Origin: Candidatus Spechtbacterales bacterium
GTDB lineage: Bacteria > Patescibacteriota > Minisyncoccia > Spechtbacterales > 2-12-FULL-38-22
NCBI GenBank assembly: GCA_040879145.1
Contig: JBBDKX010000012.1
Coordinates: 1-35,382, forward strand
Direction of reading: 5' to 3'
Length of the DNA stretch: 35,382 bases
In this document: piece after piece, positions 1 through 35,382 of the stretch
How positions within the stretch are numbered: the stretch's first letter is position 1
Layout of the letters: every line of letters starts with the position of its first letter
Notes under the pieces: generated by a model
Databases searched by the model: none
What the model was told of the DNA's origin: nothing
What the model saw: the letters and a program-made list of their open reading frames with translations, nothing else
Translations under genes and position numbers: made by a program

Positions 1-198
1 CGACGCTATCAAAATCAAAGATTTTGATAGCGTCGGGATTCGCTACGCCTGCCTGCCTGCCGGTTTACATGCCGATTGGCATGCAGGCAGGCCCGCCTCG
101 ACTTCGTCTCGCGATGTCGGGCTGGGTTCACTGTTTACTGTTATCTGTGAGCGTTAGTTTTTTACGTTTTCTAACTCCTGTGAGCGTTAGCGAGCTTA
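1..198. repeat. Nested dispersed-repeat block downstream of the priA-like gene
   Basis: No gene is seen here. Positions 1-35 form a near-perfect palindrome (CGACGCTATC arm, centre around AAAGATTTT) that recurs at about 31907-31943. Positions 50-92 form a hairpin with GCCTGCCTGC / GCAGGCAGGC arms and an inner CATGCC-GATT-GGCATG stem, repeated almost exactly at 32061-32102. Positions 91-132 match, in reverse complement and with about two differences, a stretch inside the LCP gene at 9835-9880. CTGTGAGCGTTAG occurs twice (145-157 and 178-190). The open frame running through the block is a by-product of repeat composition. Confidence 0.85.
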
Positions 199-2133
199 TT
201 ATACTATATTAACAGGATCAACCTCAACCTCCCAACTCCCGGCGGCCATTTCTAAGAGTGCGTTGCGGGAATGCAGGTCTTCAACTTCACCATTTTTCTT
301 TTTGGGCCACTTGATGAGTATATACCAAATATATTTACCGGCAACTTTGGGAACAAATGCCGGCGCCGGACCTAGTACTTCACATTTTTCTGCTGCTAAT
401 CCGGACAATTTTTTGCTTTGCAGATTTTTAATTTGTGTTTTTAACTTTTGCGCCATTACTGCAGCTTCTTGTTGGGCTTTTTGAGGGCTTTTATCTTTAA
501 AACTCAGCTTTATTAACTGAGAATAGGGAGGCCAGGAAAATATTTGTCGTTTTTTTAGCTCTTCTTCATAAAAAGGTTCAAATCTTTTAGATACACCATG
601 TTTGAAAACGGACATTTCCGGGTGGTATGTCTGTATTAGGAGTCCTTTTTGGGTCATATGACGGAGTCTCCATATAGATTCAAATATTTTTTCAGCCGAG
701 CGATACTCAGGAAGATAGAGAGCGGCATCAAGCATTAGTGCCACAGAGTAGTCGAGTTTCGGTAGCATGTAATCTTTTAGTGCTATCTGTGTTGCTATAA
801 GGACGTTTGTATCTCCTTTTTTAAATCTGGCAAAGATCTCCTTTTGTTTATCTGTATTTGTCGCAACATCGCTGTCCATGTGTTCTATAGAAAGATGCGG
901 AGCAACCCCTATAGCTTCTTTTAATGCTCTTTGCGTTCCGCCTCCTATCTCTCTTATTTTACTCCCATTGCAGGATGGGCAAATATTTGGCGCTGGTATT
1001 TTTTTTCCGCAATGGTGGCAAATAAGAATATGTGCACCCGCGGATTCATGTAAAACAGTTGGCGCTTCACATTCCGGGCAGTTCACAATATATCCGCAAT
1101 CTCTGCAAATTATCGCTGAAGAGAGTCCTTTTCTTGTGATAAGCATTAATACTTTTTCATTTTTATTTAAATTTTTTAGCATATGTTCAACCTCCTCACT
1201 AAAGATAGACTTGTTATCTTTTTTGATTTCTTCGCGCATATCTATGAGTTTAGCCGGTGAAAGTTCTGATGGTTCTTTTATTAACTGCCATTCCTGATTT
1301 TTTGCTTTGTGATATTTTTCCACAGAAGGCAGTATATCTCCCTCAATAATATCTACGCCATATAAGTCACTTATTATTTCAGCGGTATGTCGTGTGTCAA
1401 ACTTAGGATGCAGATCCCAGGATACGTGCGATGTATTGTTTTCATTTTCAATAATAATTGTTCTTAAGTTTTTAAGCGGTGTAAAAAGAACGGCTCTTGT
1501 GCCAAGTAAATTTTCTATATCGCCCGTGTAAGCATCTCGCCACGTATTACGCCAGCTTACCTGCGACATACCGCTGTTCACTACAGAGAATTTGTTTTTT
1601 TCAAACCTTTTTTCTTCATGTTCCAATTGTAGATACTGAGGCACAATCATAATTGTTCCTTCTTTTTCTAAATATTTTTTATAGTGTTTAGACCTGTCAC
1701 TACCTATCAGCAATATTTTCTTTCCGGTATTTTTCTTATTTCTAGCAGGAGGTTCGGGGAGTTTTTTTAATAAATCCAAAAGCGGTTTGTTGGGCTTTGA
1801 AAAGAATGGCGGAAGCATGCGCTGTAGCATTAAACCAAAAGAGGAAAAATAGTAATCAGCAAGCGTGATTCCAAGTTTTATAAACTCTTCATTAAAAACA
1901 GGATGTGGAGTTAATTCATTTTTTATACCCCGAAGGGTAAAAGGAACTTTTTTTATGAATTGTTTTTGGTCTTTAGCGGAACCTACCTGCACCACAAGCG
2001 CTGCCACTTTCCTGCTCCCCAAAGGAACTTCAACAAGCTGCCCAACAGAAAAAGACTCCGCACTGTAGTAGGCGGGCATTTGAAGGCTTAGTCTGGGTAG
2101 CTTGGTTAAAGGTATAACGTAATATATGTACAT
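199..2133 (-). CDS. priA: PriA-like primosomal protein N' with degenerate helicase motifs
   Basis: Homologue of PriA, which normally reloads the replicative helicase at stalled forks. The N-terminal 3'-DNA-binding region is recognisable (VGQLVEVPLGSRKV). The zinc-binding region is complete, with four CxxC pairs (CRDC, CPEC, CHHC, CPSC). The ATPase core is altered: the Walker A loop reads GSDRSKH (about residue 144), the DEEH box reads ENEN (about 230) inside an otherwise typical GTRAVLFTPLKNL context, and the motif VI GRAGR region reads WRLRHMTQKG. An ATP-driven helicase is therefore unlikely; a structural or DNA-binding role is inferred. About 644 residues against 732 in E. coli. I chose ATG 2133 over 2154 because an extended -10 (TGC TATTAT, complement of 2145-2153) lies between them and would give a 5-nt leader. 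Family assignment is firm; function is uncertain. Confidence 0.88.
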   Translation of the reverse strand: MYIYYVIPLTKLPRLSLQMPAYYSAESFSVGQLVEVPLGSRKVAALVVQVGSAKDQKQFIKKVPFTLRGIKNELTPHPVFNEEFIKLGITLADYYFSSFGLMLQRMLPPFFSKPNKPLLDLLKKLPEPPARNKKNTGKKILLIGSDRSKHYKKYLEKEGTIMIVPQYLQLEHEEKRFEKNKFSVVNSGMSQVSWRNTWRDAYTGDIENLLGTRAVLFTPLKNLRTIIIENENNTSHVSWDLHPKFDTRHTAEIISDLYGVDIIEGDILPSVEKYHKAKNQEWQLIKEPSELSPAKLIDMREEIKKDNKSIFSEEVEHMLKNLNKNEKVLMLITRKGLSSAIICRDCGYIVNCPECEAPTVLHESAGAHILICHHCGKKIPAPNICPSCNGSKIREIGGGTQRALKEAIGVAPHLSIEHMDSDVATNTDKQKEIFARFKKGDTNVLIATQIALKDYMLPKLDYSVALMLDAALYLPEYRSAEKIFESIWRLRHMTQKGLLIQTYHPEMSVFKHGVSKRFEPFYEEELKKRQIFSWPPYSQLIKLSFKDKSPQKAQQEAAVMAQKLKTQIKNLQSKKLSGLAAEKCEVLGPAPAFVPKVAGKYIWYILIKWPKKKNGEVEDLHSRNALLEMAAGSWEVEVDPVNIV

Positions 2134-2203
2134 ATTATAAATATATAATAGCATCTTTCCGGAGTTGATGGGTTTAGAGTGTTTTTGTTTTCCACATAGT
2201 TAT

Positions 2204-2232
2204 GTTCAATATAAATTTATCTGTGCTATAAT
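2204..2232 (+). promoter_or_regulatory. Extended -10 promoter for the small membrane protein gene
   Basis: TGC-TATAAT occupies 2224-2232, with a weak -35 (GTTCAA/TTCAAT) near 2204-2210. It would start a transcript near 2239 and leave a leader of about 120 nt before ATG 2359, in which no clear Shine-Dalgarno is seen. Confidence 0.5.
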
Positions 2233-2358
2233 AAATTATGTTGAGGGTTATGGTTTGTATTCCATGCTCTTGAGATTAGGTCGTAAAGGGTCGCGGGTTG
2301 CGATTTTAGTTCGCACTCTTAGTTTTAAAATTTGTATTATTATTAAAAAATTATATTT

Positions 2359-2580
2359 ATGAACACAGTATTCTACGTTTTGGTGGCAGTTCTGCTTGTT
2401 GGAGCAGGCGCTTACTGGTGGTTTTTTATGAAAGGCCAGGGTGGCAAGAAAAAAGTTGATATGGCAGAGGGTGGACCTGCTCAATCACAAGAATCTACAG
2501 ACATGAGTGGGGGAGAAACACCCACTGTAGAAAGTATTGAAAATACAGGATCCGGGCAAGACCAAAATCCGGCTGCGTAA
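2359..2580 (+). CDS. Small single-pass membrane protein of unknown function
   Basis: A 73-residue protein not recognised as any family. Residues 3-24 form one hydrophobic helix (YVLVAVLLVGAGAYWWFF), followed by a basic GKKK stop-transfer motif. The tail is acidic and low in complexity (Ser, Gly, Glu, Gln, Pro), so it is probably disordered and, by the positive-inside rule, cytoplasmic. The gene has its own promoter candidate upstream and a 21-bp stem terminator directly downstream, so it is probably a single-gene unit. Similar short anchored proteins are common in CPR genomes. The coding call rests on this organisation and on composition, not on homology. Confidence 0.6.
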   Translation: MNTVFYVLVAVLLVGAGAYWWFFMKGQGGKKKVDMAEGGPAQSQESTDMSGGETPTVESIENTGSGQDQNPAA

Positions 2581-2589
2581 ATTTCAACT

Positions 2590-2656
2590 GTAAAAATAAA
2601 AAATACGCCATACGCCTGCCCACCTTTGGGGGATGTGGCGTATTTTTTATTTTTAC
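2590..2656. terminator. Terminator with a perfect 21-bp stem
   Basis: Arms 2590-2610 and 2636-2656 are perfect complements (ATACGCCA / TGGCGTAT flanked by A/T tracts). The 25-nt loop contains CCTGCCCACC. A/T tracts on both sides allow termination in either direction. The right arm overlaps the -35 box of the next gene. The long perfect arms also resemble a small palindromic mobile element. Confidence 0.75.
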
Positions 2657-2680
2657 AAATCACTTATAATTTGCTATTCT
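2652..2680 (+). promoter_or_regulatory. Promoter of the GT2 gene at 2690
   Basis: -35 TTTACA (2652-2657), 17-nt spacer, extended -10 TGC-TATTCT (2672-2680). Transcription would start near 2687, leaving about 3 nt before ATG 2690, so a nearly leaderless mRNA. Confidence 0.65.
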
Positions 2681-2689
2681 GACTTTAGT

Positions 2690-3646
2690 ATGAATAACGA
2701 CACCATACATGATCCTGATGTGCACATAATACTCCTTAACTGGAATAACAGCGAGGAGACTTTAACATGCCTGAGATCCCTTACTAAGGTTTCTTATAAC
2801 AATTTTCAGGTTGTTGTTGTAGATAACGGTTCTACTGATAACTCTATAGAAAAACTAGAATCTTTTAGAAGCTCTAATCCTGTGTATCCTATAATAATAT
2901 TAAAAAATGAGGAGAATAAAGGATTTGCTGGAGGTAATAATACCGGGTTTGAATACTCACTAAAAGAGGGAGTGGAATACGTCTTAATACTTAATAATGA
3001 CACTACAACAGACGCAATGTTTTTGAGCGAACTTGTAGAGACTGCTGAAAAAAACAAAGATGTTGGAGTTGTCGGCGCCGCTGTTTATTTTACTGAGCCG
3101 CGCAACCTTTTGTGGTTTGGAGGAGATACCAAAATTGAGTGGCGCAAGATGGCAGATTCAATGTCATGCGAACTTTTTAGAAAGGAGTTACCTGAGTTTA
3201 TGCCGCCCTTGGAGGTAAGCTTTATTACAGGAGCATGCATGCTGTTTAAAAGAGAAGTCTTGGAAAAAGTTAAAGGTTTTGATGAGAGATTTTTTTTATA
3301 TTTTGAAGACGCAGATTTAAGTTTTCGTATTTCAAAGGCGGGGTATAAATTGATGTGGAATCCTAAAGCAAGAATTTGGCACAAGGTTTCCGCGACAACG
3401 TTAACGCAGGTGGGTTCTCCTAAGTTGCATTATTACCATACAAGAAATGTTCTCTTGCTGGGGGATAAACACGCTCCGTCCTGGATGAAAATATATAAAC
3501 CTCTTTGGAGTATTTTTCAATTGAGTAAACAGTCTTTAAAGGTGGCGCTGGGAATTCACAGGGACGTATCCATGGGGATAATAAGAGGGATTTTGGATTA
3601 TTACAGAAAGAGGTTTGGACAATATGAAAAGATACACAATAAATAA
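2690..3646 (+). CDS. Family 2 glycosyltransferase (rhamnosyltransferase-like)
   Basis: GT-A fold, inverting family 2 transferase of 318 residues, probably adding one sugar to a surface glycan at the inner face of the membrane. Visible motifs are the nucleotide-binding start (IILLNWNNSEET), VDNGSTDNS, the metal-binding region LILNNDTT, the acceptor segment FITGACMLFKREVL, and the GFDERFFLYFEDADLSFRI block containing the catalytic acidic cluster (EDAD). There is no long C-terminal membrane domain. ATG 2690 was chosen over an upstream in-frame ATG at 2633 because that one lies in the terminator stem and a good promoter sits between them. The next gene follows after 6 bp, so the two are co-transcribed. 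The sugar specificity is unknown. Confidence 0.9.
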   Translation: MNNDTIHDPDVHIILLNWNNSEETLTCLRSLTKVSYNNFQVVVVDNGSTDNSIEKLESFRSSNPVYPIIILKNEENKGFAGGNNTGFEYSLKEGVEYVLILNNDTTTDAMFLSELVETAEKNKDVGVVGAAVYFTEPRNLLWFGGDTKIEWRKMADSMSCELFRKELPEFMPPLEVSFITGACMLFKREVLEKVKGFDERFFLYFEDADLSFRISKAGYKLMWNPKARIWHKVSATTLTQVGSPKLHYYHTRNVLLLGDKHAPSWMKIYKPLWSIFQLSKQSLKVALGIHRDVSMGIIRGILDYYRKRFGQYEKIHNK

Positions 3647-3652
3647 TTAGTC

Positions 3653-4819
3653 ATGATAAAAGTAGGAATAGATTGTCATAAGTTAGAGGATAAAACCGGC
3701 GCCCAGCGCGCGGGTATCGGACGCCATACTTACAGGCTTATAGAAGAGATAAGTCATAACAGGGAACTCTCAGAAAAGTTCCGTTTTTATTTGTATTTTA
3801 AAGGCCATATTCCTGATGACATACCTTTTTTAGAAAATGATATTTTTGTAAAAAGGGTGGCAAAATTGCCGTTTTTTATTCCTTTTTTTAGACCTTCTTT
3901 TAATATATTTTTTCATATAGCGCTTCCATTGTATATTGTAAAAGACAGAGTGAATGTTACTTTTTTCCCATCGTTTATGCTACCGGCATTTTTCCCGCCC
4001 GACATCGTAGCCAAGAGTTTGGTTGTCTTAACAAACGATATTTATTACGAGTACACGCAGGGTACTTTGCCTAAAAAATATAAAATAGGGTATCAATTAT
4101 TTGCTAACTGGGCCGCGCGTTATGCCACACAAATTACAACTCAGACTTACGCCTCGCGGGAAGAGATAAGCGGATATTTTAATATTCCGAAAGAAAAAAT
4201 AGTTGTTGTTCCTTTGGGTGCGGATATCGCCCAGACCAATGAAAGCACTGTGCCCGATGCAGAAAAACAAAATTATATATTTTATCTGGGACAGGCGTTC
4301 CCACGCAGGCATTTGAAAGAAACAATACAGGCATTTGAAATAATATCTCCTGAGTTTCCCGAGATTCAGTTTATAGCGGTTGGTGTAGATAAGTATAACC
4401 CGCCTGTTATTGATAAGTTGGTTGGTGAGGTTAACCAGAAGTTGGGAGACAGAAAGATACACAGGTTTGAGTTTGTAAGCGATGAAAGATTGGGGGAATT
4501 ATATAAGAAAGCAAAGTTGTTTTGTTACATATCAAGCAGTGAGGCGATGGGCCTGCCTCCACTGGAGGCCTTAGCTTCAGGTACCGCTCCTGTCGTAGCT
4601 GATACCCCAACAACAAGGGAGATATTCGGGGATGCAGCATTTTTTGTAAAAAATCCTGACGACCCTAAAAATATCGCCGAAACACTGCGTGAGGCGTTGC
4701 AGAGTCGTGAAAAGCGTGAGAATATTGTAAGGAAACGCAAGCAGATATTGTCTAAATATACATGGAAAGGACATGCCGAAGAGATGGTGAAGTTGTTTGA
4801 GAAGGTGGCTTTAAAATAA
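3653..4819 (+). CDS. GT4-type (GT-B fold) glycosyltransferase
   Basis: Retaining GT-B glycosyltransferase of 388 residues. It starts VGIDCHKLEDKTGAQRAGIGRHTYRL, the usual acceptor-side opening with a Gly-rich loop. The C-terminal nucleotide-sugar domain shows FYLGQAFPRRHLKETIQAF and the E-x7-E motif SSSEAMGLPPLEALASGTAPV, followed by FGDAAFFVKNPDDP. It is expected to transfer a hexose (often mannose) from an NDP-sugar onto a lipid-linked glycan in the cytoplasm. It is the second gene of a two-gene unit after the GT2. Its stop directly precedes the terminator of the convergent small gene. The exact sugar cannot be read from sequence. Confidence 0.9.
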   Translation: MIKVGIDCHKLEDKTGAQRAGIGRHTYRLIEEISHNRELSEKFRFYLYFKGHIPDDIPFLENDIFVKRVAKLPFFIPFFRPSFNIFFHIALPLYIVKDRVNVTFFPSFMLPAFFPPDIVAKSLVVLTNDIYYEYTQGTLPKKYKIGYQLFANWAARYATQITTQTYASREEISGYFNIPKEKIVVVPLGADIAQTNESTVPDAEKQNYIFYLGQAFPRRHLKETIQAFEIISPEFPEIQFIAVGVDKYNPPVIDKLVGEVNQKLGDRKIHRFEFVSDERLGELYKKAKLFCYISSSEAMGLPPLEALASGTAPVVADTPTTREIFGDAAFFVKNPDDPKNIAETLREALQSREKRENIVRKRKQILSKYTWKGHAEEMVKLFEKVALK

Positions 4820-4820
4820 A

Positions 4821-4844
4821 AACTCCCGGTGTGAACCGAGAGTT
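4821..4844 (-). terminator. Intrinsic terminator of the small gene at 4859-5095
   Basis: Stem 4821-4830 / 4835-4844 with one mismatch and a GTGA loop. Read on the minus strand it is followed by TTTTTATTTT, a proper U-tract. On the plus strand there is no T-tract. Confidence 0.75.
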
Positions 4845-4858
4845 GATGGAAAGAACGA

Positions 4859-5095
4859 TTAAACAGAGGGAACGCCTGTGTCGCGGGGGCCGGGGCGATG
4901 CATATCAAGCGCCTCTTGAGCAATCGCCTTTGCCCGTTTGCCTGTACGGGTCCACGGGTTTAATCTTCGAAGCATGGTTTGGAGACGAAGTAGGCGCTCT
5001 TCACGCGGCGTTATTGGACTTGTATCACCAACAGTAAACCTTTGCTGTGGGGGGTTAAAAAGAATCATTCTCGGCCCTTCGTGCCCTCTTTTCAT
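4859..5095 (-). CDS. Small basic orphan protein with a consensus promoter
   Basis: A 78-residue protein (79 if the preceding ATG at 5098 is used). The second ATG is preferred because it lies 6 nt from the AAAAGGAGG Shine-Dalgarno at 5102-5110. No family recognised. It is Arg- and Pro-rich, with an amphipathic central stretch ITPREERLLRLQTMLRRLNP and a basic helix GKRAKAIAQEAL, so it may bind nucleic acid (inference only). It has a consensus promoter, a strong ribosome site and its own intrinsic terminator, which makes it a complete single-gene unit lying against the direction of the glycan genes. Its GC content is clearly above its neighbours, suggesting foreign origin or selection for expression. 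I checked for tmRNA, RNase P and SRP RNA signatures and saw none. Confidence 0.7.
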   Translation of the reverse strand: MKRGHEGPRMILFNPPQQRFTVGDTSPITPREERLLRLQTMLRRLNPWTRTGKRAKAIAQEALDMHRPGPRDTGVPSV

Positions 5096-5131
5096 CATTT
5101 ACCTCCTTTTAAGGTACTGTAGAGTATTCAG

Positions 5132-5160
5132 AATATAACATATGTTTAAAAAAATGTCAA
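5132..5160 (-). promoter_or_regulatory. Consensus sigma-70 promoter (minus strand)
   Basis: On the minus strand: TTGACA (complement of 5155-5160), a 17-nt spacer ending in TG plus one base, then TATATT (complement of 5132-5137). Predicted start near 5125. It overlaps the first codons of the divergent Wzy-like gene, so the two may interfere with each other. Confidence 0.8.
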
Positions 5161-6815
5161 CTCACGATATGCGTACATATAGGGAACTAATAACTCCATT
5201 AAATATTATTTTTACAACCGCATTTACGTTGGTTGTTTTGATTGCTTTTAATATTATTCCCCGTGAAGGGGCTTTTGTATTTTTTTTGTTGTATGCCTTG
5301 TTTGTTCTTTTTTATCCTATAGAGAGGGGAGTAGATCTCTTTTTGCGCTCTATTCCGTTTTTTATAGCGCTACCGATTACAGAGAGTTTTGATAATTTTA
5401 ATATCTGGAGAATAATTTTAGCCCTCATTTTTATTAAGTGGTTTTTTGTTGAATATACAGGTTTTTTAAGCATCCGATGGTTTCAGGTTTGGATGAAGCG
5501 CAAGGCGAGCCCGAGGAGCGCAGCGGAGTTTACCGAGGGTATGGTAAATGGAGCGAGCACTGAAGGGCTCAACGTAGTGATTCGCCAAACCTGGAAGCAT
5601 TATCGTTTGGAGGTGGCGGGTATCTTGTTTTTACTACTTGCCTCTGTTTCTGTTTTTGTAGGGCCCGATACAATAGCCGGCTTGATGCGCTTTGTTTTTA
5701 TATTGAATGCTGTGATGTTATTTATTGTAATTCGTTCTCTTGTAATAAAGAATAAAGAGAACGCCATGAGCTTTGCAAAGAATTTTGCGTATTCAGGGAT
5801 TTTGGCCGTGGCGTTTGGGTATGTGCAATTTATAGCGGCCTATTTTGTGCCCGCTTGGGTCTTCCATTATTGGTGGGGACAAATGGTATCTGTAGCGCAA
5901 TACGGACAACAATGGGGGGACATAACCACAAATTTTGGTAATACCTGGTTTAGTTATTCCGGAAACACCTTGCGTTTGAGAATGTTCTCAACTTTTCCCG
6001 ATTCTCATTCATTTCCTATGTATGTGATAATGACATTTCCGGCTTTGTTTATGTGGCTTTCGGGTCGGTTTGGAGCGGGTTTTCGGAGCCACTTAAGAGT
6101 AAGCTTAGTTTTATTTGTTGGTTTTGGGGTTATTAATTTAGCCCTTATTTTATCCGGTACACGGGGTATCTGGCTGGCATCGGTTGTTGCCTTGTTTGTT
6201 GTTGCTTTGTTTAAAGCGACAAAAATAGACAAAAAGTACAGAAGGATTGTTTTATCATCTCTACTTGTTTTTTTACTGATGTTTCCTTTGTATTTTGGAA
6301 TAGTTAGCTTTAGGCAATTTCAGGACACAGAATTTGATACCTCGGCCTCATTTGCGCGAATAAGGAGCATTATTGATTTTGGGGAAACGTCAAACCAGGG
6401 GAGGATATTTATATGGAAAAAGAGTATTGAATATATAGTGCATAGTCCTGTTTGGGGTGTTGGCATCGGCAACTATCCGGTTGTTTTAAATGAACCGCAA
6501 TCAGCATCGGCAGCCGGAGCGAGCGCGCATAATCTTTATTTGCACATAGCAAGCACTATAGGCATAATCGGTCTTTTAGCTTTTTTGTGGATGATGTTTG
6601 AGATAGTGAAAGAAAGTATTAAATACCTAAAAACACATGTGCAAAAAGGAGGGTCTGACCCTGCTTTGGGGCTGTATATTGCCATGATGCTGTTTTCTCT
6701 TGCCTGGGTTGGCGCGTACTTAATGACAGATGCCGCGCTTTACGACGGCAGGGCACTTCTTGGGTTTATGGCGATGATAGGAATGGGGGTTGGATTGATG
6801 CGTAAAAATACTTGA
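5142..6815 (+). CDS. O-antigen polymerase/ligase-like membrane protein (Wzy/WaaL type)
   Basis: Polytopic membrane protein of 557 residues with roughly 11-12 hydrophobic helices, matching the O-antigen ligase/polymerase superfamily that joins undecaprenyl-linked glycan units on the outer face of the membrane. Diagnostic segments are ILSGTRGIWLASVVALFVVALF, FIWKKSIEYIVHSPVWGVGIGNYP and AHNLYLHIASTIGIIGLLAF, the last two flanking the large periplasmic loop typical of the family. A foreign, polar stretch of about 37 residues (about 115-151; ASPRSAAEFTEG onward) is encoded by an inserted repeat at 5484-5593. A second ATG at 5154 is an alternative start, because a -10-like TATAAC lies at 5134-5139. 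It stands between glycosyltransferase genes. Polymerase and ligase cannot be told apart here. Confidence 0.85.
   Translation: MFKKMSTHDMRTYRELITPLNIIFTTAFTLVVLIAFNIIPREGAFVFFLLYALFVLFYPIERGVDLFLRSIPFFIALPITESFDNFNIWRIILALIFIKWFFVEYTGFLSIRWFQVWMKRKASPRSAAEFTEGMVNGASTEGLNVVIRQTWKHYRLEVAGILFLLLASVSVFVGPDTIAGLMRFVFILNAVMLFIVIRSLVIKNKENAMSFAKNFAYSGILAVAFGYVQFIAAYFVPAWVFHYWWGQMVSVAQYGQQWGDITTNFGNTWFSYSGNTLRLRMFSTFPDSHSFPMYVIMTFPALFMWLSGRFGAGFRSHLRVSLVLFVGFGVINLALILSGTRGIWLASVVALFVVALFKATKIDKKYRRIVLSSLLVFLLMFPLYFGIVSFRQFQDTEFDTSASFARIRSIIDFGETSNQGRIFIWKKSIEYIVHSPVWGVGIGNYPVVLNEPQSASAAGASAHNLYLHIASTIGIIGLLAFLWMMFEIVKESIKYLKTHVQKGGSDPALGLYIAMMLFSLAWVGAYLMTDAALYDGRALLGFMAMIGMGVGLMRKNT
5484..5593. repeat. 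Palindromic element inserted in frame in the Wzy-like gene
   Basis: Bounded by inverted ends CAGGTTTGG (5484-5492) and CCAAACCTG (5585-5593). It holds an inner stem TTTACC / GGTAAA and a GAGC / GCTC stem, so it can fold as a branched hairpin. The GC-rich block from about 5501 (AAGGCGAGCCCGAGGAGCG) interrupts a hydrophobic protein with a polar segment yet leaves the frame open. Confidence 0.65.
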
Positions 6816-6816
6816 T

Positions 6817-6960
6817 GCAAAGTAGGAATGTTTCGTTTTAGTACCGGAGTCGGCTCGCTTCCAGCGACGAGCCGCTCCTACGCTCTCGCCAAAAAACTCC
6901 TAAAGGAGACCAAGCTTTTTTGGCTCCGAGAGTTACTAAAACGAAACATTCCTACTTTGC
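6817..6960. repeat. 144-bp branched inverted-repeat element
   Basis: Perfect 27-bp terminal inverted repeats (starting GCAAAGTAGGAATG, and its complement at the right end) enclose two further stems: GGAG-CGGCTCG / CGAGCCG-CTCC around 6845-6878, and CTCTCG / CGAGAG enclosing CCAAAAAA / TTTTTTGG around 6882-6931. The whole can fold as a three-way junction. It begins one base after the stop of the Wzy-like gene. It encodes nothing and looks like a miniature inverted-repeat element; it may also stabilise or terminate the upstream mRNA. Confidence 0.75.
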
Positions 6961-6967
6961 TTTACTG

Positions 6968-6976
6968 TGTTATACT
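6968..6976 (+). promoter_or_regulatory. Extended -10 promoter (TGT-TATACT)
   Basis: No convincing -35 is present. The predicted start is near 6983, so the mRNA would carry the AAAGGAGG site at 6997-7004 ahead of GTG 7011. Confidence 0.6.
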
Positions 6977-7010
6977 GATTTTAGTACATAAAGATTAAAG
7001 GAGGTTGTAA

Positions 7011-7205
7011 GTGGCTCATAAAGTAAAGCATGAACACTGTTTTTGTATAAGCAGGTCAGTGGGAAGAATTACTAATTCCCAATATAGAGTTTGTTGCGTA
7101 TGTTATATAGATATATGGGATCCCCATGACCCTATAAAGAAAAAGGATAGATGGGAAAATATGAGCGAAGAAAAGAAAAATGCTTTACGTAATCGTGTAT
7201 TCTAA
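7011..7205 (+). CDS. Small Cys/His-rich orphan protein
   Basis: A 64-residue protein starting at GTG, set by the AAAGGAGG Shine-Dalgarno 6 nt upstream. No family recognised. The N-terminal half holds HEHCFC and, about 15 residues later, CCVCY, giving four or more candidate zinc ligands (Cys/His), as in a small zinc ribbon. The C-terminal half is charged and helical (WENMSEEKKNALRNRV). It has its own extended -10 promoter and a terminator immediately downstream, so it is an independent unit wedged between the glycan genes. A metal-binding or nucleic-acid-binding role is a guess. Confidence 0.65.
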   Translation: MAHKVKHEHCFCISRSVGRITNSQYRVCCVCYIDIWDPHDPIKKKDRWENMSEEKKNALRNRVF

Positions 7206-7215
7206 AAGTTTTTAT

Positions 7216-7240
7216 AAAAGCGGTTTTATGAACCGCTTTT
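7216..7240 (+). terminator. Intrinsic terminator of the Cys-rich gene
   Basis: AAAAGCGGTT (7216-7225), loop TTATG, AACCGCTTTT (7231-7240), continuing into more T. Confidence 0.85.
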
Positions 7241-7244
7241 TGTT

Positions 7245-7282
7245 ATGTACATCTTTTCTGCTATAGCAGAAAAGATGTACAT
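7245..7282. repeat. 38-bp perfect palindrome
   Basis: ATGTACATCTTTTCTGCTA followed by its exact reverse complement. No T-tract follows directly, so it is not simply the terminator of the gene before it. Confidence 0.8.
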
Positions 7283-7288
7283 TTTATA

Positions 7289-7346
7289 TTGAAAAAAATA
7301 ATTATTTAATGTATGCTTTGTGTGATGTCGGGAAATCCCTGGCGTC
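7289..7346 (+). promoter_or_regulatory. Promoter and structured leader of the 7371 gene
   Basis: -35 TTGAAA (7289-7294), 17-nt spacer, -10 TATGCT (7312-7317). The predicted start near 7324 coincides with the foot of a hairpin (7324-7346: GATGTC-GGG, loop AAAT, CCC-GGCGTC with one bulge). A 5'-terminal stem of this kind usually protects mRNA from decay. The AAAGGAGG site follows at about 7358-7365. Confidence 0.55.
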
Positions 7347-7370
7347 AATGTACATATAAAGGAGGTTGCT

Positions 7371-7937
7371 ATGGCGGAAATTTTTGTCAAAGGCGACATA
7401 AGTCTCGAAAAATATTTTGAGGCAGACGGAAAGCTGGCTGAGATAAAAAGACAGCTCAGGCAAAAGGGTGGATACCCTAAGGATATAGACGCTCTTATCA
7501 GCCATCTTCAGCTTGCGGTTGAAGGAGAGTTCACAGCTCCCCGCTTCAAGCGCGACATGAGCAAAGAAGCCGGGTGGACGCTTGGGAGTGATGTGGGTTT
7601 TGAGCCTGCTATCTCGAGTGTAGACCAGCTGGAGCTTGTCCAGTTCTTCAACTACGGCGAGGATTACATCTCAGGCGAGGAACTTGAGAAGCGAGCGAAA
7701 AAGCTCAATGCTAATTTCGGTCATAAGCATGCAGAGTGGCTACTGGAGAACCAAAACAAGATTCCAGAGAGTTGGCGTCAAACCTTCCTCCCATTCCCGG
7801 GAACTATCTGGTGGGACCTCAACGGCAACCGGCGCGTGTCGCGCCTCCTTTGGGCCCATGGTCTGTGGCACCTGGGCTTCAGCTTGCTCGACAACGGGTT
7901 CTACTCGCACCAGCGGCTGTTACGCCTCAGCAAGTAG
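7371..7937 (+). CDS. Orphan protein with Trp-rich C-terminus resembling a retroelement-diversified variable region
   Basis: A 188-residue protein; ATG 7371 follows AAAGGAGG by 5-6 nt. Residues 1-55 are charged and helical (GGYPKDIDALISHLQL). The C-terminal 50 residues have a different character: FPGTIWWDLNGNRR, then LLWAHGLWHLGFSLL and NGFYSHQRLLRL, rich in Trp with Asn, Asp, Ser, His, Phe and Tyr at surface-type positions, mostly encoded by NNC codons. I recall related proteins in CPR genomes with a shared N-terminal part and this type of tail differing strongly from protein to protein, but could not check that here. The tail is GC-rich compared with flanking DNA, and stable hairpins start right after the stop. 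No signal peptide. The gene is a single unit with its own promoter and terminator. A C-type-lectin-like binding fold is inferred; function is unknown. Confidence 0.7.
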   Translation: MAEIFVKGDISLEKYFEADGKLAEIKRQLRQKGGYPKDIDALISHLQLAVEGEFTAPRFKRDMSKEAGWTLGSDVGFEPAISSVDQLELVQFFNYGEDYISGEELEKRAKKLNANFGHKHAEWLLENQNKIPESWRQTFLPFPGTIWWDLNGNRRVSRLLWAHGLWHLGFSLLDNGFYSHQRLLRLSK

Positions 7938-7979
7938 CCCCGACGCCCTAAGGGGTCGGGGTCCCGACCGAAGCGTCGG
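7938..7979. other. Two GC-rich hairpins directly after the 7371 gene
   Basis: First stem CCCCGAC (7938-7944) / GTCGGGG (7955-7961) with an inner CCC-TAA-GGG. Second stem CCGAC (7964-7968) / GTCGG (7975-7979). Neither carries a T-tract, so they are not ordinary terminators. Their place directly behind the Trp-rich tail matches where diversity-generating retroelements keep a cruciform. Confidence 0.65.
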
Positions 7980-8001
7980 AACTTCCGCACTTTGATTACT
8001 T

Positions 8002-8065
8002 GAGAGCCGGTTCGCCTTGCGCGAACCGGCTCTCAACCCGCAATTAATTGCGGGTTTTCTTTTTA
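8002..8065 (+). terminator. Double hairpin terminator
   Basis: Stem GAGAGCCGGTTCG (8002-8014) / CGAACCGGCTCTC (8022-8034), then a perfect palindrome AACCCGCAATT|AATTGCGGGTT (8035-8056) followed by TTCTTTTT. The second is a textbook intrinsic terminator. Confidence 0.85.
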
Positions 8066-8118
8066 GGATTTTATAGAATTTTCGGCAAGTCAGTTGCTTT
8101 GTGGTAAAATCAATATAT

Positions 8119-9177
8119 ATGGAGAGTCCTGAAGTTTCCGTACATCTAATTGTCTATAACGGCGAAAAGTATATAAAGCAGTGCCTGGAAGCTGTAAAAG
8201 CGCAGACATATGAAAATATAAAATTCCGTGTTTTTAATAATGCCTCTACCGACAAAACCATAAATATAATAAAAGAGGTTTCGCCCGAGACGGAAATAAT
8301 AAATTTTGAAAAAAACTATGTTTTGGGTGGCGGGTTTAACAGGAGCTTATATTTTAGCGATTCGCCTTACGTTGTCGGATTGTCAGTAGATATTTTAATG
8401 GCGCCGGATTTTATAGAAAGTGCCGTGCGAACCATGGAAGATAAAAAGGACGCGGGGGTTTTGCAGGCAAAGATATTGCACTGGAATTATGAGGAAAATA
8501 AAAAAACAGATGTTATAGATACAACAGGGATGCAAATTTTTAGAAGCCGAAGAATTATAAACCGCGGGCACGGTGAAGAAGATAAGGGGCAGTATGATAA
8601 ACAGGAAGAAATATTTTTATACGAAGGTGCTGTACCATTTTTTAGACGCAATGCGCTTGAGGATGTTAAAATAGTTAAATTCGGAAGATCTAATGCTCCT
8701 TATGCTGATAAGGGAGATAGCGAAAAATACCCATATGAATATCTGGACGAAGATTTTGTGTGGTACGCGGATGAAGTAGATTTGGGCTGGAGACTTCAGC
8801 TTGCGGGCTGGAAAACTTTTTACGATCCCGCTGTCATCGCATGGCATGACAGGCAGACAACTAAAAAACTCGCAGCAGGATATAGAGATTTTATTGAACA
8901 GAGAAAATTAGTCCCCGCGTTTAAAAGGAAATTAGATTTACAGAACCAGCGGCTTACCTTTATTAAAAATGATTTCTGGGTTAACATATTACTGGACGCT
9001 CCATTCTTTTTGAAAAGGGAGTTGTTTTTATTTATCTATGTGCTATTTTGGGAACGCTCTTCACTGTCTGCTTATCTTGGAATAATAAGATTAATGCCGA
9101 AAATGTTGCGTAAGAGGAGGATTATAATGCGTAATAAAAAAGTTGATAGAAAATATATAGCTAAGTGGTTTGAATAA
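8119..9177 (+). CDS. Family 2 glycosyltransferase
   Basis: Inverting GT-A glycosyltransferase of 352 residues. Motifs are VHLIVYNGEKYIKQCLEAV, FNNASTDKT, a metal-site region LSVDILMAP, FFRRNALEDV, and the YADEVDLGWRLQLAGWKTFYDP block with the catalytic acidic residues. The C-terminal 100 residues contain one or two hydrophobic stretches (LFLFIYVLFW) that may anchor it to the inner membrane. ATG 8119 was chosen over GTG 8101 because TGG-TAAAAT (8102-8110) looks like an extended -10 and would put the transcript start about 2 nt before this ATG. The LCP gene follows after 12 bp, which ties this transferase to a glycan that is later attached to the wall. Donor sugar unknown. Confidence 0.88.
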   Translation: MESPEVSVHLIVYNGEKYIKQCLEAVKAQTYENIKFRVFNNASTDKTINIIKEVSPETEIINFEKNYVLGGGFNRSLYFSDSPYVVGLSVDILMAPDFIESAVRTMEDKKDAGVLQAKILHWNYEENKKTDVIDTTGMQIFRSRRIINRGHGEEDKGQYDKQEEIFLYEGAVPFFRRNALEDVKIVKFGRSNAPYADKGDSEKYPYEYLDEDFVWYADEVDLGWRLQLAGWKTFYDPAVIAWHDRQTTKKLAAGYRDFIEQRKLVPAFKRKLDLQNQRLTFIKNDFWVNILLDAPFFLKRELFLFIYVLFWERSSLSAYLGIIRLMPKMLRKRRIIMRNKKVDRKYIAKWFE

Positions 9178-9189
9178 TTTTCACAAATC

Positions 9190-10407
9190 ATGTTTTTAAA
9201 TAATTTTACACCCGACCATTCGGTAAAGAACGATAACAGAGGACGAAAAAAGCTTATCTTGATGGGTGTTATTTTTGTTGTGTTGCTTGGAGTTAGCTTT
9301 TTTGTTTATCAGGCCTCAAATGTTCTTACCATTGCGGGCAGTGCTGAGGGTGTTGGTGTATATAAAGATTTTAAAGTTGATGAAGAAAAAAACAGGCTGG
9401 ACATTCTTATTTTAGGTATACGAGGCGCGGGAGATCCTAACGGGGGACTTCTTGCCGATACCATAGTGTTGTTAAGTATTGATAAAGAAAAAAAGAAGGT
9501 TGCCATGGTTTCGTTGCCACGCGATTTGTATGTCGAAATGCCGGATCATCCAAGACCTGAGAAAATAAACTTTGCCTATGCTCTTGGCGAGCAAAGAAAG
9601 CCGGGAGAAGGGGGGCTCACTCTTTCAAAAGAAGTTATTAAGTATGTTACCGGAGTATATGTTGACCACGCTGTTGTTATAAACCATGCGGGGTTTGAAA
9701 GAATAATTGATATAATGGGAGGTGTTACTGTGTACAGAGATACTCCTTTTTATGAAACCCAGCAATGGCAAGGTGAAGGGAGAGCTGGAAGCCCTTATTG
9801 GTACAAGGAAATAGTAAAACAGGAAACAGAAGTTAGTGAACCCAGCCCGACATCGCAAGACAAAGTCGAGGCGGGCGGGCAGAAAACTCCGCAAAACGAC
9901 GAAGCCGCCATGGAGCAGGGAGAGAGCGAGGAAATAGAGGATGAAGGCGCTGTGGCAGAGGAGACAACAGAGGCCCCACCTCAGGAATATTGGGTATTCC
10001 GTGTACCTGCCGGAACATCCACACTTTATGGCAAGGATGCTCTTTATTATGTCCGTTCGCGTTATTCAAGTTCGGATTTTGACAGAGCAAGACGCCAGCA
10101 ACAGGTACTTGAATCTCTTAAAGAAAAGGCATTTTCTCTTGGAGTTCTTGGTAATCCTGTTAGAATCTTTGATATAATGGATACTGTGGGTAAAAATATT
10201 AGAACAGATATGGGATTGGGGGATATAAGAGAAACAGTTTCTCTTGCTCAGGAATACGCGCAGGTATCTATTGAGGGCGGGGTGCTGGACACTTCTGAAG
10301 AAAGCATTTTGAGAGCCGACTCTGTGAACGGCAGTTATGTTCTTTTACCGAAGAGCGGAGATTTTACGGAGGTAAGAAATTATTTTAGGAATATATTTGG
10401 GGAATAG
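9190..10407 (+). CDS. LytR-CpsA-Psr (LCP) family glycopolymer transferase
   Basis: Membrane-anchored enzyme of 405 residues that transfers lipid-linked glycopolymers onto peptidoglycan outside the membrane. One N-terminal transmembrane helix (about residues 24-41). The LCP core shows DILILGIRG, LLADTIVLLSID, VSLPRDLYVEMP (conserved Arg), EKINFAYALG, GFERIIDIMGGV and the closing YYVRSRYSSSDFDRARRQQQVL, which contains the conserved arginines. Between residues about 205 and 275 an acidic, Pro/Glu-rich insert splits the core; its first part is encoded by a dispersed repeat (9835-9880). Start ATG 9190 lies 12 bp after the preceding GT2 stop with no clear Shine-Dalgarno, consistent with an operon. 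It probably attaches the glycan made by the upstream transferases. Confidence 0.92.
   Translation: MFLNNFTPDHSVKNDNRGRKKLILMGVIFVVLLGVSFFVYQASNVLTIAGSAEGVGVYKDFKVDEEKNRLDILILGIRGAGDPNGGLLADTIVLLSIDKEKKKVAMVSLPRDLYVEMPDHPRPEKINFAYALGEQRKPGEGGLTLSKEVIKYVTGVYVDHAVVINHAGFERIIDIMGGVTVYRDTPFYETQQWQGEGRAGSPYWYKEIVKQETEVSEPSPTSQDKVEAGGQKTPQNDEAAMEQGESEEIEDEGAVAEETTEAPPQEYWVFRVPAGTSTLYGKDALYYVRSRYSSSDFDRARRQQQVLESLKEKAFSLGVLGNPVRIFDIMDTVGKNIRTDMGLGDIRETVSLAQEYAQVSIEGGVLDTSEESILRADSVNGSYVLLPKSGDFTEVRNYFRNIFGE
9835..9880. repeat. Dispersed repeat copy inside the LCP gene
   Basis: Reverse complement of positions 91-132 with about two differences (core CCAGCCCGACATCGC, then GTCGAGGCGGGC). It adds a Pro/Ser/Gly-type segment (PSPTSQDKVEAGG) to the protein without breaking the frame. 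Confidence 0.8.
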
Positions 10408-10451
10408 TTGCAGTATCTTTATTTAAAATGCAATTTTAAACTATTTTATAA

Positions 10452-11723
10452 ATGGAAGAAAAAAAAGAAAACATGTCTTTAAAACAAGAGACTGTTAAAA
10501 ATCTTAATAAAAAAGAAAAACGGCTCAAGAATCGTTTTGGTCGTTTTATTATTGTGACACTGTTAATGGGGGGTGGTTTTTTGGCAGGTTTTGTAGCAGG
10601 GCGTATTCCCGCAGGTATTTTACAACCCGCAGGAGATATTAATTTCAAGCATCTTTTTAATCAGGAGCAAGGAGTTGAATTTTCTTTAGTTGAAGATGTT
10701 TGGAATATTATTAATGAAAAACATGTAGGTAAAGATGAGATAGATAAGCAAGCCTTAATATTTGGCGCGATACGCGGAATGATTAGAGAGTTGGATGATC
10801 CGTACTCTGTGTTTTTTGATGCTAGCGAGACAGAAGATTTTTTAACTAGTGTTAGTGGGCATTTTGAAGGAGTAGGCATAGAGATAAGTATAAAGGACGG
10901 TTTTTTGACGGTTATAACCCCGTTGAAGGACACGCCCGCGGCAGGTTCGGGAATTCGGGCCGGGGATATTATAGTAAAAATTGATGGAGAAGATACCCGG
11001 GACATTACACTGGAGGAAGCTGTCTCAAGGATTCGCGGTCCCAGGGGCACCCAAGTAGTCCTAACTGTTTTACGTGAAGAGAGCGAGGAAGTTGATATTT
11101 CAATAATTAGAGACAGGATAGATGTTCCAAGTGTTGAGTGGGAGCTTATTGAAGAGAATATAGCTTATATTGAGTTAACGCATTTTTCCGAAATAACATC
11201 TGATGATTTTACTAAAATAGCGCAGGAAATTTTAGAGTCTCCCGCAGATAGAATAATTGTAGATTTACGAAATAACCCGGGCGGTTTTTTGGACGTGTCC
11301 ATAGATGTGGCGGGGTGGTTTTTTGAGAAAGGAGCGACCGTGGTTATAGAAGAAACCACGAGTGACGGAAACAGAAAACACGTGAGTTCCGGTCCGGGGT
11401 CTTTGGCTGGTTTTCCTGTTGTCGTTTTGCAAAATCAGGGCTCAGCATCGGCTGCTGAAATTTTAGCCGGCGCCTTAAGGGATAATTCAGGAGCTGAAAT
11501 TGTTGGTGAAAAAAGTTTTGGTAAAGGGTCTGTGCAGGCCTTTGAAAACTTGCCGGGAGGCACAAGTATTAAAATAACAGTCGCGCGTTGGTTAACCCCG
11601 TCCGGACAGTATATTAACGATAAGGGTATTGAGCCTACTATTCCTGTTGAATTTGGCGGCAACGCAGGGGAAGACGATGACCCGCAAAAAAATAGAGCAG
11701 TGGAAGTTATAAAAGGGTTATAG
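10452..11723 (+). CDS. ctpA: Carboxy-terminal processing protease (S41, CtpA/CtpB type)
   Basis: Secreted, membrane-anchored serine protease of 423 residues that trims C-termini of envelope proteins. One transmembrane helix near residues 30-50 (FIIVTLLMGGGFLAGFVAG). A PDZ domain spans about 130-215 (FEGVGIEISIKDG, GIRAGDIIVKIDGEDT, RIRGPRGTQVVLTVLRE). The S41 core carries RIIVDLRNNPGGFL, then the catalytic Ser333 in NQGSASAAEIL and Lys358 in EKSFGKGSVQ, spaced 25 residues apart as expected for the Ser/Lys dyad. Located 44 bp after the LCP gene. No strong Shine-Dalgarno; an A/T-rich leader precedes ATG. The family is certain; substrates are unknown. Confidence 0.93.
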   Translation: MEEKKENMSLKQETVKNLNKKEKRLKNRFGRFIIVTLLMGGGFLAGFVAGRIPAGILQPAGDINFKHLFNQEQGVEFSLVEDVWNIINEKHVGKDEIDKQALIFGAIRGMIRELDDPYSVFFDASETEDFLTSVSGHFEGVGIEISIKDGFLTVITPLKDTPAAGSGIRAGDIIVKIDGEDTRDITLEEAVSRIRGPRGTQVVLTVLREESEEVDISIIRDRIDVPSVEWELIEENIAYIELTHFSEITSDDFTKIAQEILESPADRIIVDLRNNPGGFLDVSIDVAGWFFEKGATVVIEETTSDGNRKHVSSGPGSLAGFPVVVLQNQGSASAAEILAGALRDNSGAEIVGEKSFGKGSVQAFENLPGGTSIKITVARWLTPSGQYINDKGIEPTIPVEFGGNAGEDDDPQKNRAVEVIKGL

Positions 11724-11778
11724 TAAAAAATTTAAGCAATCCTGGTAATTTAAAAAAATTAGCACATCTTGACTATTG

Positions 11779-11787
11779 TGGTATACT
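11779..11787 (+). promoter_or_regulatory. Extended -10 promoter upstream of rplI
   Basis: TGG-TATACT with predicted start near 11795, giving a 70-nt leader. A second -10 TATACT (11853-11858) lies 6 nt before the rplI ATG and would give a leaderless transcript. Both may be used. Confidence 0.5.
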
Positions 11788-11864
11788 GTAAATGTTGTAA
11801 ATTTTGTTGGTGCTATAAATTGCCAAAAGAGGAATAAAATATAAATGTTAGCTATACTAATAAA

Positions 11865-12311
11865 ATGAAAGTCATCTTACTACAAGATATAAAAAATATC
11901 GGTAAAAAGTGGGAAGTAAAAAAAGTTTCAGACGGTTACGCCCGCAATTTTTTGCTTCCTAAAAAACTGGTTCGGGCGGCAACACCGGAAGCATTGCAGG
12001 AACTTAAGGCAGATATGGAAAAACAAGAGGTTGTAGCGACAGAAGATCTTGAGCAGGTAGAAGAGTTGGTAGCGTCTCTTGACGGGTATGAGCTTGTTCT
12101 TCAAGAGAAAGCGGGGAACACAGGCAAGCTTTACGCGGGTTTAACTGAGGACAAGATTCTAAAAGAGCTTAAGAAAAAGGGCTTTAAAATAAAAAAAGCC
12201 TCAATTAGGATGGATAATCCAATAAAAGAGGTTGGAGAATACGAGGTTGTATTGGAGTTTGACCACGGCTTAGAGGCCGAAATTAAAATAATAGTAGAGT
12301 CTTTAGAATAA
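11865..12311 (+). CDS. rplI: Large ribosomal subunit protein bL9
   Basis: Protein of 148 residues, the normal bL9 length. The N-terminal rRNA-binding domain is typical (MKVILLQDIKNIGKKWEVKKVSDGYARNFLLPKKL), followed by the long connecting helix (about 45-75) and the C-terminal domain ending with EYEVVLEFDHGLEAEIKIIV. bL9 binds 23S rRNA at the base of the L1 stalk. The start codon lies 6 nt after a TATACT -10 box, suggesting leaderless translation. pyrG follows after 12 bp. bL9 is absent from some CPR lineages, so its presence helps narrow the source. Confidence 0.96.
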   Translation: MKVILLQDIKNIGKKWEVKKVSDGYARNFLLPKKLVRAATPEALQELKADMEKQEVVATEDLEQVEELVASLDGYELVLQEKAGNTGKLYAGLTEDKILKELKKKGFKIKKASIRMDNPIKEVGEYEVVLEFDHGLEAEIKIIVESLE

Positions 12312-12323
12312 ACGATTTAAAAG

Positions 12324-13991
12324 ATGGCAAAATTTATATTTGTGGTGGGGGGAGTGATGAGCGGCGTAGGCAAGGGGGTCGCTACATCAAGCATAGGCGC
12401 GCTTTTAAAAGCGCGCGGTTTTAATGTTACAGCTGTAAAAATAGACCCCTATCTTAATGTGGACGCCGGCACAATGAACCCCGTTGAGCATGGTGAGGTG
12501 TTTGTTACCGATGACGGGGTTGAAAGCGATCAGGACCTTGGAAACTACGAAAGATTTCTTAATGTAGATATGTCAACTGTAAATTATATGACAGCGGGGA
12601 GGGTTTATCAGACAGTTATTCAGAAAGAGAGAAATCTTGAATATGGCGGTAAGACGGTTGAGGTTGTGCCGCATGTTACAGAAGAGGTGATAAACAGATT
12701 AAAAAAGGCAGGGAAAGACACAAAGGCAGATTTTGTTATGGTTGAAATAGGGGGCACGGTAGGGGAATATCAAAATGTGATTTTTTTAGAGGCGGCGCGT
12801 ATGATGCATTTGAGAAACCCGGAGGAAATTTTGTTTGTTATGGTTACGTATCTTCCGAAACCTGACATGGTGGGGGAAATGAAAACAAAACCAACTCAAC
12901 ATGCGGTACGTTTTTTAAATTCGGCAGGTATACAGCCGGATATTATTATTGCACGCAGTGGACAGCCCTTGGATAATCCGCGAAAGAAAAAAATATCAAT
13001 TTTTTGCAATATATCCGAAGACCGGATTATATCAGCACCGGACATAAAGACAAGCATATACGAGATTCCTGTAAATTTTGAGAAGGAGAATGTGGGAAAA
13101 ATTGTTCTTAATCATTTTGGTTTAAAGGAAAGAAAGGCAGATCTTAGCGAGTGGAATTCTTTGGTTAAAAAAATATATAAATCGCTGGATAACAATAAAA
13201 AAGAAGAGAAAAATGTTAAGATTGGTATTGTTGGAAAATATTTTGAAACGGGTAAATTTGTACTATCGGACGCCTATTTATCTGTTATAGAAGCGCTAAA
13301 ACATGCAGCGTGGCAGGATAATTTGGGAATTGATTTGGACTGGCTTAACGCGGATGATTTTACTTTACTGAACTCAGCGCAAATCAAAAAAACTCTTTCT
13401 AAATATGATGGAATTATTGTTCCGGGAGGTTTTGGAGAAAGAGCAATAGAGGGCAAGATAAATGTTATTAAATATTGCAGAGAGAACAACATTCCTTTTT
13501 TTGGACTTTGTTACGGCATGCAACTTGCAGTTGTGGAGTACGCGCGAAATGTATGTGGGTTAAAAGAAGCGCACACAACAGAGATAAACAGAGACACAAA
13601 ATACCCGGTTGTAGATGTTATGCCTGAACAGAAAAATAATTTAAGAAAAAAGAACTTCGGCGCAACAATGCGCCTGGGAGCGTATCAGTGTGAGTTAACT
13701 CCGGGAACTAAAGCGTACAAGCATTACGGAAAACAATTAAAAATCTCAGAGAGACACAGGCATCGTTATGAGGTAAATAATGAATATAAAAACCAGCTTG
13801 AAAAAGCAGGGCTCATAATTTCAGGCATAAATCCTGAAAAGGGTTTGGTGGAAATAGTAGAACTTTCAAAGCATAAATTTTTTATAGCAACACAGTTTCA
13901 CCCGGAGCTAAAAAGCAGACCATTTAATCCACATCCGCTATTTAGAGCTTTTATAAAGACCGCTTCAAAACATGAGACCACCAGTTGTTGA
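12324..13991 (+). CDS. pyrG: CTP synthase
   Basis: Converts UTP to CTP using glutamine and ATP, the last step of pyrimidine nucleotide synthesis, in the cytoplasm. 555 residues, normal length. Synthetase domain: FVVGGVMSGVGKGVATSSIG (P-loop), KIDPYLNVDAGTMNPVEHGE, GNYERFL. Glutaminase domain from about residue 295: VPGGFGERAIEGK, nucleophile Cys in FGLCYGMQLAV (usually GICLGMQ), and the His-Glu pair in ATQFHPELKSRP. All catalytic residues are present. Probably co-transcribed with rplI, whose stop is 12 bp upstream, a pairing with no evident functional reason. Confidence 0.97.
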   Translation: MAKFIFVVGGVMSGVGKGVATSSIGALLKARGFNVTAVKIDPYLNVDAGTMNPVEHGEVFVTDDGVESDQDLGNYERFLNVDMSTVNYMTAGRVYQTVIQKERNLEYGGKTVEVVPHVTEEVINRLKKAGKDTKADFVMVEIGGTVGEYQNVIFLEAARMMHLRNPEEILFVMVTYLPKPDMVGEMKTKPTQHAVRFLNSAGIQPDIIIARSGQPLDNPRKKKISIFCNISEDRIISAPDIKTSIYEIPVNFEKENVGKIVLNHFGLKERKADLSEWNSLVKKIYKSLDNNKKEEKNVKIGIVGKYFETGKFVLSDAYLSVIEALKHAAWQDNLGIDLDWLNADDFTLLNSAQIKKTLSKYDGIIVPGGFGERAIEGKINVIKYCRENNIPFFGLCYGMQLAVVEYARNVCGLKEAHTTEINRDTKYPVVDVMPEQKNNLRKKNFGATMRLGAYQCELTPGTKAYKHYGKQLKISERHRHRYEVNNEYKNQLEKAGLIISGINPEKGLVEIVELSKHKFFIATQFHPELKSRPFNPHPLFRAFIKTASKHETTSC

Positions 13992-14004
13992 TGATGCTTA
14001 AGAC

Positions 14005-14025
14005 CAAATATACGCTGTATATTTG
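14005..14025. other. Small hairpin after pyrG
   Basis: CAAATATAC / GTATATTTG with a GCT loop, a perfect 9-bp stem with no T-tract. Confidence 0.5.
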
Positions 14026-14053
14026 TGGCGTTATATATTTGAGTTTGTAAATA

Positions 14054-14099
14054 ATAATCTATTAAAAGAGAGACGGCCGTCTCTCTTTTAATAGATTAT
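14054..14099. repeat. 46-bp perfect palindrome
   Basis: Perfect self-complement centred on GGCC (14075-14078), arms beginning ATAATCTATTAAAAGAG. There is no U-tract. It resembles the palindromes at 7245-7282 and 30730-30783 in size and position behind a gene, but not in sequence. Confidence 0.8.
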
Positions 14100-14113
14100 C
14101 TCCACAACCGCAT

Positions 14114-14166
14114 AAAAAAACCCGCCAAGGAGCTTGTCATGAGCTTGCCGAATGGCGGGTTTTTTT
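14114..14166. terminator. Bidirectional terminator between pyrG and rpmA
   Basis: Arms AAAAAAACCCGCCA (14114-14127) and TGGCGGGTTTTTTT (14153-14166), with an inner AGCTTG-rich loop. The A and T tracts allow termination of both convergent genes. Confidence 0.88.
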
Positions 14167-14201
14167 ATTTTTCACTGTTCACTGTTTTCTGTTATCTTTT
14201 T

Positions 14202-14474
14202 TTAGAGCACATCTACTACTTTAATTTTTTTCTGTCTTCCGTCAAATTTTTGTTTTCTTTTTTCTCGAAACTTTACTATGCCATTGCGCATTGCGTAAAG
14301 AGTGTCATCCGCACCCTGTTTTACATTTTCTCCCGCGTGAAATTTTGTTCCTCGTTGGCGCACGATAATCATGCCCGCTTTTATTTTTTGACCGCCAAAA
14401 ATTTTAACCCCAAGACGTTTGCTTTTTGAATCTCTTCCTAATTTGGTTGAACCTGATGCTTTTGTCTTTGACAT
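14202..14474 (-). CDS. rpmA: Large ribosomal subunit protein bL27
   Basis: Protein of 90 residues, normal length. It has the family signature [23 protein letters not shown], then [24 protein letters not shown]. bL27 reaches with its N-terminus towards the peptidyl-transferase centre. The start has the short form MSKTKASGS. No rplU is adjacent, although the two genes are normally neighbours. A TAAAAT -10 box (complement of 14481-14486) ends 6 nt before the ATG, indicating a leaderless mRNA. It is divergent from the gene at 14519 with only 44 bp between. Confidence 0.96.
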
Positions 14475-14480
14475 AGTTTT

Positions 14481-14511
14481 ATTTTACTATCCGCTTTATT
14501 AATGGTATTTT
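14481..14511. promoter_or_regulatory. Divergent leaderless promoters (rpmA and the 14519 gene)
   Basis: Minus strand: TAAAAT (complement of 14481-14486), 6 nt before the rpmA ATG. Plus strand: -35 TTTACT (14483-14488), 17-nt spacer, extended -10 TGG-TATTTT (14503-14511), 7 nt before ATG 14519. The two overlap in about 30 bp, so they may exclude each other. Confidence 0.6.
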
Positions 14512-14518
14512 GTCTTTG

Positions 14519-14836
14519 ATGAAAAAAGACTTATATATTACTTTAATTTTCTCTCTAAGCCTTTTAACTGTATTTTCTTTAGGTTATTTTAGCGCAAATT
14601 TGGTAAAATTGCAAAAACCACCTTTAGTTATTGAGAAAATTACCAATGATTCAAATTATACCCAAGAAAACGAGATTATGCAAGAGGGGGAGGTAGTAGC
14701 AAGCGCAAACAGCGATAAATATCATTATTTAAGCTGTCCGGGCGCAAAGCGTATAAAAGAAGAGAATAAAATATATTTTAAAGATGCTGAGGAAGCTTTG
14801 CGTGCCGGCTTTGTTTTGGCAGGAAATTGTAAATAG
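14519..14836 (+). CDS. Membrane-anchored protein with an Ada-like/'sunset'-type C-terminal domain
   Basis: A 105-residue protein. Residues 5-25 form a signal-anchor helix (LYITLIFSLSLLTVFSLGYF). After a linker of about 40 residues comes a compact domain: VASANSDKYHYLSCPGAKRIKEEN, then YFKDAEEALRAGFVLAGNC. This spacing of His, Cys-Pro and a closing Cys resembles small metal-binding or disulfide domains found at the ends of secreted proteins (Ada N-terminal-like, 'sunset'). ATG 14519 was chosen over TTG 14510 because it lies 7 nt behind an extended -10. It lies 33 bp upstream of murC. Its role is unknown; location outside the membrane is inferred. Confidence 0.7.
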   Translation: MKKDLYITLIFSLSLLTVFSLGYFSANLVKLQKPPLVIEKITNDSNYTQENEIMQEGEVVASANSDKYHYLSCPGAKRIKEENKIYFKDAEEALRAGFVLAGNCK

Positions 14837-14854
14837 ATATAATTTTTTTAATAA

Positions 14855-14863
14855 TGTTAAAAT
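14855..14863 (+). promoter_or_regulatory. Leaderless promoter of murC
   Basis: Extended -10 TGT-TAAAAT ends 6 nt before the A of ATG 14870, placing the predicted start on the initiation codon itself. Confidence 0.6.
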
Positions 14864-14869
14864 AAAGTT

Positions 14870-16207
14870 ATGTTAGAAAATATCAAAAAAGCGTATTTAA
14901 TAGGTATAAAAGGTGTAGGCATGACCGCTTTGGCGCAGATTTTACAAAGCAGGGGAGCGGAGGTTTTAGGTTCTGATACAGAAGAGAAATTTTTTACAGA
15001 TGAAGTTTTAAAAAAATTAAATATCCACGTTATTGAAAATTTTTCTCCAAAAAATATTCCCGGCGATGCGGATATTATCATTCGGTCTGTTGCGTACACA
15101 AAAGAAAATAATATTGAAGTTGCTGAAGCCAAAAATAGGGGAGTGCCTGTAATTACATATCCGGAGGCTTTAGCGGAACTTTTTAATAAATCATATGGAA
15201 TTGCGGTTTGCGGTTCGCATGGAAAGAGTACCACGGCGGCAATGCTTGGTTATGTTTTAGAATACGCGGGATATGACCCTACGGTGGTTGTGGGAAGCAG
15301 GGTAAATAAATGGCAAAGCAATGCTCGTGCGGGAGGTTCAAAGTACTTTGTTATTGAGGCGGACGAGTACAAGGAGGCATTTTTGAAATATAAACCAAAA
15401 GTTATTGTTTTAACGAATATTGATTATGACCACCCGGATTATTTTAAAGATGAACATTCCTATCGAAACGCTTTTCAAAAATTTATGTTTGAAAATATAG
15501 AAGCTCAAGTAATAGACGGCAGAGAGGTGGAAAAAAAAGAAGAATTTAACCTAAAACTTATAGGTGAGTACAACCAGAAAAACGCTAATTGCGCGTATCA
15601 AGCTGCGCTAAAAATAGGTGTTGAGCCCCTTCTTGCTAAAAAAGCTATTGAAGAGTTTGATGGGATAGCAAGACGTTTTGAGAGTAAAGGAGAGTACGGC
15701 GGCGCTAAGTTGTATGACGATTACGCGCATCATCCAACCGAAATTAGCGCTTTAATTGAAGGTGTGCGGAAAAGTTATCCGAACAGAAGAATTATAATAC
15801 TTTTTCAGCCGCATACTTATTCAAGAACTGAGAGTCTTTTTGATAATTTTGTGCAATCTTTGAGAAGTGCAGACAAGGTGTATATTTTAAAGACGTATTC
15901 CTCGGCCAGGGAAACTCCTTCGACAGGCTCCGCGCCAAAGGGCGGGCAGGCAGGACAAGACCCTTCGGCAGGCTCCGCGCCAAAGGGCGGGCAGGCAGGA
16001 CAAGACCCTTCGGCAGGCTCAGGACAAGGAGGGGAAGATGTGTCGGGCAAAAAGCTTGCAAAAGAACTTAATGCATCATATTTTGAAAATTACCAAGAGG
16101 CGGCTAAAACAATAAAGAAAGATTTGAGTGACTCTGTTTTGTTTATAACTGTGGGGGCGGGGGATGGCTGGAGAGTTTCGGATATTTTAAATAATGATTC
16201 GCAATAA
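14870..16207 (+). CDS. murC: UDP-N-acetylmuramate--L-alanine ligase
   Basis: Adds L-alanine to UDP-MurNAc with ATP, the first amino acid of the peptidoglycan stem. 445 residues. The N-terminal Rossmann domain starts KKAYLIGIKGVGMTALAQIL. The ATP loop is CGSHGKSTTAAML, followed by VIEADEYKEAFLKYKP, TNIDYDHPDYF and the C-terminal DDYAHHPTEISALI. Residues about 350-387 are a repeat-encoded insert of two 15-residue units (GSAPKGGQAGQDPSA) plus a partial third, placed in a loop of the C-terminal domain; the protein then resumes with KKLAKELNASYF. The start is supported by the leaderless promoter. Mpl-type ligase is less likely given the motifs and the many other mur genes here. Confidence 0.94.
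   Translation: MLENIKKAYLIGIKGVGMTALAQILQSRGAEVLGSDTEEKFFTDEVLKKLNIHVIENFSPKNIPGDADIIIRSVAYTKENNIEVAEAKNRGVPVITYPEALAELFNKSYGIAVCGSHGKSTTAAMLGYVLEYAGYDPTVVVGSRVNKWQSNARAGGSKYFVIEADEYKEAFLKYKPKVIVLTNIDYDHPDYFKDEHSYRNAFQKFMFENIEAQVIDGREVEKKEEFNLKLIGEYNQKNANCAYQAALKIGVEPLLAKKAIEEFDGIARRFESKGEYGGAKLYDDYAHHPTEISALIEGVRKSYPNRRIIILFQPHTYSRTESLFDNFVQSLRSADKVYILKTYSSARETPSTGSAPKGGQAGQDPSAGSAPKGGQAGQDPSAGSGQGGEDVSGKKLAKELNASYFENYQEAAKTIKKDLSDSVLFITVGAGDGWRVSDILNNDSQ
15916..16035. repeat. Tandem 45-bp repeat inside murC
   Basis: Two full units (15916-15960, 15961-16005) differ at two positions, followed by a partial third (16006-16035). The unit contains CTTCGGCAGGCTC and GGGCGGGCAGGCAGGACAAG. As 45 is divisible by three, unit gain or loss keeps murC in frame. 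The reverse strand also stays open here. Confidence 0.9.
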
Positions 16208-16209
16208 AA

Positions 16210-16285
16210 AAGTCCTTCGTTTAAAACGAAGGACTTGAAAAGAACTATTTGTTTTTGCAACCGCGAAATACTTCGCGGTTTTTAT
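16210..16285 (+). terminator. Tandem terminators after murC
   Basis: First stem AAGTCCTTCGTTT / AAACGAAGGACTT (16210-16236). Second stem AACCGCGAA / TTCGCGGTT (16259-16280) followed by TTTATTTT; only the second has a proper U-tract. Confidence 0.8.
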
Positions 16286-16326
16286 TTTAAGGATACACCT
16301 GACCAGACGACAACAACGACACACCC

Positions 16327-17577
16327 TTAACTTGTGGTTTCAAAACATGCTTCTATTTCTCTTTCTGCAGGCTTGCCAAGGGGATTAAAACCTTCGTCTT
16401 GTTCAGGGTTTTCAAGTAGCCATATGTTTGTTGCCCACCAATAAATTCCCGATACATGTTCTTTTAGCGCTTTGCACGAAGCTTTGTAAAACATGCGTTG
16501 TGCTTCCATGTCTATGGAGGTATTGTGGTCCCAAATCCACGAGCTCCTAAAGGATCCTTTTTGCGCAGAGGTGCCGAGCTCGGTTATTACTAGTGGTTTT
16601 CCTATGCTTTCTGCTTGTGTTGCAATATCCTGAATCCATGGTTTCCATGCGTTTATTATGTCTTCTTCTGTTGCATTTTCTGCACTTACATCTAAAAAGT
16701 AAAAGGCATCTATGCTTATAAAATCAAGGGCATGCCAAGGCATTTCCGGGGGTATAAGGCGGTTTGCTGAATATGTCATTTGTCCGGAATATGTTCCACG
16801 CAGGTCTTTGATTAGGTTTTCCCAATCTTCGGTGTACTTTTCCATTGAAGTGAGTTCTGTACCTATTGTAAAGAATTCCACCTCTTCATTCTCAGCGAGT
16901 TTTGCGTAATCAATAAGTATCTTTGCGTAAGTTTCAAACCATTTTTCTTTGTCTTTTGGTTCTATTGTACCTCTCCATTCACTTGTATATCTGCCTGAAG
17001 AATTGTAAGAAATATTTTGTTCGTCCAGGAAAGGTCTTAACATTATACTGAATCCACGCATTTTTGCACTACGAATAATAAAGACAATCTCTTCATTTTT
17101 CGGAGTAAAATTTTCATCTTTGTATACAGTAGAAGATGCGTACGAATCTTGGTAAAGGGGAATGTTGATGCTTATGCTGTTTATGTTATTTTCCGTAAGT
17201 TTGTCCAGTATTTTATCTATTTTCCATTTAAGAGATTCAAGATCTTCGTAGTCATTTTTGTAAACAAGTATTCCTATTCCTGCCTGAAAATCATTGGGAG
17301 AATTTCGAGGGTTGGCCACCCTTGTGTGCGAAGGAGTAGTTGTAGTACTTTTCTTGGAAGATGCTTCTTCTTCAACACCTATTTCTGTTTCAAAAATAGA
17401 AATAGGTGAGTTTTCTGGCACATCTACCTCCACTGTTTCTTGGGTAGTTGCTTCCTTTATATCTTTAGTTTCCGCAACATTTGTTTTAGCTATCCATAAC
17501 ACGTATGTTATGCCAATGAGGAGAAGTATCGAAATAATACTTGTAACACCTCTGGTGATTGTTTCTTTTCGGCTCAC
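16327..17577 (-). CDS. Membrane-anchored glycoside hydrolase, GH113-like (clan GH-A)
   Basis: A 416-residue protein with a signal-anchor helix near residues 12-30 (VTSIISILLLIGITYVLWI), a Thr/Ser/Glu-rich linker to about 95, and a (beta/alpha)8 barrel outside the membrane. The acid/base Glu is in EFFTIGTELTSME and the nucleophile Glu in KPLVITELGTSAQKG. Other barrel motifs are INSISINIPLYQDS and DFISIDAFYF. The closest family by motif is GH113, whose known members are beta-1,4-mannanases. GTG start follows an AAAAAAGGAGG site and lies directly after the stop of the GT2 gene (no gap), so they are translationally coupled. This suggests that it trims or releases the glycan made by that synthase. 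Substrate is inferred. Confidence 0.82.
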   Translation of the reverse strand: MSRKETITRGVTSIISILLLIGITYVLWIAKTNVAETKDIKEATTQETVEVDVPENSPISIFETEIGVEEEASSKKSTTTTPSHTRVANPRNSPNDFQAGIGILVYKNDYEDLESLKWKIDKILDKLTENNINSISINIPLYQDSYASSTVYKDENFTPKNEEIVFIIRSAKMRGFSIMLRPFLDEQNISYNSSGRYTSEWRGTIEPKDKEKWFETYAKILIDYAKLAENEEVEFFTIGTELTSMEKYTEDWENLIKDLRGTYSGQMTYSANRLIPPEMPWHALDFISIDAFYFLDVSAENATEEDIINAWKPWIQDIATQAESIGKPLVITELGTSAQKGSFRSSWIWDHNTSIDMEAQRMFYKASCKALKEHVSGIYWWATNIWLLENPEQDEGFNPLGKPAEREIEACFETTS

Positions 17578-19011
17578 TCAAACCTCCTTTTTTATTACTT
17601 CAAAACTAAAGTCCTTTTTGATAAATTGTATCATTCCCAAAAATGCTGAAATACCCTCAATGAGCGTTATCGCATAAACAAGAGGAATCGTAACCCATGG
17701 GTGTGGATTTATTTTCTTATGCTTCCCCTTCTTATTTTTTCGTGTTTGTGTTGATACGCTGGCATTTATTTTGTTGCCTTCAATGTATTGCCATATATGA
17801 TAGGCAAGATTGAATGACCACAAAAATATAATCCACAGCGCTACGGGTGATGTGTTGTTTACCCCCAAAATCCTTGATGCAATAAATACAACTGCCACAA
17901 ATTGAAATAGACCAACAAGCCAGTAGAATACGCTATACAACAGAGGCAACCTTATTTTTAAGCTGAATCTTTTGTCAAAAACTACTCCAAGAATTCCGGT
18001 AGCCCAGCGTTTGCGTTGATTAATAAAATCACGCAAATTAGCAGGGGAAGCGCCGTAAGAGTAAGAATTAAGCGACGCCGATTTACCCGGGTATTTTTGC
18101 GCAAAAGAAAGCCCAAAATAGGCATCTTCAGCAAGTGTAGGTCCAAAATCCCAACCTATTTCTTCTTCTATGTCAGCACGTATTAGGAGATGCTCTCCAT
18201 GTAATCCGGCCAGGGGAGTACCTAAATCACCTGTGAATAATTTGAACCGGGTTATATCCTCAATTGGCCTAATACCATCTGCACGTTTGCAAAACCATGA
18301 CGTTGAAAGCTGATAAGGAAATGTAAGTATGCCTTGAGCTAAATACTTATTACCATGTTCGGTTTCAATAAACTCAGCTATGGAGGATATTGTATCCTTT
18401 CCCACATGCGTATCATCATCCAGGTGATAAATATAAACATCAGGATGATTTTCTTTCAACTTCGTTCTTAGTTCTGTGGCAAAGTGATTTGCGCGTGCTT
18501 TGTACTTTGTGTCATGGGGCGTAGTGTAGTTTCTGGGAACTTCTATAATATTTACCTTTTTTTCGTTCTGCATTATTTTTTTTAATTCCCTTTTTGCTTC
18601 TGAATCTTGTTCTATGATTAAATCGATACGGAAATTTATCATATTTGCCGGAGCTAATCGCAGAATTGATTCCGTGACACGCAAAAGAGGCGACAATGTA
18701 TCTTTGCGACATATTGTAGGAACGATAAATATTACTAATTTGTCTGTTTTACCTGAAAAATTAGACCTAATTACCTTTTTGCTAAGTATTATCCTTGAAA
18801 AGCCCAAAACGGCTATAGGAAAATTTAGTGACCAAAAAACACTCAAATACCAGTTAAATGCTCCGCTTTTTGGAGAGCTGATAAAAAGACATAAGGCTGC
18901 GATAACAGCGTACAGCGCTACAAATTTTAACGCACTTACGGAGACTGTTTGTTGTTTGTGTCGCAGTTTACTTATGCGCTTTTCCTTGCGGGTAAAAGTT
19001 AGCAGTGCCAC
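17578..19011 (-). CDS. Processive-type membrane GT2 (beta-glycan synthase/Egghead-like)
   Basis: A 477-residue family 2 glycosyltransferase with two N-terminal and three or four C-terminal membrane helices around a cytoplasmic GT-A domain. Motifs are IFIVPTICRKDTL, YHLDDDTHVG (metal-binding aspartates), PTLAEDAYFG (catalytic ED) and QRKRWATG (QxxRW, the mark of processive synthases such as cellulose, hyaluronan and mannan synthases). The arrangement with AED and QRKRW resembles the Egghead beta-1,4-mannosyltransferase group. GTG 19011 is set by AAAGGAGGT. The first gene of a two-gene operon with the GH113-like hydrolase. It probably polymerises or extends a beta-linked surface glycan and extrudes it; the sugar is unproven. 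Confidence 0.85.
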   Translation of the reverse strand: MALLTFTRKEKRISKLRHKQQTVSVSALKFVALYAVIAALCLFISSPKSGAFNWYLSVFWSLNFPIAVLGFSRIILSKKVIRSNFSGKTDKLVIFIVPTICRKDTLSPLLRVTESILRLAPANMINFRIDLIIEQDSEAKRELKKIMQNEKKVNIIEVPRNYTTPHDTKYKARANHFATELRTKLKENHPDVYIYHLDDDTHVGKDTISSIAEFIETEHGNKYLAQGILTFPYQLSTSWFCKRADGIRPIEDITRFKLFTGDLGTPLAGLHGEHLLIRADIEEEIGWDFGPTLAEDAYFGLSFAQKYPGKSASLNSYSYGASPANLRDFINQRKRWATGILGVVFDKRFSLKIRLPLLYSVFYWLVGLFQFVAVVFIASRILGVNNTSPVALWIIFLWSFNLAYHIWQYIEGNKINASVSTQTRKNKKGKHKKINPHPWVTIPLVYAITLIEGISAFLGMIQFIKKDFSFEVIKKEV

Positions 19012-19356
19012 CTTCTTTCTACCTCCTTTCTATTTTGTTTTTAAGGAACAGTATACTGTGTATAGTATACTGTATATATTTGTTTGGTCAAATATAGCTG
19101 AGGGTCTTTACTTTAAGCTCTTTACTTGTTTTAGCTTATTTAATATAAAAATCTGATGTTTTGCGTGTCTTTTGGATTAGTTGTGCTAGCTTATCCTTTA
19201 ATTCTCTATTTTCAACCAAAAAAAGACTTGTTGCGTCGGCTCTGTTGGTGGATTAATTTTTGTGGCAGGTGTTTTTAAAATTGTGTTTCTTGTGGTACGG
19301 TATTAAATAGTTCTATCTAAAACATAAGGGTATTAGAAACAGAAGGAGGTTTAAAT
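19012..19356. promoter_or_regulatory. Divergent intergenic region with symmetric promoter/operator
   Basis: Minus promoter: TTGACC (complement of 19086-19091), 16-nt spacer, TATACT (complement of 19064-19069); leader about 46 nt with AAAGGAGGT. A perfect palindrome ACAGTATACTGT lies at 19048-19059, and AGTATACTGT repeats 14 bp further on (19064-19073), giving candidate operator half-sites and possible -10 boxes in both directions. The rest, 19092-19340, shows no gene and no clear structure; the plus-strand gene is preceded by GAAGGAGG. Confidence 0.55.
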
Positions 19357-20010
19357 GTGAAAAAACTTTGGCCAACTCTTTTTTTGTTTTTATTTACGTT
19401 ACAGGCCTGTTTTGGACCCACAACAGATGCTACAACACCTAAGAGCAGTAGCGTAAAAACAACAAGTACATCAACTACGTCTCTTGTACAGGAAGATGTA
19501 AAAGAGGTTGATGATTTGTTTTTTGCTGACAACGAAGTGCGTATATGGATTGATTTAAAATATTCGATTCATATGCAGGGTATTTTAGATATGTTAAATA
19601 ACGAGCAAGGATGGAGTAGGGTTGGCCTGACCTTTATTTCAGAAGAAGACAGGGGGTTGGCAGATATTATTATAATTCCGCGAGAAAAATGGAGTGAGGT
19701 GGAGAGGTTTTGCGCGGGAAAAAAGAATGTAGCCGGATGCGCGGGGCAATATGTAACAATCGGCGGCGATTATACGTGCACGATTCAAGTGAAGGCTCCC
19801 GGTGAGACCCTTAGAGAAGAAGGATATTTATCTATAGTAAACCATGAGATTGGTCATTGTCTTGGTGTAAAGCATAGCGAGGTGCGGGGCGAGCTTATGT
19901 ATGAATCTTTGAGTTACCGCGCGATGAAAGAGATAATATATCCTACAGAGGAGGACATTAAAAAATCTAAAGAGTTTTTTGAGATTTTAAAAACAAAAAC
20001 GGCCAGATAG
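19357..20010 (+). CDS. Lipoprotein metalloprotease with metzincin zinc motif
   Basis: A 217-residue protein starting at GTG, set by an AAGGAGG site 7 nt upstream. It has a lipoprotein signal: KKLWPTLFLFLFTLQAC, with the lipobox LQAC near residue 18, so it should be lipid-anchored outside the cytoplasmic membrane. A Thr/Ser linker leads to a protease domain with NHEIGHCLGVKH near residue 166, a full HExxHxxGxxH zinc site, followed by ELMYESL, a plausible Met-turn. Two more cysteines (FCAGKKNVAGCAG) may form a disulfide. It is smaller than most metzincins and similar in plan to DUF3152-type or archaemetzincin-like proteins, but I cannot assign a named family. Substrate unknown. Confidence 0.8.
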   Translation: MKKLWPTLFLFLFTLQACFGPTTDATTPKSSSVKTTSTSTTSLVQEDVKEVDDLFFADNEVRIWIDLKYSIHMQGILDMLNNEQGWSRVGLTFISEEDRGLADIIIIPREKWSEVERFCAGKKNVAGCAGQYVTIGGDYTCTIQVKAPGETLREEGYLSIVNHEIGHCLGVKHSEVRGELMYESLSYRAMKEIIYPTEEDIKKSKEFFEILKTKTAR

Positions 20011-20032
20011 TATAGGCCGTTTTTTATTTTTC
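19994..20032. terminator. Bidirectional terminator shared by the lipoprotein and xer genes
   Basis: Stem AAAACGGCC / GGCCGTTTT around AGATAGTATA, with T-tracts outward on both strands. It overlaps the stop region of both convergent genes. Confidence 0.8.
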
Positions 20033-20983
20033 CAGACTGTTTCCGCCGTGGAATTTTTTATGTATTTCTTTAAGGCGCTTGTTGGTCAGGTGTGTATATA
20101 TCTGGGTTGTCGCTATGTTTTTGTGACCAAGAAATTCCTGAACACTTCTTAAATCCACACCTTGCGCGAGAAGATCAGTTGCGTAAGTGTGGCGAAGGAC
20201 ATGGGGTGTAACTTCAACTGGCAAGCCCGCCATTATGCCATATCTTTTTATGGATTCTTGAATACTTCTTACAGAAAGGCGCCTGTCATCACTTGTTGAG
20301 TTACTGTAATTTATAAATAGTGCCTTGTCTGTATCTAATGTTCTTTTTTCCATATATTTCTTTAACCAGTCCATGGCCCGGGGAGAAAAAAATATTGTCC
20401 GTGTTCTTGATCCTTTACCGGTTATACTCAATTCAAAAACATCATCTGTGTTTTTCATACTTATTTGATCTCGATTAAGGGCAACAAGCTCTGCTATACG
20501 AAGTCCTGTGGAAAATAAAACTTCCATTATAGTCCTATCGCGCAAGCCATTTTCGGTGTTTATGTCCGGCATTTCCAATAGTTTCTGCATTTGTTCCAGT
20601 GTCAGGAACTTCACGGAGTCCTTTTTAGCGTCTTTAGGCAGCTTTACCTTGTTTGATGGCAGTGATGTGATATCTCGGTCGCTAAAGTAGTCTAAAAGCG
20701 CTCTCAGGGCCACCAGGTAGTAATTTTGGGTACTTTTAGCCAGGTTCTTGCCGTTTTTTGTCTTATATTTCCTTGCAAGAAACAATCTATAGTCCCATAC
20801 ATGTTCAGGAGTAAGCTGGTGGGGGAGTAGACCTTCGTTGTTAGTCTCTTTTAGCCATTTTTTTAGAATATTTAAATATCTTTGGTAGTTTACCTGAGTA
20901 TTATTACTCAGGCCTTTTTCTACCTCACAATAATCCAAAAATCCGGATATATGGTTTTTTATGGGTTTGTCTGAGTTATACAT
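20024..20983 (-). CDS. xerC: Tyrosine recombinase of the XerC/XerD type
   Basis: Site-specific recombinase of 319 residues, probably resolving chromosome dimers at dif. The N-terminal SAM-like domain (FLDYCEVEKGLSNNTQVNYQRYL) precedes a catalytic domain with all residues: Arg in TGLRIAELVAL, Lys in ITGKGSRTR, His-x-x-Arg in HVLRHTYATDLLAQG, His in FLGHKNI and Tyr in TQIYTH. Start set at ATG 20983, because a promoter (TTGTGC, 17-nt spacer, TGC-TATACT) lies at 21008-21036, downstream of the alternative ATG at 21034. The leader is about 18 nt without a Shine-Dalgarno. Only one Xer is visible; whether a partner exists elsewhere is unknown, so the C or D label is nominal. Confidence 0.9.
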   Translation of the reverse strand: MYNSDKPIKNHISGFLDYCEVEKGLSNNTQVNYQRYLNILKKWLKETNNEGLLPHQLTPEHVWDYRLFLARKYKTKNGKNLAKSTQNYYLVALRALLDYFSDRDITSLPSNKVKLPKDAKKDSVKFLTLEQMQKLLEMPDINTENGLRDRTIMEVLFSTGLRIAELVALNRDQISMKNTDDVFELSITGKGSRTRTIFFSPRAMDWLKKYMEKRTLDTDKALFINYSNSTSDDRRLSVRSIQESIKRYGIMAGLPVEVTPHVLRHTYATDLLAQGVDLRSVQEFLGHKNIATTQIYTHLTNKRLKEIHKKFHGGNSLEK

Positions 20984-21007
20984 AGGGAAGAGGGGGTTAT
21001 TGTATGT

Positions 21008-21036
21008 AGTATAGCATAATACTTTGGTTCGCACAA
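21008..21036 (-). promoter_or_regulatory. Promoter of the xer gene
   Basis: Minus strand: TTGTGC (complement of 21031-21036), 17-nt spacer ending TGC, TATACT (complement of 21008-21013). Start near 21001. The -35 abuts the branched palindrome upstream. Confidence 0.65.
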
Positions 21037-21148
21037 TATAGGTAAAGCGAAGTTAATAGTGTGTACTATTAACCTCGCTTTACCTGATTAGGTTTTGCGA
21101 AGTATGGACACTTTCTACTTCGCAAAACCTAATAAAGCGCACCTATAT
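21036..21148. repeat. 113-bp branched palindromic element (three-way junction)
   Basis: Outer ends ATATAGG (21036-21042) and CCTATAT (21142-21148). Inside are two stems: AGGTAAAGCGA-GTTAATAGT / ACTATTAAC-TCGCTTTACCT (21040-21085, one mismatch, loop GTGT) and ATTAGGTTTTGCGAAGTA / TACTTCGCAAAACCTAAT (21088-21134, perfect 18 bp). Same architecture as 6817-6960 but unrelated in sequence. Confidence 0.8.
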
Positions 21149-21246
21149 CTTACTTTCATTGTAAGTTGTACAAATAATTAAGTCAGGACACTATATTATG
21201 ATTTTTATGCACAAAACAAATAATAATCTGCGCTATCGTATGTTAA

Positions 21247-21564
21247 TTATTCCTTTATGATCTCATGTATACGCAATACTTTGTCCAACATAGCCTTTGT
21301 CTCGTTCCAGTATGTAGATACTGTGCTTGATACACTTTTATAGGTTGTCTTAATCCTATCCGTGGACCACGATATCGCATTTTTCACGCTTACAATTCCT
21401 TTGTGAAACATATCCTGTCCCCAACTGAAAAATTGTGAAAATTTATCTCCAGGAATGTCTTTTAGGTTTTTTAGTTGCGGTACTACATCTGTAGTGCTTC
21501 CGGGCATAATAAAAAACGCTACGGTTACAAGTATTAGGATAAGAATTAATTTGTTCAGCAACAT
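21247..21564 (-). CDS. Small membrane-anchored protein of unknown function
   Basis: A 105-residue protein, not recognised. Residues 4-21 are a hydrophobic helix (NKLILILILVTVAFFIM), likely a signal anchor, followed by a mostly helical, polar tail rich in Ser, Thr, Lys and Trp (SQFFSWGQDMF, AISWSTDRIKT, VSTYWNETKAMLDK). It lies 52 bp behind the M23 peptidase and in the same direction, so it could be the last gene of the murD-to-M23 operon. It may assist wall remodelling, but only position suggests this. TATAAT overlaps the ATG, so the start is uncertain. Confidence 0.6.
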   Translation of the reverse strand: MLLNKLILILILVTVAFFIMPGSTTDVVPQLKNLKDIPGDKFSQFFSWGQDMFHKGIVSVKNAISWSTDRIKTTYKSVSSTVSTYWNETKAMLDKVLRIHEIIKE

Positions 21565-21616
21565 TATAATTTAAGATTTCTACGTACTATTGACAGTTAT
21601 TATATTTTATTGTCTA

Positions 21617-22966
21617 TTATGGTAAGTAGTCAAAAGGGTTCAGAGTCGCCCCAATTGGAAGTATTCCCGCTATACTGCTTGGTTTTGTTTGAAATGTACC
21701 CGGTGCATATACCATAAAGTGTGTATGCGGACCCGTAGAGTATCCCGTTGAATCCATATATCCTACTAATTGTCCCTGTTTTACAACTTGCCCTGTTCGT
21801 ATGGGGCGCAATGAAGACATGTGGGTGTAAGCTGTCACAAGCCCGCTTGCATGTTCAACAGCTACCCAGTATCCGTAAGCGTAAGGAGAGCTTTCTACAG
21901 CTTTTATAACACCATCCTGCGCGGCGCGTATTGGTGTTCCAAGTCCGGACGCTATATCTACCCCATTGTGGAATCCCCCTTTCCCTCCATCGCAAGAAGG
22001 GTAAGAACCTCTGGCCCATGAGTTGTGTATACAGCCATACCCCTGGGTTATAACCCCTTCTGTGGGCCATTGCAAGAGTCCTTTGTTTACAGACGGCACA
22101 CTGTTTGGGTCAAGTTCGCGCCTTAGTTTGTCTTCCAGTTCAAATATTTCAAGATTAATCTCCCGCTCTTTCGCTTTTATTTCTGCCAGGGTTTCCGCGT
22201 AACTCTCCTCCTGTTCCTTCGTCTGGTTTAAGAGCTGTTTTTGCTCTATAGTTTTTTGTTCCATTATCAATCTCTGGTCGCGTAAAACTAAAGCATCTTT
22301 TTCTAATCGCTCTTTTTCCACATCTAACTGTTTTTTTGACTGCACAAGTTCTTCTTTAAATTGTTTTAAATCCTGAAGTTTTTCATCTACCGTAGTTTGA
22401 AGTACTCTTCTTGCTTGTACTTCATTGAAAAAAGCTGAAAAATTATCATACTTAAAAACAAGCTCTATAATTGATTCCTGGTCCGTTTTGTATATATCCT
22501 GGAACAGCTCTGTCATTTGTTCTTTTGTTTTATCTATATTCTGTTCTTTTCGGGCAATTTCTAAATCTACTTTTTGAATTGCCAACTGAGTAGATAGTAT
22601 CTCCTCTCTTTTAACACTGATTTTTGTCTGAAGTTTATATACCTCACTATTGAAATACGCTATATATTCCTGTAGAGTGCCCGCTTGTTCTTTTGTTTTT
22701 TGAAGATTTTTTTCTTGCTCGGCAGCCTCTTCCCGCAACTGTTTTAAAAGTTTCTCCTGTTCTTTAATTTTTTTCTCAAGATTTGTTATCTGGTTATTGG
22801 AATTTTTTTCTGTTTCAGGTTCATTGCTGTTTTCTGGTTCTTCTTCAGAAGCATCAGGTGTGATGTCGTTGCCATAAGAGTCGTACTGCGCGCTAACCAC
22901 TCCCCTACCAAAGTAGAGACCTAAAATAAAAACTCCGCACAGTGCAATTAATACAACTTTTTTCAT
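21617..22966 (-). CDS. Coiled-coil M23 peptidase (EnvC/NlpD-like)
   Basis: A 449-residue secreted protein. Signal peptide or anchor at residues 1-26 (VVLIALCGVFILGLYF). A long coiled coil spans about 50-290, rich in Glu, Lys and Gln. The C-terminal 135 residues are a LytM/M23 domain with all zinc and catalytic residues: FHNGVDIA (HxxxD), AYTHMSSL, and STGPHTHFMVY (HxH). The closing motifs keep full activity, unlike EnvC, which is an inactive activator. The plan (coiled coil plus LytM) is that of division-associated hydrolases and fits its position after ftsW and murG. The gene begins 10 bp after the gltX stop with a weak AAGG site. A role in daughter-cell separation is inferred. Confidence 0.88.
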   Translation of the reverse strand: MKKVVLIALCGVFILGLYFGRGVVSAQYDSYGNDITPDASEEEPENSNEPETEKNSNNQITNLEKKIKEQEKLLKQLREEAAEQEKNLQKTKEQAGTLQEYIAYFNSEVYKLQTKISVKREEILSTQLAIQKVDLEIARKEQNIDKTKEQMTELFQDIYKTDQESIIELVFKYDNFSAFFNEVQARRVLQTTVDEKLQDLKQFKEELVQSKKQLDVEKERLEKDALVLRDQRLIMEQKTIEQKQLLNQTKEQEESYAETLAEIKAKEREINLEIFELEDKLRRELDPNSVPSVNKGLLQWPTEGVITQGYGCIHNSWARGSYPSCDGGKGGFHNGVDIASGLGTPIRAAQDGVIKAVESSPYAYGYWVAVEHASGLVTAYTHMSSLRPIRTGQVVKQGQLVGYMDSTGYSTGPHTHFMVYAPGTFQTKPSSIAGILPIGATLNPFDYLP

Positions 22967-22976
22967 TTAACCTTTT

Positions 22977-24482
22977 TTACAGCTTGTTTATGGCTGTGTT
23001 TATACGCTTTAATGCCTCTTCTTTTCCAAGAACCTCTAATATTTCAAACGGACCGGGAGAGGCTTTCTTACCGGAAAGAGCTGCCCTAAGAGGCCAAAGA
23101 ACTTGTCCCCTATCTCCTACCTGCGCCGGGCTGCCAGGCGCGGCAGGCAGGCCCGAGCTTTCCGCGTGTGGCATAATAATGTTTTCAATGTCTTCTTTTG
23201 TCCAGTCACTTTTCTCTATATTTTGTATTATAACACTTAATTCTTTAAGTTCCTTTATCGCTCCCTGTCTGTCTGATTTTTTCCATATCAAAAGTTCGCT
23301 TTCATATTTGGGCTCTTTAAATATAAATTCCAGACCCTCAGTTATATCCGACAATTTTTTTATTCGTTCATGTTCTAAGGTTATAACTTTTTTTAACCAG
23401 TCATAACTTCTTTCTTCTCCATTGGCGGTTATTTTTAAGGTATTTTTTTGGCGTACAAAAAAACCTTCTTTTTCAAGATATGGAACACAAAGTTCTGTTA
23501 ACTCTTCTTTTGAGAGTTTTCTAATATATAAACTGTTCATCCAACTTAATTTTTCTACATCAAAGACAGCCCCTGATTTTTGAATGTCTGCTATGTCAAA
23601 TTCTTGTATAATTTCATTCTTTTCCATTATCTCCTTCTCGTCCTCTTTTGGTCTCCAGCCCAGAAGCGCTAAAAAGTTGAACATGGCTTCCGGAAGATAG
23701 CCCTGTTCTTTGTATTCATATACGGATGTTGCCCCATGTCTTTTGCTTAATTTGCTTTTATCTCCGCCCAAAAGAAGAGGAATGTGGGCATACTTGGGAC
23801 GCTGAAACCCTAATGCCTCCAAAATAAGAATTTGCCTCGGTGTGTTAGATATGTGGTCCTCCCCCCGTAGTATATGAGATATTTTCATTTCATGGTCGTC
23901 TATCACAACAGCAAGGTTGTATAACGGCTCTTTAGTACTTTTTGCTATTGAGAAATCTCCAAAATCAGGCGCGTTAAATTTTACCTCGTTTCGCACAAGG
24001 TCTGTAAATACTATTGATTCTTTAACGTCATTGCGAAAACGTACTATGGAATTATCAGGAATATCTTTTTGTGAAAGTTTTTTGTCTCTGTAGTCGCAAA
24101 CGTGTTTAGGCGCCATTTTGGCTTGCATCTGTTTTTCGCGTTCTTTCTGGAGCTCTTCTTTGGCATGCCAACAGTAAAAGGCTTTTCCTGATTCCAGTAA
24201 TTTTTGTATATATTTTTCGTATACATCCTCTCTTTCGCTTTGTCGGTAAAACTCATCCCACTCAAGTCCGAGCCACTCAAAACCTTTTAAAATATCTTCC
24301 TCCCATTTTTTTTCAGAACGCTCTTTGTCTGTATCTTCAATGCGCACTATAAACTTACCTTTGTAATGTTTTGCGAACAGGTAGTTAAATAGTGCCGTGC
24401 GCGCCGTACCCACATGCAAAGAACCTGTTGGCGAAGGAGCCATGCGTACGCGTATTTCTTTGTTTGATTTATCTTTATCCAT
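22977..24482 (-). CDS. gltX: Glutamyl-tRNA synthetase
   Basis: Class I synthetase of 501 residues that charges tRNA-Glu (and possibly tRNA-Gln, if an amidotransferase is present). HIGH motif in APSPTGSLHVGTART, then IEDTDKERS; KMSKS motif in KLSKRHGATS; the anticodon-binding domain ends FEILEVLGKEEALKRI. Near residue 450 a repeat at about 23117-23156 adds GLPAAPGSPAQVGDR just before the conserved GQVLWPLRAAL segment. It begins 9 bp after murG, so a translation gene sits within a division operon. No discriminating residue for Glu versus Gln charging was analysed. Confidence 0.95.
   Translation of the reverse strand: MDKDKSNKEIRVRMAPSPTGSLHVGTARTALFNYLFAKHYKGKFIVRIEDTDKERSEKKWEEDILKGFEWLGLEWDEFYRQSEREDVYEKYIQKLLESGKAFYCWHAKEELQKEREKQMQAKMAPKHVCDYRDKKLSQKDIPDNSIVRFRNDVKESIVFTDLVRNEVKFNAPDFGDFSIAKSTKEPLYNLAVVIDDHEMKISHILRGEDHISNTPRQILILEALGFQRPKYAHIPLLLGGDKSKLSKRHGATSVYEYKEQGYLPEAMFNFLALLGWRPKEDEKEIMEKNEIIQEFDIADIQKSGAVFDVEKLSWMNSLYIRKLSKEELTELCVPYLEKEGFFVRQKNTLKITANGEERSYDWLKKVITLEHERIKKLSDITEGLEFIFKEPKYESELLIWKKSDRQGAIKELKELSVIIQNIEKSDWTKEDIENIIMPHAESSGLPAAPGSPAQVGDRGQVLWPLRAALSGKKASPGPFEILEVLGKEEALKRINTAINKL
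23117..23156. repeat. Repeat copy inserted in frame in gltX
   Basis: An imperfect hairpin CCTGCGCC / GGCGC-GGCAGG containing the GGCAGGCAGG core also found at 84-93, in the murC tandem and at 32092-32101. It is more GC-rich than the rest of the gene and encodes a Pro/Ala/Gly loop. Confidence 0.7.
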
Positions 24483-24491
24483 TATAATTTT

Positions 24492-25595
24492 TTATTTATA
24501 ATCCAGTATTAGCTGGGCTATTTGTGCCGCGGCCTCCGGTTTAGAAAAAGCCATTGCCGCCGCTTGTAGTTGTCGGTATTTTTCAGGATTGTTTATAATA
24601 GAATCTATTCTTTCCAATAAAAAGTCATCCGTTAAATTAGCTGAATCAAGAGCGTAACATGCTCCGATGGTCTGGTATATTTGAGCGTTTCTTTGTTGGT
24701 GGTCGTAAGCGGAGCCCGCAAGAGGGATAAGTATGCTTGGTTTTGCTGTGAGAGCGATTTCAAATATTGCTCCTGAGCCGGCTCTGGATATTACGATATT
24801 TGACAGAGCTAAGACTAATTTCATTTGAATTTCGTTTAAAGATGCTATTGGATGATAGGATGCGCCTCTTTCTGCCGGAAGCCTTTTTATGTATTCATAT
24901 ATTGCACCGTAATGCGCCTCTCCTGTTTGGTGTATTATTTCATATTTTTCTGTAAGTTTTGGCAGCATTGATATAACAAGAGTGTTTATTTGTTCGGCGC
25001 CCTGACTTCCTCCAAGAATTAGTATAATCGGTTTTTTTGTTGTTATGTTGAATTCTTTGTATGCTGTTGTAATGTCCCCTCCTCGCAAGTCTCGTGTAGG
25101 ATTGCCTATGCGAACTACTTTATCTCCGCGTAATTCGGGGTAATCTCCCGGAAATGATACAACTATTTTTTTTGAAAATTTTGCGAGTACGCGGGTTGTA
25201 AGTCCTGATATGCTGTCAGATTCGTGAGATATAACAGGTATTCTAAAAAGCCATCCAATTACAACCACAGGAAAACTTCCGTACCCTCCTTTAGAAAAAA
25301 TTATATCAGGCATGTAAAAGAACAAGTATATGTAGGATTGTACCAGGCCTATAAGTATTTTAGGCATATCAATAAGATATTGAAAAGAGAAATAACGCCG
25401 TAGTTTTCCTGTTACTATAGATTTTGGTTTTATATTATTGTCCGCAAAAAGTTGCTCGGCTCCGTTTGTAGAACCTATAAATATCATTTCCAGAGACTTT
25501 TTGTCACGTTGCGCTATTTTTTCAACCTCACGCGCCACGGCAATTATTGGAAATATGTGCCCACCGGTACCTCCTCCTGTGAATGCTATTTTCAT
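24492..25595 (-). CDS. murG: Lipid II synthase MurG (UDP-GlcNAc transferase)
   Basis: Transfers GlcNAc from UDP-GlcNAc to lipid I, making lipid II at the inner face of the membrane. 367 residues, usual length. GT-B fold (family GT28) with MKIAFTGGGTGGHIFPIIAVA, FSKGGYGSFPVVV, VISHESDSISGLTTRV, LILGGSQGAEQIN and the donor-binding ISRAGSGAIFEIALTAKPSILIP. It begins 3 bp after ftsW, with no Shine-Dalgarno, in the conserved murD-ftsW-murG order. Confidence 0.96.
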   Translation of the reverse strand: MKIAFTGGGTGGHIFPIIAVAREVEKIAQRDKKSLEMIFIGSTNGAEQLFADNNIKPKSIVTGKLRRYFSFQYLIDMPKILIGLVQSYIYLFFYMPDIIFSKGGYGSFPVVVIGWLFRIPVISHESDSISGLTTRVLAKFSKKIVVSFPGDYPELRGDKVVRIGNPTRDLRGGDITTAYKEFNITTKKPIILILGGSQGAEQINTLVISMLPKLTEKYEIIHQTGEAHYGAIYEYIKRLPAERGASYHPIASLNEIQMKLVLALSNIVISRAGSGAIFEIALTAKPSILIPLAGSAYDHQQRNAQIYQTIGACYALDSANLTDDFLLERIDSIINNPEKYRQLQAAAMAFSKPEAAAQIAQLILDYK

Positions 25596-25598
25596 ATT

Positions 25599-26702
25599 TT
25601 ATGATTTATTAACTTCTTTAGAAAGTTGCAACAATAACCCTACCGCCATTAGTGTAATTATTAATGATGAACTTCCGTAACTTATTAACGGCAACGTAAC
25701 TCCTGTAAGAGGTACGATACCTATCATTGCTCCTATGTTTATAACTGCTTGTACGAAAAGCCATGTTGTTATTCCGGCTGCCGCAAATTTAGCAAAATCA
25801 GTGTTTGCACTACTTGCAATACGCATACCGCGCCATGCAATAATCGTAAAAAGAAGTATAACGATAGCCGCTCCTATAAAGCCGGTCTCTTCAGCCCATA
25901 CAGCAAAAATTGAGTCGTTCATGGCAAGAGGCAGAAAGTTTTTCTGAGTACCCTGAAAAGGTCCCGCTCCCCAGATTTGCCCTGAGCCTACGGCTATTAG
26001 TATTTGGTTTATCTGGTACCCTATGCCAAAAGGGTCTGTTCTTGGATCAAGAAGGGTTTTTACGCGATTTACGCGGTATGGGGATATTTTAACAAATAGA
26101 TACAAAGCAGCAACTCCTATACCCCCAATTGCCACCATCTCTTTTATTTTAGCACCCGCTGTGAAGTACATAGCTCCCGCAATTGCTACAACTATCCCAA
26201 GTGTGCTTAAATCGGGCTGGAGCATTAAGAGAAGCCCCATGCTTCCTAAAAGAACAATAAATGGGATAAAACTTTTTGCGCTACGCACCTCTTTAATATG
26301 CGATGCCAGCCATGCGCTAAAATATATTATAAAAGCAAGCTTTATTAATTCAGAGGGTTGAAACGTGGCGAACCCAAGATTTAGCCATCTTTTTGCTCCT
26401 CCTATTTCCAGTCCTAATCCCGGAACAAATATAAGCATCATTGCAAATACGGAGAGTAAAAAAATAGGTAAAGCTAATTTTTCCAGTTTTTTATACGGAA
26501 ATTTATACATAACAAAACACATTATACCGCCTATTATAAATCCGTATGTAAATTGATGAACAAAGTACTCATAAATATTTTTAAAATTTCTGTTACTTTC
26601 TCCGGCTGAAGCTGAAAGAAGAGCAATTATACCTATAATTACAATTGCCCCAAATGTAAACAGGAGCACTTTGTCGGGTTGTTTATTTTTTCTTTTTGGC
26701 AT
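25599..26702 (-). CDS. ftsW: SEDS glycosyltransferase FtsW
   Basis: Polytopic membrane protein of 367 residues with about ten helices. SEDS-family peptidoglycan polymerase that uses lipid II together with a partner transpeptidase. Signature segments are GAKRWLNLGFATFQPSELIKL, LLMLQPDLSTLGIVVAIA (with the conserved Asp), the loop around NFLPLAMNDSIFAVWAEETGF, and the closing GVTLPLISYGSSSLIITL. Called FtsW, not RodA, because of its place between murD and murG. It overlaps murD by 20 bp, indicating translational coupling. The cognate PBP is not in this window. Confidence 0.94.
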   Translation of the reverse strand: MPKRKNKQPDKVLLFTFGAIVIIGIIALLSASAGESNRNFKNIYEYFVHQFTYGFIIGGIMCFVMYKFPYKKLEKLALPIFLLSVFAMMLIFVPGLGLEIGGAKRWLNLGFATFQPSELIKLAFIIYFSAWLASHIKEVRSAKSFIPFIVLLGSMGLLLMLQPDLSTLGIVVAIAGAMYFTAGAKIKEMVAIGGIGVAALYLFVKISPYRVNRVKTLLDPRTDPFGIGYQINQILIAVGSGQIWGAGPFQGTQKNFLPLAMNDSIFAVWAEETGFIGAAIVILLFTIIAWRGMRIASSANTDFAKFAAAGITTWLFVQAVINIGAMIGIVPLTGVTLPLISYGSSSLIITLMAVGLLLQLSKEVNKS

Positions 26703-28041
26703 ATTTTTTCACTTCTTGAACAAATTTTTCACCGCGTTCAAATTCGTTTTTGAACATATTAAAACTTGCAGCCGCCGGTGAAAAAAGAACAATTTCAGGG
26801 TTAGAATCCATGCAAGCCTTTAATGCTTTCTCTAAATTTTCAACTTTTTGAAAATTTTTGTTCCATGTCCCTAGGCCTTTGGCCGGGATCTCGGTCGCCG
26901 AAGGCGACATAGGGATTTTCTGCTTACTGATCTCTGATTCTATTTTATCACTTGCTGTTCCCGGTAACAAAACCACAAAGTGCAGGTTTTTTATTTTTGT
27001 TCCAAATTTTTTGTAATCCAGATCCTTATCCTCCCCCCCGGATATTAAAGCGACTTTTTCACCCTTAAAATTTTCAACGGAACGCAGTGTGGCAAAGGGA
27101 TTTGTTGCTGTTGTGTCATTATATATTTTTATGTTCTGTATTTTGGCAATAAGCTCTAATCGCCCCGGTAGTCCTTTAAAGTTTTTTATTTTTTCAAGAG
27201 CCTGCTTTTTGTCTATACCTAATATTTTAGATACTTTTAGGGCCATGCTTATGTTTTCTCTGTGCGTTATTTGCGAGTATTTATTCTCCACATCTGCCGG
27301 CGAGGAAATAATTACCTGTGATGGCGTATCTTTTCCTATATTTTTTAAAGTTTTTGGAAGTATCAAAAAATCGGATGTCGTTTGAAATTTAAATATATTT
27401 TTCTTTGCTTCTGTGTATTTTTCCATGCTGCCGTGGCGATTTAGATGATCTTCTTCTATGTTTGTTATAATGGCTATGTGGGGAGATTTTTTACTTGAAT
27501 TAATATTCTCAAGTTGCCAGCTTGAAAGCTCAACGACACCCCAGTTGCGGGTGGCTTTATCCGCGTATTTTAACAAAGAAACACCGGGCATTCCCGCAAT
27601 GTAAGCATTCGGGTCTTTTATTTTAAGAATCTCGTATATTACCCCCGTAGTTGAAGATTTTCCTTTTGTGCCTGTAACGCCTATAAGTTTATTTGTGTCT
27701 GCTATTTCAAAAAGTATTTCCGCGGAAGAATATATCGGAATATTATTTTTTCTTGCAATTTCCAGGTACTTTGAATTATTGGGTACTCCGGGATTTTTTA
27801 GTATCATATCAGCATCAATAAAATCTTTTGTTCTGTGTTTCCCCAGAACCCATTTTACGGGCACACCAGATGTCTTTAGTGTTTTGTTTATTTTTTCTAT
27901 GGAGGGCCTGAGTTCTACCTCTTCTCGCAAGTCGGTTATTGTTAGTTTTGCTCCATGTTTAATAAAAAACAGGGCGTCTTCCACGCCCCCTCCAAGCAGA
28001 CCTAAACCCATAAGGGTAATGTTTTTATTTTTAAAAATCAT
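26683..28041 (-). CDS. murD: UDP-N-acetylmuramoyl-L-alanine--D-glutamate ligase
   Basis: Adds D-glutamate to UDP-MurNAc-L-Ala with ATP; the D-Glu would come from MurI encoded upstream. 452 residues. N-terminal LMGLGLLGGGVEDALFF, ATP loop GVTGTKGKSSTTGVIYEI, then WGVVELSSWQLENI, ITNIEEDHLNRHGSMEKY, and the C-terminal FKGLPGRLELIAKI and YNDTTATNPFATLRSV. A 16-residue stretch near 376-391 (SATEIPAKGLG region) is encoded by a palindromic repeat. The start ATG overlaps the TGA of a short decayed frame upstream (ATGA). Confidence 0.95.
   Translation of the reverse strand: MIFKNKNITLMGLGLLGGGVEDALFFIKHGAKLTITDLREEVELRPSIEKINKTLKTSGVPVKWVLGKHRTKDFIDADMILKNPGVPNNSKYLEIARKNNIPIYSSAEILFEIADTNKLIGVTGTKGKSSTTGVIYEILKIKDPNAYIAGMPGVSLLKYADKATRNWGVVELSSWQLENINSSKKSPHIAIITNIEEDHLNRHGSMEKYTEAKKNIFKFQTTSDFLILPKTLKNIGKDTPSQVIISSPADVENKYSQITHRENISMALKVSKILGIDKKQALEKIKNFKGLPGRLELIAKIQNIKIYNDTTATNPFATLRSVENFKGEKVALISGGEDKDLDYKKFGTKIKNLHFVVLLPGTASDKIESEISKQKIPMSPSATEIPAKGLGTWNKNFQKVENLEKALKACMDSNPEIVLFSPAAASFNMFKNEFERGEKFVQEVKKYAKKKK
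26868..26915. repeat. 48-bp branched palindrome inserted in frame in murD
   Basis: Ends TCCCTA / TAGGGA enclose two small stems, GGCC-TTT-GGCC and GTCGCC-GAA-GGCGAC. The length, 48 bp, is 16 codons. A miniature version of the three-way-junction plan at 6817-6960 and 21036-21148. Confidence 0.75.
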
Positions 28042-28264
28042 GACTTTGCAAGAATCTCACCCGCAACATTTTTTATCTTTCCTGAACTAAAGTTTTTGCG
28101 AAAACTACCCCCCCCCCTGGTATGAGATGTAAGGATGAGATTTAGAACTGTCTCTTCAGGGCTTTTGAGCTATTTCTCCCAATTTACTTCACAAAATAAG
28201 TAGGATTTATATTTCCCATAGCGATTATCATATCTGAATAAGAGTGCATATCCTCTAAGGAGTG
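28042..28264 (-). pseudogene. Decayed reading frame with a ten-G tract upstream of murD
   Basis: No intact gene. On the minus strand a frame runs ALLFRYDNRYGKYKSYL, meets TAG, then continues KSPEETVLNLILTSHT, a Gly run made by ten consecutive G (complement of 28108-28117), SFRKNFSSGKIKNVAGEI and ends with TGA that overlaps the murD ATG as ATGA. The overlap is typical of a true operon neighbour, so this may be the 3' end of a lost gene. A length error in the G tract could also have broken a real frame. No family recognised. Confidence 0.4.
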
Positions 28265-29047
28265 TTATATTAAAATAGATTCGGATTTTATTTTGTATCC
28301 GGCATATCTACTAGCTATTATATCAAAATTTTGACTCTTTGCGGTTGTGTAAAAAAGCGTCTGTCCTTTTTTATTACTATTATTTAAGGATTTGTTTGCT
28401 TTTAAGACTTTTTTTGTCTGACGCGCTATGGCATCACCCGAGTCAAGCACCTTTATTTTTTTGCCCGTAATTATTTTAATTGTCTCTGTAATGAGTGGAA
28501 AATGAGTGCAGCCAAGAGCTAATGTATCCACATCTTTTGAAAGAAGTATGCTTAGTGGTTTTGAAAGAGCGGCAGAACTTTCTTTAAAATTACCAGTTTC
28601 TATTTCTTCCACTAAGTTAGGACATGCAATTACATAGACTTCTTTGTCCGATGCAAATTTTTCTATGAGCTCTGCCTGATACGGGCTTTCAGCTGTTTGA
28701 GGTGTGCACAGTACGCCTATTTTTCCGGTTTTTGTGAATTTGGCGCACGTCTTTATCACCGGAACCGTACCTACTATGGGTATATCAGGGTGCAATTGGC
28801 GCAAATATTCTAAAGCCGAAACAGTAGAAGTGTTGCATGCAATAATAATAAGTTTTACATTTTGTTGTTTAAACCATGAAACAATCCTGTCCCCTCTTTT
28901 GTGTATAGTTTCTGTATCCCGCAATCCATAGGGAAAATATTTTTTGTCAGCAACATAAATATAATCTTCATTGGGCAGAAGGTTTTTTACAGAGTTATAA
29001 ATAGAAATCCCTCCGATGCCTGAATCATAAATACCTATAGCGGTCAT
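28265..29047 (-). CDS. murI: Glutamate racemase
   Basis: Converts L-Glu to D-Glu for the MurD step. 260 residues from ATG 29047. Motifs are AIGIYDSGIGGISIY, both catalytic cysteines (ACNTSTVSALEYL and LGCTHFPLI), GVLCTPQTAESPYQ and the closing VLDSGDAIARQT. The longer frame to 29146 was rejected: it runs back through the terminator of the gene before it, and MurI normally begins just before the DSGxGG motif. A TATACT -10 (complement of 29054-29059) ends 6 nt before this ATG. GGAGG lies only 1 nt from the ATG and would not be transcribed. Confidence 0.95.
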   Translation of the reverse strand: MTAIGIYDSGIGGISIYNSVKNLLPNEDYIYVADKKYFPYGLRDTETIHKRGDRIVSWFKQQNVKLIIIACNTSTVSALEYLRQLHPDIPIVGTVPVIKTCAKFTKTGKIGVLCTPQTAESPYQAELIEKFASDKEVYVIACPNLVEEIETGNFKESSAALSKPLSILLSKDVDTLALGCTHFPLITETIKIITGKKIKVLDSGDAIARQTKKVLKANKSLNNSNKKGQTLFYTTAKSQNFDIIASRYAGYKIKSESILI

Positions 29048-29053
29048 ACCTCC

Positions 29054-29059
29054 AGTATA
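29054..29059 (-). promoter_or_regulatory. -10 box of murI (leaderless)
   Basis: TATACT on the minus strand, 6 nt before ATG 29047; another TATACT lies 7 nt further upstream. No clear -35. Confidence 0.5.
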
Positions 29060-29087
29060 TAGTATATGGCGCTTAATATAAACAAAA

Positions 29088-29110
29088 ACCCCCCGAAATA
29101 TTCGAGGGGT
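29088..29110 (-). terminator. Terminator after the tandem orphan pair
   Basis: Minus strand: ACCCCTCGAA-TAT-TTCGGGGGG followed by TTTTTGTTT. It separates the orphan operon from murI. Confidence 0.8.
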
Positions 29111-29126
29111 AAAGGTGCTATTTAAG

Positions 29127-29405
29127 TTACCTGGGCTCAAGTTCACGCCATCCGGTTGGAAGTAGGGGTTTTCTTGTTATTTCTTTTTCTATAATCTCAA
29201 TATATACATCTCGGGAAACATTAGACCGATACCCTTCTTTAATAAGCTCACCTCTTTTTTCTTCTGCTTCTTCGTGCGCATCAAAGGGTCCAAAAGATTC
29301 TTCTCGCACGCGTTTTGTTTCATATAATCCAATATTAGGACTATCGTGATAGATGCGATCTATTGTAAGTTTTACATAAAAATGTATTTCGATCAGATAG
29401 TTCAT
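29127..29405 (-). CDS. Orphan protein, paralogue of its neighbour
   Basis: A 92-residue acidic protein of no recognised family. It shares with the gene before it the pattern SFGPFDAHEEAEEKRGEL, preceded by a beta-type strand (IHFYVKLTIDRI) and followed by VYIEIIEKEITR. This suggests a small alternating alpha/beta domain, made twice in tandem by duplication. AAAGGAGG lies 6-7 nt upstream of ATG 29405, and the start overlaps the stop of the upstream gene by one base (TAATG), so translation is coupled. No signal peptide; cytoplasmic. Confidence 0.7.
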   Translation of the reverse strand: MNYLIEIHFYVKLTIDRIYHDSPNIGLYETKRVREESFGPFDAHEEAEEKRGELIKEGYRSNVSRDVYIEIIEKEITRKPLLPTGWRELEPR

Positions 29406-29797
29406 TATCTGCCTCCTTTGTCTGTACGGTTAAGCTCTTGTCTTTTCCTTTCAAGTTCTGCTTCCAGTTTTTTAATGTCATGACGCAATTCGTCTCCCCA
29501 CGTCCTTCCTCTTCGCCAAAGGTTTTCTACTTTCCCATAGAGGGATCTTAAATTATCTGCTTCAAAGAAAGTTACTTCCTTTTCGTATACATGAATTTCA
29601 ACCTCCCCACCTATATTAGTTTTATTTTTATATAGTTTCTGAAGTTCCCCCTTTTTTTCTTCCGCTTCCTCTTCCGTGTTGAAAGGGCCGTACTTTTCAC
29701 TCTGCTTTGTTTTTCCACGGCTGTAGGTATATTTATCATATTCAATTTGACCTATCCAAAGCTCTGTATAAAAAATCACCTCTGTTACTGCAAACAT
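29405..29797 (-). CDS. Orphan protein with duplicated-domain family motif and C-terminal helix
   Basis: A 130-residue protein. ATG 29797 is chosen over 29818 because AAAGGAG lies 5-6 nt before it. The N-terminal 80 residues match its downstream neighbour (FYTELWIGQIEYD, KYGPFNTEEEAEEKKGEL, VEIHVYEKEV). The C-terminal 50 residues add a charged helix (DELRHDIKKLEAELERKRQEL), a likely coiled coil for self-association. It is divergent from the TrmB-like regulator at 29956, with a 158-bp AT-rich region between, so that regulator may control this pair. Function unknown. Confidence 0.7.
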   Translation of the reverse strand: MFAVTEVIFYTELWIGQIEYDKYTYSRGKTKQSEKYGPFNTEEEAEEKKGELQKLYKNKTNIGGEVEIHVYEKEVTFFEADNLRSLYGKVENLWRRGRTWGDELRHDIKKLEAELERKRQELNRTDKGGR

Positions 29798-29955
29798 ATT
29801 GTCTCCTTTGTTTGTCAAATAACTTATATTTACATTTTGCTAAAACATTGCAAATAAATCAATAATTTTTCGTAAAAATACTGTACAAAAATATAGAAAT
29901 GCTTTACATTAAGTAAATAAATGACATTAATTACTACGAAAATGATAGTAAAATT
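29798..29955. promoter_or_regulatory. Divergent AT-rich regulatory region
   Basis: Plus strand candidate: -35 ATGACA (29921-29926), 17-nt spacer, -10 GATAGT (29944-29949), start near the ATG at 29956. The minus-strand promoter is unclear (TTGCAA and TATAAG are present but badly spaced). No gene in this stretch. Confidence 0.4.
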
Positions 29956-30735
29956 ATGGATATATCAAGCATAAACGCAAATGAGAAAAAAGAAATACAG
30001 GAAGCATTATCGCTTTTCGGCCTTAACGACAATGAGCAAAATGTTTATCTTGAGCTTTTGGGAGTTGGTAAAATCACGCTTACTCCCCTATCGCGCATAG
30101 TGGGGCTGCCTTTGACAACAGTGCAGTCAATTTTAAAACGCCTTTCTGAGGCCGGGCTTGTGGAAACAACTTTTGTTAGATCGCGCAGAAGGTATATGGC
30201 TAAAGACCCAGCCGCGCTAAAAGAGGTGTTGTCGCAACAGCAGAAAGAAATATCAGCTGTGATTCCTTTACTGAAGAATTTGCAAAGCGAAAATATGGGT
30301 GCAGCGAAAGTCAAGGTTTATTTTAGAGAAAGTATTGCCGATATTTTAAATCAGGCGCTTGAGGCGAAAGATAAAACTATTTATGAGATAATGTCAGCGG
30401 GTGATTTTCAAAAAATTATGGGTGAAAGCTATCATTTTACAAAAAGGCGCCTTGAAAAAGGCGTGCATTTGAAAAGTTTGCGCATTGAAGAGCATGAGAT
30501 AAAAAACTATTCAAAAGTAACGCACAAGCGTGAATTGCGCGAGGCAAAATTCCTGCCGCGAGAACTTACATTTCGCTCCTCTATTATGTTTTGGGACGAT
30601 ACAGTAGTCATATTTACAACAAAGCAAGAAGGGTTGTCACTGGTTATAGAAAGCAGAACCCTGCGTGAGACGTATCAACAGATTTTTGACCTCCTTTGGA
30701 CAATAAGTCGCCCAATGGATACAGCAAAGGTTTAA
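29956..30735 (+). CDS. TrmB-like HTH transcriptional regulator
   Basis: A 259-residue DNA-binding protein. The N-terminal winged helix spans about 15-85: LFGLNDNEQNVYLELLGVGK, then LSRIVGLPLTTVQSILKRLSEAGLVE (recognition helix) and the wing TTFVRSRRRYMAKDP. A helical linker (VLSQQQKEISAVIPLLKNL) leads to a TrmB-type C-terminal sensor domain (AKVKVYFRE, IYEIMSAGDF, SIMFWDDTVVIFTTKQEGLSLVIES), which in characterised members binds sugars. The start is nearly leaderless. Its stop lies inside a 54-bp palindrome. A target is unknown; the divergent orphan pair is the nearest candidate, and sugar-related ligands would suit this envelope-rich region. Confidence 0.8.
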   Translation: MDISSINANEKKEIQEALSLFGLNDNEQNVYLELLGVGKITLTPLSRIVGLPLTTVQSILKRLSEAGLVETTFVRSRRRYMAKDPAALKEVLSQQQKEISAVIPLLKNLQSENMGAAKVKVYFRESIADILNQALEAKDKTIYEIMSAGDFQKIMGESYHFTKRRLEKGVHLKSLRIEEHEIKNYSKVTHKRELREAKFLPRELTFRSSIMFWDDTVVIFTTKQEGLSLVIESRTLRETYQQIFDLLWTISRPMDTAKV

Positions 30736-30805
30736 AAAAACATTCCCACACTCTATATAGAGTGTGGGAATGTTTTTTTAAACACGACAATCGCTTGTCG
30801 TGTTT
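30730..30805. terminator. 54-bp perfect palindrome plus second hairpin between convergent genes
   Basis: 30730-30783 is perfectly self-complementary (arms GTTTAAAAAAACATTCCC onward, centre TATA) and includes the regulator's TAA. A second stem AAACACGACAA / TTGTCGTGTTT (30780-30805, loop TCGC) touches the mraY stop. A/T tracts allow termination both ways. Confidence 0.85.
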
Positions 30806-31850
30806 AACCAACTAAGCCTATTATGATACCCAGACCGGCACTTACTGCCGCCATTATCCAAAATCTCATAACTATTTTATGCTCAGGCCAGCCAATTGCC
30901 TGAAAGTGATGGTGTATAGGTGTTGAAAGAAAAAGCTTTTTCTTAAAAACTTTTTTCCAAAAGAGCTGCACTATAACAGAAAGAGATTCTACAACAAGCA
31001 GAAACCCTACTATAAGAAGGAGAAGTGCCTGGTCGGTCAATAATGCTATTATCCCCAGTGTTACCCCCAGCGACATTGAACCTGTGTCTCCCATAAAAAA
31101 TCGCGCCGGCGGAACATTGAACCACAAAAAAGCAAGCAGAGAGCCTATGATTATAGCAACAAAGGCAGCCAGGTCATAACTACTCCCCATAAATGCCAGT
31201 ACGCCATAACTTGCGAAAGCCATCATCAAAAGACCTCCCGCCAGGCCGTCTAATCCGTCTGCTTCATTTGTACTAAAAGCTGTTGCTACAAGTACAAGCA
31301 TGAAAAACGGTATATACCAAAGACCAATATTAAAATCCCCGACAAAAGGAACATGTATCTCTGTCCATTCAAGTTTGAAATAAAACCACCATGCTCCCAA
31401 AATAGCTATTGCTGTATATAAAAGGAGTCGTTGCCTCATTCGTATCCCCCCTCCTTTGGGACCTATTTTAAAAATCCCTAAAAGATCATCCGCAAGCCCT
31501 ATTAAAGCCGCGGTAAAGAAAGCCGCAAGCGGAAGATAAGTTTGGCCTCTGTTTAAAAAATTAAAGGGTGCAAGCAGGGAGTCGGGAAAAAATTTATCTA
31601 TTCCCCAAAAAAATATAAGCATAACAAAAACCGTCCCCCATATTAAAATACCACCCATTGTAGGCGTTCCTTCTTTGTGTTGGTGAAGCTCCATAAAAAT
31701 AGGCGCGTTTGCGTCTTTACGGATTCGTTTTCCTAATTTGTATTTATATAGAAAGTGTGTCAGTGCCGGAGTCCACAGTATTGTAAGCATGAAAGCAATA
31801 CCGGCAAGACTTAGGACACGCACCAATTGAAGAGTGTTAAGTTCAAGCAT
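30804..31850 (-). CDS. mraY: Phospho-N-acetylmuramoyl-pentapeptide transferase
   Basis: Polytopic membrane enzyme of 348 residues, about ten helices, that joins UDP-MurNAc-pentapeptide to undecaprenyl phosphate to make lipid I. Signatures are HQHKEGTPTMGGILIW, ALIGLADDLLGIFK (catalytic Asp pair), STNEADGLDGLAGGLL and FMGDTGSMSLG, plus the metal/substrate loop STPIHHHFQAIGWPEHKIV. All catalytic residues are present. It lies apart from the other dcw genes. Its upstream side is a repeat nest, and no convincing promoter or Shine-Dalgarno was found. Confidence 0.96.
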   Translation of the reverse strand: MLELNTLQLVRVLSLAGIAFMLTILWTPALTHFLYKYKLGKRIRKDANAPIFMELHQHKEGTPTMGGILIWGTVFVMLIFFWGIDKFFPDSLLAPFNFLNRGQTYLPLAAFFTAALIGLADDLLGIFKIGPKGGGIRMRQRLLLYTAIAILGAWWFYFKLEWTEIHVPFVGDFNIGLWYIPFFMLVLVATAFSTNEADGLDGLAGGLLMMAFASYGVLAFMGSSYDLAAFVAIIIGSLLAFLWFNVPPARFFMGDTGSMSLGVTLGIIALLTDQALLLLIVGFLLVVESLSVIVQLFWKKVFKKKLFLSTPIHHHFQAIGWPEHKIVMRFWIMAAVSAGLGIIIGLVG

Positions 31851-32140
31851 GTTTTTATCCCGATACCGCCCGAATCTTTGATTCGCTTGCGGTATCGTGG
31901 ATCCTCGACGCTATAACAAAATCAAAGATTTTGATAGCGTCGGGATTCGCTCCGCCTCACAAAATAGCTTTTAGCTTGTTAGCTTATTGTATTGCGCCGT
32001 AGGCGGAATTGGTTTTTAAAGCTGGAAGCTGACAGCTAATAGTTGAAAGCTAAAAGTGAGCCTGCCTGCCGGTTTACATGCCGATTGGCATGCAGGCAGG
32101 CCTGTCTGCATGCGTTCACGCACAGGCAGGCAAGGCGAGC
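31851..32140. repeat. Nest of dispersed hairpin repeats between dacA-like gene and mraY
   Basis: No gene in these 290 bp. From left: CGATACCGC / GCGGTATCG enclosing GAATC-TTT-GATTC (31860-31899); a copy of the window-start palindrome (31907-31943); a TTAGCTTGTTAGCTT-type low-complexity stretch with AGCTGG/AGCTGACAGCTAA variants; the GCCTGCCTGC hairpin copy (32061-32102); and a further hairpin CCTGTCTGC / GCACAGGCAGG (32101-32132). The same modules make up positions 1-95, in the same order but without the central stretch. Confidence 0.8.
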
Positions 32141-33286
32141 TTATTCCTCCCAAATATATGCCTTCTTTACCCATTTAAGTAGTCTGGTTGTCTCTTGAAC
32201 TCTGTCTGATGCATTTAAGACAACAACCATAAGGTAACGGGATTCGTTGGGTGTCCGTAAGACAATACTCATTGAAGGACCGGCTTCTTCTGTATATCCT
32301 GTTTTTCCCCCTATTACTCCCTCGTATGCCTCAAGCAGAGTGTTTAAGTTAATCCAATAGTGCACCATCTCTTTACCTTGTGTCTGTGTGGCATAGGATG
32401 AAGAAGCCATTATTGATGCAAGTTTTTCGTTTTGGGAAACAGTATAAAGTATTTTTGCAATACTGTTTGCTGAGGAAATATTTTGCGGACTCAAGCCTGT
32501 TGGTTCTTCAAAGTAAGTGTCTGAAATATCTAATTTCCGCATTTTGTGGTTCATGAGGGAAATAAAATCAAGAGAACCTTCAGATTTTGTTTCATTGTAA
32601 TGTTCAAGTAATGCTACGCTGGCATCATTGCTTGATTCAAGTAGTAGAGCGTATAATAATTGTTCTACCGTAAGCTTTTCTCCTACAACTAATCCCCCTG
32701 CAGCTCCCTCTGTTCTTATCGCGCTTTGTGATATCGTAACGACCTCATCAAGACTCATGCTTTCATACGCAGTTAGAGCTGTTGCGAGTTTTGTTATACT
32801 TGCTATTGGCCGCACTGTAAAAACATCTTTCCCGTACAGTATTCTCCTTGTGGGCATTTCTATGGCCAGTGCTGAGGCGGCATCTATATCTTCAAATGGA
32901 ATAGCCCAGTTCCTTGTAGGTAAAAGTTCCATTGCCGGATTGCTTCTCAAAAATCCTGAAAGCGTGGCATTCATTTGTATAGGTTTTGGCAACAATGCAG
33001 GTTTTGGATTGTACTGTTTTAAAAATTCATCCTGAGGTATAAGTTTTAACCGAAACTCTGAATTTTTCTGTGTATTTGTATTTTCTAATTCCGTATTTTC
33101 CGCATCTTGGAATGTTAAAGAAGCGAATAAGTCATTAAAGTTTAGATTTCCGTAAAAAAATACTAAAGATACAAGTACCGGAATAGAAACAACTACCCCT
33201 AAAATACCCAATACCTTTGGGTTCTTATCTTTAAGTTGTTTTAGTACTTTATTCACCAAGGGCGAATTAATCTTTTTTATTTTCAT
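32141..33286 (-). CDS. D-alanyl-D-alanine carboxypeptidase (S11 family)
   Basis: Penicillin-binding protein of 381 residues that removes terminal D-Ala from peptidoglycan stems outside the membrane, limiting cross-links. One N-terminal transmembrane helix (about 27-50, VLGILGVVVSIPVLVSLVFF). All three active-site motifs are present: SITK (PIASITKLATALTA), SSN (LESSNDASVALLE) and KTG (IGGKTGYTEEAGPS). The linker is Asn/Thr/Gln-rich. It overlaps the end of aspS by 20 bp and is the third gene of the kinase-aspS operon. PBP5-like C-terminal beta domain is absent. Confidence 0.92.
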   Translation of the reverse strand: MKIKKINSPLVNKVLKQLKDKNPKVLGILGVVVSIPVLVSLVFFYGNLNFNDLFASLTFQDAENTELENTNTQKNSEFRLKLIPQDEFLKQYNPKPALLPKPIQMNATLSGFLRSNPAMELLPTRNWAIPFEDIDAASALAIEMPTRRILYGKDVFTVRPIASITKLATALTAYESMSLDEVVTISQSAIRTEGAAGGLVVGEKLTVEQLLYALLLESSNDASVALLEHYNETKSEGSLDFISLMNHKMRKLDISDTYFEEPTGLSPQNISSANSIAKILYTVSQNEKLASIMASSSYATQTQGKEMVHYWINLNTLLEAYEGVIGGKTGYTEEAGPSMSIVLRTPNESRYLMVVVLNASDRVQETTRLLKWVKKAYIWEE

Positions 33287-34679
33287 CCTTTTTTATTATA
33301 TCTATACCTAATTCTTTAAGCTGTTTTTTTCCGACACTACTGGGCGCGTCCATAACAGAAGTTCTTCCCGAGCCTGTTTGGGGAAACGCCTGAACTTCGC
33401 GCAGATATTCTTCATTTCTTAATATCATAAGAAGGCGTTCAACGCCATAGGCAATTCCCCCGTGTGGCGGCGCGCCGTAACTAAAAGCCTCAAGCATGTG
33501 CCCAAAATCTTCTTTAGCGCTTTCTTCTGTATACCCCATAATTTTCAGTACCGCTTTAAGCACTTCGGGTTGATGCGCCCTTATGCTGCCTCCTCCAACC
33601 TCATATCCGTTGCATACAAGGTCGTACTGGGTTGTAAGTATACTCTCAATATTTTTCCCATCGTGAACATCTTTAAGAAATTCTTCCTTGGGCTGAGAAA
33701 ACGGATTATGTGTAAATGTCCAGTTTCCATCTCCGTCTTTTTCAAAAAAAGGAAAGTCCACAACCCAGGCGAATGCAAGCACATTATTTTTTTTATCCTC
33801 TTCACTCCTGAGATCAAAACGGTCTTGTCCAAACTTTTCCATCGCTTCTTCGTAAGTGAAGACAGGAAAAGGCTCCTCCTTTATTTTTTGTCCCATAGAT
33901 TTAAAAACAGTTGTAATCATCTCTTCGTTTAAAGCCATAACCTCATCTCTTTCAACAAAACTTACCTCAATGTCTATTTGCGTATGTTCAAAACCGCGGT
34001 CCGCTCTTAAATCCTCGTCTCGGACGGCACGGGCAATTTGAAAGTATTTTTCAAAACCCGCCACCATAAGTAGTTGCTTGTACTGCTGTGGTGATTGCGG
34101 TAGGGCGAAAAATTTTCCGGGTTGAAGGCGCGCCGGTACCAGGAAATCTCTGGCACCTTCAGGAGTAGATTTTGTCAGGAGCGGAGTTTCTATTTCGGTA
34201 AACCCCTTTTCAAACAAAAAATCGCGAGCTCGTCTTATAAGTTCGGATCGTAGTTTAATGTTTTCATTAACTCTTTTTCGCCTTAGGTCTAAGTATCTGT
34301 ATTTAAGGCGTAATTCTTCTGATATGTCATAGCCATCAGAGTCTATAGGAAATGGTAAAGTTTCGGCTTTGTTTAGTACTGTAAATTCTTCAGCGGGAAT
34401 CTCTACAGTACCGGTTTCTGTATCCGGATTCACCATGTTGTCTGGTCTTTTTTTGACTACTCCTGTTACTGAAACCACCCATTCGTCCCGAACGTTTTTT
34501 GCAGCCTCGTACGCCTCTTCATTTTTTGGAGTAATGACTACCTGGGCAATGCCGGAAGAATCACGAATATCTAAAAATATGAGCTTGCCATGGTCACGAC
34601 GTGCGTCAACCCACCCGGATATAAGCACTTCTTCACCCTCTTTATTTGCTATATTTTGTATATTTACTCTGTTTTTCAT
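33267..34679 (-). CDS. aspS: Aspartyl-tRNA synthetase lacking the GAD domain
   Basis: Class IIb synthetase charging tRNA-Asp (and perhaps tRNA-Asn). 470 residues, about 120 fewer than bacterial AspRS of E. coli type. The anticodon-binding OB fold (VLISGWVDARRDHGKLIFLD) and bacterial-type core (RDFLVPARLQPGKFFALPQS, motif 2 RAVRDEDLRADRGFEHTQID, motif 3 GIAYGVERLLMIL) are intact. Between YEEAMEKFGQDRFDLRSE and VDFPFFEKD, where bacterial enzymes carry the GAD insertion, only a short link remains. It begins 4 bp after the histidine kinase stop. Confidence 0.95.
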   Translation of the reverse strand: MKNRVNIQNIANKEGEEVLISGWVDARRDHGKLIFLDIRDSSGIAQVVITPKNEEAYEAAKNVRDEWVVSVTGVVKKRPDNMVNPDTETGTVEIPAEEFTVLNKAETLPFPIDSDGYDISEELRLKYRYLDLRRKRVNENIKLRSELIRRARDFLFEKGFTEIETPLLTKSTPEGARDFLVPARLQPGKFFALPQSPQQYKQLLMVAGFEKYFQIARAVRDEDLRADRGFEHTQIDIEVSFVERDEVMALNEEMITTVFKSMGQKIKEEPFPVFTYEEAMEKFGQDRFDLRSEEDKKNNVLAFAWVVDFPFFEKDGDGNWTFTHNPFSQPKEEFLKDVHDGKNIESILTTQYDLVCNGYEVGGGSIRAHQPEVLKAVLKIMGYTEESAKEDFGHMLEAFSYGAPPHGGIAYGVERLLMILRNEEYLREVQAFPQTGSGRTSVMDAPSSVGKKQLKELGIDIIKKDENKKD

Positions 34680-34683
34680 CTTT

Positions 34684-35382
34684 TTATTCTTTTGTCTTAG
34701 GTAATTTCAAGGGAAGTTCTACAATAAAAGTACTGCCCTCTTCCTCCCCTTCGCTTTCTGCCCATATCCTGCCATTATGCCCTTCAACAATCATTTTTGC
34801 AACATATAATCCGAGCCCCGTGCCTGTTGCATTTTCTCTTTTACCCCTATTTCCCCTTTGAAAACTTTCAAATATAGAATCAATTTCACCAGGATCTATT
34901 CCAATACCGTTATCTTTTACATAAACCCTAACTTTTTTATTGTGAATATCCTCCTGCGCTATACGCACAGAAACTCCGCCCTCATTTGGTGTGTATTTTA
35001 TAGCGTTATCTATAAGGTTACTTACAACTTGTGATATTTTATTTTCATCCATCTCTACATATAAAGGTTTTTCAGGTTTTTTCCAGTTGATTTCAATGTT
35101 TTTTGCCTGGGCAGATGTTTTTAAGTTTATGACTATCTCATCTACCATTTCCACAATATCCGTACTTAAGAAGCTATATTCAAGGGTTCCTTTTTCCGCG
35201 CGGGACAAATTAAGAAAATCATTTATAAGAGCAAGCATTCCTTCATTTGAGCGATACGCCTTACTTATCACTGCGAGTTGTTTCTCACTTAACTTGCCAA
35301 AACTCCCCTCTCTTAACATGGAAAGATATCCCTTTAAAATGGAGACCGGTGTTCGTAACTGATGGGATGCAATAGAAAGAAA
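34684..35382 (-). CDS. Sensor histidine kinase, C-terminal part (cut by window end)
   Basis: The open frame continues past the window edge; its first visible codons read LSIASHQLRTPVSILKGYL, the HisKA dimerisation helix with the phospho-accepting His. The ATPase domain follows with the N box (NLIDNAIKYTPNEGG), G1 box (VKDNGIGIDPGEID), F box (IFESFQRG) and G2 box (GTGLGLYVAKMIVEGHNG). The sensor part lies outside. It is the first visible gene of an operon with aspS and the carboxypeptidase; no response regulator is in view. Stimulus unknown. Confidence 0.93.
   Translation of the reverse strand, partial: FLSIASHQLRTPVSILKGYLSMLREGSFGKLSEKQLAVISKAYRSNEGMLALINDFLNLSRAEKGTLEYSFLSTDIVEMVDEIVINLKTSAQAKNIEINWKKPEKPLYVEMDENKISQVVSNLIDNAIKYTPNEGGVSVRIAQEDIHNKKVRVYVKDNGIGIDPGEIDSIFESFQRGNRGKRENATGTGLGLYVAKMIVEGHNGRIWAESEGEEEGSTFIVELPLKLPKTKE

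Follow-up and report, generated by a model that had tools for sequence, protein, structure and literature searches.

PriA restarts DNA replication that has broken down; what is left for it to do once its helicase motor is gone? The question is raised by a gene on the minus strand of a 35,382-nucleotide stretch of Candidatus Spechtbacterales DNA (GCA_040879145.1, contig JBBDKX010000012.1; 'the window' below is this whole stretch), at positions 199-2133. A sequence-only reading had taken it for a PriA homologue in which Walker A, DEEH and the arginine finger are lost from an intact frame, and had proposed that the protein is kept by selection for a non-helicase function.

A PriA protein without helicase motifs

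The coding sequence occupies positions 202-2133, with its stop codon at 199-201, and translates into 644 amino acids. The ATG at 2133 matches the equivalent start in relatives; use of an upstream in-frame ATG at 2154 would add seven residues. The protein is recognised as PriA by the curated whole-protein family TIGR00595 (310.7 bits, cut-off 230.35), and the five PDB chains that match its sequence are all PriA. Both the 3'-end-binding domain (3'BD; residues 1-108, positions 1810-2133) and the C-terminal domain (residues 536-640, positions 214-528) are kept, with Pfam matches to PriA_3primeBD (PF17764; 42.1 bits against a cut-off of 22.7, residues 28-108) and PriA_C (PF18074; 49.7 against 26.9, residues 536-640). 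The cysteine-rich zinc region between them (C343-C388, positions 970-1107) scores slightly under the cut-off of Zn_ribbon_PriA (PF18319; 24.7 vs 26) and contains all eight zinc cysteines (C343, C346, C352, C355, C372, C375, C385 and C388), which had, like the DNA-binding N-terminus, been picked out from the sequence alone. The three parts stand in the order expected of a PriA, and neither the Pfam search nor the AlphaFold model revealed an extra domain.

The motif readings made from the sequence alone all agree with an alignment to E. coli MG1655 PriA, our reference for motifs and residue columns throughout. Walker A (motif I) is lost and reads GSDRSKH (residues 144-150, positions 1684-1704), E. 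coli GVTGSGKTE being aligned to IGSDRSK-H, so that no GxxxxGKT is present and R147 occupies the lysine column. The DEEH box (motif II) reads ENEN (residues 229-232, positions 1438-1449; DEEHD aligns to ENENN), which is neither DEEH nor DEAH and includes E231, and motif VI with the arginine finger reads WRLRHMTQKG (residues 488-497, positions 643-672), where QVAGRAGR aligns to RLRHMTQ and no QxxGRxGR is found. Three further changes accompany these: motif III is lost (EGDILPS for E. coli LGSATPA; residues 264-270, positions 1324-1344), motif V is degenerate (IATQIALKDYML; residues 446-457, positions 763-798), being partly lost where E. coli GTQMLAKG aligns to ATQIALKD, and the winged-helix domain (about 106-175 in E. 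coli) is missing, the one feature that the sequence-only reading had overlooked. A loop of lobe 1 just past motif II, SWDLHPKFDTR (residues 238-248, positions 1390-1422), is largely kept according to column counts (for the E. coli protein see PMC10175261). The E. coli PriB-docking residue D438 is retained as D345; the 3'BD residue D17 is replaced by alanine and is S or T across most of the phylum, which counts against the platform reading given below. Judged from its sequence, the gene is a PriA by descent whose catalytic motifs are lost, which is the sequence part of the definition of a pseudohelicase.

The columns of E. coli P101 and K230 lie 129 residues apart in E. coli, 39 in the window protein and a median of 56 in motif-intact Patescibacteria. 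As PriA proteins of this phylum that keep their motifs are thus also short at the winged helix, this domain was probably lost before the motor; although E. coli has it, PriA proteins in general can do without it.

The AlphaFold model, built with an alignment of 44 rows from the window and the fetched loci, has a mean pLDDT of 88.1 and a pTM of 0.88, and predicts that the complete PriA fold is kept. Its nine top fold matches in the PDB are all PriA, with TM scores of 0.65-0.78, the best being 8fak_H (E. coli PriA with fork and PriB) and 6dcr_A (E. coli PriA with the winged helix deleted). In the model the P-loop is a four-residue turn, preceded by a strand (139-143) and followed by a helix (148-155).

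Two other genes of the window have unusual stretches. murC (14870-16207) contains an in-frame 45-bp tandem repeat at 15917-16020, with 2.3 copies of the unit CCTTCGGCAGGCTCCGCGCCAAAGGGCGGGCAGGCAGGACAAGAC, which is far richer in G+C than its surroundings. In gltX (22977-24482, minus strand), a G+C-rich in-frame stretch at about 23050-23165 reads in part SSGLPAAPGSPAQVGDRGQVLWPLRAALSGKKASPG and looks like a repeat-type insertion of the murC kind near the C-terminus of the protein.

Spread and origins of the motif loss

The genome of the window (847 kb in 39 contigs, listed as 100% complete) contains a single PriA, and no normal copy stands beside the one described here. Weaker TIGR00595 matches in it cover only ~110-190 profile positions, in helicase-core stretches of frames of 657-706 aa; we infer that these are other superfamily-2 helicases (RecG/Mfd/UvrB type), and they were rejected as a hidden second PriA.

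We extracted and aligned 192 PriA frames from Patescibacteria and counted proteins of at least 540 residues, calling them dead or live according to whether the helicase motifs are absent or kept. The loss is lineage-wide: in the class of the window organism, 104 of 112 full-length proteins (45 families) are dead and eight (4 families) are live. We take this class to be Parcubacteria-type Patescibacteria, the name borne by the closest named loci. The PriA proteins fetched from outside the class comprise 50 intact (34 families) and 20 dead ones (13 families), from a sample drawn from the top and the bottom of the score list, the counts of which are not a prevalence. The TIGR00595 score list itself is bimodal, with about 117 proteins of the phylum above 430 bits, nearly all matched from the Walker A start of the profile, and a lower mode below 335 bits, where matches mostly begin around profile position 13. 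GxxxxGK[ST] and GRxxR are each kept in none of the 124 dead proteins, whereas GRxxR is present in 58 of 59 live ones, the lone exception having an ambiguous residue there, and the losses of motifs I and VI are perfectly linked across the dead and live proteins. The same joint loss in 124 full-length homologues means that the motif readings in the window protein are not due to chance. Elsewhere in the dead proteins, 114 of 124 have the full set of eight zinc cysteines, the W333 column holds a proline in 119 of 124 (57 of 59 in live proteins) and the D438 column, used for PriB docking in E. coli, is D in 87 of 124.

To estimate the number of origins, we used a tree of 104 proteins with the motif columns left out, obtained by a quick search and with long branches; its deeper joins are tentative, as is the placement of the four live class families within or beside the dead ones. 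The dead and live states require four changes on this tree, at least three of them forced by starred branches, and the window protein belongs to a starred clade that comprises 42 proteins, all dead. One dead protein, L165 (genome G455, family f147), belongs to a family in which two members, L185 and L190, are intact, L190 being its starred sister; its loss looks recent and independent, and the family is well suited to sister-protein comparisons. Another, L054 (f37), is dead and placed beside the live clade of the class, again at a starred branch. If the motifs cannot be regained, there were more losses than the tree counts.

Family f45 has its PriA divided between two genes on different contigs, alike in three genomes. 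One half (310-319 aa) contains the 3'BD and lobe 1, the other (338-350 aa) the zinc region, lobe 2 and the C-terminal domain; they lie at L287 1078-2007 and L123 1477-2490 in G059, L288 1296-2252 and L124 338-1360 in G119, and L289 210-1148 and L118 1307-2356 in G178. A fourth member, G166 (L079), has an unsplit PriA. In genus g70, PriA consists of two overlapping frames of 284 and 382 aa (G071: L106 1149-2000 and 1951-3096), broken in the motif III region at an identical position in two species (G071, and G133 with L103) that are 97% identical; this could reflect a frameshift, or a gene fission in which translation of the two frames is coupled.

Two oddities were seen in single genomes. G021 has a second, truncated PriA N-terminus (L290 1137-1934), a 266-aa frame with ~110 residues resembling the 3'BD, about 2 kb upstream of its full-length dead PriA. 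In G141, the dead PriA (L117) has one in-frame stop in the 3'BD, with two congeners intact; this may be a sequencing error or a genuine pseudogene.

PriA was detected in 124 of 238 class genomes with TIGR00595 (E 1e-25) and in 130 of 238 with a class-specific 13-row profile. With the latter it was undetectable in 108 of 238 (~45%), including G002 from the family of the window organism, which indicates that the role of PriA is dispensable on evolutionary time scales.

Proposed function and partners

Studies of other PriA proteins suggest what a motor-less protein could still do. PriA from D. radiodurans binds forks and DnaB although it has neither ATPase nor helicase activity (PMC4504706). In E. 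coli, PriA-PriB restart can do without ATPase activity in vivo, and DnaB loading in vitro has been assayed with the ATPase-dead K230A protein (PMC10175261). Upon fork binding, the zinc region swings and closes a pore around the lagging-strand single-stranded DNA, exposing partner sites (PMC10175261, PMC13377028). By analogy with the E. coli and D. radiodurans data, the function retained in the window protein would be primosome assembly or loading of DnaB.

In our judgement the gene quite probably encodes a PriA pseudohelicase, a platform for fork recognition and replisome reloading that neither hydrolyses ATP nor unwinds DNA. In a first step, an abandoned fork or D-loop would be recognised by the 3'BD, the junction loop of lobe 1 and the lobe scaffold. 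Closure around the lagging-strand single-stranded DNA would follow, by way of the zinc region, lobe 2 and the C-terminal domain, and the tail of SSB may dock on the protein at this stage. The resulting complex would recruit DnaB, probably together with DciA. Such a protein should act only on forks with a lagging arm that is already single-stranded, and unwinding of the lagging strand would be left to another helicase or not be done at all.

The genome of the window encodes DnaB (533 bits), SSB (163 bits, with the tail DDEIDIKDIPF) and DciA (33 bits), the last located immediately downstream of dnaA and dnaN. Among 28 relatives DciA was found in only eight, which counts against a part for it in loading. 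Family searches of this genome detected neither PriC nor DnaD, and the sole IstB/DnaC-type match is DnaA itself, leaving DnaC/DnaI undetected. A DnaT candidate (E 0.011, 15.5 bits where the cut-off is 25) contains an internal stop and was dismissed as a chance match, so that the search for a DnaT- or PriC-like protein, proposed along with the sequence-only reading, yielded no credible one. It is because these factors were not detected that we name DciA as the probable co-recruiter.

The same absences also count against a loader, as PriC, DnaT and DnaC are the E. coli-type partners through which an ATPase-dead PriA is of use, and together with the missing DnaD they would fit a protein that was repurposed to bind forks or D-loops with no role in DnaB loading, e.g. 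as a fork protector or a recombination or DNA-uptake factor. The loss of motor and winged helix also speaks for such a binder, as does the division of PriA into two genes in two lineages. However, the window protein has gained no detectable domain for a new task, the zinc and C-terminal surfaces that carry the loading-partner sites in E. coli are among its best-kept parts, and the D. radiodurans pseudohelicase still binds DnaB (PMC4504706). We therefore consider repurposing unlikely.

Selection on the dead proteins

Conservation was compared by the information content per domain in 104 dead class proteins and 59 live proteins. The 3'BD is as informative in the dead as in the live proteins (1.81 bits each, ratio 1.00), and the C-terminal domain (1.58 vs 1.71 bits, ratio 0.93) and the zinc region (1.90 vs 2.16 bits, ratio 0.88) are close to it, whereas helicase lobes 1 (1.50 vs 2.38 bits, ratio 0.63) and 2 (1.80 vs 2.53 bits, ratio 0.71) show the largest drop, so that relaxation is concentrated in the motor. 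Residues for which conservation is confined to the live proteins are, among others, G224, S228, G229, K230, T231, D320, E321, T358, Q540, K544, G545, Q580, G583, R584 and R587, and by their alignment positions they include catalytic ones.

Within genera, dead pairs have dN/dS values (NG86) between 0.055 and 0.28, most of them 0.06-0.2 and none near 1, and live pairs have values between 0.03 and 0.13, with single ratios being rough as many dS values are near saturation; the dead pairs are all from relatives, as the window protein has no congener in the set. Judged by these ratios, purifying selection acts on the dead PriA family throughout the class. The earlier proposal that the protein is kept for a non-helicase function is thereby well supported, together with the intact frames and the domain-specific conservation. 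Most simply, 'selection for' such a function would mean that an existing non-helicase role was retained once the motor had become dispensable.

These data bear directly on whether the protein is a non-functional relic that genome reduction is about to remove. That about 45% of class genomes, even one of the same family, are without detectable PriA, that some homologues are very diverged and that the MAG G141 carries an in-frame stop would all suit a decaying gene. Yet that MAG is one of more than 120 otherwise intact frames, and the decay in relatives that had been named as the mark of a relic is not seen; dead pairs have low dN/dS, the 3'BD is as conserved as in live helicases with eight cysteines in most dead proteins, and the predicted structure is well folded. 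Frame integrity, dN/dS and domain-specific conservation largely refute the relic, and we give it very little credence.

As to the erased nucleotide site, that it was rewired and the protein is still an ATPase seems highly implausible: 74 of 124 dead proteins carry arginine in the column of the Walker A lysine and 91 of 124 a glutamate at the motif II column of E322 (R147 and E231 in the window protein), which could be read in its favour, but the phosphate loop is cut to a short turn in the model, 13 of 124 homologues have little or nothing of it left, K230R alone abolishes the ATPase of E. coli PriA (cited in PMC4504706) and none of the 124 retains the arginine finger. Coupling between the two residues is weak (58 proteins with both, 16 with the arginine only, 33 with the glutamate only and 17 with neither). 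Nor do we claim a new motif, D/E-R-h-x-x-Y, in place of Walker A; a loose version occurs in 55 of 124 proteins, and in other subclades it is absent or the loop is deleted.

Comparison with known systems

Returning to the motor-less platform as our preferred reading, we can extend it to the class, albeit tentatively and short of favouring the extension. Most members that keep PriA might restart replication without fork remodelling, with a motor-less PriA of several independent origins, in places split, serving as a scaffold that needs no ATP and passes DnaB to the fork via DciA or directly; such a primosome would be simpler than any studied. A possible minimal restart primosome of PriA, DnaB, DciA and SSB in genomes of ~1 Mb would then be at hand. 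Furthermore, a class without the motor but with the fork-binding body, beside live sisters, offers a natural experiment to separate the motor and platform roles of PriA.

The window protein shares the fold, 3'BD, zinc region and C-terminal domain with E. coli PriA (8fak, 6dcr), which has intact motifs I-VI and a winged helix, while the window protein has neither. Actinobacterial PriA is described in HAMAP/UniProt notes as having no detectable helicase motifs and is reported to be helicase-inactive. The window protein is not specifically of this type, as it scores 67 bits against PRK14873, the NCBIfam group of actinobacterial PriA, and 365 bits against PRK05580.

The PriA pseudohelicase is already known as a kind, having been proven in D. 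radiodurans (PMC4504706). The same study argued that the near-universal conservation of helicase motifs in PriA shows the motor to be advantageous, though E. coli manages without it. No report of motor loss in PriA of Patescibacteria, CPR or Parcubacteria was found in the mostly open-access literature searched. As in the window protein, Walker A and B are lost in Deinococcus-Thermus PriA, an arginine stands at the Walker A lysine and the DNA-binding role is kept, as is predicted for the window protein. However, Deinococcus-Thermus PriA matches motifs I and II poorly, with R in place of K, whereas in the window protein the P-loop is replaced outright and motifs III and VI and the winged helix are missing as well; unlike in that group, the motor loss spans a class and several other lineages of Patescibacteria. 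What is new here in comparison with the known pseudohelicase is thus the class-wide scale, the near-total erasure of the ATP site, the natural absence of the winged helix, the repeated origin and the fission in two lineages.
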